This document shows positions 1-64,000 of a stretch of 64,000 nt of DNA, in pieces (the first letter of the stretch is position 1; every line of letters starts with the position of its first letter). The notes beneath the pieces are model-generated. The model made no database searches. It was not told the origin of the DNA and saw only the letters and a list, made by a program, of their open reading frames with translations. Both the position numbers and the translations under genes were made by a program. Source of the stretch: Hydractinia symbiolongicarpus (Eukaryota; Cnidaria; Hydrozoa; Anthoathecata; Hydractiniidae); NCBI RefSeq assembly GCF_029227915.1, contig NC_079889.1, positions 7,130,001 through 7,194,000 of the forward strand, given 5' to 3'.

Positions 1-2110
1 TGAGTAAAACTGTGAGTCCATGACACAAAGTACGGGTCACTTTCTTACGACGTGGTGTTACGCTAAAATTTACCAAGTTAAAGAAACGCAAATCAGGGGG
101 CTACTATTTAAACATTTAATTCTCTTTTCTTGTTATTGTAAAAAATAAAAGTCTTTTTTATTATATTAAAACTAATTTTTATTTTATTTTTAAATGCTTT
201 TATATGTTTTTTTGTTTTAAAAGCCCCGTTGGTAGTTATAGATAGAATAATTTAATTTTACCTCCGGTTTACCATGCGCGCGCGTATCTAACGAAAACAA
301 GTTATTTATCAACTGAAAAAAGAAAACCGAAACGAAGAAGGTTGTCTCTTTTTCAAAGTAATCCTGAAAAAAGTTATTTCAAAAAATGTTTACTCAACAT
401 GAGGTTAGATTAAAGCTTATTTGTTTCTTCAATATTTTCTATTTTTTTTGTTATGGGACCGAGGTTGCTTTCTTTTTAAAAAGAACTATCGAATTCAAAT
501 GATAATTCGAATCTAAAATGTAAAAAACAAAATTGTTTTTGTAGAACGGCTTTTGTTGTCGGGCGAGTATAAAAAGTTTAAGTTGTTGTTATAAATATTT
601 GTTACAAAGAAGAAAAACGTACGATGATATAAAGTCAAAAAGAGAACTGATTTGAAATATATCAGACAATTTAGCTAGCTAGCTATACATTTTTGATTTG
701 TTTTCTTTGGGATGAAGCGGAGTTTAGTAATCGAAATAAAAAGCTGATGACTTTTATCCAGAGAACGCTAGCTAGCTCCAAGAAAGCGAATAAAAGCAGG
801 TGTGTTGTTTAGATTATCTGGTAGAGAATTGATTTTAGGTAAATAACGATATTTAGGCCGTTTACACTTTCAAAGCTAAACTTTCCCTTAAATATGAAGC
901 GAAATATGTTTTGTCTTGCGCCTGGACATATTCTTTTTAGTAAGAATATACTCATGGTCAGTTAAAAATATCTTAGGAATATGTCCAGCCTCGATTGTTT
1001 GTTCTAAATATAAAAATAATTTGCCAATAGCTATAGCAACATATATCAAGTTTTATTTTATTGAGGCATTATATATTTTTAGGCCACGAGGATAGTATTT
1101 GTCAAGAAAGTTAAGAATTTTTTTTGTAAGAATATCCTCTAAACAATGTGTCAGAATATCCTAAGAATATGTCTAAGCTTGATTGTTTGTTTTAATATAA
1201 AAATGTGTATGATGCACAAATTTAATTAGAAATTTACTTTTTTATTGCGTATATATCTCACAAACTAAACCTTTTTCTGTCCAAAGCAATGGGCCGTTAC
1301 TTGAAGCAGAATTTGCCATTAGTTATAACAACTTATAGCAAGCTTTATTTTATTAATATAGCCCTGCTAAAATTATATTAGGAACAATAAGAATAGTATT
1401 TGTCAAGAAAGTTAAGATTATTAAGGCTGAAACGGAATAACACAATTCTTATAAAATACAAGGTGTATATCCAGATAAGAATTTTGTAAACTATAAAAAT
1501 AATTTTTCCGTTGTTACTGCTTTTAACGCTAAGACGTGGGCTATGTCGTTATAATAAACCTTAATGTAAACAAAGTTAAATCAATGTTTACATCTGTTAC
1601 TCTACCGTTTAAAATATTATTCGATTCTTAAATTCGAAAACACTGCATTGTTATCATGCACGGCACATTTGAGCATTGGGAGGGTTGCTGTATGCAATAG
1701 ACTAAATAGCTAATTTGGTATGATCGTATGATGCATTAGAAACTGTATCTTGTGGAAATTTTGCAATAACGTTTTTTGTCTGACTTAACGATTTTTCTAA
1801 TGTCTGGTATACCACTTTCCCTGGTGTACTTCTGGCATGGCAAAGCAAGTATATAGTTTTAGCAGATTTACATTTTTACATAACCGTTGTTAGCCACCTC
1901 CGATTTTGTTAGACCTTTTGCATTTTTATTTGTTGTTGCACCTGCCTATATTTTTAAGCTGCTTCAGCGGGTATAAATATAACGCAGATTGTGAGCAACC
2001 TCAATCCCAGGGCTTTTTTTCTCTTTTTTTTTTAATTACTCCACATGCTTATTTTTTTGGACGTTTTGTTTCAGCGGTTATAAACATAGAATAATGCAAA
2101 TTGTGACTTT
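1..2110 (+). repeat. Helitron-like repeat Hel-B, 5' tip cut off by window start
   Basis: The first 300 bases match the 5' part of a family seen again at 9743 and 17207 (+) and, inverted, up to 13114. Intact copies start with TCTATATAATAATACG followed by a TGTGTGAGTGACC-type sequence. The rest (about 330-2110) matches the reverse complement of about 11190-12810 and, directly, 42060-42985. No protein is encoded; the short open frames have no recognisable product. The TC start and the AT-rich non-coding body fit a non-autonomous Helitron, but the 3' end of this copy was not identified, so the class is inference. Confidence 0.6.
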
Positions 2111-2159
2111 TAAAAATTTAAATTCCTATGTTCTATGTTTTTATTTGGCACCCCTCAAA

Positions 2160-2225
2160 AGGACTCTTTAAAAACCAGAAAAAGAGAAAAAACTCTGTCA
2201 AATTCGACTTTGTTTTATTAAATTC
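2160..2225 (-). repeat. LTR end remnant downstream of BEL/Pao pol
   Basis: About 55 bases, containing an AATAAA-type signal and ending in CTGGTTTTTAAA on the minus strand, are shared with 9380-9435, where the same sequence adjoins a primer-binding site. It is therefore probably the 3' end of an LTR. The pol frame runs straight into it, so the integrase and most of the LTR are missing, presumably by deletion. Confidence 0.45.
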
Positions 2226-4745
2226 GGATTTTTGGTCATAGCTTGCTGTTCGGCACGTACAATATGGTCCAAAGATTTGGTTACTTCATCGACATTCAGG
2301 TTTTCATTGTTGTTTGACTCTTCATTTTTACGTATCTTTGCTATCAAATTGTTCTTAAAACGAATGACGTAGGCTACGACGTGAATTAATTTGTTTAATG
2401 ATCCATATCGAAAGAAATCAACGATTTCGTTCAAGTCAAGTGCATTCTGTTCAGTAACAGTCAGTACGTTTTGTATGTCAGTCGAAGCTTTTAGCTCCTT
2501 TTCCACTTCAGTTTTTGAAAAGTCAGTTGGTACATCATAATGAATGTTGTCGTTTAAAAGAAAAGAATGACCGTTAAACCAAATACCATTAAAAATACTC
2601 ACAAAATCATCAATAGATCTTGTTGGCGGATCAGTAGGATTCTCTACGCCAGCTACGTGAAACCACTTGTCAGGTGGAACAATTTTCCTTATTTTCACCA
2701 CCCTATTTTCAATCCAAGGCTTCCAAGTTCTCTCTTTTTCCCTGATCCAACAAAGAGCTACTTGCGAGTCTGTCCAGCCAACAATGCGATCTATATTTAT
2801 CCTTCCAGCAATAGCCCTCGTGACATCCTCAATCAAGGTGGAAAGCAATAAACATCCTAATTGTTCAAGCCTAGGGATAGAAAGAGTTTTCAGTGGTGAT
2901 ACCCTGGTCTTCGACGTCCAAAAAATACTTTGATCCCAACCTTGGTAACAATCTTCACATAGACAAGAGCACAGTATAAACTAAGAGAACTATCACAAAA
3001 CCCATGCAACTCTGCAGATACGGCTTCGGTCCAATCAACGAAGGAAAACCTTGGTACGCTGTCTACGTTTAAAAACTCAATTTTTTCTAACAGATCGATC
3101 CATCTAGCCTTAATACCACCTGAAATAACTTCATCCAAATCCGATTTATCCACGCACAAGGATTGAAAAAACTTTCAGCTGTAATAGGAGAAATAATTCC
3201 AAGTGGATCGTACATAGAAGCAGATAAATTTAAAACATTACTCTTTGTGAAAGAACATGCCTTAGATTTTCTGATAAATACGTTAAAATCAAACAGAAAA
3301 CAATCAGTGTGTTTATCCCATGGTAATCCTAAAACGTTATGACTACAGTCTTTAATTATTCCATTACCTTGGCTTTTAACAAAAGTCATGTCATCTCCAA
3401 TAGTCTTATCACACCCCTTCCGCCTATCAAAAAAACTTGTAGTTCATTATTATTAGTAAACAATTTCCTTAATTCAAATCCAGCCTTACTCATCACATCC
3501 ATGGCAACTTCTTGAAATTTTTTTCCTTCTTTAACAGAATTACAACCAGTTGTCGTGTCATCTACCCAATTTTTTCACAATCTCGGAATACATATCTAAG
3601 AATTTATTTAAATGCTGACGAATTGTTCCATTTAGAAGAAAAGGGCTGCTTGTTAAACCAAAAGCAACTCTGAGGAAACGATAAATTACCACTTTGTTCT
3701 CCTCAAACCATAAGAATTGCAAAAAATCACGGTGAGGTTGATCAAATCACGGTGAGGTTGATCAATACTATTATTTAAAAAGGCTTGCCTGATATCGGCA
3801 ATAATTGCAATCTTGTTCAACCGAAACCTAAAAAGTACATCAAAAATCTTGCATAATAAGTTTGGACCTGCGTATAAACAATCATTAAGAGAAGGAGCGT
3901 TTGCCTTACTGGAGGCGTCAAATATAACCCTAATCTTAGTGCTTTGCTTATCTTACCTCACAACTGCCCTGTGTGGGAGATAATGGACATTACCACTTTC
4001 TCTGATGACTTCATCGCGACCTACTTTTTCTATTATATCTTCCTGGACGTATTGCTTAAAAATGTTATCATAGTCATCATAAATTCCTAGAGCATGCAGT
4101 TTCTTGGCCGTGGATCTAAGTCTTTGTTCGCTTACAAAATAATTATCAGGTAATGGATCATGATCAGGCTTGAAAGGTAACCTTGTCACATAACGTGATC
4201 CATCATGATAAACATGATTTTCAAAGTCATTAATTACAGAAATTTCTTGACCCCCTACAGATTCAACCTGCCAAAATTTCTTTAACTCATTTCTTAGTAA
4301 CTCATTTTTCTTCTCAACTTCCACTTTCATAACATGCTGTGTTTGCAAACAGTCCTGTTTCTGCTCCTCGCAGGACTCGCATTTTCCACTTAAGACCCAA
4401 CCCAAAGTAGTTTCCAATGCTACAGGTCCCCCCGAACCCTTTTTCATTTTCCCAGTAAAAAAACTATAATAGAAATCCAGCCCAATCAATAAGTTTACAT
4501 TCAAGTCCTGACAATTCAATGTTTCTATCAGCCAACTCTAAACCTTCAACATGATGGTAACTTACTTTTACAAACTCAAGGTATTGGTGGGTCAACTGAC
4601 TACAAACATTTGGAACACAGTATGTTTCAATAAAACAAAATCCATGACAGTTCTTATGTTTAATCTTAACCTGGTAAACTTGGAGATCCTGAACCCTGGA
4701 ATCGTCACTTCCGAAAGTCTTAACAATAACCTTTTCCTTTCATAA
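2198..4745 (-). pseudogene. BEL/Pao retrotransposon pol (protease-RT-RNase H), broken
   Basis: Reading leftwards, 4745-4520 encodes the end of an aspartic-protease region. 4519-3953 holds an LLIGLDFYYSFFTG-type protease end, then the start of the reverse transcriptase with LPFKPDHDPLPDNY and GNVHYLPHRAVVR. 3950-3087 continues the RT in shifting frames. 3159-2198 has the RNase H region (WTDSQVALCWI, VENPTDPPTR), typical of BEL/Pao. Frames change several times. One break coincides with an 18-bp tandem duplication at about 3722-3760. The protein stops at the beginning of the integrase. Gag is absent upstream. The family assignment is firm; the copy is dead. Confidence 0.88.
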
Positions 4746-6172
4746 CGGTTTTAATTTTAAAGTCTTACAAAAGTCCTGAGATGGATAGTAATGAAAACAC
4801 ATAAAGAGAAAAATATTATAAATTGATTTCAAACCGATTAGTCCCTGCAGCCATTTTGGTGTCAGCGGTATGAAAAACTATGCTAAACCTATAATAAGTA
4901 AAACTCCTATTACTTCAGTAAAAATTGAATGAAATGAACCCAAAAATTGTTTTTGCTACTATCATAGTTTTTGAGTTCCTGAATTAAGCCATTTTTTAAG
5001 ACGCCGATAAACTGTTTTTGACAGCATATCATTTTGACAAGCTATGTGTACAGAAACCATTCAAAGTGATTCTCAGGATTTAAAATAATTCAAACAGATA
5101 TAATGTGTCCCAGGTTTAGGACTATATACCTTATCCAGCTCAGAGAAAGTGGGAATGAGCTTCTAAGGCACAGTGCCAAATACATAATCTAAATTTTATG
5201 CCGTATAAATGCAGAGTGGTTAGAAGTTATCATTTTGTCCACCTGGATCTGCAACACGTTTACTTGCACTAATCGCTCAGCCTGGTGCCACTCACAATTA
5301 ATTCTTGAATTTTTACAGGAACATATTATGCAAAATGAAAATTGCTAAACAACTGTATTTGCTTTGCAGAAGTGACAACAGGCTTTATCATAAGTCCTGT
5401 GAATGATGGTTTATGAAAAATGTTTTATACCTTTAATGCTATAAGCGCTCCACTGGATTTGTAACACATTACACTAAGTGTCCTCCGTGTGACGCAGTTT
5501 ACCCTTTACAAATCTTAACCTGGACAGAGACTTTAGGTCTTCCGTCTCCAAGCGAATATTACGTCTGGCTATACCTTCCAAAATTTTGTTATTTCATAAA
5601 AGAAACCTGAAAATCCACAAAAATTTATTTATGAAAAATAGGTTTCTGGTTGATAAAAGAAACCTGAACATTTGCAGAAATTTATTTAAAATGACAGAAT
5701 GCCTTGAAAAATATATTTAGCTCTTATACTTTATCACTTAATTATTTAATAACAAATGTACTCCGGGGGAGCTGGCATCGTACTAGCTAGGTAGCTTATA
5801 ATCACAAAATAAATATTATCCAGATGTGACCATCCCTCATCATCAGACATCAGAAAGGCGTTTCTGTTCTTTACTTCTCATTGTGGGGTACCTCAAATTC
5901 TTGTAAATCCAATGAAAAAAAAATTACTTAAGACTTCCTCTTCTTTCCCTTTCACCACTCTTGGCATTTCTTAGCATGTCTTCAGTTCGAAGCCACGATT
6001 CCTTAGCTCGTTCACAAGTTTCAGCGCTAGCCAATATGATGGATAACGTTGAGGAACCCTGGGTGATTTTACAAAAATGTGGTTCTGCCTTATGATTTTC
6101 AGATTTTTGCTGCTGATATCAGCATATTCTAGCCCTTGAGTGCCACACCTCCGTATATATAAGAGTTAATTA
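4746..6172. other. No gene seen; AT-rich, one short tandem repeat
   Basis: I see no coding signal. A unit of about 60 bases starting AAAAGAAACCTGAA is repeated at about 5597 and 5657. This may be decayed interior of the BEL/Pao element, since its possible 5' end lies at 9362-9435. Confidence 0.5.
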
Positions 6173-6893
6173 TCTATATAATAATACGCCAGTTGTGCCT
6201 GTCTGTCTGTGACTTTTGCCAAGTGGATAAAATTTCTTTGATAATGTCTATAAAACATCGTCTATAAATTTGTTCTGTATGTTACCAAACTTTGGCTTTA
6301 AAGCAATATTGACGTCAAAGGAAAGTATATTAAGATTAGTGAAGCCATTGCATTGCACTTTTAAATTTAAGGCTAAATAACTCGGAAATAACTAACGTCA
6401 TCTCCTGCGTAGGTAACTAGGGACCACCTGGGACCAATTTGGGTAAGTTTCCTAAACCTGGGTCCCGAATCCGTTTCGGAATGGACGGGTTGATGACGTC
6501 ACCAAGAAACCTTCAAACCCTAATATCTCTGCAACCGTTTGTCAAAAATACGCGATCCTATACATTTTCTTGATCAGCGTTTCAAGACCTATACAGTGAA
6601 GGCAGCAGGTATACAAATTTCCAAAAAAAAATTTTGGGGGGTTTGACTGGCCATTGCTGAAGTCAGCAAAATTTTAAAACCCTTATATCTCATTAACCGC
6701 TTATCAAAAAGACATGATCATATACATTTTCTTGTCAGCGTTTAAACCTCTGCACAGTACAGGCAACGAATAAATTAAATTTCGCCAAACATTTTTGTAA
6801 TTGCACTACTGACGTCAGCAAAAAATCTAAAACAACCTATTTTTCCACTGTTCTTCTGCCTAAGTGGATTTTTCCACGGGGCTTATCGACTAG
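6173..6893 (+). mobile_element. Non-autonomous Helitron Hel-A copy 1
   Basis: It starts TCTATATAATAATACGCCAG after an A. It ends with the hairpin GTGGATTTTTCCAC, a short spacer and CTAG followed by T, the classical Helitron 3' structure. Its 721 bases hold no gene. The interior has several TGACGTC motifs and shares sequence with the next element and with the copies at 45.5-59.6 kb. The next Helitron starts immediately after the CTAG, so the two are head to tail. Confidence 0.85.
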
Positions 6894-8657
<1,764 letters not shown>

Positions 8658-9361
8658 TCTTTAATAATTTAAATGACATTTAAAAACGTTCTTAGACAGC
8701 CATCTTTGACGTTACGAACTCGATATTTTTGCTTGATTGCAAAGATATTTACGGATTTAACTGAAATTTCTTTTTTCCTTTTTTTTTGTTTCTTGTGTGC
8801 CAGCACGTGATTTAGACATAAGTATAGTTTTTGGTTTGGGGCTATAGAAGAGTACGAATTCATGTTTTTCTTGGTTTGTTCTGATACGTGCAGTTGTTGT
8901 TTAGATTTATTTATTTTAAAGGTTGTTTTATTTTAGTTTCTAACGCGGGTTTCTTTACATGCCATTTTTTCTATATATTATTTTTTGTTACAAAGCCAGT
9001 GGTATTTTTGTAATAAGTACCAAATTTTATGTGTAAATTTCTTGCGCTTATGAGTGTAACGAAAGTGCCCTGTGCGTAAATCCTAAAAATTTATGTCATT
9101 GGCTCACTCTTTACAAATGACACCACATAAAAAAAAAACTGTGCTCTGCTATTTCCCCTAATCTCTACCGAGATTTGGTTGTGATATATATCAGAATTAA
9201 TTATCTTTAAGCAGTTCAAAAAAGGGTCAGTCAAGTCAAGTAGCGAATGAGCTTACTGATACGTGTCTTTCTTCCAAATTTCGTTGAACCAACCTTGATA
9301 AATGTCTTTGCTCAACAGCAATAGCATCCAATTTTCTTTAATTATATAAATAAATCTTTGT
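8658..9361. other. No gene seen
   Basis: AT-rich sequence without recognisable coding or RNA features. The part nearest 9362 would be the 5' leader of the retroelement whose primer-binding site lies there. Confidence 0.5.
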
Positions 9362-9435
9362 GTCCCTCATCGGGCGCCATTTAAAAACCAGAAAAAAGAG
9401 AAATAACTCCGTCTATTTTTATTAAATTCTTCGCG
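9362..9435 (-). promoter_or_regulatory. Retroelement primer-binding site and LTR end
   Basis: On the minus strand the LTR-like end is followed by TGGCGCCCGATGAGGGAC (9362-9379). This is the usual TGGCGCCC start of a tRNA primer-binding site, and the rest resembles the tRNA-Lys class. The adjoining 9380-9435 matches the LTR end at 2160-2225. Together they probably mark the two ends of one decayed BEL/Pao element. The LTR is cut at 9436 by the long inverted repeat. Confidence 0.6.
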
Positions 9436-9618
9436 GGTCTAACCACGCTGTTTCAAAGTTTACAACGTTTTTACATTAATGCATGCGCCGTAAAATAAAC
9501 CAATCACAATACGTATTGTCTGACATAATAAAGGAAACTATACGGAAAAGCTATTATACAGAATAGCTATTTTCTTCAATGAGAGATTCAGTGGATTCTT
9601 CCGCGGGGAATTGGCTAG

Positions 9619-9742
9619 TCTCTTTAATAATAGCCGTATTTCATCTGCTCGTGGGTCAATAGCGACTCCTGTTACGGAAACACGAAATGAGGTATATAAA
9701 GGACTGGCCACTCTGTGAATTATTCCACGGGTTAACGGGTAG
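9619..9742 (+). mobile_element. Mini-Helitron Hel-C (124 bp)
   Basis: It starts TCTCTTTAATAATAGCCG directly after the CTAG of a preceding Helitron end. It ends with ATTCCACGGGTTAACGGGTAG, where the expected CTAG is GTAG. The same 124-bp structure recurs at 63151-63274. Confidence 0.7.
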
Positions 9743-10317
9743 TCTACATAATAATACGTTTGTGTGAGTAACCATGTGAGTTCACGACACGCAAAGTATG
9801 GGTCATTTTCTCACGACATAGCGTTACACTAAAAATTAATTAGTTAAAAAAACGCGAATCAGGGGGTTACTATTTATATATTTAGTTCTGTTTTTCATTA
9901 TTTTAACAAAGAACTCTCTATTTTATTTTATTAAAACTAATTTATTTTTTTAAAGTTCTTTTTGATATTTTTTGTTTAGTTTTAAAAGCCCCACGGGATC
10001 ATTATAGATTGAATAATTTAACTTTACCCCCGGTTTACTATGTGCCTGCCGTATCTAACGGACACAAGTTTCTATCAATTGTAAAAAGAAAACCGAAGCA
10101 AAGAAGGCTGTCTCTTTTTCAAAGTAATCCTGAAAAATGTTATTTCAAACAATGTTTACTCATCATGAGGTTAGATTAAAGCTTATTTGTTTCTTCTATA
10201 TTTTCCATTTTTGTGTTCTGGGAAGTTGCTTTCTTCTTAAAAAACTATCGAATTCAAATGATATTTCGAATCTAAAATGTAAAAAAACAAAACTGCTGTT
10301 GAAAAGCGGTGGTTTCA
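9743..10317 (+). mobile_element. Hel-B 5' part
   Basis: It starts TCTACATAATAATACG directly after the mini-Helitron and matches the first 570 bases of the family, including the start of the window. It breaks off where the long inverted repeat arm ends. Confidence 0.65.
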
Positions 10318-11189
10318 GTGTTTTCGAATTTAAGAATCGAATAATATTTCAAACGCTAACGTAACAGATGAAAACATTGATCAAAAAACCAGTAACAGCG
10401 GAAAAATTACTTTTTATAGTTTATAAAATTCTTATCTAGGATGTACACCGTTTTATTTTTAAGAATTATTCCGTTTTAGCCTTAATGTTCTTAACTTTCT
10501 TGACAAATACTATTCTTATTGTTTCTAATATTGGCAAATCGGGGTTGGACATATTCTTAAAATATTCTTAACTGACGCTGAGTATATTCTTACAAAAAAA
10601 TATGTTGAGGTTGAACACAAAACATATTTAACTTCATTTTTAAGGGAAAGTTTAGCTGGAAGCGTGTAACGGGCTTAAAAATCGTTATTCACCTAAATTT
10701 ATATCTCTACCAGATAATCTAAACAACACACCTGCTTTTCTTTCCGCTTTCTCAGTAGGCTGTTAGCTAGCGTTCTCTGGATAAAAGTCCAATCAGTTTT
10801 TTACTTCGATTACTAAATTTCGCTTCATCTCAAAGAAAACAAATTGATAATGTATAACTAGCTACAATTGTCTGATCAATTTCCAGTCAGTTCTGTTTTT
10901 GACTTTATATTATCGTACAATTTTCTTCTTTATAACAAATATTTCTGACAACAACATAAACCTTTTTTCATTCTCGCTCGACAACAACAGTCGTTGTACA
11001 ACAAGTTTTTTTTTTTACATTTTAGATTCGAATTATCATTCGAATTCGATAGTTTTGTTAAAAAAGAAAGCAACCTCGGTCCCAGAACACAAAAATGATA
11101 GGAGAAACAAGTAAGCTTTAATCTAACCTCATGATAAGTAAACATTGTTTGAAACAACTTTTTGCAGGATTACTTTGAGAAAGAGACAA

Positions 11190-13114
11190 CCTTGCTCACA
11201 GTCTGCATTACTTTATATTTTTACCCGGTGAAACAAAACGTTTAAAATAGGTGCAAAAACAAAAAAAAGTAAAATAAAACTGTCCATCAAAATTAAAGGC
11301 GTCTAACAACCGTTACGTAAAAAGCTAAATGTACTAAAACTATACACTTGGTTTATTATTCCAGAAGTACGCCAGGGAAAAAGGTGAACCAAACGTTAAA
11401 AATATCCAACATTTTTCGTTAATTCATACAAAATCAGCTATTCAATCTATTGCATACGGCTGCCCTTCCAAATTTATACTCAAATTATAATCATTATAAT
11501 TAGTAGTTGAAGCACATAAAAGAGAATATAAAAACTTGAATCATTTGGTATATAGTATATCTACAAACATATTTCAATCCAAAATATTAACAGAACAGAC
11601 CCAAACTTATAATCAAGAGAATCACGCATAACATCAAAGAAGATAACAATGCAGCGTTTTCGAATTTAAGAATCGAATATATCTCAAACAATCGTAACGT
11701 CGTAACAGATGTAAACATTGATTTGAGTTTAGGTTTAAGGTTTTTGATAACGACATCAACATTGAATTTTACAGTCTGTAGTATTAAAAACAGTAACAAC
11801 GGAAAAATTGTTTTTTACGGTTTATGTAAATTATAAGAATAGCTTTCATAAGAATATTGTGTTTTAGTTTCATCCCCGATGTTCTGAATTATTTTGACAA
11901 ATGCTATCCTCATTTTTCTTGATATATTCTTAGCATGACTATGGCCTGAAAATATATAATGCCTTAATAAAATAAGGCTTGCTATAAGTTACTATATCTA
12001 GATAATGGCAATTTCTACTACATGTAACGGCCCATTGGTTCGAAAAGTTCAGTTCGTTAAAAAAACTAAACTTCTAATCAATTTTGTGCGCCATTCATTT
12101 CAAACAAACTATCAAGCATTAGACATATTCTTAAGATATTCTAAACTTCTGACCCATTTTTTCAGAGTATATTCTTGCCAAATATGTGCTTAAAAATATA
12201 TTTTTTCTGGCTGTAGACACAACAATAAACTTTAGGAAAATTTAGGTCTGAAAAAAAAGGCTAAATAATCGTTATACACCCAAATTCATTTATCTGCTAA
12301 ACAACACACCTGCTTTTTGTTTCCCTTTCTCATCAGTAGGTAGCTTGTTAGCGTTCTCTCGATGGAAGTTCAATTAGTGTTTTACTTTGAATACTAAACT
12401 TCGCTTCATCACAAAATAAATCAAATTGAAAATCCATAGCTGGCTACAATTGTCTGATACATTTTCACTCAGCTCTCTTTTTGACATACGTTTTCATCGT
12501 ATGTTTTTTTCTTCTTTTTAAGAAAACATTTCTGACAACAGCATAAACTTTTTATACTCGCTCAAAAACAAAACCACCGCTCTTCAACAGCAGTTTTGTT
12601 TTTTTACATTTTAGATTCAAAATATCATTCGAATTTGATAGTTTTTTAAGAAGAAAGCAACGTCCCAGAACACAAAGAATGAAAAATATAGAAGAAACAA
12701 ATAAGCTTTAATCTAACCTCATGATGAGTAAACATTGTTTGAAATAACATTTTTCAGGATAACTTTGAAAAAGAGACAGCCTTCTTTGCTTCGGATTTCT
12801 TTTTACAGTTGATAAAAACTTGTGTCCGTTAGATACGGCATGCACATAGTAAACCGGGGGTAAAGTTAAATTATTCTATCTATAATGATCCCGTGGGGCT
12901 TTTAAAACTAAACAAAAAATATCAAAAAGAACTTTAAAAAAATAAATTAGTTTTAATAAAATAAAATAGAGAGTTCTTTGTTAAAATAATGAAAACAGAA
13001 TTAAATGTTTTAATAGTAACCCCCTGATTCGCGCTTTATTCACTAAGTATACTAAGTATACATTGCGTGTCGTGAACTCACATGGTCACTCACACAAACG
13101 TATTATTATATAGA
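11190..13114 (-). mobile_element. Hel-B copy, about 1.9 kb
   Basis: The minus-strand 5' end is TCTATATAATAATACG at 13114. The body matches window positions 1-2010 in reverse orientation. The longest copy here of this non-coding family. Confidence 0.65.
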
Positions 13115-13242
13115 CTAGCCGTTAACCCGTGGAATAATCCATAGAGTCGCCAGTCCTATATATACCGCATTTCGTGTTTCCGTAACAGGAGTCGCTTTTG
13201 ACGCACGAGCAGACAGACGGAATACGACTATTATTAAAGAGA
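13115..13242 (-). mobile_element. Mini-Helitron Hel-C (128 bp)
   Basis: Mirror copy of 9619-9742. CTAG lies at its left edge and the TCTCTTTAATAATA start at its right edge on the minus strand. It adjoins another Helitron end at 13243. Confidence 0.7.
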
Positions 13243-13421
13243 CTAGCCGAATCCCCGCGGAAGAATCCACTGAATCTCTCATTGAAGAAAATAGCTATTC
13301 TGTATAATAACTTTTCTGTATAGTTTCCTTTATTATGTTAGACAATACGTTGTACTTTGATAGGTTTATTTTACGGCGCATGCGTTAATGTAAAAACGTT
13401 GTCAACTTTGAAAAAGCGTGG

Positions 13422-15250
13422 TTAGACCATTTTTTCAACCTTGGCAATCGTCACTCGCTCCGAAAAAAATTGCATCCCATTATGCTTTTTATGCAGCTCC
13501 ATGGGATAATCCATATCAACTTCCAATATGTAGGTGTGCTTATTTTTCTTCACTAGTTTTGAAATCCTTTTTGGTGTAAACATATTGACATTACTAACCC
13601 ATTTAAAATCGTGGGTTGGTAGATTCTCCCGCATAGCCCATCCGTGAAGATTGTTGGCATCAAGGTATTGCAAGTGCGATGATTCTTCATCCCTATTATA
13701 TTGATCGCCCATGTATTTATTGTTGGCCTTGGCATAACGATGAACAGCCTGCACAATGCCGCCTCGAATACTTTTTTCAAACATTAAATGCATATCGGAA
13801 TCCGTTAGAAGCTCTAATTCAATTCCAGTGCATTTTAATAAAACTTTCCATGCCAGTCAAGGAGCACTGTAAAAGTGTGCGGGATCCAACTTATAATTTT
13901 TAAGGTACACACCCTGAAAATTTTCAAAAATATCAGCTAGTAGTAGCACGTCGGTGGTAAGGTATATATCATGGTAGTCACCGAGCATCACTTGATCACC
14001 CTCTGGTGTGATACAATTCAAGACTTTTTTAGCATACTTATTGTGGATGTCAGAGATGTAGTCCATATTAAGTTGACTATAGAATGATTCCTTTGCTGGT
14101 AACTCCCACTTTTCAAATCGTTCCCAGCCATCCATGTATTCATACGGGTATTCCCCTTTCGAAGTATTAATCCAAACATATCATCCTTATCGAAGAATCG
14201 TGCCATTGAGGGTAGGTTTAACTTTAATTTTTACTGACTCAATTGCTTTGGAGTCTCTAATTTACAATTTTTACATAAAAAACTTGCAATATAATCATCA
14301 TTTATACTCAGAAATTCTAAACATTCTTGTGCACAATGTTGACATTTCATACCACTAGCGTTTGTTCCGATAAGATTACCCGATAATTTATTTAGGCCTA
14401 ATGTCATAAATCGAAAACTATCGATGAATCGAATCTCTATTTTTTTAAATACCTGCTCCCCGCTAGAATTAGTAATTCCAGCGAGAGGCATGGGGACCTT
14501 GTCGCTGAAACTTATATATTTCTAATTGTTTTCGGCAATGCACCCTATATCTTGCGCGTTGAATTTTTTACCAAGCTCTCTAGTGAATTTCCCACATGGT
14601 TCCTTATTTGTGCAAACACATCACTGCTTTGAAACAACTGCATGAGTCTGTTATTAAAAGGCTTTTCAACCCTTGCATAGGGATCAATATCTGCATACAT
14701 ATTGTGTAAATCCTCCATCGAAATCTTCTGCATTAGGTCGAAATGCAAGCATGATCTTTTTTTCCCACATGACCCACATTGACAGTTGCACTTTGGTACA
14801 ACCCATATCTTCCACCTGTTCAATAACCAATTGCTCCGCATGCGGCTGAACCAGTGCTATATAACTATCAACGTCAGCTTTTTTTTAACACCGGGTATTC
14901 GGAAACTTCGAAAAGTTTTGTCCAATGCATGTTTTTGCTCCCGAGGAGTGAGGTCAGCTGGCTCTTCATATAAGTCCTGAACGTCTTCGATATGGTTCTC
15001 AGTATGGTGATAGTCTTCTTGTGCTTCCTGTTCGATCTCATCGTAAAGATTAAGTCGCTTTTTTTACGTCCTTTATTTTGTCGTAATCGCTAACGATATC
15101 CCGCACACTCTGCAATCGAGCGGTAAGAGCATTGGTAGTGGATGCTACTGGTGCTGATACAGCATTGTATATTGCGTTGATTGCATTTCTATAAATTTTT
15201 GACTCTTTATTATATATATATTTTTTAGCAATAAATTTTCTAAGATGGAC
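13422..15250 (-). pseudogene. polB: Polinton/Maverick protein-primed DNA polymerase B, truncated and broken
   Basis: The N-terminal region (about 15250-14545) has the RSFRIPG, SYIALVQPH and VEKPFNNRL segments I recognise from cnidarian Polinton PolB proteins. 14491-14231 holds FIDSFRFM (exonuclease region) and a CxxC...CxxC pair. 14135-13857 holds YHDIYLTTDVLLLAD (exonuclease motif). 13793-13422 holds YLDANNLHGWAM (polymerase motif A region). Polymerase motifs B and C are missing because the gene is cut at 13428 by the long inverted repeat. Damage includes frameshifts near 15060, 14875 and 14200 and an in-frame TGA at 13857-13859. The 5' end is cut by the LINE near 15245. No other Polinton genes remain. 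Confidence 0.85.
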
Positions 15251-17030
15251 AGAAAATGAGCCCACAGCTTTCAGCAAAAATTATAACAAAAGTAGATTAT
15301 AAAAATTATTTACCAAACTGTAATTTCCAAATGCGAAACTCGATTTTGTCAACAAAAGAGTTACAATGTGCGTTCAAAAGCTTAAAAAGAAACAAATCTC
15401 CTGTACATGACGACATTAATAGCAATGTTCTCATAGATTTATTTTCAGCTATTGAAAATGTGCTTCACAATGTTTTTAAAAAATCAATATCACAAAGGAT
15501 ATTTTCTGACAAACTGAAACAAGCAAAAGTGATTCCAATATTTAAATCAGGTAATTCAGAAACGATGTCAAATTACAGGCCTATTTTCATTCTACCCGTA
15601 TTCTCAAAGATTCTAGAAAAAATTATGCACAACAGAGTTTTTCGCTTCTTCACCGATAATTCTATCTTTTGTAAGAAACAATTTGGATTTAGAAAAAGAC
15701 ACTCCACAGAACATGCGATAATGCAACTTGTGGAGGACATTCATCAATGTTTTAGTGATATAGTAAATTTACTTTGGGTATTTTTATTGACCTATCTAAG
15801 GCTTTTGATACCGTTGATCAAAACATATTATTAGGTAAACTGAATGCGTATGAAATAAGTGGGGTAACATTAAAATGGTTTAAAAGTTATCTGAGTGAAC
15901 GATCATAAAACATAGATATTGGCAGTGACAAAAAAATTAATGAGCTAACAATTAAATGTGATGTTCCACAAGGTTTAATTCTTGGGTCACTCTTATTTTT
16001 AATATACGTTAATGATCTAAGCAATTGTTTGCATTGTGTTTGCAGATGACACCAATTTGTTTTACTCCCATAAATGTATTAATGCTCTTTTTAAAACTGT
16101 AAATACGGAGTTAAACAAATTATCGAACTAGTTCTCTGCTTATAAATTATCACTAAATATAAAAAACAAAGTATACGTTATTCCACACACCACAAAGAAG
16201 AAAGGACTTGCCCATTGACCTACCTAAACTGGAAATAGAAGGAAATCAAATTTCACGGGAGATAACCACTAAATTCTTAGATGTGATACTTGATGAAAAT
16301 TTAAAGTGGCAACAACACATATCTATGGTAAATTTAAATGTTTCAAAATCTATTGGCATCCTTTATAAATCACGTAACTTTCTAAACAGACAATCTCTAA
16401 TACAATTGTATTACTCTTTTATACACAGTCATATTAATAACGCTAACATAGTTTGGGGTAGCATTAATAAAACTAAAATACAGTCACTTTACCTTCATCA
16501 AAAACATGCTGTAAGAATAATCACTTTTAAAGATAGGCTAACTCATTCCAGACCATTACTTCAGTCAATGAAAGCCTTGAATGTATTTCAACTAAGTATC
16601 TTTCAAACACTTTGTTTCATGTACAAAGCAAAAAATAATAACACACCTGAAGTATTTTCTAACATCTTTACATTTCTCATAACAAATACACAACAAGATC
16701 TGCAGGTTAATACTATCCACCATTTAAGAAAACTAAAAACAGTCAATTCTCCATTTCGTACCGCGGACCACACATTTTGAATAGCTTTAACAAAATTAAG
16801 AAGTCAATTTTTGTATCTACTTTGGACAACATATTTCGATGTAAATTGAAAAATCTACTTTTATTTGAATTAGAAAGCGAAACGTCTTTCTTCTAATTTG
16901 AATTCCTTCTCCTTAATTTTAATTTCATTTTCATTTTTTTAATTTCAGTATACTTTTGTTATTCACACATAGCTATATCGATTAGGATGTATTTGTTGTT
17001 AATAAACTTGTTTGTACCGTTCAACAGTAA
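15245..17030 (+). pseudogene. Non-LTR retrotransposon (LINE) reverse transcriptase, 5'-truncated and broken
   Basis: 15256-15780 encodes the first half of a LINE RT (KRNKSPVHDDI, NYRPIFILPVFSKILEK, QFGFRKRHSTEHAI). After a frameshift near 15770 follow an [11 protein letters not shown]-type motif, VPQG near 15970 and the catalytic FADD at about 16039-16050. 16208-16780 encodes the C-terminal thumb-side region. Frameshifts and stops occur at about 15905, 16130 and 16215. The upstream endonuclease is absent, as expected of 5' truncation. An AATAAA near 17000 may mark the 3' end. It is inserted in the 5' part of the Polinton polymerase. Jockey/RTE-like is my best guess. Confidence 0.85.
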
Positions 17031-17206
17031 ATAGCTACCTTCTCACAAACAGGCACCTTGTAACTAGCTTTGCATAGAAGTAACAGGTTCTCGATGATAA
17101 GACTAATTTTGGCCTGGCTTAGTGAGGAAAGTTGAAATTAATCCGTAGTATTGTATGTATATGTTACGTATATTATACATGTACTGGCCGAATAATATGA
17201 ATATAA

Positions 17207-17567
17207 TAATACGCTTGTGTGAGTGACCATGCGAGTCCACGATGTGCAAAGTACGGGTCACTTTCTTACGACGTGGCGTTACTAAAATTTAACAAGTTAA
17301 AAAAATCACAAATCAGGGGGTTGCTATTTTTAAACATTTAATTCTCTTTTCTTATTACTTTCAAAATTTATTTTATTTTATGAAAACTAATTTTTATTTT
17401 ATTCCTAAATGTTTTTTATATGGTTTTTTGTTTTAAAAGCGCGTTGGTGGTTATAGATAGAATAATTTAATTTTACCCCCGGTTTATCATGTGCGCGCGT
17501 ATCTAACGGAAACAATTTGCTTATCAACTGAAACAAGACGTATAATATACGTAAACTAGCTCGCGCT
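17207..17567 (+). mobile_element. Short Hel-B derivative
   Basis: It starts with a mutated TATAATAATACGCTTGTGTGAG and matches the first 320 bases of Hel-B. It ends with the palindrome ACGTATAATATACGT followed by AAACTAG, a Helitron-like 3' hairpin plus CTAG. The same 3' end recurs inverted near 42030. Confidence 0.6.
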
Positions 17568-18970
17568 ATCTAAAATGAATAACTATTTGAGAAAAGTCTG
17601 ATGGAGCAGTGGAGATTACCTTCGATGAAATAATTCCTAACTGTCATTTTTACGGCTCTCTTTCGTAAAAAAAGAGCTGACTAGGTTGTAGCCCCTCCCC
17701 ACTGCCGTTCCCACATATTTATTCTGATTTTTCTTGTTTTAAGTAACCAACTCGATAAACAACTGCAATCCATCCTTTTGGAACGATTATCTAATTTTGT
17801 GAAGTTGCTTCGATTACTGTCCTACGACGACGTATTCAACACAAACATTCCAGAATTATATATATTTAGTTTTTTATAGGACATATTATAAATTTTGAGT
17901 GTACTCATTGTGTTTTGTAATAGTGGCAGAGGCCTCAGAAATACGGGGAAATTTTTCGGATCTTGCGGAATCACAAAGTATTTTATATTGACGAATAAAT
18001 TATGACTTAATAATAAGTACACCATATATAGACGTGAGACGTGAGACTCTCCAGTTCTACTTAGTTTTTTTCAACCTAAGAAGCACCAGAGAGAGGAGAT
18101 TCTGTAAGACGTGTGAATGTCGAATGTCACGCTAGACCATGAACTTTGTGACGGTTCACCTATATCATATATCTCCACAGAACAAATCACTGCTACTACA
18201 TACAATGTTTTCTATTTTCGTTACTCCGTAAAAAGTGCGGAATAGACCGAAGTATAAATATTGCTTGTCTGCTTTACGAAATCGTAAAATTGCAGCTTCA
18301 GGCGGGGCATGTTGACAGGCAAAGATGTGTGCACGTTGCGTATTGGCAAGTTATGGTGAGAACATCGCAGTAGAGCCACGGAAACACAAGATGCAGCAAA
18401 TATTACAGATGGTGCGTGTTTATACGCTACTGACACTTAACTGCCACGAAATTTTCTGAACACCTTGACGGTAAAATTCTTCAAAGGACACTTGCCAATC
18501 GCCGCGCCGTCTGCTTTCTCGTGGCCGATGTAACACTATTATCTGCGAATGGTATTACGTGATCAGGAGTCGCACAGGAAACTGGCAACGAGAGGGCAGT
18601 TTAGTAAACCTTAAAGAACCTCCGCCATTCGCTACGACCTTTTGCTCTATACCGTAATTATCTGATTACCGTATTTGAGTAAAGCCTACGAATAATTGTG
18701 AAGATATTCTTTTTTTCATGTCATTTTCGAATAAGCGCTTCCCCAAAGAACTTAGTTTTCTAATTGAGCACCCTTTTTCCGGTTCTAGGGGGGGGGGTCA
18801 TTAAATTTTCCAGCTCGTAGAGGGGTGGGGGGGGGGGGGGTGGGGTCATTTGAGTAGGGGCGCTAATTCGGATAATTACGGTATGAGAGAGGTCTTGAAT
18901 GGCAGTTTTTTTATACCGAGAAATTTTCGTGTTTCCTGTACATGGATTAACATTTTGAAGGCCATTTTGT
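17568..18970. other. No gene seen; two G-runs
   Basis: No convincing coding frame. Runs of 9 and 12 Gs occur at about 18788 and 18828. Overall composition is less AT-rich than the repeats, so it may be host intergenic or intronic sequence. Confidence 0.4.
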
Positions 18971-19222
18971 GTGAAGGAAATTACCGAAATACAGAAACAA
19001 GTCTTGCCTAGGCTGAACATATGTTGTATTAACGGGAAAAAAATCGGGCTAATCTCGCTAACCGGCCTGTACAGAGATCCCGTAGCGGAGGTTCAGTTTG
19101 CTAGACAAACCCCGGCAGGAAACAACTTCGAAAAGTGTATATTGCATTCAGCTTACGCGGCCAGTCTTGCATATGTTAAAAATAATGGTATATTCAAGAG
19201 ACATGGTGAACTAATGCTATAG
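18971..19222 (+). CDS. Possible terminal exon of an unknown gene
   Basis: An open frame of about 83 codons ends at 19222, followed by AATAAA near 19236. It contains several cysteines (CCINGKK, EKCILHSAY). The start is not an ATG, so if real it is a 3' exon with an acceptor in the AG-containing stretch before 18980. I do not recognise the product. It converges on the RPA-like gene, with 3' ends less than 300 bases apart. Confidence 0.2.
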   Translation: MKEITEIQKQVLPRLNICCINGKKIGLISLTGLYRDPVAEVQFARQTPAGNNFEKCILHSAYAASLAYVKNNGIFKRHGELML

Positions 19223-19503
19223 AAAAACAGTAGAAAATAAAAACATGGAAGTATCACTTTTTATTGATATATTTCAAATAACACAATGTAACTTTGAGAA
19301 CTTGCTGTACAAAATAAAAAGTTCTCGTCGAAATGACATGTTTACAGAGAAGGTTCAGATAACAAACTATGGGAAAGTATCAGGAAACTTTCATAACCTG
19401 CTGTGTTTCGCTTAGTACCAACAACAACAACAAAAAAACAGTCAAAATGATATCGCTGGAGAACAGCTTACAATAACATAACTCAAACTATGGAAAAAAC
19501 ACT

Positions 19504-20549
19504 TTACAATGTCAGGAGTTTTAAATTAAACAGAGAGTATCTTGGATGGCAAGGCACAACTGAAAATAAATGTTTCTCGACTTTAAGCACCATTTTATTT
19601 GTGATGTCGAACGATACATTGACAAATGTGGTACAGTTGAACAGTTGTTTCGCAAGATCATCTTCACTATCTAATGTTAAGTCAAGCACCTCCTTCAATT
19701 CATGTACCTGATCGTTTTTAAAGAAAAGTGGCAAACATTGATTCGTCTCAACATCGGAAATGAGTAAATTTAACGACCACATTGAGACACATGCTGTTGA
19801 TAAAATTGTGCAGTTACATTTATCACAGTGGACACTTTTTTCAGTAGCAGCTGTAGTTCTCCTGTTGCAACTTGGACACAGAAGGAGTTGTACCACCTTG
19901 GAAACACCAATTATCTTCCCTATTATTGTAGAACTGGTCAATGTTGACTCATTGTCAGCAGTTGTACAAGGCTTCTTAAATGCACTCTTTTCTTCGAACT
20001 GAAATTTTTCCGCTAATGTAGTGTTTAGGTAGTAATTACCTCTGAAAACATGCAAACGCAGGTTTTTCAGAAGGTATGTCTTTCCAACCGATAAACTATT
20101 TACATCATTGCCATACAAGAACAGTTTTCTACATTGATTGGTATCTCGAACTAAATATTCCTGCTTGTCAATAGGGCCACCTTTTGTTTGGTGTGTCACT
20201 ACTTTCATAAATTTAGCAACTTCAACTTGTGTGTTAACCAGTTGGCCGCTTGCAAGAGTGTTCATTTCCTGCAAAGTGACCACTGCATTTTTCACCAAAT
20301 TTGAATTGTGCGGAAAAGAAACCATTTGAGAATCAAGTAACTTAACTTTTGTTGAATCATTGAGAACGATGTCTTCTCTGGAATGAGTAAATTTGCTGAT
20401 TTTCACTGACGACTTGGCATCCATTATTTCGCCAAATATTTTCCGTTTAGTGGGCGAGAAGCAGACTGCTTTTTTCGAAGATTTCTCCATCTGAAGAAGG
20501 CAATTGAAGTACTGTGCACCATTAGTCGAAGCTTTTTTCACCGGACTGA
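19504..20549 (-). CDS. RPA-like ssDNA-binding protein, 3' exon
   Basis: About 348 codons, beginning after a pyrimidine-rich tract and CAG acceptor and ending at 19504, with a possible AATAAA on the minus strand near 19259. The product begins VSPVKKAS and reads as consecutive beta-rich segments compatible with OB folds. A zinc-ribbon motif (C-x2-C-x13-C-x2-C, about 19806-19880) resembles that of RPA70's C-terminal domain. A role in binding single-stranded DNA is inferred from this resemblance. I associate similar sequences with multicopy cnidarian proteins. No frame damage is visible. Residues upstream of the acceptor in the same open frame are probably intronic. It may be a host gene or a domesticated transposon gene. 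Confidence 0.6.
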
Positions 20550-20589
20550 CTGCATGTATGAAGCAAATAGTTAAAAAAAAGGCAAACAA

Positions 20590-21277
20590 ATTTCAGTTGA
20601 CGTGTCATTATTCAACTTGTGTTTCGGTGGTTTTCTCAAAGCGAATGTACGAATAGGAACTCCGCCTCAAACTTGCTCGGTAGTAAAATTCATTAATCCC
20701 TCTGTCCCAACACTTTTTTCATGTCTACAGCCTCGTTTTGATTTCTAGTAATTTTGAAACTGGATTACAAATAACAGATGCCATTTTTATATTTTGCACG
20801 GACACTGGATTGCATTAACAATGAAAAAATAAATGAAGGGTCTGAAATGTATTAAGTACCACTTTAGAATTTCTATATATATGTCATTTTATGAATTTTC
20901 ACTTTTAAACACCACCTCAATGTCAACATTGAAATAGGGCTATTCGCACCGTTGTTCCAAAATTTTGATATAGTCCGGGTGCCAGGAGGGGTCAACTATG
21001 ACAGTCGGGAGAACAAATTCAAAAAATGACTAAAGTTGATAAATTTTTTGCTGACGTCATCACTTTTGTATTTAACAGAACAGAGAGCGAAGCAGGGAAG
21101 AGTGACAGGTAATCTTTCGAAACTACCCCAGGCTCCACCATTTCGATATGAAAATCAATGAATTAACCACTATGTTCAAGTTAGTTGAAGGTCATAAGAA
21201 ATTTCCATGTCTTTTTAGCGACTATAAAAAGACGATAAAAATTGTAGAAAGAAATATTTGAGTATTTTGGTGTTGTA
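20590..21277. other. Intronic sequence, no gene seen
   Basis: Lies within the inferred intron of the RPA-like gene. AT-rich, with no coding frame or repeat recognised. Confidence 0.4.
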
Positions 21278-21282
21278 GCCTA

Positions 21283-21463
21283 CAATCATGGCCAAAACCT
21301 TTGGAATTTTCTGTCAAATCTACCTTTCCCCCTTTCCCCCATGTACAAAGTTGAGATAAGCAGCTGGCCTTGTTTCAACATCAACTTTGTAGCTGGGGGA
21401 AAGGGGGGCTAGCTAGATTATGTCAATATTGTGTAGAATTTCATAAGGTTTTGGCCATGATTG
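21283..21463 (+). repeat. Left terminal hairpin repeat
   Basis: 181 bases. The first and last 19 bases are perfect inverted repeats (CAATCATGGCCAAAACCTT and complement). Further pairing occurs through the CCCCCTTTCCCCC tract and TACAAAGTTGA. The two halves differ enough to define an orientation. It is about 98-99% identical to 24853-25033 in the same orientation. Confidence 0.9.
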
Positions 21464-21519
21464 TCTGCAGTGCAGAAGAAACAAGAATTGGCCTAAAATA
21501 TAGCAATACACATATTTTT

Positions 21520-21721
21520 TTTGAACACATGCTCCCACACCAACACAAACTCATCCAGCATGGGCACAGCCTCATTCTGGTGCCGTTTTTTGATTACTAG
21601 CCTCATTCTCGTGCTATTTTTTGATTCCCAGCCTCATTCTGATGAAAAATGTAAACAAACCAAAGTCTAAGGCTGTAGAAGGTATCATGGTGATTCAGCT
21701 GTGTTGGTGCATGTGTTCAAA
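21520..21721. repeat. Inverted repeat enclosing tandem 31-bp repeats (origin-like)
   Basis: The left arm (21520-21547, TTTGAACACATGC then ACCAACACA after a 5-base insertion) pairs with the right arm (21700-21721). Between them lie two and a half copies of a 31-bp direct repeat starting AGCCTCATTCT (21568, 21599, 21630). It lies about 150 bases upstream of the Rep start. The arrangement resembles iterons of Rep-driven origins; that function is inferred. Confidence 0.6.
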
Positions 21722-21808
21722 GTTACTAGGGGGTCTTTCACTGCTAAATTTGTGTCTTTAACACGTTGAAAGGTACTAGGTAACAGATTTTGCTGAAAAT
21801 ATGTACAG

Positions 21809-21830
21809 TATATAACCAGAAATATATAAA
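21809..21830 (+). promoter_or_regulatory. TATA boxes of the Rep gene
   Basis: TATATAA at 21809 and TATATAAA at 21823, 43-64 bases upstream of the Rep ATG. A plausible core promoter for a short leader. Confidence 0.4.
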
Positions 21831-21872
21831 TTACACTCTACATACAGCTATAAACAACAAAACAGAAGAAAA

Positions 21873-23160
21873 ATGTCCTTGTCCTCAGACCAACGTAGTG
21901 TTTACTTGATTACGTATAGCCATGCAGATCCCGCAAAAGTGGATAGCAGAGAGAAATTCGCAGGCATTTGGGTTGATGTGTTTGGCACGGATCTTGTCAA
22001 ACAGTGGGTGTGTTCCTGTGAAAAACATAGAAATGATGATGCTGTACACTATCATCTCGCCTTGAAACTGAAAAGGGTGAAGCGATGGAAAATCGTTCGG
22101 GAGCAGGTTATTCGTAATCAAGAGATTGTTTGCAATTTTCAAGAGTTTCACACAAATTATTATGACGCGCATAGTTATGTAACTAAAGAGGACTTAGATT
22201 ATGTTACTTCAGAGGGCCATCCTATGCTCGCAAACTCACCTCAAACGAAAAAAGCATCAATAGCAAAAAGAGCAAGAGTAGTAGGTTCTGCATTAGATTT
22301 GCGCGTACGTCCAGCTCAACAAAATAAGAAGCGACAGCGGCTTGACGCAGTGACTGTTTACGACATAATATTAGAAAACAATATTCATAACGAACGCGAA
22401 CTATTTGTGTTGGCTTATTCACAAAAGGAAGAGGGGAAAACTGACCTGTTAGAGTACGTACTAAAAATTTCAGACAAACGGAGGGCAGAATTAATTAGAA
22501 CGGCATGGCGGATCGAAAATTCAACAAAGGAAAGTGAACGTTTGAAGCAAACAAACATGGAAATACTTGAAAAGGCGACAGAGAATCAGTGTGTTTGCTA
22601 CGGGCAGTGGAGTATTCACGCTATAGAAACTCTACATGAAAATAACATAGACATTGAACATTTCAAAACAGCAATAAAAAACGCAATACAACACGGTCGT
22701 AAAAAAAAAAAACAATGTGATAATCGTAGGTCCATCCAATTGTGGAAAAACATTCCTGTTACAACCAATCACAGAAATATTGAAATGTTTCGTTTCGCCA
22801 GCAACAGGGACATTTGCCTGGGTGGGAGCAGAAAGCGCGGAATTAATTTTTCTTAACGATTTTAGGTGGACCGAGAAGTTAATGCCATGGTCTGATTTTT
22901 TAAATTTGCTTGAAGGCCTTCCAGTACATTTGCCGGAACCAAAGACACACTTCGCAGAAGACATCTTGTGGACCAGAAAAACACCGATATTGGCTACCTC
23001 CAGTATGCGAATTCGCAAATATGATGGTGGTGTTGTGAATGATATTGAGACAGGTATGATGGATACACGGTGGAGGTATTTTGAATTTGTCAAGCCTATT
23101 ATGAACCCAAAAGAAATCAAACCTTGTCCCTGTTGCTTTGCAAACCTGATTCTCGGTTGA
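21873..23160 (+). CDS. rep: HUH-endonuclease/SF3-helicase replication protein (one frameshift)
   Basis: The ATG at 21873 starts a clean frame. Residues about 10-19 (VYLITYSHAD) form Rep motif 1, HYH at 59-61 is the metal-binding HUH motif, and YVTK (Tyr102, Lys105) is the single-tyrosine nicking motif. After a run of 12 As (22701-22712) the frame changes. The following frame, to 23160, is an SF3 helicase with Walker A GPSNCGKT, Walker B IFLNDF and an ILATSS sensor region. With 11 As the whole would be about 428 residues. Such proteins nick an origin and unwind DNA for rolling-circle or rolling-hairpin replication. The family resembles uncharacterised Reps I associate with corals and anemones, between CRESS-DNA and parvovirus types. 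The A-run change may be mutation, slippage or sequencing error. Confidence 0.85.
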
Positions 23161-23173
23161 CATTGTAATGTGA

Positions 23174-23260
23174 ACGGTTCACGCCCGTGAACCGTCAAAA
23201 TATAATAATAAAAGAAATATTATTTTTTTTATATAACGACGGTTCACACCCGTGAACCGT
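23174..23260. terminator. Twin hairpins between convergent rep and transposase genes
   Basis: Two near-identical 22-bp inverted repeats, ACGGTTCACG-CC-CGTGAACCGT at 23174-23195 and one with a single change at 23239-23260. The AT-rich stretch between them contains AATAAA near 23205. They start 14 bases after the rep stop and lie about 200 bases from the transposase stop. They may act as a bidirectional 3'-end signal or a Rep-binding site. Confidence 0.5.
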
Positions 23261-23461
23261 TTCTGTTAAACTTACAAAGCTATTTTATCCTGTATTGGTT
23301 TTGTTATATATGTTATGTTCTTATATAAACATGATATAAAAAGGTATGTACAAAACAGAAGTTGATGCACAAATACAGCATCACCAAAACAACAAGAAAA
23401 CTCTAAATGGGCAGTTTCAAAACAAAACAAACACACTTTTGTCTTATCCAAGGGGTGTCTG

Positions 23462-24591
23462 CTAATATTTTGTTCTTATTCCTTTATATTTGATTATCAT
23501 ATCCAGACGTTTCGGCATAGATTCAATTGTACGGTTTATCACGTCAGCTGGAAAGTTCACAATGGTACGTTTTACTCTTCTGCAGAACTGTTCGTAGCTT
23601 TCCTTTGTGATGCCAGTGTCTATTGCCTCCTTTTTCAATTGCTTACCGACCAAGTGAAACACATTTTCTATTGGATTCAAGTCTGGGGATGGAGCAGGTA
23701 TCTTAAATAATCTACACCCTATATCCTCCATTGCAGCACGTGCAAGGGCACTGTTTTGGGATGGATCCCCATCTTGCAAAAATAACATACCTCTTTGGTT
23801 TGCTGATTTTGCGAACATATTTGGAAAATGCTCACGGATGAAGGTTGCGCACATTTCTGCATTTACATTTCCTGTGTAGTGATGGCATTTGATAGTGCCA
23901 GCTCCATAAGAAATTGCGACCATGAATCTTGCTACTTTGCCTCCAACGCCTTCTTTTTTTCCTTTCGCAGTGCAATGACGACTTAAACTTTCACCATGTT
24001 TCCTTCATGTCCTTGAACGCAGGGTGCGCGCATGTTGACTGGGATTAGTTTTGTGTACCCACGATGTACCATCCAAATAAAATGCGATTCCCTCCTTCCA
24101 AAAAGTAGACGGTAATCGTTTACATCTTCGAGCAAATTTCAACCGTTCGCTCAAGTCTTTTTTAGACAATTGTCCTTTACGCCGACACTGTGCATATGTG
24201 TATCCCATTTCGTGTAAATACCTTCCAACAGTTCTAACAGTTCAGTTGATATGTCTTTAGTTGATATACACGCTTCATGCTGGATGTCAGTCGAGCAGAA
24301 ATTTCCTTCGGTTTCCCGTAATTTCAATAGTGAAGCAACTATTTTTCTTTTGTCTCTGTCGGTGCCTTTACGAGGACGGCCACCACAATTCTTTTTCGTT
24401 GTGTTTATGTTAGCAGCAGGAATCGCTGCCACAGGTTTTTTCATGTGTCTGTAAATTGTTGTTCGAGAGTACTGTGGGTACAGTGTCTGTAGGTGGGCCA
24501 ACGTTTCACCCTTCTCTTGGTGAAGGTACCGCAAAACCAAAGATACCGCCTGTGGCATCGGTTCACGTTGATTTTTTGTTTTTGTTGTCAT
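23462..24591 (-). pseudogene. Tc1-like DD34E transposase, one frameshift and one stop
   Basis: From ATG 24591 the N-terminus has a helix-turn-helix of Tc1/IS630 type (YSRTTIYRHMKKP) and a basic RPRKG linker. The catalytic residues follow: first Asp in FYLDGTSW (about 24090), second in LQDGDPSQN (about 23770), and Glu in DLNPIENVF, with 34 residues between the second Asp and the Glu. A frameshift near 24240 separates the N-terminal part from the rest, and a TGA at 24005-24007 interrupts the catalytic domain where Trp is usual. Otherwise full length (about 375 codons). It lies inside the Rep element and is antisense to rep. It could alternatively be a separate insertion, but no private terminal repeats were seen around it. 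Confidence 0.88.
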
Positions 24592-24852
24592 TTTTTTTTC
24601 AGCTGTAAAAGAAAGGAAAATAGTATTATACAGTAAAGTTCATATCATTGTTATGTACATGTACATTCGTTTGTTTACCTACAATATACAGAAGCCTAGG
24701 AACTAGAGTGTTATTCACTTAGAACTATTCCGGTTAAGAAGCACCCCACACTTCCCTGTCTCACACGAAAATAAGTAAAACTTATGTTTCAGGGCAACCC
24801 ATCTTCTTTATTAAGGATATTAGTATATGTCAACACAGTAACATTTTGCAGA

Positions 24853-25033
24853 CAATCATGGCCAAAACCTTTGGAATTTTCTGTCAAATCTACCTTTCCC
24901 CCTTTTTCCCATGTACAAAGTTGAGATAAGCAGCTGGCCTTGTTTCAACATCAACTTTGTAGCTGGGGGGAAGGGGGGCTAGCTAGATTATGTCAATATT
25001 GTGTAGAATTTCATAAGGTTTTGGCCATGATTG
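24853..25033 (+). repeat. Right terminal hairpin repeat
   Basis: 181 bases, direct-orientation copy of the left terminal repeat, although its flanking bases are inverted relative to those of the left copy. Only a few bases differ, in the C-tract and G-tract. Confidence 0.9.
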
Positions 25034-25154
25034 TAGGCCGCTAGAATAAGTACAAGGATATCTCAAATGAAACACTTAGTTTACTTCGCACTCAAAAAAT
25101 CTTAAGAGTCAATCAACAAAATTTGTCACAATAACCAGAGAAACAAAAGCTTAC

Positions 25155-25319
25155 CATCAGTTTCACTGTTCAAATTTTTTGACGTTGTAGCAGATGTTTT
25201 GTCACTCGCTGCAGGTGTAGAAGAACTAACAGTTTTTTTACTGCTCGCATCTCCTGATGACGTAGTAGAAATTCTGTCACTTGTCGCAGATGTTGAAGTG
25301 TTGAACTGATCAGGCTTGG
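25155..25319 (-). CDS. Upstream exon of the RPA-like gene
   Basis: On the minus strand a TATATATTAG acceptor precedes 25319 and a GATG|GTAAGC donor follows 25155. The 165 bases are open and encode a Ser/Thr-rich stretch (TSATSDRISTTSSGD). One base is left over at the donor. The exon at 20549 starts with two bases before its frame, so the phases match and the splice gives VSP. The intron (20550-25154) contains the whole Rep/transposase element. Exons further 5' were not found. Confidence 0.5.
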
Positions 25320-28300
25320 CTAATATATAAAAAAAGTACTATAAGCTCTATTACTAGGGTGATCAAGGCTTCATAATCTTATTGCGAAATAAATCTATGT
25401 CAAACATACCAAAATCGAAAAGATTTCAGCCAACGATTTCAGCCAACGACACCAGCCCGCCAATACATCCAGAAGACCCAGCACCCATTCTTAATCACCC
25501 AACATTGAGAAATCGGAAAACAAGTTACTCTCAACAAACAAGGCTTTGACAAAAATACCTGAGTCTTCCTGGAAACTTTATCAACGTATGTTTCATAGCA
25601 TTAGTTTCACTTTGAAATTGGGAAAGAAAGAGAAAAAATAGTCTGGCTATCGGGAGTACCAGTTAGTGCTTTCAATGATTTTGCTATTAAAAACTCAATC
25701 AGAAAACAGATTCACCTTTCGAATTACTTGACATTGTTCACCACGTCTTCTTCGCAGCCGTCCCTTGAACTTGACCTTGAAAAAGAGGAAGTTTCAAAAC
25801 GCAGAAGGAAGTTCATATGGCACATGGTGAGAAACAATACGAAAAAAATTTGGCCAATCAGATGCCGTCCTATACTATCGAATTTTTCTCTTGCTTGCCT
25901 ACCAGGGGGGGGGGGATTTAGAAGTAACTGCAAAAATTTCGTACACAAAACAGGAAAAAGACTTGTGTTAATACCAATTTTCGATGAAACTGTAAATTCA
26001 TAAATAACAGGTAAAAAGTTTCAGATTAATCAACAATGAGGTTTCACAAAGAAAAAACGTGGTTTACAATGACCCCCGTACACAAGGCCTCGGTCCTGGG
26101 GTTAGGCTCTGAAAAATACGTACACCAAAATGCGATTTCGAATCCCAGTTTTTCTGAAACCAGGGCCTCAGGCAGGGGAATTACCATCATAACGACGTAA
26201 ACCACATCATCTTCAAAACATTAACAACATCATTCGCCCTTTGTTTTTCAGCTCTGGCTGAGACTTTCGAGCAACGAGAAGGTTGCGAAAAGTAATGTAA
26301 TCAAATAAATGAAAAGCCCTTAGCAGGGTGAAAGGTTTCGGAATTTCATATTTTCTTTCTCGTCATTCCGCAGTAAAATGTTTCAAATCAGCTTTTTCAA
26401 ACAGGTGTTGAGACGTCCGTTTGGGAGGGAAATCTCAAGTATCGGCACAGAGCTTTGGAAGGGAGAGATCGCACAGCCCTGGGTTCGAGGTTGTTGATAT
26501 GCAACTTTGTGAAGTAAAGATTTTTAAAATCGTTGGAAGGACGGCGTTTCATATATGTTAGAAACGCTGTCCCAACGTCGAAAAGTTTCAATGTGCCCCT
26601 GGGAACGAAGTTGCATTTTGAGCATGCTATACACCGTGAATTTCTATGACCATCCTCGCAACTGTCGGGCGCACCAGCTCGAGAAATCAATGGGGCGGCG
26701 TCAAATAGGCTAAAGGGCCGAGGTGCGATACTGCTCACTCATATCTCATTTCAGTGATAAGTCATTTTCAGAGCTTCCTTCTCCTTTCTTGTGCAAACGA
26801 AGAAGCGCTTGAAAATATGTCGCTGCTCGTGCCTAGTATGGTCATTTTGACTTTGTTTCCTGAGTGCAAATTGGTCTGAAATTTTTTTAATTTGTATATC
26901 ATGCTTTGAACCGGGTGAGTGAATAAAATACATCTGTTTCATAAAACAAACCAAGACGTACGTAAAACAACTCGTATTCTTAGGCAGCTTAAAAAAATAA
27001 TTATTTGAGGAAACACGTGGACATGAATTACACAATCATTACATTGGATCAATTTGTATATTTTTGTATATTATATCGTACAATGGACGGCTTTTGTCAT
27101 TAATTTACAAAAAACATACAATTTTGAATCGCATCACTATAACAGTATGTAATATAACATAATGTAATTGTCGGTAAGTTACATTTATCGTCAAATATTC
27201 AATACTTCAAAATCACAATAAAACTGATTACAGTTGCCCTGATAACAAGAGGAACAACATAAATTTACTTTGAAAATACATGTTCAACAGATCAGAAAAG
27301 GAAAACTCTCACTCACAAAAATAAAGGACACGATGGCACGTTTAAAAAAACCCGAATAGTCATTGATTTAATTCTCTTGAACAATTGTGTTGTAGTGGAG
27401 TATACAGATAAAATTATACAAAAAAAAAATAATTATTCTGAATTCTGATTTCTCAACATCTTACAACTACTAAAATATCTCATTTGTTTAATACTCGATA
27501 TCATAAATACAATAGCATCATCCGTTTTTCGGCTTGATACCTTGACAATATCTTCATACTATAAACTAATATAACTACTATAGGCAATATGCAAAGAGTA
27601 AAAAATATTTTCAGCTTCTTGGTCTAGAAAAATATATATGTTAACAACATTCAAAATTAGGCAATTCATGGAAAACCTTATTTTGTATAGAAATGCTACA
27701 GAACAACAATCGAGTATTGTACTTGTTATGTTACCTTCTTTGTAACTATGGCAACGAATTTTTTTTATCAACTGTCGTAGAATTTTCGAATGTTGTTTTG
27801 AATGTCATTCTCATCCGATTTAATTCTTAGAACTAATAAAGAAAAAATTGAATACTACAAGAAAAGATTTAACAAATACTATTAGAAGAAAGAAAATGGA
27901 TTGGTTTATATACATAAAACATTTACTTTGATATTGAATGATATATTACAAATACAGTACAAATCAAAATTTGTGAGAGTCAGATCATTTCTTCAAATTA
28001 TTTCAAATATACTGAACATCGCAATGCATTTTGATTCATGAAGAAGTAAAATACATAGTTGAAGGATTTATACGTAAGTAAGCAAGATGTTAGAGGAGTT
28101 TGATGTAATTTTTTCTCCACATTATTTGATAGAATTGTGCTACAGGTGTCACATTTTTACTGTTCGATCAACGTATACGATGAAAATATTCAACTTCTTT
28201 GAGTTCTTCACACAACATATACCAGTTATCAACATTATAACCATTCCATATTTACACCTCATCTTGTTTGTGAAAGTGTTCTAATTCAATTAGAATTTGT

Positions 28301-28980
28301 TCATACCATAATTGCCATGTTTTAATTATCACATACAAATTTCGTTCAAGGATCTGAATTGTAATTTTGCACTCACAGCATCTAGGTTGAAGAAAATTGT
28401 GTTACAAAACAATCAATAGAATAGAAGTCGTGTGAAACAAGTATGGTTTTAACCAAAACACAAAAACATACGCAGCAAAAAACATATTTTACAAAAAATA
28501 AATTAATTGAACAATAAATTTATATAAATACTTGAAGAATTCTGTATAATGAAAACCACAATTTAATTAAATTAAAGACTGGATGCTACTATTATTTGAA
28601 CTGCAAAACAAAAAGAAACGATTTTGGTGAGAGCAATTATTAAAAATTGTAAAAAAGATGAAATAGGTAGTTTCAGTGCAAACATTCTGTGTATTGAAAA
28701 TTCAGCAAAATTATTGTCCAGAAAACTAGTAGTAGTATCCAGTATTTGGAGAAAAGGTGAGGGTCATAAGATTAATAGAATGAATACACTTATGAAAACA
28801 GAAAAATACTTTTTGAAAAAACAATCCTTTCTAGAAAAGGTTCTATGTACATAGTTATAGCGATTTGCAAAAAAAAAATAATTATTTGAGGACACAAGTT
28901 TTCTTGTATGCAGTAGAGCAGTAAAAACCTCCTCGATATAACCCGAACCGTCCCTCACCTTTTCTCCATTTGAAAAAAAG
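25320..28980. other. No firm gene; one possible small exon
   Basis: Mostly AT-rich, non-coding sequence. On the plus strand 25758-25826 is bounded by a TCTTCTTCGCAG acceptor and an ATG|GTGAGA donor and encodes about 23 residues (EKEEVSKRRRKFIWHM). It could be a real exon of an unknown gene. A short duplication (TTTCAGCCAACGA) occurs at about 25424-25445. The minus frame 26738-26397 has no recognisable product. 26.7-28.9 kb looks intergenic. Confidence 0.3.
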
Positions 28981-29066
28981 AAAGAAAAAAAAGAAATTAA
29001 AAAGCCCCCTTCTCTGAAGGAGGTGATCTTGAGCCCATAATCAAAGGCTTTGTATATATTTTTCTC

Positions 29067-29677
29067 TCAGATTTCTTTCATCGTTAGTCTAAATTTCACT
29101 GCATCATGATCTGAAAAATGAAGTGTATGTACTATGCTATTAACATCAACTTGATCAAGCAACGTTTTTTTAATGTATACATGATCAATGAGTCCACCAA
29201 ATAAATGAGTGGATGATTTTACAATGAGTTCATAGTTACCAAGTACATTCATCAGTTCTTCATTTGAATTTTTGGACGCGTCTATGTTAAAATCTCCCAT
29301 TATTATGTCTATATCATCATATAAAAATTGTGTAAGACCATCAAGAAAAGATGGAATAAGCCATGACTGTTTTCTGTAAAGTAAAACAGCTGTTATGTTG
29401 TTATCACTGAAACTGGATTTTCTGAATGAAACTTGACTCACTCCTGGTGAATGCATGCCTTGAGTCGAAACAATTGACTCTTGATAACACATCGCTAAAC
29501 TTTGATACTTATCTTGACTGTTATTGTAAATAAGTTTGAAATCACATAATATACGCTTAATTTCATCAACTGGCTGATTAGGTAACAGCTGTGATTCTGT
29601 TATCATTAGTATATCGCTTTCTATGAGTTCATTGTCAGCTAAAATATCAGTTGCATGTTTATGTAGCGACCTTGTAT
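29067..29677 (-). CDS. Helentron AP-like endonuclease domain (EEP family)
   Basis: Open from about 29677 in a frame shifted against the helicase; the first part (NTRSLHKHATDIL...DILMITESQL) is the usual start of the EEP domain. Later motifs are IIMGDFNID, LIDHVYI and FSDHDAV, which contain the Asp/Asn and His catalytic residues of exonuclease-endonuclease-phosphatase enzymes. The length, about 200 residues, is typical. Its presence identifies the element as a Helentron. Confidence 0.85.
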
Positions 29678-31206
29678 TTATAGCAGGGTGATAGTTATAG
29701 AATTTTCAGTCTGATCGATACATTCTACTGGATTCAATATATTCTCAGTTCTAAGCCTTTCATATTCATCTGTTACACTTGGATCTGCTTTGATGGCTGA
29801 TGATTTGTACAAGCCAGTCAAATACATCCCTTCTGTTGATGTTACTCTGCTTAATGCAACATACATCTGTCCACATTTGAACCCTCTTTGACGTTCTAGA
29901 TCGAAACTTACAACTGCTTTTTGTAGGCTCAATCCTTGAACCTTATGAATTGTACATGCCCATGCAAGCATTAAAGGAAACTGTGTTCTTTTTATTACAG
30001 GAGAAGAAGGTTTATTAGTCTTCAAAATAATATCAACAGATATTTTGCTAATAGGCACTAAACCAAGTTGTTTACCATAATTATCTTTTTTAGAAGCATT
30101 ATTTCCAGCCTTGGAATCATCAAATTTAACGTAAATTTTCACTACATTTCCTTCAGTGTTGGAAACCACTTTTTTAACTGTGCCAACCTGGCCATTAATT
30201 AATCGATCTTCAATGTCTACATTTGATGTCAACATAACTCTTGAATCTACTTTTATCATCAACACTGCTGTGAGTCCACCTGTTTCACTTTGACTTTTGT
30301 TCAAAACATTATTAATTTGTGCACGTGAAACATTTTTGGGCATTCTATCCAATGCAACAACATTATACAAGGTGTTATTGTTTTTTTTCAGCATATCTTC
30401 GTTGTGTTTCTTTGCAGGAGAATTCTCTGCGAATATATGAAGAGCATCATTGGGATAATTTGGATCAGTAGAAGCAATAAAGCGCGATTTAAGTAAATTT
30501 TCACACTGAGGATCAACATTTCCTGTTCTCACTTTATTCAATACATCAATTAGAGAACTGTCACCTTTTTGTCTCATAACTTCCTCCAGTTCAGCCAACT
30601 GGAACTTTCTCCATAAAAGGTCAACATTTTGCATGACATTATTACCATTGTACAATGCATATACAGGTGCTGCTTTTATGGGTGGTAGTTGATATAAATC
30701 ACCCGAAAATAGTACACTAATTCCAGCAAATGGCATTTCTGGAGGACAACCAAATATTTCTACAAGACGTTGATGTATGTAAAGTAACAGTTTGTTTGAA
30801 ACCATTGATACCTCATCTATTATGATCAATTGAACTTCTGAAAGATTATTTCTCAAAGTAGACCTTTTTTGATCAGTTAGCCTGGGTACAGTCTTGCCAA
30901 AAACATTTATAGGTATTTTCAATCCAGAGTGGATTGTATTTCCATTTATATTAATAGCAGCAATGCCAGTGGGGGCTAACAACAAAACCCGAGGTTTTTC
31001 AGGATCCTTACCACGATAACTAATAGTTCTCGTAACTGATTGAAAAAGAGTATTAATCAGATGTGATTTTCCACATCCAGCTTTTCCAGTTAAAAAATGT
31101 ATAATGGTTCATTTTTTTGTCTAACTTGTGAATTTCGATTTTTGACCAAATCTCTTGCCCATTTATTTACTACATTAAAAATTAATCTTTGAATTTTATT
31201 CAATGA
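29678..31206 (-). CDS. Helitron PIF1-like helicase domain
   Basis: Open in the same frame as Rep immediately after its TGA. The segment begins with LNKIQRLIFN, as in other RepHel proteins. Walker A is FLTGKAGCGKS (about 31063-31095), followed by APTGIAA, the Walker B IIIDEVSM, FSGDLYQLPP, the arginine-rich region, WACTIHKVQG and YVALSRV at the C-terminus. All core SF1B motifs are present. It ends at 29678 through a probable frameshift near 29690, after which the endonuclease frame follows. It unwinds DNA behind the Rep nick. Confidence 0.9.
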
Positions 31207-34200
31207 TCATATCAGACTATTCAATTCGTCATCACCAAGAAAAGTAGGAGTTATTGATAAAGATGATGTATTGTTATTATTCTGTATTTTATCTGAATCG
31301 TCATCATCATCGTCGATATCCTTTTCTAACATTTCTGTTGCAGCCAGCATTTGCTCTACTTCGTCATTTTCCTGTTGAGAAAAGGCATCAGGATTTTGCA
31401 TCAAATCACTACGAAGATTATTTAAAGCAGTTTCTACCAATTCTCCGTATGGCTGAATAATTTGTTTGTTGCAGTTAACTATATCCAGAACTCCAGGCTC
31501 ATACAGTTTTTCCATGTAAGTGCCAGATCCCTGTCCTTTCAATTCAGATTCATTTCGAAACGGATAGTACATGAACAAATGATGGTGCGCAAAACCTTCA
31601 GGATGTTTATCTATTTTTGGACAATGCATTCTTAAAACAGCTTTAACTTTTCTACATGATAGGGTTACCTTTGATGACATTAAAGGAACAGTTTTAGGTA
31701 GTAAAGGAGATGAATGATTTTCCTCCATTAGGTCATCTACTAAAACCTCAGGTTGGTTATCATTTTGGGAATCATTTGGCTTTGATTTAACGTAATAATT
31801 AGCTAAAAATTGTGCGTAACAAAATGTATCAATAATACGGTATTTTCCACCCTTGAAATTCGTATCAGGTCTATCCATATATCTGTCTATCATATTATGC
31901 TTGAATACATCAATACTGTCCTCGGGTAATTCTTTAATTTCATCTACCGAACGTAAAATTCGGTAACGATTTTGTGGAATATTAGTATTAGCAAATGTAA
32001 CACCGGGACATGTTTTTCTCAACCATAGTTCAGGCATGATATGGTAAACTGCTTCTTGAACTGAACATTCTCTTTTCGTTGAATATGCCCTAGCGATATC
32101 TTTCATTAGTTCAAATTTACTTTTCTGTAATTCCTTTGCTTCTGTGGCAGCATGTTTCATCGCTTCAGAGGTTTCATCTTCAGATTTGGAAAAATAAGCA
32201 CACATGTAAGTCACAGCCTTGTAATGGTTGAAAACAGGTTGAATGTCTAAATTAGCTTCCCACGCCATCAGGCCTTCGATGAAATAATTGTTTACAAAAC
32301 ATGAATTTGGTGGCCGCTTCAAATGCAACTGAAATTCGTTATCAGAAAATATAGTTAGCTTGTTATAATATTCATGTTCGGTGATACCAAGTTTTGCTAA
32401 AATAGTTGGTATATGATCTAATTGACAAAAGCCTTCTTTCTCAGGATTTAAGAAATTGACTTTAAAAGGATTCAGATTTTCATCAATGTATGTTTTGACC
32501 TTTCCTAGCAATTTTTCTCTTTGCTCTAATATTCTTGATTTCATTTTTTCATCCATGTCAACTGTTAGAGGTTCAGCAACAATAGTTTTTGCTGTAAAAA
32601 ACTTTCCAAATGAATACCTACAGGGAATGTTCTTGTATTTTCGACATGATTTTGAATGGGCGTAGATTTGAAATGTTTTAACAAGATTATGTAATTCCTC
32701 ATTTTCCTCAGCATCAGGTATGTTAGCCTTAATGATGGCATCTACAAAATCAATATACTCCTGCTTATTTTCCTTGGACAACTTTGGGGCACCTATAACC
32801 CATAGAAATGAATGTATATTAAGGCTTCCTCTAAATTGAAACTCAACCCTGATAGCATAATAAGTGACTTTCCCTAGCGGACCATTTATAACAATCTCTT
32901 TGAAAAACACTTCAACTCGATATTGAAAATGTTTTGCCATGAACACTGGATCCATATTCAATATATCACATCGCCCACGATAGGATAAATTATCTAAGTC
33001 TTCTTCAGTGATAGTGCCACCACTTAATTTCAAAATTATTTTCACTAATTCATTCCAACGTAGATCAGCGCAAGAGAGTGTCATAAAAAATGTTGGCAAT
33101 CCCAACTGTTTCACCATTGCTAGAATTTCTAGAAGGAATCTTTTCCAATATGCTGGTGTTCCCTTGATCGTGTTCATAAAATGAAATCCTTCATCTGCTG
33201 CAATGAATGAACTTACATTTTCCTTGAAATTAGAGGATAGCATGCCAGCTGTCGACCCCTTGCCTTTAACCTTTTTTAAAGCTATATTTATTTGACTGGA
33301 AAGCTGCATTTGCTGAAGAACAGAATGTGCAAAAAATATGTAATCTATATCTGATGCAAAGCGCCTTTTGTAATTCAATAATCGTTGATTAAAATATTTA
33401 CTTGCACTCAAACGTACATCACGTTCTACATTGTAACCAAAATGTCCATGGGGAAACAGATATGGAAAGGCCAATTCCTCACATTGTTTGTCCAGTAATA
33501 TGCCCAAAGGCTTATTTCCTTCACCTTGAGCTATTACTACGTTTTCCTCAGAAACTACATGAGGTATGTTGGACACCAACACGATATCCGATGAACTTGC
33601 ACGCATTTCATCTAGGGGATTTTCCTGCTCCTCTATTGGAGTATCAATAGACTCAGCTTCATTGACATCATCCTTACCACTAAGTTCTTCTTCGCATGTA
33701 TCTTCCCTATGACTTAGTTCTACAGGTATATTGTCAATTGAAATAATAACATCATTATATAGGGGGTTATTCGATATCAAAAACTGTAATGCAGCTTGTA
33801 TATAGTCAGGTCGGACAGCCTGAAAATGTGAATGTCCACGATAACTAATTTTGCGTTTGAGTTTAAGCGTTATAATTCCATTGCTGTCAGCTCCTCTAGG
33901 CAATACTTTAGCTACCTCACTAACATTTATAGGTACATTACATACAGCTCCTTTGATTTTTGGCATTTGTCCTTTAGGCATGATTATAACTTTTGTAAAA
34001 AGCATCCTTTTTGCAATGAGGATTCGCTCTAATTCATTCAGTGACGACAATTCTAGTGGTTGGATATTCACAGTCAATTTATTCCACGATGCCTGGCAAG
34101 GTGTTTTTCCCTTCAAAAGCTTCTTATGGCATGTTTTGCACACATGGTAGTTGGAGTCGTAACTTTCCACAAGCATAGTGTGGATTTCTACATCAATTAA

Positions 34201-34413
34201 ATAGCGGTTAGCATCATAGAGAACAACAGAATCCCTGTAATGAAGTCTCTCACAACAAACACAAATGTAAAATGGCCCTTCAGAAATTTTACACTTGAAT
34301 GCTTCAATTCTATCTTGCATCCTATTTTTTTCTCTATATACTGCCTTAGCTATACGATTCGATTCTTTTACCTTTTTATGTTTTGTTGAATTTTTTATTT
34401 GCTCACGGTACAA
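31207..34413 (-). CDS. Helitron replication initiator (Rep), catalytic histidine altered
   Basis: 1068 codons. N-terminal cysteine-rich region (CVCCERLHY, CKTCHKKLLKGKTPC), then the Helitron_like_N region (FFMTLSCADLRWNEL). The HUH position reads RGSLNIHSFLW, where family members have Pro-His in place of Leu-Asn, so the first catalytic His is Asn532 (codon 32818-32820). The tyrosine motif YMCAYFSK (Tyr736, Tyr740) is intact. The frame ends in a TGA at 31207-31209, but the same frame continues open into the helicase. Rep would nick and join DNA strands during rolling-circle transposition. The altered His suggests this copy is inactive. The first codon is TTG; the true start is probably upstream, in the peptidase block. 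Confidence 0.9.
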   Translation of the reverse strand: MYREQIKNSTKHKKVKESNRIAKAVYREKNRMQDRIEAFKCKISEGPFYICVCCERLHYRDSVVLYDANRYLIDVEIHTMLVESYDSNYHVCKTCHKKLLKGKTPCQASWNKLTVNIQPLELSSLNELERILIAKRMLFTKVIIMPKGQMPKIKGAVCNVPINVSEVAKVLPRGADSNGIITLKLKRKISYRGHSHFQAVRPDYIQAALQFLISNNPLYNDVIISIDNIPVELSHREDTCEEELSGKDDVNEAESIDTPIEEQENPLDEMRASSSDIVLVSNIPHVVSEENVVIAQGEGNKPLGILLDKQCEELAFPYLFPHGHFGYNVERDVRLSASKYFNQRLLNYKRRFASDIDYIFFAHSVLQQMQLSSQINIALKKVKGKGSTAGMLSSNFKENVSSFIAADEGFHFMNTIKGTPAYWKRFLLEILAMVKQLGLPTFFMTLSCADLRWNELVKIILKLSGGTITEEDLDNLSYRGRCDILNMDPVFMAKHFQYRVEVFFKEIVINGPLGKVTYYAIRVEFQFRGSLNIHSFLWVIGAPKLSKENKQEYIDFVDAIIKANIPDAEENEELHNLVKTFQIYAHSKSCRKYKNIPCRYSFGKFFTAKTIVAEPLTVDMDEKMKSRILEQREKLLGKVKTYIDENLNPFKVNFLNPEKEGFCQLDHIPTILAKLGITEHEYYNKLTIFSDNEFQLHLKRPPNSCFVNNYFIEGLMAWEANLDIQPVFNHYKAVTYMCAYFSKSEDETSEAMKHAATEAKELQKSKFELMKDIARAYSTKRECSVQEAVYHIMPELWLRKTCPGVTFANTNIPQNRYRILRSVDEIKELPEDSIDVFKHNMIDRYMDRPDTNFKGGKYRIIDTFCYAQFLANYYVKSKPNDSQNDNQPEVLVDDLMEENHSSPLLPKTVPLMSSKVTLSCRKVKAVLRMHCPKIDKHPEGFAHHHLFMYYPFRNESELKGQGSGTYMEKLYEPGVLDIVNCNKQIIQPYGELVETALNNLRSDLMQNPDAFSQQENDEVEQMLAATEMLEKDIDDDDDDSDKIQNNNNTSSLSITPTFLGDDELNSLI

Positions 34414-35309
34414 TTTTTCCGTTTTGAATCAGGTGTAGTCATATTAGTATTACTGGTTTCAGAGCCAATTTTCAATATCCTAGTAAATTGCACTTCATAC
34501 TGCAAAGGTGTCCCTTGTGTTAAAGGCAAATACGTTGAACAAATGTATTTTTCCACTTGTAGCAATGAGGAGAATTTGAGCAAAACTGAAGTACCAGTAT
34601 TATTATTTGGTATAGACCCATCTTGATCACGACAATGTGGATCAAATAAAAAATAATTCTTTTTAGTCCATAAAACTCCCACCGTAAATCCGCCAATTAT
34701 TAATAATAAGCCATCACCTACATCATCATTTCTGGATCCAAATAAAGTTGTTAAAAATCTTTCATTTGGGGACTGAATATAACCTATTTCATTGTGCAAC
34801 ATTTGTACATCGAAGTTGTTATCAGCAAAATCAATAACAGTAGGGAGTTCAGGAATGGAAAGTGGTCCTGTGACATTTAGTATACAATATATTTCATTAC
34901 CTTTGGTTAGAATAAGATCTAAATCATGTGCGGTCCATAAAGCAACACGGCGATGTGTACTTAAAGCTATAGAAAACAAACAATTACATAAGCACTGCAA
35001 ACCAGCAGAAATTCCGAACTTTACGTCACCCTGATGAGAAGATGCCTTGACAGTTTTTAAAACATTGTATGTTCCAGGACCAGGGTTACTCTCAACATCA
35101 CCTGCTTGGGCAAGCAAGAGGAGTTTGATCTTGCACAATGTAATCATCAAAATTATTGCAAGGCCTAATAGTTGTACTACCACGTCCCGAAAGCCATAGT
35201 TTTGCACAAGTTCACCAGCATTTTGCGCAATCTTTTTCATCCGACTAGCATTTTTGCATGTACCATAAAAGGCACCAATTGCAGATCTGTAGGCTTCTAT
35301 TGATATCAT
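34395..35309 (-). CDS. Helentron N-terminal protein: 2A peptide and cysteine-peptidase-like domain
   Basis: The ATG at 35309 opens 304 codons. Residues 42-67 are hydrophobic. The canonical 2A motif DVESNPGP follows at residues 71-78 (35076-35099); ribosomes would skip between Gly77 and Pro78. The rest resembles the papain-fold peptidase domains of transposon polyproteins (herpes-tegument/C76-like), with GLQCLCN (Cys106) and FDPH (His225) as candidate catalytic residues and a C-terminal VLLKFSSL segment. The frame ends 18 bases inside the Rep frame. A 5-A run at the junction (about 34412-34418) would join the two frames if it had six As. The 2A is certain as a motif; the peptidase call is inference. 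Confidence 0.75.
   Translation of the reverse strand: MISIEAYRSAIGAFYGTCKNASRMKKIAQNAGELVQNYGFRDVVVQLLGLAIILMITLCKIKLLLLAQAGDVESNPGPGTYNVLKTVKASSHQGDVKFGISAGLQCLCNCLFSIALSTHRRVALWTAHDLDLILTKGNEIYCILNVTGPLSIPELPTVIDFADNNFDVQMLHNEIGYIQSPNERFLTTLFGSRNDDVGDGLLLIIGGFTVGVLWTKKNYFLFDPHCRDQDGSIPNNNTGTSVLLKFSSLLQVEKYICSTYLPLTQGTPLQYEVQFTRILKIGSETSNTNMTTPDSKRKNCTVSK
35076..35099 (-). other. 2A ribosome-skipping motif
   Basis: Encodes DVESNPGP, matching the D(V/I)ExNPGP consensus exactly and preceded by a hydrophobic, leucine-rich stretch as in active 2A peptides. It would separate about 77 N-terminal residues from the peptidase-RepHel part. Confidence 0.88.
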
Positions 35310-35808
35310 ATTTGTGTACAGTACACCTAGCCTAGAGAGAGCAGCCAGAGTAGGTAGTAGGGTGGTTGTAGAGAGAATGTGCGGTAAGTGTAGCGTGAAG
35401 CTTGCAGTAGATAAGATGCTATGTGTAGCTTTATTCGATAAAATAATTTATTAAAATTTCGATTAACAATGATTGACAATGATTAAGAACCACAATTTGT
35501 GGTTTGATTTTAAGCCACTGTATCAGTGGAGTTTGATTTCAAGTCGCGTTTCTAGCGACGTTTCCCTCAATCCGGGCAAGTGACGTTTCTCGTATTGCCA
35601 AGAAGGGGCAAAATAATAAGTAATAAAGTGATGAAAATGATAATAAAAAATAATGATGAGCAAAATTGAAAACAAATTTAAAAATACACTTTCACTTCTT
35701 CTATTTTCCTCAGCGACTTCAACAGCCAAACTCGAAAAACTAATATGGCGGTCTCTACTGTATTTCACGTGTTTTTGGGCCGTTTATCAAAGAGTCTAGG
35801 AAATGTTC
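35310..35808. other. Upstream flank of Helentron with three tandem hairpins
   Basis: No gene. At 35488-35504, 35515-35529 and 35543-35559 lie three perfect short hairpins (AACCACAATTTGTGGTT, CCACTG-TAT-CAGTGG, GTCGC-GTTTCTA-GCGAC), separated by near-identical TTTGATTTTAAG / TTTGATTTCAAG spacers. They may belong to the Helentron 5' end or to another element. Confidence 0.5.
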
Positions 35809-36321
35809 GAGTTACAAAACCGGGAAGTTAGGAAGTTGCGAGTTGGGGAGTTAGGGAGTTACAAATTTCTACGGTAAACCGAGTTACATGTCCGGCGAAA
35901 ACTTGAGGTCAATATTTTACCGTATCAGCTATTAGCAAATACTCAGGCTTGGGTGGAAAACAAAAAAATAGAATCTTAAAAGATCATTAGAAACGAAATG
36001 CGGACCCTTGTGAAAGTGGACAGTGAGAAATGAAGCCGCTGTCCCAATGAAAAACAAAGAAATTTAATGATTGAAAAACCATTGAAATAAAAGCGAACCC
36101 CTGCGAAAGCGGTCAGTTAGAACCAACTAAATATTTATGAAAAAAATCTGAGATTCGGTAAGTCGAGTTTATATCGCTGCGCTTTTCGTTTTTGAGATAT
36201 TTTTCCGGTGTTTCGGCGACGGAGAATTTTACAAAAATTAAAATGGTAGACTTAACTCCCCAACTCCCTTTCCGTAACTCCCCAACTTACTGAATTTGTA
36301 ACTCCCCGATTACCGGTACTC
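35809..36321. mobile_element. MITE with GTTGGGGAGTTA-rich inverted ends
   Basis: Inverted ends of about 70-80 bases: left GAGTTAC...GTTGGGGAGTTAGGG, right ...AACTCCCCAACT...CCGGTACTC. Non-coding interior. A related end occurs at about 51805-51845 in the hAT-like element. No target duplication was identified. Confidence 0.45.
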
Positions 36322-37103
36322 TTTATCAAATATTATCCGATATTTGTTTTCGCCCTATGAGCGAAAGCTACTCTGGAAATGCTCTTCGTCATCCCACATT
36401 CATCTCGCCCCAATTCAAGAAAATGACTGCTTTTCTGATGAATGTGCAGATTCTTTTTGGCATAAGGGTTTACAATGATATAATTCATCTTTATTCGAGT
36501 TTTGCACACATTTCAGAGAAATCCGGGTTTCCTGATGAAATGACGAGAGAAATATTTCCGGGCCGATGTTTTGAAATCGACAACTTGAGATATGGCTTTT
36601 TTCCTATAGATTTTTACAGTATTTTTACACTATAACCGAAAACTCGATTTTTTTTCCAAGTTTACCCATTCAGTTGTATAACATTTTCCAGATCCATTGA
36701 ATTTTAGAATTATTCCGCCCGCGCTGCTATCGATCATCGATTAATCGATGAAATTGGTTGATGCAAATAATGTACAAAAAATAGGATTGATGGCGTGAAA
36801 AGACATCTCAACAGAAAGATAAAAAGGAAAGTGAAAACGAAAATAATGAAGAAAAAATCCACTGATTTTACCAGGGTTCGAACTCGTACTACCATGGTCA
36901 AAAGACAAACACGCTACCACGCGCCACATACACAGACCAGTTGAGACTATTTTCAAAGATATCTCAAAAATATTCTATGCTATAACAGCGAATTGCTCTA
37001 CTAGAGTACAGAAGATGCAGGCGCTGCATAAACTATCTCGCTATTAAAAATGCACAACTATGAAACATCCACAATGCGGCCCAATTCTACAATTTCTGCT
37101 AAC
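36322..37103. other. No gene; a tRNA-like SINE head on the minus strand
   Basis: Within this stretch 36874-36926 (minus strand) has TGGCGCGTGGTAG and GAGTTCGAACC at tRNA-like spacing, matching A- and B-box promoters. It is probably the head of a tRNA-derived SINE. The rest shows nothing recognisable. Confidence 0.45.
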
Positions 37104-38122
37104 AAAAATACAGCCTATCATTCATGGTTATAGCGCGATTGAAACGTTTATGGTCTTAAACGGCATTTAGGTGACAAAATTTTGATGTCACCATCATGTT
37201 CAGCATACTATTTTTGTTAACTGTGCCAAATTTTGTCGAAAATAAAGTAGTTTTAATTTCGGACCAGTTTTGGCCTAAAATGACATTTAGGTGACAAAAA
37301 ATCAAAATTTTGATGTCACCACCATGTTCGGCATACCAGTTACGAGTTGGAAACCTATCCTCGCGGGCGAGATAGTAAAAAGAAAAAAAAAAGTAAAAAT
37401 AGTTACCAAGATAAGATTCGAACACACGACTACTCCCGTGTCGGTGCTCAGAGAGCCAAAAATTTCCATTTTGGGACGGACAGCTGTATTTGAATACCCT
37501 AGCATCTGCGAGCTAGTGTAAAAAGAAAACCGAAGCGAAGAACGCTGTCTGTTTTTCAAAGTAATCCTGAAAAAAGTTATTTCAAACAATGTTTACTCAT
37601 CATGAGTTTAGATTAAACCTTATTACACTAGCTCGCAGATGCTAGGGTATTCAAATACAGCTGTCCGTCCCAAAATGGAAATTTTTGCCTCTCTGAGCAC
37701 CGACACGGGATTAGTCGTGTGTTCGAATCTCATCTTGGTATCTATTTTTACTTTTTTTTTTCTTTTTACTATCTCCCCTGCGAGGATGTGTTTCCAACTC
37801 GTAACTAACTAACCAAATGGTCAATTGAAGCGTCACAAATTTAAACTTCATACCTAAACTCTCTAAGTACTTAGAAGTCATCGGCCAAAATTGGTATTTG
37901 TTTTCGACAAAATTTGGCACAGTTAACAAAAAGAAATAATGCTGATCATAATAGTGACATCAAAATTTTGCTTTTTGTCACCTAAATGTCATTTTAGGCC
38001 AAAATTGGTCCGAAAATTAAAATTACTTTATTTTCAACAAAATTTGGCAAAGTTAACAAAAAAAGTATGCTGAACATGATAGTGACATCAAAATGTTAAC
38101 TTTCAACCATGAATGATAGGCT
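37104..38122. mobile_element. 1-kb palindromic (fold-back) element with two tRNA-like heads
   Basis: The outer sequence AGCCTATCATTCATGG (37112) recurs inverted ending at 38122. Inside each arm are inverted GACAAAATTTTGATGTCAC-type segments and a tRNA-like unit with A box (TAGCTCGCAGATG) and B box (GTTCGAATC). One unit is on the minus strand (37403-37520) and one on the plus (37627-37748). The centre (37521-37625) is a fragment of the Hel-B repeat. The right edge was the target of the RecQ element, whose duplication TGATAGGCT lies at 38114-38122 and 41722-41730. Confidence 0.65.
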
Positions 38123-38566
38123 CAACCTCGTCCCCACGACTATTTGCTTCTCAACGGCGCTGCGCTTTCTGATAGTTCTAGCGAAATAGCCCTGGACCAG
38201 GCTGGTCACCGTATCGCATCTGATTGGCCCACGGCGTTACCCTAATTATGCAACGCTTTTAGCTGGCGTCAGCAAAAATCCTAAGAGTAATACATAAACA
38301 AATATGGCACCGGAAGATGTGGCGTCGTTGTTGTTGGTGGTTTTAAATCCTTAAAAAGCATTATTTTTCCTTTTTAATCTCATTTCCTCCACCTTTTTTT
38401 AAAGATGTCTTAGCTAAAGTAAGAATTTCTTTCAAATATACGATATTTTTTGTTAAAAAGTAGTCGGTGTTGTTGCTAGCCAGCTAGGTAATGCATTCAT
38501 AAATATGGCTCGGGAGAGAAGTGAAGTGTTGCAGGTGCTCTTCTTGTTAATCTCTCGTTGCAGAAG

Positions 38567-39491
38567 ATGTTGCCATCTACGCCTAAAAAAGTTTATAAAG
38601 GTGGCAAAAGAGTGTGTCGAATTTGTGCTGAAGAAACATCAGCACATCACTTGACCAGAATTTTTTCAAAAAGTGGAAAGGAAAAATCCTTACATCACAA
38701 AATATTCAGAACATGTGGATTAAACGTTTCCGAGTTTGAACTATTGCCTACAACAATTTGTTCAAAGTGTGACAGGTTTATCAATAAAATGTTTGACTTC
38801 CAGAATAATGTACAACAACAACAAATTCATTTACAACAGCAAACAACAGTAAAAAGATGTGCAGCTTTTTCACCAAACCAGCAGTCAAAACCAAAAAAAA
38901 TCAACATTAAAAATGAAAATTATCCTGTCCAAAAAACTGTTTCCAGTCAAAAAAATCTCTACAATTTACGCCTTTACTAAACATAACAAATGAAACAGAC
39001 ATAAAGTCAAACACAAAAATACTTCCTAAAGAACTTGGCAAAACAAAACAACCTCAAAACGACTTCATTACTGAAGATCAAGAAAAGAAAATTATTACTG
39101 CATTACAAACAAGGACAATTGATATCATCATAACTACCATAAAAAATAATTGCCCTAAATTAATTGATGCCATTAAGCAACTTGCTACAGATGAAATAAG
39201 CACTGCATGCAAAAACTTATGCAAGAAAAGTGGTGGCTCTGTCTTGTTTGAAAATAATTGTGACGAAATGATGTTTTTTAAAGAAAGCAATTTATGGTCA
39301 GAAGTCACACAATATAATCCATTTTAATAGACATATTGACGGCTGTAGCAGGCAGAAAACATATTGAGCATGATCTACAGATAAAATTGTGTTTTATTTA
39401 CTCAATTTTAATGCAGCACAGATGGCATGAATTGTCCCTAATGCAAAGAATAAATACAGTACTTGTTATTGAAGGTGGCTGCAGCAAACAG
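38567..39491 (+). pseudogene. ZAD-like zinc-binding protein gene, 5' part, two apparent frameshifts
   Basis: The ATG at 38567 follows a possible acceptor (TCTCGTTGCAG). Residues 17-68 carry C-x2-C...C-x2-C (CRIC, CSKC), resembling a zinc-finger-associated domain, then a Gln-rich stretch. The frame breaks at a 7-A run near 38953 and again at a 4-T run near 39325. Each would be repaired by one more base of the run. The third block (to 39491) reads ILTAVAGRKHIEHD...RINTVLVIEGG and ends at a CAG|GTAAAA donor. I associate this layout with a multicopy cnidarian family, possibly DUF6589-related. The downstream part is missing, so the gene is truncated. Function unknown; DNA binding is plausible. Confidence 0.5.
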
Positions 39492-39730
39492 GTAAAAAAT
39501 ACATGTTTATTGATTAAATAACATAAGTCATACAAATCTTAAAAATCAGTTAAAAAATGTGACAAACAATACAAAAAAACTTCACACCATGGTTAAATTC
39601 CTCTCAAATAAACATCCGTTGGTTAGTTATAAAAATTGTTAAATAGTTGTTTAATAAAATTATTATGCTTTATATTCTATATTTTTATTGCAAATTTGTT
39701 TTGGTTACAAAAAAGACTCAACAAAGTTGG

Positions 39731-40790
39731 CTATTGTTTATCTCCTTCATCAAGGGATACGTTGTTGAAATTAATTGGAGGTAATTTTATGTCAAGTGCA
39801 GTACAGATTGTCAAAAGTGGTTTTACGCTACGTGGAACTATTATTTTAGCATATGTGTTAGCAGTGCATATATCAGCAAACAATGGATCAGCTCTTGTGT
39901 TTAATTTATTGATCAATAATTCCAAGTCAGGCAGAAAACTTTTGTCAATAAAGGGTGAAGGTTTCTTGATTTCTTTTGCTTTTCTACTTTCCAAGGATAG
40001 AATTTCACAGTTGCAACAACACAATTCTTGTTTTGTGTGTTTGAAGCCAAAATAATTTTGTAAAAAACTTCTTAAACAAGTTGTCAAGTCACAAAATTCT
40101 TTCATATGCTGGTCAACATTTTTTTTATTCGTTGAAATGTCTGAATTATTGTAATACAATATTGCTTCTGCTGGTTGACCACGTCGGGCTGCCCGTCCAA
40201 TTTCTTGAATGTACGATTCAATGTTGGACGGGGGAGAAATATGTATAATCTTCATGACAAATGGTGTGTTGACACCCATACCAAGTGCTGTAGTGGCAAA
40301 AATTATTCTTATTCTAGAGTTTTCACGTTTTATTTCTTCTAAAATAGTTGTTTTCATTAACTTTGTTTGTGGTGAGTGATACTGATTAAAAAGTCGAGAA
40401 GATGGATGTTTTTTATGATCAACATATTGATCCTCACCCAATATTCTTTCAAACAATCTGTATGCATAGGCACAATATTTTAACTTTAAATAAATAATTG
40501 TCATAGGGCAGTTTTGTTTTTTGTGCTTTAACTCTGTTGCGATAGGTAGTAATATATCCTCATATCCTGCTAAACCTTTGCAATTACTCATTCTTATTTC
40601 TTTTTTTAAAAAAATGCTTTTACGATTTGGATTTGCAGTAACCACTTTGCAATTTTCTATTTTCAAAGCTTTTTTTAAGTTACGTAATTTCGTTGGTGAA
40701 GCAGTTGCAGTCAAAGCTAACATGATACTGTGAGGGAAGAATGCTTGTAAAACTGATAAGTTTTGAAATTCTGTACGAAATTCTTCACCC
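39731..40790 (-). CDS. RecQ-like helicase, exon 2
   Basis: It begins after a TTATATCTAG acceptor at 40791 and completes the split Trp codon of exon 1, then WGEEFRTEFQNL, as expected behind a RecQ DEAH box. Motif III is LALTATAS, motif IV TIIYLK, motif V IIFATTALGMGVNTP and motif VI QEIGRAARRGQ. A cysteine cluster (CCCNCE) is all that remains of an RQC zinc region. The protein ends at 39731, giving about 535 residues in total, shorter than cellular RecQ, with no HRDC. No frame damage was seen. Lying inside a TIR/TSD-bounded element, it is likely a transposon-borne helicase. Confidence 0.85.
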
Positions 40791-41043
40791 CTAGATATAA
40801 CATACAGTAATTCATCAATTTTTTAGCTTAACTGTATTATGGTGATAAATTTATATTATTCAATTATTATAGCTTTACATATACATATATTTTGTTTGTG
40901 AAACTTTTTCAAATGGATATATAATATATATTAGTTTGTTTATATATATTTAGTTGCTATATTTAAGGCATATTATTTTTATAATAGCTATGTATGTAGA
41001 TTTTATGTTATACAAAGAAAACTAGCTAGCTAGCTATACTCAC

Positions 41044-41588
41044 CATAATTCCAAACAATGCGCCTCGTCTATCACACAAGCCACAACATTTTCCTCATAA
41101 ATTTTTGATCGTAATATCTTCCTTCCCTGATCTGATAACAGTGACTCTAGATGTGCAAATAAAATTTTACATTTGCCTGCAACAATGCTTTTTGAAATTT
41201 TAAAAACAGAATTTGATGCATCATTCAAATCTTCCTCAAGCAAGGGTTCGTATCTCTGGCTATTAGCTTGGTCTTCGAGTTGTAAGAAACCACATTCAAT
41301 GCCTACTTTACTTAAATTTACTAACTGATCTTGAATAATTGATGTTAAAGGAGAGACAACAAGTACAATATTGCCTGCCTTTCGTTCTGGAACAAAGTTG
41401 GGTAAAAGTTGATAAATTAACGATTTACCAAACCCAGTAGGCAAAACAGCTATAACGTGGTGTCCTTCTCCTAAATACTCGAAACATTGAACTTGTTTTG
41501 GTTTCAAAATAAACGAGGGCAACGTTTCATACTTTTCGAAAACATTATTCAGCCGCTTGAAAACACGTACCACATCTTCCCAGCCCAT
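41044..41588 (-). CDS. RecQ-like helicase, exon 1
   Basis: The ATG at 41588 starts MGWEDVVRVFKRLN. Q-motif-like LKPKQVQCFEYL, Walker A LPTGFGKSLIYQ, motif Ia VVSPLTSIIQDQ and DEAH box VIDEAHCLEL follow. The exon ends at an ATG|GTGAGT donor at 41044; the 253-base intron (40791-41043) has GT...AG borders and contains AT-rich sequence. A perfect palindrome, ATGAACCAGA...TCTGGTTCAT, lies about 45 bases upstream of the ATG. Confidence 0.85.
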
Positions 41589-41721
41589 CGCCAAAATCGT
41601 AAATATGCAGAATTTGCATGAATTAAAAATGAACCAGAATCTGGTTCATTTGATGCCCACGTGACCAGCCTGTGCCAGCGCCTTTTCGACGCCACGGTAA
41701 AAGGTGCTGGGGTCGAGCTTG

Positions 41722-42059
41722 TGATAGGCTGTAATTTTTCTTTTTTCTAGTAATTTTTTTTTTTTTTTTAACTAAAGCTATTTCCTTTTTAGAACAATTA
41801 AGTTCGTATATTATTTTTCTTTATTTTGCTTTTTCTCACTAAGTGACTTTCTTATAACCCGTTTTTTTTTTTTTTTTTTTTTTTTTGTGGGGGGGGGGGG
41901 GGGAGGGTTTACTGAATTTCAAAAATTTTAGGTGGAGCTTGTGGTCTTTCTTCTTCCTGTCAGTCAGCATACTCCAGCTTCGTAACAGAAATCACAATTT
42001 CATAGACAGCTTTTTATAAACTTTGTTGGCGAGCTAGTTTACGTATATTATACGTCTTG
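41722..42059. other. No gene; T- and G-homopolymers, Helitron-like 3' end
   Basis: A run of about 25 Ts followed by about 15 Gs near 41861-41902. At 42025-42050 the sequence GCGAGCTAGTTTACGTATAT is the complement of the Helitron-like 3' end at 17530-17567. Confidence 0.5.
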
Positions 42060-42985
42060 TTTGTTTTTGTTTATTTCCCATTTTTGTGTTCTGGGACCGA
42101 GGTTGTCTCGCGTACGAATATGAACGTATTTCGAATCTAAAATATAAAGAACAAAATTTTTGTTGTAGAGCGACTGTTGTTGTCGAGCGTGTATAAAAAA
42201 AGCTTATGTTGTTCTCAGAAATATTTGTTATAAAGAAGAAAAACGATGATACAACGTCAAAAAGAGAACTGATTGGAAATGTATCAGACAATTGCAGCTA
42301 GCTAAACATTTTCAATTTGTTTTCTTTGAGATGAAGCGAAGTTTAGTAATCAAAGTAAACTAAAAATGATTGGACTTTTTTCCAGAGAACGCTGGCTAGC
42401 GGCCTACTGAGAAAGCGAGAGAAAAACAAATGTGTTGTTTAGATTACCTGGTAGAGAAATGAATTTAGTTTTTATGCCGTTTACACGCTTCCAGCTATAC
42501 TTTTCCCTCAATATGAAGTTAAATATGTTTTGTCTTCAGCCTGAACATATCTTCTTTGTAAGAGGATACTCAGGGTCAGTTAAGAATATCTTAAGAATAT
42601 GTCCAACCTCGATTGTTTGTTCTAAATAAACATAAAAGAATTTGCCAATAGCTATAGCAATATATAGCAAGCTTTATTTAATTAAGGCATTATATATTTT
42701 TAGGCCACGAGGATAGTATTTGTCAAGAAAGTTAAGAACCTTTTTTGGTAAGAATAAACTCTAAACGAGGGGTCAGAATATCCTAAGAATATGTCTAAGC
42801 TTGATTGTTTGTTCTAATATACAAATTTGTATGATGCACAAACTTAATTAGAAGTTTACTTTTTTATTGCGTATCTCACAAACTCAACTTTTTCTGTTCA
42901 ACGCAATGGGCTGTTACAAATGCAGTATAAATTGCCATTAGCAATAGTAACTGATAGCAGCCTTTATTTTTATCTGGATTTTGAA
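42060..42985 (+). repeat. Hel-B internal fragment
   Basis: Direct match to window positions 430-1380, including the GGGACCGAGGTTG and AGAATATGTCC motifs. Non-coding. Confidence 0.75.
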
Positions 42986-43954
42986 CATACTTCGATTATT
43001 CTACTGGACACAGTTTTGTAACTGGATTTTGGATTTTGCTTTGGAACTGGATATTAAACATTTTGAATTTTGAATTTATCTGGTTTTGCGGTACACAGGT
43101 AACTATTATTTATTGATGAATTGATCGATCTCCACTTGAGCGTGTTAAAATGCCAGTGATAAAAAAACAAACGAGAATTTTGATTCGTTGGCGCTACGTC
43201 TAGACATTTTTTCTTCAAAGAACCTGGTTTCTATGCACATAGTATATTTTGATTTCAATTTCATTCGCGCAACTTTTCAACATTGATCACTTGCCGCACC
43301 ATAACGAAAAAAATGAATGTCATTGCAAAATCAAATTTTCTGTTTCGTTAATATCGGTTAGTATGGATTCCCATTGGTGTTATTGGTCGACTTCCCATCA
43401 AACGACCAAGTAAAGAAAAGGAAGTATAGAAATTAATTTTCGTGAGGTTTTTGCTATATTTTTGAAAATTTTCAAATACTTTCAAAAGAGCAGAAATTAA
43501 TTTTTGGTTATTATTTGTATTAATTGACACCAGCAAAAAGTAATCCCTTTTTGAAGGGTATCCTTTCTACCTACTTTGCACATTTAAAAATTTTCAAAGC
43601 AAAGTCGCCTTCCCTTATCCTTTGTGTTTCATAATTAACATTTTTTTTTGAATTTGTTAAAATTCTGTTATTTTTTGTTATACTTTGTTAAGTCTGTTAA
43701 GAAAAAAAGAAAATGTATTTATTTATTATCGATTTTTCCGTGCGTTGAATCCATGGCTAGAAAAAATAACATTTTGATGATTTTTTTGCATCCCGCATAC
43801 AGCATCTTGACTCAGATGGACAGCTGTGAGTAACTGAAGCGCGAACGTTTTAAAACAACAAGGAACACGAGCATCGAAAAAGACAAAAACAAAATAAAAT
43901 AAAATATGGCGAGGTTCGTCAGTTTAGATAATGATTCCTTTCCAATGGTGTATG
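42986..43954. other. No gene seen
   Basis: AT-rich with short T and A runs; no recognisable coding, RNA or repeat feature. Confidence 0.4.
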
Positions 43955-44107
43955 ACAAAACAGATATTCAGCGCTGTAAAATCAGATATCGTAATTATTA
44001 AGTTTCGCGTTGTTTATATTCGACTCCACTGCGCGTTGTGCAGTATCACAAGCTTGACTGAATAATTACAGATATCCGATTTTACCTTGCTGAATATCTG
44101 GTTATTA
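43955..44107. mobile_element. 153-bp MITE-like inverted repeat
   Basis: The left arm begins CAGATATTCAGC and the right arm ends GCTGAATATCTG. Arms of about 45 bases also share TAAAATC and AATTATT segments. Non-coding centre. Confidence 0.55.
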
Positions 44108-44169
44108 TACAGTAAAATATCTTAACTGTGAACCCTCAGAGAAATGATACCGCTGACGTCGTAGTTGAA

Positions 44170-44520
44170 AATATAGGGAGACGCCCATTTAACCCAAACC
44201 TGTCACAACCCTCATTTAACCAAACCTTTCACAGCCACCTCTCTAACCTGAACCTACCACCATCGCTTATTTAATCCAAACCTATCGCAACCCCTCATTT
44301 ACCCAAACCTTCCACAGCCACCTTTCTAACCTAAACCTACTACCACCTACCTTCTACCACCTATCTCCCTCACAAACCACATCACTTTCAACCTTCTCCG
44401 ATAAATCTCTCTCACAAACCACTTCACTTTTAATCTTCTCCGACACAACTTCCTCAAAATGACTTCACTTTTAACCTTCTCTGATACTCTTTTCTCTTAA
44501 ACCACCTCACTTTCAAAGCA
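44170..44520. repeat. Degenerate CCA/ACC-rich tandem repeat
   Basis: Pyrimidine-rich units such as CATTTAACCAAACCTTTCACA and CTCTAACCTGAACCTACCACC recur imperfectly, followed by CTCACAAACCACTTCACTTT units. No frame. Confidence 0.6.
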
Positions 44521-45529
44521 GAGTCCACTTCTCTACTAGACTCTGCTTCTTTACTCTGGGCATTCTGAGTCATGATATCTAAACACCAGGTAATTCATTA
44601 AAAGTAAAAAAGTGTGATAACATCATCTAGTTCAAGATGACATCATATAGACAATCCTTGTCAATTGTTCATAAACAGTTTTTCGGCTTCGTGTACCAAT
44701 AAATGTTTCAGCAAAGCCAGGCGTTGCGTTATAGGTCAAAAATAAGGTTGTTGTTGCTTGATAAGTGCTTTGCATAAACAACAAAAGCATGGTAGCTATG
44801 TTGCTGTTGAATTCCAAGACGCTAAACACAATACTTTGGTTTTTTAACTTAACTTATGACTTTTTGATTTAACCCTCTGACGTAATGTTACTATTGTGTA
44901 GAACATGCATACAGAGATTTGTTGAAATTGTTGTTAAATGAAGTCCGCCATGGAAAAATACAGAATTGCACGACACGCACCCCTTTATTCACCTCGTTCG
45001 CAAGATCCCCTGATTACAAGTCGGTTGATCCTGGCTAGATAGCTATAGATGAGTTGTAAATGTTTACAAAGTTCTGTATTGCGTTCACATATTGACAGGT
45101 AATAGAGGAAGGACCACATAAGAAAAATTGACTATTTACTCTAATTTAAAGGAATAAAAGAAAGATCGAAAAGGAGCTGGAATTAGCTGGAACTATTATC
45201 CTTTTAAAAAAGCAGGTTTAACTATTTCAAGGTAAGTTGCTTTTTTTAACTTTATTTCTTCGATTGTTGCGGTCTGTTTTTATGCATGCATGTGTGGGCA
45301 CTTTTTTAGACACAAAATCAAAACAACTAACTATAAAGTGTCACGCTAAAAACAACATCTGTCACGTAACAATAGCAACTTTACGTCACTCCTGTTTACC
45401 GACTTCCTCTAAGTATAAGGATTAAAAATTTAGCCCCTAGTTAGCTATAGTTTGTTCCTTCAGGAATGTTTTAAAATCTAAAAATCAGCTAAACGTGTAA
45501 ACATAATTACTAACCATGGTCCTGCAGAA
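44521..45529. other. No gene seen
   Basis: Mixed composition without recognisable features; it may be host intergenic DNA left of the Helitron chain. Confidence 0.4.
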
Positions 45530-48341
45530 AATTGTATAGGATCATGGGTTTTCGACGAACGTATAAAAAATATAAGGGTTTGAAAATTTTGCTGACGTCT
45601 GCAAAGACTCACAAAAACACAGAAAAATTTTTTCCAAAATTTTATATACCCAATGTCTTCATCGTATAGATCTTGAAACGCTGATCAAGAAAATGTATGG
45701 GATCATGTACTTTTGACAAAGTGTTGCAAAGATATTAGGGTTTGAAAGTTTTTTGATGACGTCATTAACCCGTCCATTCCTAAACGGATTCGGGGACCCA
45801 GGTTTCGGAAAATTACCCAAATTGGTCCTAGGTGGTCCCTAGTAACCTACGCAGCAGAAATCATTGACGTGATCACCTCGTTTCCAAGTTATTTGTCCTC
45901 AAAGTTTTAGGTGCACTGTAATGACTTCATTAATTTAATATAGAATACTAGTCGATAAGGCCCGTGGAAAAATCCACTTAGGCAAAAGGTCAATGAAAAA
46001 ATAGGTTGCTTTATATAGATGTTTTGCTGACGTCAGCAGTGCATATACAAAAAAAAATGTTCTTAAAATCTTACACCAAATCTCAAATGTCAAATCGCAT
46101 TAAATCCTCCACACAAATCTTACACAAAATAAAAAAAAACAGCTTGCAAGGTGCAAAATCTAGTTGGTAAAAAGTTACAACAATGACACTCACAACATCA
46201 ACACTCACAACACCCACAAAACCGACAGTAAAACACCGACAGTTACAACACCGACAGTCACAACACGGATAATAACAATGTTAGAAATAACGCATCTCAA
46301 ATATGTATATCTTATAAGTGATTATGTTGAAAATTCTCAGTATTTTATTCTGAAATGTCAAAAAGGAGGCCTGCAAGAGTTAGCACAAATCAACAAAAAT
46401 AAGTTCTTTACACATTTTAAAAATTATACAAAAATATGAAAAAGCCATAGTTTGGAAAACATCAAATTTAAATCTATAGAAAAATTTACACAAAATGTAA
46501 AAATCAACCAATTCAGAACAAAAAAAATTATTTTTTAGTATGATGATCCATACTGCCCTTTACCAACAATTTTAAAGCTAAATGTCAAAAAATCAATAAG
46601 CAAAGAATAAACTTGAATCAACAAACATTGTATATATACGGTTCATAAACAAAAGTTTACACAAAATGTAAAACAGATCGGTTTTTGAGAAACACATCTA
46701 AATCAACAAAAATAAGTTCATTCAGCATGTCGTATATTGCCATTACCCATTAATCTTCCACAAAAAGGTTATGAAACACATCAAAATTTTTAAAAAAACA
46801 GTCATTTCAGTGCATACAGTCCTCGCGTTTAGATTATAAAATATAAAAAACAAAAACAGTTTCAGTGAGAACATTAAGTAATTTTTTTATCATCAGCAAA
46901 CATTTGGTATAGTATACGAAATATAAAGACAAAGTTGTTTATATAGTCTGAAGATGTACTTAGTGTACGAAAAGCTTAACAAATAATTACTTTTTAACTT
47001 TCAAACTCGTTTTATCTTTTTCTTAATTAGTAAACTATGGCTGTTATTTTTACCGATAAGGACATCAGCTTTATAACAGCTTACAGTGAAGTTTGATTCT
47101 ACAAAGATTTGTTCTTTCAGTATATATATTGCATGTGGTCTATTTCCACAAAAGTTTACACAAAATATCAAAAAACAGCATTTTGCAACACAAACAATAT
47201 GAACTGACACCCATACCATCCTCTCATAAATTAAAATAAAGTCATAAACCCACGTAAATTGCCAATCAAATGTCTACAAAACCCTGTAACAATAACCTGG
47301 TATTTTACATGTAGGCTGACAAAAGTTTAACAGGATGTCAGAAACAAAACAATAAAAATAACTTAACACACACGCTTTAAATTCTGAAAAAAATTATTCC
47401 ACTTGTCATATTGCTTGGGTCCCCTTGTTAAGTTTACAGGAAATGTGAAAATAATTATACTCTCAAAAAAATACATCCTACTATCCTGCAAAAGTTCAAG
47501 TCTTTGAAAGATTTTGTAGGTAGCTAGCTAGCTTGTTACATCATAATTCGTGCTCATAAAAGAAGAAAGGTTTGGAAACTAAGGTAGCTAGCTATAGATA
47601 ATTAAAAAAGAGGAATAACAACATAAGTCATAGGTTAGGGCTAGCCATGGGGGGGATGGGAAGAGTAGGATCTGGAGGCTATAACATTAGCTAGCTAACA
47701 GTAGCTAAGACACCCCCAGTTAAATATACTTAAACTGGGAACATTTAGCTAAAACTAAAGCTAGCTATTTATGCTTAGTAAAACACATATAAAGAGAAAC
47801 AATAGTAATGTAAAAATAATAACATTACAGTAAGTTCAACAAACCAAAGTTTTCCGTTTGTTAGTCAGCTAACAGCTTTATGTAGCATTTTGAATTTTTA
47901 GGACAAACACATTAGTTACGCGCCAGGGGATACATTAATTATGCAACAAAAACATAAACAAATATGGTGGCTAGGTTGTTTTTTTAAAAAAACGGTAAAA
48001 GTTAGCCGTTAAATTTATTTCAGCAAATCAAATTGAGTCGTTTTCATCACGTGACGTAAACAAAGTAAACCCGCTAGCAAAATGGACAAAATTTTTTCGG
48101 CAACATCAAAGATAATTTCGGCAACATCAAAGGAAAATGACGATATCAACTTTGCCTGTTACAGACACACGGAACTGGCTTATTATTATGGAGATTGACG
48201 TTAAAGTAGTGTTATTTTTGTCGCGCCGTAACGTCAAAACATTTAGCATATTAGACATGCATTTTTCGGCGACATCAAAGAAAAATAAGCATATCAACTT
48301 TGCCTGGTACAGACACACGAACTGGCGTATTATTATATAGA
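45530..48341 (-). mobile_element. Hel-A copy interrupted by a nested Helitron
   Basis: Two halves, about 45530-45947 and 48195-48341, form one copy when the nested element is ignored: the sequence ...TAATATAGAATA continues with TTGACGTTAAAG as in the intact copy at 48342-49102. It ends at 48341 with the reverse of TCTATATAATAATACGCCAG. The left (3') part is truncated. Confidence 0.75.
45948..48194 (-). mobile_element. Large Hel-A element, nested (2.25 kb)
   Basis: On the minus strand it ends with the hairpin (GTGGATTTTTCCAC), GGGCCTTATCGACTAG at 45948, and starts at 48194 with a mutated TCTCCATAATAATAAG. It inserted between A and T of an older Hel-A copy, the Helitron target preference. The interior is related to 57119-59615. 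No gene. Confidence 0.78.
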
Positions 48342-49102
48342 CTAGTCGATAAAGCCCGTGGAAAAATCCACTTAGACAGGATAACAGTAAACAATAACCG
48401 CTATTTAAATTGTGATAACGTCAGCAAGGACCTCTTAAGAGACAAAATATTTCTTCTTCGAAATTTGTTTACTTGTTGCTTCTATTGTGTAGAGCTTGAA
48501 TAGCTGATTAAAATAATGTATAGAATCATTTGTTTTGGACAAACACCTAAGGAGATATAAGGGTTTAAAATTTTTTGCTGACGTCAGCAGAAACAAACAA
48601 ATATGCAAAAAAATTATCTTAAAAAATTTGTACACCTGTTGCCTTCATCGTATAGATCTTGAAATGCTGATCAAGAAAATGTATAGGAACATGAACTTTT
48701 GACAAACGGTTGCAGAGATATTGGGGTTTGAAGGTTTTGTGATAACGTCATCAACCTGTCCATTCCGAAACGGATTCGGGGACTCAGGTTTGGGAAACTT
48801 ACCCAAATTGGTCCCGGGTGGTCCCTAGTTACCCACGCGGTGAAAAATCATTGACGTAACCACCTCGTTTCCAAGTTATTTGACCTCAAATTTTAAGTGC
48901 ACGGTAACGGCTTCATTAATTTAATATAGGATATTGATGTTAAAGTAGTGTTATTGTCGTCGCGCCGTAACGTCAGAAAATTCAACATATTGGACATGCA
49001 TTTTTCGGTTACTTCAAAGAAAAGTACGGTAAGATCAAAGGAAAATGAACCTATCCACTTTGCCTGTTACAGACACACGGAACTGGCGTATTATTGTATA
49101 GA
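48342..49102 (-). mobile_element. Hel-A copy (761 bp)
   Basis: Complete, with CTAG/hairpin at the left edge and TCTATACAATAATACGCCAG reading inward from 49102. It abuts the neighbouring Helitrons on both sides without spacer. Confidence 0.85.
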
Positions 49103-49784
49103 CTAGTCGATAAGGCCCGTGGAGAAATCCACTTAGGCAATAAAAAAAATGGAAAAATAGGTTGTTTCAGATGTTTTGTCGTCGTCAGTAGTGCACATAG
49201 AAAAAAATTGCCGAAAATTAGTTCATTCGTTGCCTCTATTATGTAGAGCATAAAACGCTGATCAAGAAAATGTATATGATCATGCACTTTTCAGGGGCGG
49301 ATCTAGGGTTAGGCAGCCTAGGCAATTGCCTAAGCCTAATTATGTGGCCGTAGAAAAAACATTCTATAGATAGAATAATCCATAAAAAACAGAATTATTT
49401 TTGTTAATTTGTTTTTGGCATTCCGCTCATTTCGACATTATGACGATGCGGCGTTTTATCAATTTTTTTATCATTGATACTTTACTCAAAAGCAAAGCCG
49501 GGGCGATCTTAGGCAAAAATCTTAGGCGATCTTAGGCAAAATGTCGATTCGCCTAAAACGTCCGCGAGTTTTAAAGTTCCGAATGAATGAAAATCACAGA
49601 TGGAAGAAAAAACGCCTAAAGCGTCCGCGGGTTTTCAAGTTCCAATGAATGAAATTTTGATATGGGAAGAAAAAACGCCTAAAGCGTCCGTGGGTTTTAA
49701 GTTTAAACGCCTAAAACGAGCAGGGGTGTGGTTACATGGACGACAAGTGGATGCTTCTTTTTCAACATGGTTTAGCTGGGTCAG

Positions 49785-51036
49785 GTCCAATTGCAGGAAG
49801 CAGCTCAAGTGGCTAGAAAAAATCAAAGCAAATGTATGCTAGCTAAGTTAAATGAAGAAGTTTTGAATTTGGAAACCCTTTCAGATATTATAAGGATTGG
49901 AAGTGCTGGAGGGAGGTATTGTTGCCACGTGTGTCTTAAACTAAACCTTCATCCTGCCTCTGCAAAAGACAATAAAGACATTGCTTTAAAGTAAGTAATA
50001 CTTCATATATTTTAGTTTTTACTGCTGCTGGATTTAAGGCACTGTTGTGTCAAGAACTATTCTTAAAAGTGGTAAAGCACCAGATGTTCTTACAAAACGT
50101 GTGATTTCAAAAATCCCTTTCTTATCAAAACAAAAGGTTTTAACTTGACCTGGATCAAATGGATTGTTTGTTTATTAAAGTCCAATACTAAACGAGATAA
50201 CTGAGGCAATTTATGTAAACACTGTCTTGGCGGCCATAAAATGGTTGCAGGTGTATGTTAAGTTTGGTGTAGAGTATTGCTAAGCTGCATGTGTATTAGT
50301 TGGAGTTTTGTTAGTTTTTTGTTTATTGTCTTAAGGTCACAGGCTTTGTGTAGCCGTTTATGCAATTGTGTATCTTTGTGTCCGTGTGGAAAAGGAATAA
50401 TTCTTGTAAGATAACTAAGGGACAGCTCTTTCATAAACGCAAAAGTGTAAGCTAAATATAAATAGGTCTGTAGATCCCCTTTCCCTGGGGATTTACAGAT
50501 ACGTAATATTCGAATGTTGTCAGTCCTTGAAATCATACGCACTCGGATATGTGATTCTGTTAAGCAGGTGACGACAACAAGTTCAAAATACTTTCTGTAC
50601 TCTAAAAATCGATGTTTACAGCATGAGATATACTTAAACGTCAAAGGATTCTACCTTGTCCCAACGTCAAATTTACGTTTAGCATATACTTTTGATTTTG
50701 AGTGTCCCTGAGAACTTTGACTTTGTTGGAACTTTTAAACAGTAGATTTTATATACAATATTCCATGCTCATTTTAAAAACTTTTAAGAACACGAGGATA
50801 TCCTTAACTTTCCCATGCTGCTATTAATTGTGATAAAATTGCTAAAAACAAAAGAATGAAACAATACCTAATCTAAGAATAGTCCAAGTTTGTTGTATAA
50901 TATTTCTTCTTTTTGTTGACCAATACAACATATATAATTTTGTTTTAGGAATAGATATATTGATGTCAGCCGTGATAAATATTCTTCTGACAATGAAAAT
51001 CACCAACAATTAAAGAAAAGAGGAGATTCATTATGA
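49785..51036 (+). CDS. Small two-exon gene of unknown function (copy A)
   Basis: Exon a (to 49990) encodes QEAAQVARKNQSKC...RYCCHVCLK and ends at a perfect AAA|GTAAGT donor. The intron runs to a TTTTGTTTTAG acceptor at 50948. Exon b (50949-51036) restores the Lys codon and reads NRYIDVSRDKYSSDN to a TGA. Phases match. The start is unclear: in copy A an upstream TAG at about 49773 limits the frame, so an earlier exon may be missing. CxxC (CHVC) suggests a partial zinc site. I do not recognise the family; it may be a gene fragment captured by the hAT-like element. Confidence 0.45.
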
Positions 51037-51504
51037 ATCCTTATAATATTGGAAAACTGTAAATTATGATATCAAAGTAACTTGTACTGATAGAAATGAT
51101 TTTTACGTAAAATGATACAAATCGAAACAAGAATTGCATGTTAAAGAACGTTCTGCTACAGACTGCAAACCAATGAAATGTCATGTTAACTTATGCATAT
51201 GAGTAGAATTTGTATATATGTTGCTTTTTATATGAGAATCTTCAGAAATGACCTAACTAAAACTTTTTTAAAGATTTCAAAGTATTAAAATACTTTTAAA
51301 CACAGTTGACAGGGGCATGTGAGGGCAAATAATATGCAGACATGTTAAATGTTTTGATGTTATTTTTCTGATTTCTAACTCTTCTCTGGCTTAATAAACT
51401 GCTTAACTTTTGTGGAATTTTTTTAACAATAAAAATAATGCTTAATAGAAATTGGTGCAAAACTACACCAGTAACCTTAATATTAAACAAGAAGCCCAGG
51501 GGCT

Positions 51505-51572
51505 TGAAGATTTCCGCCATTAGCGGAAATCTTCAGGCGATTTTATGGATTCCGCCTTCGCTGGCGGAAATC
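51505..51572. repeat. Two adjacent hairpins with shared TTTCCGC/GCGGAAA stems
   Basis: A perfect 13-bp stem TGAAGATTTCCGC / GCGGAAATCTTCA with a 5-base loop, then a second hairpin of GATTCCGCC / GGCGGAAATC. Repeated in copy B at about 55948-56015. Confidence 0.7.
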
Positions 51573-52637
51573 AACTATATTAACTTCATAAAGGGGTAAC
51601 TACTATATACTTTTTGTAGACGTTTATTATGCGTTGCTATCTTACACATGCTGCTTTTGTTTTTGCATTTGCAGGTTGTTAACACAGGCTGTAATTTTCC
51701 AAACAATAATTCTACGTTGCACTGCTGTTGACTATCTATTCCTAAAATTGTCTTGTAATTTTTTGTATTGTTAGCTATTAGGCTTACTGCATATTTTGAA
51801 ATAAAGTAACTCCCCAACTTTATAACTTGGCGATTACTTGTACTCGTATTAAATGCGTAAAACGTAAAAAAGATGCTAAGATGATACCGTGTTAAACTAC
51901 GGAGGTTACTTTTATTTATTGGGCTATAAAAACACTTTCGTTTTTAATCTAGGAAGGACTTTTAATAACTAAAAACTTTTGGAAAGATTTTAGCTCCTTT
52001 TATAACAAAAACACAAAACGCCCGCTTTACCTCGTACAACACCACAACCCTTGATATTACTTTGCCAAAAAACCTGTCAAATTTTGCCTAACCAGAAAAA
52101 AATTCTAGATCCGCCCCTGCTTTTGATGAGCGGTTAATGAGAGGGTTTTAAGGTTTTTAAAATTTTGCTGACGTCAGCAATGGCCCACCAAAACCAAAAG
52201 TATTTTTTCTAAAAATTTGTATACCCGTTGCCCTCATCGTATAAATCTTGAAACGCTGATAAAGAAAATGTATAGGATCATGTACTTTTGAGAAACGGTT
52301 GCAGAAATATTAGGGTTTGAACGTTTTTTGATGACGTCATCAACCCGTCTATTCCGAAACGGATTTGGGAGAAACGGAGTTACCCACGCGATAAAAGATC
52401 ATTGACGTCACCACCTCGTTTCCAATTTTTTTGCCCTCAAAATTTTAGGTGCACTGTGATGTCTTCATTAATTTAATATCAGATATTGAAGTTAAAATAG
52501 TGTGATTGATGTCGCGCCGTAACGTCACAAAACTTATCATATTAGAGATGCATTTTTCGGCGACATCAGAGCAAAATGAACACATCCACTTTGCCTGTTA
52601 CAGACACAAAGACACACTCGTCGTATTATTATAACAA

Positions 52638-54219
52638 CTAGTCGATAGGGCCCGTGGAAGAATCCACTCAGACAGAAAATTATGTTGTTTTGTAGATTTT
52701 TCTAACGTCAGCAGTGCATGCAAAAAATTTTTGCGAAATGTAGTTTATCTGTTGCCTGTAATGCGTGCAGATTGAAACGATGATAAAAATAAGTGTTCGT
52801 AAAACGGATAAGGAGATATATACAAGTGTTTCAAAATTTTAAAATTTTGCTGACGTCAGTAAACTCCTCTAAAGTACAAATAAAAAATTTCTTTAGAAAT
52901 TTGCACAAAATCCACTTAGGCAGGAGTACATTGGTAAAGAGAATTGTAACTAGTATTTTGATGACGTCTGCCAGGACCCGTCAATACACAATATTTTTTT
53001 CCTGAAATTTGTTTACACGTTGCTTCCAATGTGTAGAGCTTGAAACGCTGATCAAAATAATGTATAGAATCACGTACAACACCAACAATAATAATATAGT
53101 CAGAAATTACACATCTCAAATATTTACATGTTATAAAGTGATTACGTTTGATTACGTTGAAAACCTTTAATATTTTAATCGAAAGTATCAAAAACATTAA
53201 ATTTGTATCTGGAAAATCATTTATTCGGTTACATACTATCCTGTTCCCCAAAAAAATACACAAATGTAAAAATTATATAACCGTTAAATAAACACAAAAT
53301 GTAAAAATTAACCGGTTAAGAACACAAAATTTGTTTTTTTAGTATGATGATCTGTAGTGACCTTTACCAACCATTTTAAACGTAAATGTCAAAAAAGCAT
53401 AAGGAGTAAATTTTGAATGAACAAAGATATTATTCTTGGAATATATATACGGTCCTTCCTCACAAATGTGTACACAAAATGTAAAACAGATCGGTTTTTA
53501 AGGAGCACATCCAAATCAACAAAAATCAGTTCACTTAGCATGTTCTATATTGCCATTGCCCATAAATCTTCCACAAAAAGGTTATGAAACACATCAATTT
53601 ATAGAAAAATCAGGCATTTCATATAATATAAAAAGCAAAAAAGGTGTAGTCACAACAATTAGTAATTTTTTCATTATCACCAAGCACAGTTATATCTCTA
53701 CAATTTTAAAATTCTTAACAAAAACGTGAAACCATACAGTTTAGTTTTCCCCAACAAAAGTTTATAATACCAAATATGAAAAAGCCATTAGCTTACACAA
53801 CAGCCTTCAGTGGAGTCTAATTCCACAAAAATTTGTTCTTTTAGTATATTTCATGTGGTCTTTTTCCCACAAAAGTTTACACAAAATTTTAGAAAACAGC
53901 AGTTTGCAACATAAACAAAATACGAACAACATCCTCTCATAAATTAAAATAAAGTAAAAACCCACGTAAATTGCCAATAAAATGTCTACAACCCCCTGTA
54001 AAAATAACCTCGCATTTTACATGCAGGCTGACAAAAGTTTAACAGGATGTCAGAAACAAAACAATAAAAAATAACTTAACACACACGCTTTAAATTCTGA
54101 AAAAAAATATTTCTCTTGCCATATTGCTTGGGTAAGTTTACACGAAATGTGAAAATAATTATACTCGTAAAAAAGTCTTCCTACTTATCCTGCAAAAGTT
54201 CAAGTCTTTGAAAATTTTT
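52638..54219 (-). mobile_element. Large Hel-A element, truncated by the duplication
   Basis: Starts at CTAG 52638 with the hairpin complement CCCGTGGAAGAATCCAC and matches the first 1.58 kb of 57119-59615. Cut at the duplication junction. Confidence 0.75.
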
Positions 54220-54227
54220 CAGGTCAG

Positions 54228-55479
54228 GTCCAATTGCAGGAAGCAGCTCAAGTGGCTAGAAAAAATCAAAGCAAATGTATGCTAGCTAAGTTAAATGAAG
54301 AAGTTTTGAATTTGGAAACCCTTTCAGATATTATAAGGATTGGAAGTGCTGGAGGGAGGTATTGTTGCCACGTGTGTCTTAAACTAAACCTTCATCCTGC
54401 CTCTGCAAAAGACAATAAAGACATTGCTTTAAAGTAAGTAATACTTCATATATTTTAGTTTTTACTGCTGCTGGATTTAAGGCACTGTTGTGTCAAGAAC
54501 TATTCTTAAAAGTGGTAAAGCACCAGATGTTCTTACAAAACGTGTGATTTCAAAAATCCCTTTCTTATCAAAACAAAAGGTTTTAACTTGACCTGGATCA
54601 AATGGATTGTTTGTTTATTAAAGTCCAATACTAAACGAGATAACTGAGGCAATTTATGTAAACACTGTCTTGGCGGCCATAAAATGGTTGCAGGTGTATG
54701 TTAAGTTTGGTGTAGAGTATTGCTAAGCTGCATGTGTATTAGTTGGAGTTTTGTTAGTTTTTTGTTTATTGTCTTAAGGTCACAGGCTTTGTGTAGCCGT
54801 TTATGCAATTGTGTATCTTTGTGTCCGTGTGGAAAAGGAATAATTCTTGTAAGATAACTAAGGGACAGCTCTTTCATAAACGCAAAAGTGTAAGCTAAAT
54901 ATAAATAGGTCTGTAGATCCCCTTTCCCTGGGGATTTACAGATACGTAATATTCGAATGTTGTCAGTCCTTGAAATCATACGCACTCGGATATGTGATTC
55001 TGTTAAGCAGGTGACGACAACAAGTTCAAAATACTTTCTGTACTCTAAAAATCGATGTTTACAGCATGAGATATACTTAAACGTCAAAGGATTCTACCTT
55101 GTCCCAACGTCAAATTTACGTTTAGCATATACTTTTGATTTTGAGTGTCCCTGAGAACTTTGACTTTGTTGGAACTTTTAAACAGTAGATTTTATATACA
55201 ATATTCCATGCTCATTTTAAAAACTTTTAAGAACACGAGGATATCCTTAACTTTCCCATGCTGCTATTAATTGTGATAAAATTGCTAAAAACAAAAGAAT
55301 GAAACAATACCTAATCTAAGAATAGTCCAAGTTTGTTGTATAATATTTCTTCTTTTTGTTGACCAATACAACATATATAATTTTGTTTTAGGAATAGATA
55401 TATTGATGTCAGCCGTGATAAATATTCTTCTGACAATGAAAATCACCAACAATTAAAGAAAAGAGGAGATTCATTATGA
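54228..55479 (+). CDS. Small two-exon gene of unknown function (copy B)
   Basis: Same sequence as copy A (exon a to 54433, exon b 55392-55479). Here the duplication junction places TTTTTCAG just before the open frame, a better acceptor than in copy A. Confidence 0.45.
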
Positions 55480-56562
55480 ATCCTTATAATATTGGAAAAC
55501 TGTAAATTATGATATCAAAGTAACTTGTACTGATAGAAATGATTTTTACGTAAAATGATACAAATCGAAACAAGAATTGCATGTTAAAGAACGTTCTGCT
55601 ACAGACTGCAAACCAATGAAATGTCATGTTAACTTATGCATATGAGTAGAATTTGTATATATGTTGCTTTTTATATGAGAATCTTCAGAAATGACCTAAC
55701 TAAAACTTTTTTAAAGATTTCAAAGTATTAAAATACTTTTAAACACAGTTGACAGGGGCATGTGAGGGCAAATAATATGCAGACATGTTAAATGTTTTGA
55801 TGTTATTTTTCTGATTTCTAACTCTTCTCTGGCTTAATAAACTGCTTAACTTTTGTGGAATTTTTTTAACAATAAAAATAATGCTTAATAGAAATTGGTG
55901 CAAAACTACACCAGTAACCTTAATATTAAACAAGAAGCCCAGGGGCTTGAAGATTTCCGCCATTAGCGGAAATCTTCAGGCGATTTTATGGATTCCGCCT
56001 TCGCTGGCGGAAATCAACTATATTAACTTCATAAAGGGGTAACTACTATATACTTTTTGTAGACGTTTATTATGCGTTGCTATCTTACACATGCTGCTTT
56101 TGTTTTTGCATTTGCAGGTTGTTAACACAGGCTGTAATTTTCCAAACAATAATTCTACGTTGCACTGCTGTTGACTATCTATTCCTAAAATTGTCTTGTA
56201 ATTTTTTGTATTGTTAGCTATTAGGCTTACTGCATATTTTGAAATAAAGTAACTCCCCAACTTTATAACTTGGCGATTACTTGTACTCGTATTAAATGCG
56301 TAAAACGTAAAAAAGATGCTAAGATGATACCGTGTTAAACTACGGAGGTTACTTTTATTTATTGGGCTATAAAAACACTTTCGTTTTTAATCTAGGAAGG
56401 ACTTTTAATAACTAAAAACTTTTGGAAAGATTTTAGCTCCTTTTATAACAAAAACACAAAACGCCCGCTTTACCTCGTACAACACCACAACCCTTGATAT
56501 TACTTTGCCAAAAAACCTGTCAAATTTTGCCTAACCAGAAAAAAATTCTAGATCCGCCCCTG

Positions 56563-57118
56563 CTTTTGATGAGCGGTTAATGAGAGGGTTTTAAGGTTTT
56601 TAAAATTTTGCTGACGTCAGCAATGGCCCACCAAAACCAAAAGTATTTTTTCTAAAAATTTGTATACCCGTTGCCCTCATCGTATAAATCTTGAAACGCT
56701 GATAAAGAAAATGTATAGGATCATGTACTTTTGAGAAACGGTTGCAGAAATATTAGGGTTTGAACGTTTTTTGATGACGTCATCAACCCGTCTATTCCGA
56801 AACGGATTTGGGGACCCAGATTTGGGAAAATTAGCCAAATTGGTCCAAGCTGGTCCCTAGTTACCCACGCGATAAAAGATCATTGACGTCACCACCTCGT
56901 TTCCAATTTTTTTGCCCTCAAAATTTTAGGTGCACTGTGATGTCTTCATTAATTTAATATCAGATATTGAAGTTAAAATAGTGTGATTGATGTCGCGCCG
57001 TAACGTCACAAAACTTATCATATTAGAGATGCATTTTTCGGCGACATCAGAGCAAAATGAACACATCCACTTTGCCTGTTACAGACACAAAGACACACTC
57101 GTCGTATTATTATAACAA
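56563..57118 (-). mobile_element. Hel-A 5' remnant in copy B
   Basis: Duplicate of 52120-52637, with 38 more bases near 56812 that match the family consensus. The copy A version therefore carries the deletion. Confidence 0.75.
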
Positions 57119-59615
57119 CTAGTCGATAGGGCCCGTGGAAGAATCCACTCAGACAGAAAATTATGTTGTTTTGTAGATTTTTCTAACGTCAGCAGTGCAT
57201 GCAAAAAATTTTTGCGAAATGTAGTTTATCTGTTGCCTGTAATGCGTGCAGATTGAAACGATGATAAAAATAAGTGTTCGTAAAACGGATAAGGAGATAT
57301 ATACAAGTGTTTCAAAATTTTAAAATTTTGCTGACGTCAGTAAACTCCTCTAAAGTACAAATAAAAAATTTCTTTAGAAATTTGCACAAAATCCACTTAG
57401 GCAGGAGTACATTGGTAAAGAGAATTGTAACTAGTATTTTGATGACGTCTGCCAGGACCCGTCAATACACAATATTTTTTTCCTGAAATTTGTTTACACG
57501 TTGCTTCCAATGTGTAGAGCTTGAAACGCTGATCAAAATAATGTATAGAATCACGTACAACACCAACAATAATAATATAGTCAGAAATTACACATCTCAA
57601 ATATTTACATGTTATAAAGTGATTACGTTTGATTACGTTGAAAACCTTTAATATTTTAATCGAAAGTATCAAAAACATTAAATTTGTATCTGGAAAATCA
57701 TTTATTCGGTTACATACTATCCTGTTCCCCAAAAAAATACACAAATGTAAAAATTATATAACCGTTAAATAAACACAAAATGTAAAAATTAACCGGTTAA
57801 GAACACAAAATTTGTTTTTTTAGTATGATGATCTGTAGTGACCTTTACCAACCATTTTAAACGTAAATGTCAAAAAAGCATAAGGAGTAAATTTTGAATG
57901 AACAAAGATATTATTCTTGGAATATATATACGGTCCTTCCTCACAAATGTGTACACAAAATGTAAAACAGATCGGTTTTTAAGGAGCACATCCAAATCAA
58001 CAAAAATCAGTTCACTTAGCATGTTCTATATTGCCATTGCCCATAAATCTTCCACAAAAAGGTTATGAAACACATCAATTTATAGAAAAATCAGGCATTT
58101 CATATAATATAAAAAGCAAAAAAGGTGTAGTCACAACAATTAGTAATTTTTTCATTATCACCAAGCACAGTTATATCTCTACAATTTTAAAATTCTTAAC
58201 AAAAACGTGAAACCATACAGTTTAGTTTTCCCCAACAAAAGTTTATAATACCAAATATGAAAAAGCCATTAGCTTACACAACAGCCTTCAGTGGAGTCTA
58301 ATTCCACAAAAATTTGTTCTTTTAGTATATTTCATGTGGTCTTTTTCCCACAAAAGTTTACACAAAATTTTAGAAAACAGCAGTTTGCAACATAAACAAA
58401 ATACGAACAACATCCTCTCATAAATTAAAATAAAGTAAAAACCCACGTAAATTGCCAATAAAATGTCTACAACCCCCTGTAAAAATAACCTCGCATTTTA
58501 CATGCAGGCTGACAAAAGTTTAACAGGATGTCAGAAACAAAACAATAAAAAATAACTTAACACACACGCTTTAAATTCTGAAAAAAAATATTTCTCTTGC
58601 CATATTGCTTGGGTAAGTTTACACGAAATGTGAAAATAATTATACTCGTAAAAAAGTCTTCCTACTTATCCTGCAAAAGTTCAAGTCTTTGAAAATTTTT
58701 GTAGGTAGCTAGCTAGCTTGTTACATCATAATTCGTGCGCATAAAAGATGAAAAGTGTGGAAACTAAGGTAGCTAGCTATAGATAGTTAAAAAATAGGAA
58801 TAACAAAATAAGTCGTAGGTTAGAGCTAGCCATGGGAGATGGAAAGAGAGTAGGATCTGGAGGCTAACATTAGCTAGCTAACAGTAGCTAAGACACCCCC
58901 AGTTAAATATACTTAAACTGGAAACATTTAGCTATAACTAAAGCTAGCTATTTATGCTTAGTAAAACACATATAAAGAGAAACAATAGTAAAGTAAAAAT
59001 AATAACAATACAGTGAGTTCAACAAACCAAAGTTTTCCGTTTGTTAGTCAGCTAACAGCTTTATGTAGCATTTTGAATTTTAGGACAAATACATTAGTTA
59101 CGCGCCAGGGCACCGTTAATTATGCAACACAATGTCAACAAAGATGGCTACTTTAAGAATTTGAGGCTTTTGGGCGAGTGGCTTTTGCTAAAAAAGGGAG
59201 CCTGCTTTCTCCAGCGACATAAAAACCAAACGTCTAAAAATATCAAAGTTCTTACTATTTGTGATTTCAAATCGACTTCTAACTTAATATTTCTACTTCT
59301 TCACTTGAACTTTTTTCTTTTGAAAGATGCTTTTTAAAACAGTCTTTTCACTTTTTTCCAGAAAAAGGGATCATTCTTTCGTTTGTTTTTTTGGTGGCGA
59401 GAGGACACTATTTTTCGAAAGTTAGCCGTTAAATTTATTTCAGCAAATCAAATTGAGTCGTTTTCATCACGTGATGTAACCAAAAGAAAACCCGCTAGCA
59501 AAATGGACATAATTTTTTCGGCGACTTTAAAGACAATTTCGGCGACATCAAAGAAGAATAAGCATATCAACTTTGCCTGTCACAGAGACATGGTACTGGC
59601 GTATTATTATATAGA
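57119..59615 (-). mobile_element. Large Hel-A element, complete (2.5 kb)
   Basis: 3' end CTAG with hairpin at 57119 and 5' end TCTATATAATAATACGCCAG reading in from 59615, followed by T on the plus strand. Interior collinear with 45948-48194. The small frames inside have no recognisable product. Confidence 0.82.
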
Positions 59616-61829
59616 TCAATTAACAACTGACGACATTATTTTATTAGGAAAGATACGTTTTAAATAAAATAACAATCAGTTTTGTATAGCGCTAGCAAAA
59701 ACGTACAACAAGACGAACCGTGTGACCGGAATGGTTCGTTTCGCTAAGGACTGCATTATTGGGCTAATAATTAACAGAACCGGAACGGGACTTGACCCAC
59801 TAGGTGGGATAGTTTTCATGTCTGCGTGAATATCAGCCGCATATTTACCTTTTATGCTATACAATTTTCGGAGAGGATGCGTTGAGATATTACAAAATAT
59901 TGTTGACATTAATCATAACATGATTAGTTAGAGGGGAAATAAATATACACAAAATATTACATATGTAAAGAAGTACAATCACTTGAGATAGAAAAAATAA
60001 CCGAAATACCTGTCACAAAGAAGACTTCCTAATACGGCTTTATTTTGTGAACTCATCCACTTTGCCTGTTACTAACAGAATCACGGAAGTAGCCTAATAA
60101 AGTCTGTTTACTAAAATTGTATTTTTCATTTTTATGTTACAAAAGCACGAGATTGTGAAAATATTTGTAATTATTGATAATCTAAAGGTGGGCAACAACT
60201 AAATTTTAAAAGAAAGAACTAATCAACTAAATTTCCGATAATTTGCCAACTCGTGACACTCTTTAAGGTTAACTATTTTTTTCTCCTTTTTGATTACTTT
60301 ATCTTCATCGAGCAATTTGTGTTAATGACCACCTAATTTGAAATAATTAAGTGACATAATCTTTCTACACAGTTCCTTCTAAATTTAAAGTTTATCTTGT
60401 CATGGGAAGGAAGATGTGGGTAAATTTTTATACAAAAGTGTCTTGTGTAGGTTTTTTGTCCTTGACTTTTGACTCCTGTTATGCAATCACGTTATAAAAA
60501 AGATCTATCATTTGACATGTCTTCTTCGCCGAGGTAACTTGCTGGTTTATTTTGAAAGTGAGCACTGACAAAAAGTAAGTTATTTAATGAAATTTTGGTT
60601 GTCTTTTGGTAGTCTGCGAACACTCTAAAGACCTTATGTCAGCACAAAATGTTTTTCGTAATTGGTAATGTCAATAATGCTTTTCTCTTTTTTTTCCCTT
60701 ATACCATGGTTTTACACTTTCTATAACAAAGGAGAAGCAGAATAATGCTTCTGATTGGAATGTGACTGAAAATCTGCTGGCTTTTCTTATATCTTTTTCG
60801 TATAACTTTCGTTTTTTACTTGTAAGTAACACTGTACAAGACAAGAAACGTTTAATGGCAGCTTGAATATTGATGGTGATGGAGAAATCTTACAAACTGC
60901 AACTTTTTTAAAAATCACTGAACAAATCTACTAAAAATTTTACAAAAATACTTAAAATTTTAACAAGAATACTCAAAAATTTGACAAAAATATTTAAAAT
61001 TCGTGCTGCAAAATATTTCGTCCTTTAGATTTGTGTTTATTATTCACTTGAATTGTATTTCAAATCGTAACAAAAATTCCTACTTCATGATGAAGACTTC
61101 TGCGTAACATGTTTTTATAAAATTAAAAAGCTTGACGGAAACGATATTATTTTCGCAAGTTTCAACTACAAAGCTTATAATAATGCTCCAATTTCATTTC
61201 CGACAAGTGCACTTTATTATTATTATTACATTTAAAGGCAAACCCTTATAGAAAAGCTAGCATATTTGTTTAAATTTTTTGCATAATTAATGTATCCTCT
61301 AGTGCGTAAATAATATATTATCCTATTATTCAAAGCTGCTATAATAACCATAAACACAAACCATAACTTGAATTTTAAAGATGTTTGCAAGGACCCGCCA
61401 ATACACAAAAAAATTGTATTCCCGTTGCTCCATCGTATAGATCTTAACACGCTGATCATAAAAATGTATAAGATCATCTACTTTTATCAAACATTATGGT
61501 TAACTGTTCATTTTTACTTATTGTCTATTATTTGTTCAATGTTAAATGAACAACGCGCAAGAGTTTTGTTTCTTAACATTTTTTATTTTATTTAAAAAGA
61601 CTGTTGTTGATTCCAACAAGTACAAGAACAACAATTTTTCTTTTGTTATACCTGACAAGAATATAAGCAGATGCTTTTATCAAATTGGTTAACATTTAAG
61701 TATTGTTTGAAAATGAGCTGGTTCTGAAATGTTGATACTTCTGCTTGACTATTAGATAGGCAAGATGACTTTCTCACAAATCCTAATTTAAACGTAACTG
61801 GATCGTAATAGTAATTAGGGATATAGGGG
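59616..61829. other. No gene seen
   Basis: AT-rich. A short Helitron-like fragment (AAGGACCCGCC...GTTGCTCCATCGTATAGATCTT) occurs near 61388-61450. Nothing else recognised. Confidence 0.4.
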
Positions 61830-62080
61830 TACCGGCCATTTTTCCATAAGAAGTAATCTATATGTTTTTTACCAGACCATTTTTCCATCTAATGTTTCCC
61901 GGCGGTACCACACGATTTTTCCATCCGATATTTCCCAGGGTTACCAGACCATTTCTCCGGGGTTACCAGACCATTTTTCCCATTTGATGTAATCTATATG
62001 TTTTTTTATCAGACCATTTTTCTATGTGATGAGATCTATATATTTTTTCATATGTCGGTTTCATATGATGTCATCATGAG
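61830..62080. repeat. Degenerate tandem repeat, TACCAGACCATTTTTCC units
   Basis: Six or more imperfect units of about 25-45 bases containing ACCAGACCATTTTTC and often GATGTAATCTATATG. Confidence 0.7.
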
Positions 62081-62738
62081 ATGGAAGTTTTATTTTGCAA
62101 TGCTGGTTCCATCTGATGTTTAGTGAAACATAGTCACTGCTGTGATGTCATTGAATTTTTTATATGCGTCTAAATACACTTAAAAAAATAACTGTGTATA
62201 TAGCATAGATGAATAAACTTACAGATGACTAAATGTTAGAATTATAGGATGGGGATTTACTTAATTTTATGGCGTGTCATACGGATGATTATTATAGTGA
62301 TACCAATCATAAAGATGATCGATACGAACAATTCATGGAACGGTGGTTAGAGTGTGATTGCGATGTGTAAAAAATAAAAAGCAGAACATCATCTATACTA
62401 GTTTGTGTAAAATGTAGTGTAGTTAGCGATATTTCTGTTCAGGGCATATACTAGAGATGGAAATTTTATTGTCATTCTGAATCAGTTCTTATGCAGACAA
62501 GAGCAAAATGAACCCGATGAATTGATAAAAAACTTTTGTACCCGATGAAGTGATAAAAAACTTAATAATACAGACAATGCGTTATACAATTACACTATAC
62601 CATTAAGTATCTCTATAATAAAATATTAGCTAAAGAAAAGCAAGTTGACGTCTTATAAAACGAGAATTTTTTTGACATTTATTTTACATTAATGAATCAA
62701 CCTTTTCCACATCTAACAGTACTGTCGCCAGTCGCTTA
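62081..62738. other. No gene seen
   Basis: AT-rich; no coding or RNA feature recognised. Confidence 0.4.
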
Positions 62739-62786
62739 TTTTTTCTCTTTGGTTTGTACTTATCAGTACAAACCAAAGAGAAAAAA
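62739..62786. repeat. Perfect 22-bp hairpin with 4-base loop
   Basis: Arms 62739-62760 and 62765-62786 (CTCTTTGGTTTGTACT and complement) around the loop TATC. No mismatch over 22 pairs. Confidence 0.95.
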
Positions 62787-62894
62787 GAGTTTCATGAATT
62801 ATTATTTTAAACTTAAAAATATATTTCTAGTATTGGGTATGAATGATTATTCAAAAAAATTCCACAATTAAAAACACGGACAAAAAGAAATAGA

Positions 62895-63130
62895 AAGAAA
62901 ATGAAACCTAATATCTAAAGATTCTGAATGAGATAGATACCTATCATTAGTACCAACATCAGTTAATGTTTCATTATCACTTTTGATAAGATGTGAAAAT
63001 CCTTCCCTCACTAAAGTATGTTTTATAGCATCTACAGGTTTCATATCATTTAGTCTGGTTTTTTCGTTATTCAAAGCACTAACTACAATTTGCAATCTAC
63101 CAAATCCATTCTCTATTACTTTTTGATGGA
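62895..63130 (-). pseudogene. Retroelement-type integrase fragment
   Basis: A minus-strand frame reads IVVSALNNEKTRLNDMKPVDAIK and later NDRYLSHSESLD. This matches the region behind the catalytic core of rve integrases in animal K02A2.6- or SCAN-type proteins (ALNN..TRL...KP..AI). The catalytic DDE part is absent. A decayed fragment. Confidence 0.45.
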
Positions 63131-63150
63131 TTTACAAACTCTTTATGGTA

Positions 63151-63274
63151 TCTCTTTAATAATAGCCGTATTTTGTCTGTCTGTCCGCGAAAGCTGCGTC
63201 CTGTTACGGAAACACGAAATGAGATATATAAAGGACGGGCGACCCCGTGGATTTCTCCACGGGTTAACGACTAG
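63151..63274 (+). mobile_element. Mini-Helitron Hel-C, complete (124 bp)
   Basis: Starts TCTCTTTAATAATAGCCG after an A. Ends GTGGATTTCTCCAC hairpin, GGGTTAACGACTAG, then T. Same length as 9619-9742. Confidence 0.8.
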
Positions 63275-63400
63275 TCTCTATAATAATAGCCGTTTTCCGT
63301 CTGTCTGTCTGTTCAAAAGGGTTACCGATATTCCTTTGATCTTTCCGCGATTTTTAGAAACCAGGGGGTTGTTTAATCTTATTATTGATTAAAACAAATC
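63275..63400 (+). mobile_element. 5' end of a further Helitron
   Basis: Starts TCTCTATAATAATAGCCG directly after the preceding CTAG, with a few CTGT units. The 3' end was not found before the window ends. Confidence 0.55.
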
Positions 63401-64000
63401 CTAAAAATTAATTTATTTCTTTAATTAATTGAATTACTTTAATTTATTGCCATAAGTAAGAAAAATAAATTTAGTGATAAAAATGAATGCATTATTTTAA
63501 TAGGCCATTTTTAATAATAATTACCCCCGTGACCTCAATCGCCGTTTTCGGTCAGAAGCTACAGAAAACAAATGGGACAGTTTACTGATAGCTTTACTGA
63601 CTTTGTTTTGACCGCTCGCACATAATACACCAATCAAAACGCTTGATTGTTTAAAAAACCAATCCAAGACTTTTGCGGCCCGGGCATGCCAACGAAGAAA
63701 CATGAGGACCGAAACATGATTGCCATTTTTGTTTTTAAAGTAATGGTGGTCAATTCAGTGCTGTTTGTAAGTCTGTTCCACCTTTTTGTCTTCTATAAGC
63801 TTTTTTTTTCGGAATATTGTTTTTTAGTATGTTCTATAATGTTAAGATAAATATATTGTCACGTTTTTAGTCACGTACAGATCTTAAACGCACCAGTTTT
63901 AGGATTTTTGGCTAGGAACGAAGATTTTGGAGGCTAGCTAGCTAGAACCTTACTATTCTGTATGGTATAACAGCTTTTTATCCTACCCACCATTTATTTT
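63401..64000. other. No gene seen
   Basis: AT-rich with no recognisable feature; may be interior of the Helitron starting at 63275. Confidence 0.35.

Follow-up and report, generated by a model that had tools for sequence, protein, structure and literature searches.

A degraded Hydractinia element with an HUH-SF3 Rep and a DD34E transposase, a probable member of a Rep-Tc1 transposon family

Cut-and-paste transposons rely on host replication for copy number, a rule that an element equipped with a replication initiator of its own would break. Tc1/mariner elements such as Sleeping Beauty are the obvious point of comparison for half of the element described here; both have the HTH_Tnp_Tc3_2 and DDE_3 domains (seen in an open relative on C12), a DD34E triad and a TA duplication. 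Helitrons resemble the other half, being eukaryotic elements with an HUH endonuclease and a helicase. Their Rep has a Pif1-type helicase, and they are not known to carry a DDE transposase or to make a target duplication. The nearest precedent we found is the geminivirus-like Rep transposon of Tuber melanosporum (Liu et al. 2011, PMC3198968), an interspersed eukaryotic element that also has ORFs for a Rep of the ssDNA-virus type and for a transposase. It is fungal, with a geminivirus-like Rep, 37-bp inverted ends and, in the passages of that paper used here, no obvious target duplication. DENSOV_HM of Hydra (Repbase, via PMC3198968) is another repetitive parvovirus/papillomavirus-like Rep in a hydrozoan, which we know by description; the lines given to it there describe an integrated virus-like element and mention no transposase. 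The RepE1 cressviruses have a Rep related to papillomavirus E1, come from cnidarian data and are integrated in high copy, but they carry capsid genes, and the sections of PMC11071296 cited here mention no transposase. Teratorn shows that a cut-and-paste transposon can be fused with viral replication genes, but in that case, as summarized in part of PMC10175614, piggyBac is joined to the genome of a herpesvirus, at 180 kb. Coral CMITEs were considered as relatives and rejected on their TTAA targets and piggyBac affiliation, as given in an excerpt of PMC2872659. Our search of the open-licence literature (Repbase was outside its scope) found no earlier description of a Rep-Tc1 family.

The window is a stretch of 64,000 nucleotides from Hydractinia symbiolongicarpus, and the element occupies 21283..25033 of it (3751 bp, plus strand when oriented by its rep). 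We are nearly certain that this is a single element carrying both genes. We believe it is probably a degraded member of a family of transposons with two engines, in which the Rep amplifies the excised form. An added rep, a 181-bp palindromic repeat at each end and a CTAG target set this element apart from Tc1/mariner. Unlike the Tuber element, it has palindromic 181-bp direct repeats, a TA duplication at CTAG, a convergent Tc1-type transposase, palindromes between the genes and, in its family, tandem arrays. It is not a Helitron either, since its helicase is of the SF3 type and TA is duplicated.

The ends are fixed by three unoccupied copies of the flanking sequence, which read TTGTAGCCTAGGCCGC, with a single CTAG and one TA. 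Because these sites show one TA, the element must run from CAATC to GATTG between duplicated TAs, the left (21281..21282) in the CTAG target and the right at 25034..25035. A repeat search of the element finds direct repeats of 183 nt (21282-21464 and 24852-25034, 98% identical), which were trimmed to CAATC...GATTG to give terminal repeats of 181 bp at 21283..21463 and 24853..25033, both on the plus strand and both supported by genome copies. Each is a palindrome with end arms of 28 nt and inner arms of 27 nt; the left repeat, as ssDNA, folds much better than its 200 shuffles (z of -10.6). The outermost stretches of the two element ends are inverted and 91% complementary over 32 nt, each end being a full palindrome as well. 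The inner edges of the repeats are conserved and have no TA, reading CTG on the left (21465..21467) and CAG on the right (24849..24851). Among the hand-listed inner ends 19 of 19, and 2 further ones, read CAG followed directly by ACAATC; the list holds readable edges only and leaves out the degraded C1_b inner edge, the L034 and L045 palindromes and the right end of the C12 element. The repeat-like palindromes at L034 and L045 have edges that are not CTA or CAG and do not fit this rule.

The terminal repeat of the window element has 16 copies genome-wide. There are 7 solo repeats in the genome, with outer edges of CT or AG in 11 of 14 cases (or 12, with the truncated right end of the C10 solo included), and CTAG is the target at nearly all element edges seen. 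Four further whole units of the window's subfamily lie at three other loci (two in tandem on C4, one each on C11 and C1), and all four have rep, hairpins and transposase.

The rep gene is on the plus strand, downstream of short tandem repeats with a 31-bp period (21567..21644, repeat families D2 and D3). It is broken in this copy; an ORF with the HUH endonuclease part (21873..22856, HYH and YVTKED motifs by eye) and the SF3 helicase part (22717..23160, Walker A GPSNCGKT by eye) are in different frames. None of the window's own rep pieces matches Pfam above cut-off, and the HUH-SF3 assignment is made through relatives, some of which match Parvo_NS1 and PPV_E1_C above cut-off (2.6e-6 for P0015; 1.2e-6 for L044 with PPV_E1_C). 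The predicted structure of a relative's Rep appears to join a CRESS-type HUH domain to a helicase of the AAV/papillomavirus type, in a comparison that was a VIA-align second look, where a missed fold cannot appear. The HUH and tyrosine motifs within a Rep endonuclease fold and the SF3 AAA+ helicase are what define an HUH-SF3 Rep, and both are present here, as judged from those relatives.

The transposase is on the minus strand and is also in pieces. The C-terminal part of the DDE domain, with the second D and the E of the triad, is at 23462..23923 (DDE_3, 2.5e-10); a middle piece at 24005..24208 has the first catalytic D (YLDG by eye) and a weak HTH_Tnp_Tc3_2 match (E 0.085). The N-terminal DNA-binding part (24151..24591) comes from ORF translation and comparison with the C4 copy, whose N-terminal part shares 57% identity with the start of the open transposase on C12. 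That open protein matches both HTH_Tnp_Tc3_2 (8.9e-11) and DDE_3 (2e-10). Counted by eye on the translation, 34 residues separate the second D from the E, the first D being in a separate piece. SB100X is the only PDB match at E <=0.1. The HTH and DDE_3 domains, the DD34E/D triad and the TA duplication all place the enzyme in the IS630-Tc1-mariner superfamily.

Between the convergent genes, at 23173..23261, lie the palindrome ACGGTTCACGCCCGTGAACCGT and a near copy, which we regard as a candidate Rep origin; these hairpins fold with a z of -7.2. Of 8 other loci inspected, 7 (L031, L034, L036, L043, L044, L045 and L054) have iterated inverted repeats in the same position, and none was seen on inspection at L041. 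Each subfamily has its own palindrome sequence, as would be expected if the site were specific to its Rep. The first-pass annotation had described two 181-bp terminal repeats with TA on both outer sides, an HUH-SF3 rep on the plus strand, a DD34E transposase on the minus strand and hairpins between them. The repeats and their TAs hold to the base, and the genes and hairpins are as it described, the class of the rep being assigned via relatives. It had also named TA duplications at empty sites as support for its reading, and these are found for the window element as well as for an array on C12 whose tandem units belong to a different subfamily.

Genome-wide, 48 of 66 rep units, at 35 of 45 loci, have a transposase downstream, always in the convergent arrangement, whereas about 0.03 such loci (0.026) would be expected by chance. 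Ten of the 45 rep loci have no transposase partner and 44 of 79 transposase loci have no rep, but these absences are not firm because the searches score best candidates only (97 of 97 rep candidates, and the best 150 of 196 for the transposase). The pairing is found across subfamilies that differ from one another at about 60% of Rep positions. The apparent co-location of relatives on contigs of matching length in other organisms (the best 120 of 584 for the Rep; 119 of the best 120 of 823 for the transposase, P0103 left out) suggests that the two genes are paired there as well. Judged on these sequences, the pairing is a trait of the family. The earlier annotation would have given up its reading if most related copies had either gene but never both, or if the transposase had its own terminal repeats and TA duplication inside the element. 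Neither is the case; copies with both genes are the rule, and a comparison of 23161-23480 with 24551-24851 finds no inverted 15-mers (>=13/15) around the transposase by itself. Its idea of a hybrid element, or of a Rep replicon mobilised by a captured Tc1 system, is therefore supported. The two modules have resided together for a long time, and either may have come first. Counting against our own reading, the correlation between rep and transposase is weak among own-genome pairs only (r 0.31, 308/5040), and C7 and C9 combine a distant Rep with a transposase like that of the window, which suggests possible exchange of modules.

We propose the following scheme. The transposase, which very likely carries out the integration, would recognise the outer repeat ends beside TA, excise the element and paste it into CTAG. 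Since the inner repeat ends have CAG instead of TA, they should be cut poorly, and the unit would move as a whole. The excised or recombined circle would hold one repeat. The Rep likely replicates the element; it would nick the palindrome between the genes and, by copying the circle, produce head-to-tail concatemers in which neighbouring units share one repeat, and the transposase would insert monomers or concatemers. Derivatives without rep that keep the repeat and the palindrome could be served in trans. It is about an even bet that this is an ancient animal transposon lineage with a life cycle in two stages, moved by a Tc1-type transposase, with a Rep that amplifies the circle into re-inserted multi-unit blocks and rep-less satellites that ride along. 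If true, it would stand as a functioning link between transposons and the small viruses that encode a Rep. The family offers a simple route to the repeated high-copy Rep integrations that cnidarian genomes are reported to contain, and some cnidarian sequences classed as "endogenous" RepE1 or parvovirus-like, in high copy, may then be such transposons rather than viral fossils.

Could the two genes be together by accident, through the nesting of an ordinary Tc1 element in a Rep replicon or of such a replicon in a Tc1 element? Some copies do contain modules of other elements (a DIRS-like one in a C1 array, by eye), but the convergent loci so far exceed the chance expectation that we consider this ruled out, and the absence of inverted ends around the transposase in the stretches tested and the apparent paired relatives elsewhere both argue against it. 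It is improbable, though less so, that the element is an endogenous ssDNA virus, akin to RepE1 cressviruses or parvoviruses, which took up a Tc1-type transposase and remains infectious elsewhere. The portion of PMC11071296 consulted reports, from sea anemone data, RepE1 cressviruses that have capsid genes and are integrated in high copy, and the Parvo_NS1 and PPV_E1_C matches point the same way. However, the ORF list of the window element has no capsid-like gene, its largest other frame being 188 aa and antisense to rep. Two short-pattern scans of viral contigs and one of prokaryote genomes found no relative.

The more serious alternative, which we still consider rather unlikely, is that the transposase alone mobilises the element. 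The Rep would be kept for some other job, e.g. donor-gap repair or copying, or regulation, and the tandem arrays that members of the family form would have grown by unequal crossing-over or segmental duplication. Terminal repeats in direct orientation lend themselves to crossing-over, and the solo repeats fit this. So do the outer edges of the C12 array and the C1 array at 26.35 Mb, single CTA/TAG pairs compatible with insertion of a monomer and later growth. In the C1 array units shortened to 1.86-1.97 kb adjoin one another, and the pieces at its edges match the C12 unit at 94-97% identity (a difference of 3-6%), so a single fresh concatemer was not the source of both arrays. The dN/dS of rep between C9 and C7, 0.99 with C9 broken, also counts against our own explanation. 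Against the alternative, the catalytic motifs of the Rep are kept over large divergence, and there are several arrays. The C15 units compared are 99.5-100% identical, and the C12 array interrupts a copy of a repeat that, once its flanks are joined, is matched by five empty sites (printed identity 100%); array growth would thus have to be fast, and at several sites. In the last C15 unit (L044) the match to L046 covers only 2636 of 3873 bases, and no terminal repeat was seen. A 21.6-kb array, sitting as a block at a single TA, consists of units that have lost rep but retain the repeat and the palindrome between the genes, and the one array read that has the transposase only is likewise derived by loss of rep, with its ends kept. 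On balance, our scheme's claim that the arrays are mainly Rep products has roughly equal chances of being right or wrong. As a control, which also weighs against the alternative, the best 150 of 435 Helitron matches (150 of 151 listed were typed, and merged within 1500 bases) gave one same-strand pair among 146 units, for pairs under 10 kb, with larger repeats missed. The extra ORFs of a 6.96-kb C1 unit were considered as cargo genes and rejected, as they read by eye as a DIRS-like retroelement. The window also has a Helitron of its own, with a PIF1 match.

The element occupies positions 21283-25033 (3751 bp) and is bounded by two 181-bp direct repeats that are 98% identical to each other. Each repeat is palindromic, with outer arms of 28 nt and inner arms of 27 nt, and the left one, folded as single-stranded DNA, gives a z of -10.6. 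Three copies of the flank at other places in the genome are unoccupied and read TTGTAGCCTAGGCCGC, with a single TA, whereas at the filled site a TA stands on either side of CAATC...GATTG. At these sites the left match spans just 13 to 24 bases, but all three are concordant. Because they agree on the ends, the coordinates in the first-pass annotation are exact, and the TA duplication it proposed looking for at empty sites is there.

Between the repeats, rep lies on the plus strand as an HUH part (21873-22856, an ORF) and an SF3 part in a different frame (22717-23160); searched alone, these pieces fall below every Pfam cut-off. A Tc1-like transposase lies in pieces on the minus strand (23462-24591; DDE_3, E 2.5e-10), and two copies of a 22-nt palindrome stand between the genes (23173-23261). 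Both genes are broken in this copy. The ORFs and palindromes agree with the layout first described, rep on plus and transposase on minus with hairpins between. A transposase with ends of its own inside the element would have argued against a hybrid, but no such inverted ends were found in the stretches tested beside it. At the level of sequence, this is shown to be a single element with its ends, target and genes established. A 361-aa ORF with a CxxC zinc-finger-like stretch lies 0.7 kb to the left (19504-20589, minus strand) and has no Pfam match at 0.001.

The 183-bp repeat occurs 16 times in the 480.9 Mb (76 contigs) searched. Nine copies form the ends of five full units, the window's among them, spread over four loci, and the other seven are solo; contig C4 has a tandem pair of full units with the middle repeat common to both. 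Rep, hairpins and transposase are present in the window's unit and the four others. Rep matches (88) group into 66 units at 45 loci, and transposase matches (150, the best of 196 candidates scored) into 132 units at 79 loci. Among those best 150 of 196, a transposase lies within 4 kb downstream in 48/66 rep units and 35 rep loci, against a chance expectation of 0.026 loci, and the pairs are always convergent (48 units, 35 loci); no partner was seen at 10/45 rep loci and 44/79 transposase loci. The two genes do occur together in many copies (35/45 rep loci, 5/5 full units), as the hybrid interpretation anticipated. At one C12 locus both are open (rep frame 436 aa, transposase frame 385 aa), and other sequence separates them. 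The rep unit at C7:4282138, first of a tandem two (L042, L043), has no transposase match in its downstream region, unlike the second.

Convergent gene order also extends to subfamilies in which about 60% of Rep positions differ from those of the window's Rep. At 7 of the 8 loci examined the genes are separated by iterated inverted repeats, whose sequence varies with the subfamily; none were seen in L041. Palindromic end repeats starting ACAATC are found again in other subfamilies; among hand-listed ends, those facing the host flank read CTA (15/15) and those facing the interior CAG (21/21), a rule from which the L034 and L045 palindromes depart. Rep and transposase distances are correlated (r 0.81, 13 pairs, four from other organisms and paired by identical contig sizes of 33805, 15355, 7842 and 4335). 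With one pair per subfamily r is 0.75 (28 of 20000 permutations), and for own-genome pairs alone the correlation is weak (r 0.31, 308 of 5040). Same-size-contig coincidences of the homologues exceed shifted controls. C7 and C9 look like a module swap. Between subfamilies dN is 0.30-0.46 (three comparisons) with synonymous sites saturated; between close copies dN/dS is 0.23 for transposase (C9/C7), 0.30 for rep (C1 array/C4) and 0.99 for rep of C9/C7, where the C9 rep is broken. These sequence comparisons show co-residence of the two genes spanning a long divergence.

By its transposase and target duplication the element belongs to IS630-Tc1-mariner, and by its second gene it would function like a Rep replicon. 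Unlike a Helitron, an identity we rejected, it has an SF3 helicase and duplicates TA. No capsid-like gene lies between the ends of the window copy. The nearest published kind we found is a truffle geminivirus-like element that has ORFs for both Rep and transposase; its inverted ends measure 37 bp, and it is without an obvious target duplication (PMC3198968). DENSOV_HM, a Hydra repeat, has a parvovirus/papillomavirus-like Rep (cited in PMC3198968), and RepE1 cressviruses show high-copy integration in anemone data (PMC11071296); in the sections consulted, neither of these two is described with a transposase.

Tandem arrays bear on how the element works. C15 carries 12 rep units with a period of ~3978 bp, and ten of its loci are 99.5-100% identical to L046, one over just 2636 bases. 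C1 carries six rep units (~6.96 kb, last gap 9.7 kb); in the one unit read, a DIRS-like insertion adds to the length. By eye, such a retroelement lies within the Rep-Tc1 unit at L036 and L058 (C1:25564738-25571750), and its start is present in L035. To judge by the similar spacing, other units of that array may carry it too. The period of transposase units is ~2752 bp on both C1 and C12, and ~2735 bp on C13. The unit of the C12 array (2213153-2234799, with 8 transposase matches, of which one is partial) derives from the C15 subfamily by loss of rep and retains transposase (386-aa frame), repeat and inter-gene palindrome. Some of the arrays are shown to be recent. In the single control family, Helitrons, one same-strand pair lies within 10 kb (146 units among the matches listed).

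We believe the following scheme most likely accounts for the element's working. The transposase would cut the outer ends adjoining TA and insert at CTAG, while CAG-bearing inner ends would be shielded. Rep, with the inter-gene palindrome as candidate origin, would copy a single-repeat circle, concatemers would enter the genome as blocks, and rep-less derivatives would be copied in trans. A bold reading is a two-stage life cycle of transposition and Rep copying. The main rival is that arrays arose by unequal crossing-over after insertion, which predicts the same array edges. The outer edges are CTA and TAG for the C12 array and for the C1 26.35-Mb array, but the pieces at the edges of the latter share 94-97% identity with the C12 unit. 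The C15 array's left edge is CTA; inspection of the right end (L044) showed no repeat. The C12 array's joined flanks match five empty copies over all 200 bases (printed identity 100%), and at least two further empty copies span the junction; the insertion site looks, by eye, like a LINE ORF. The C1 array (26348004-26378155) has 2752-bp units, then paired shorter ones (~1972 and ~1862 bp), as if by successive deletions, each then repeated.

The window also holds Helitron remains (29678-35309, minus strand), with Helitron_like_N (genome match C15:7162809-7163396) and an ORF for a PIF1-type helicase. At 39731-41594 (minus strand) a helicase gene lies in pieces in different frames, which match DEAD, Helicase_C and, weakly, RecQ zinc-binding. 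A long simple repeat at 6895-7992 can be read as a (DRQT)n ORF and is probably non-coding. Reverse transcriptase remains at 15256-15834 (plus strand, RVT_1) probably derive from a non-LTR element.
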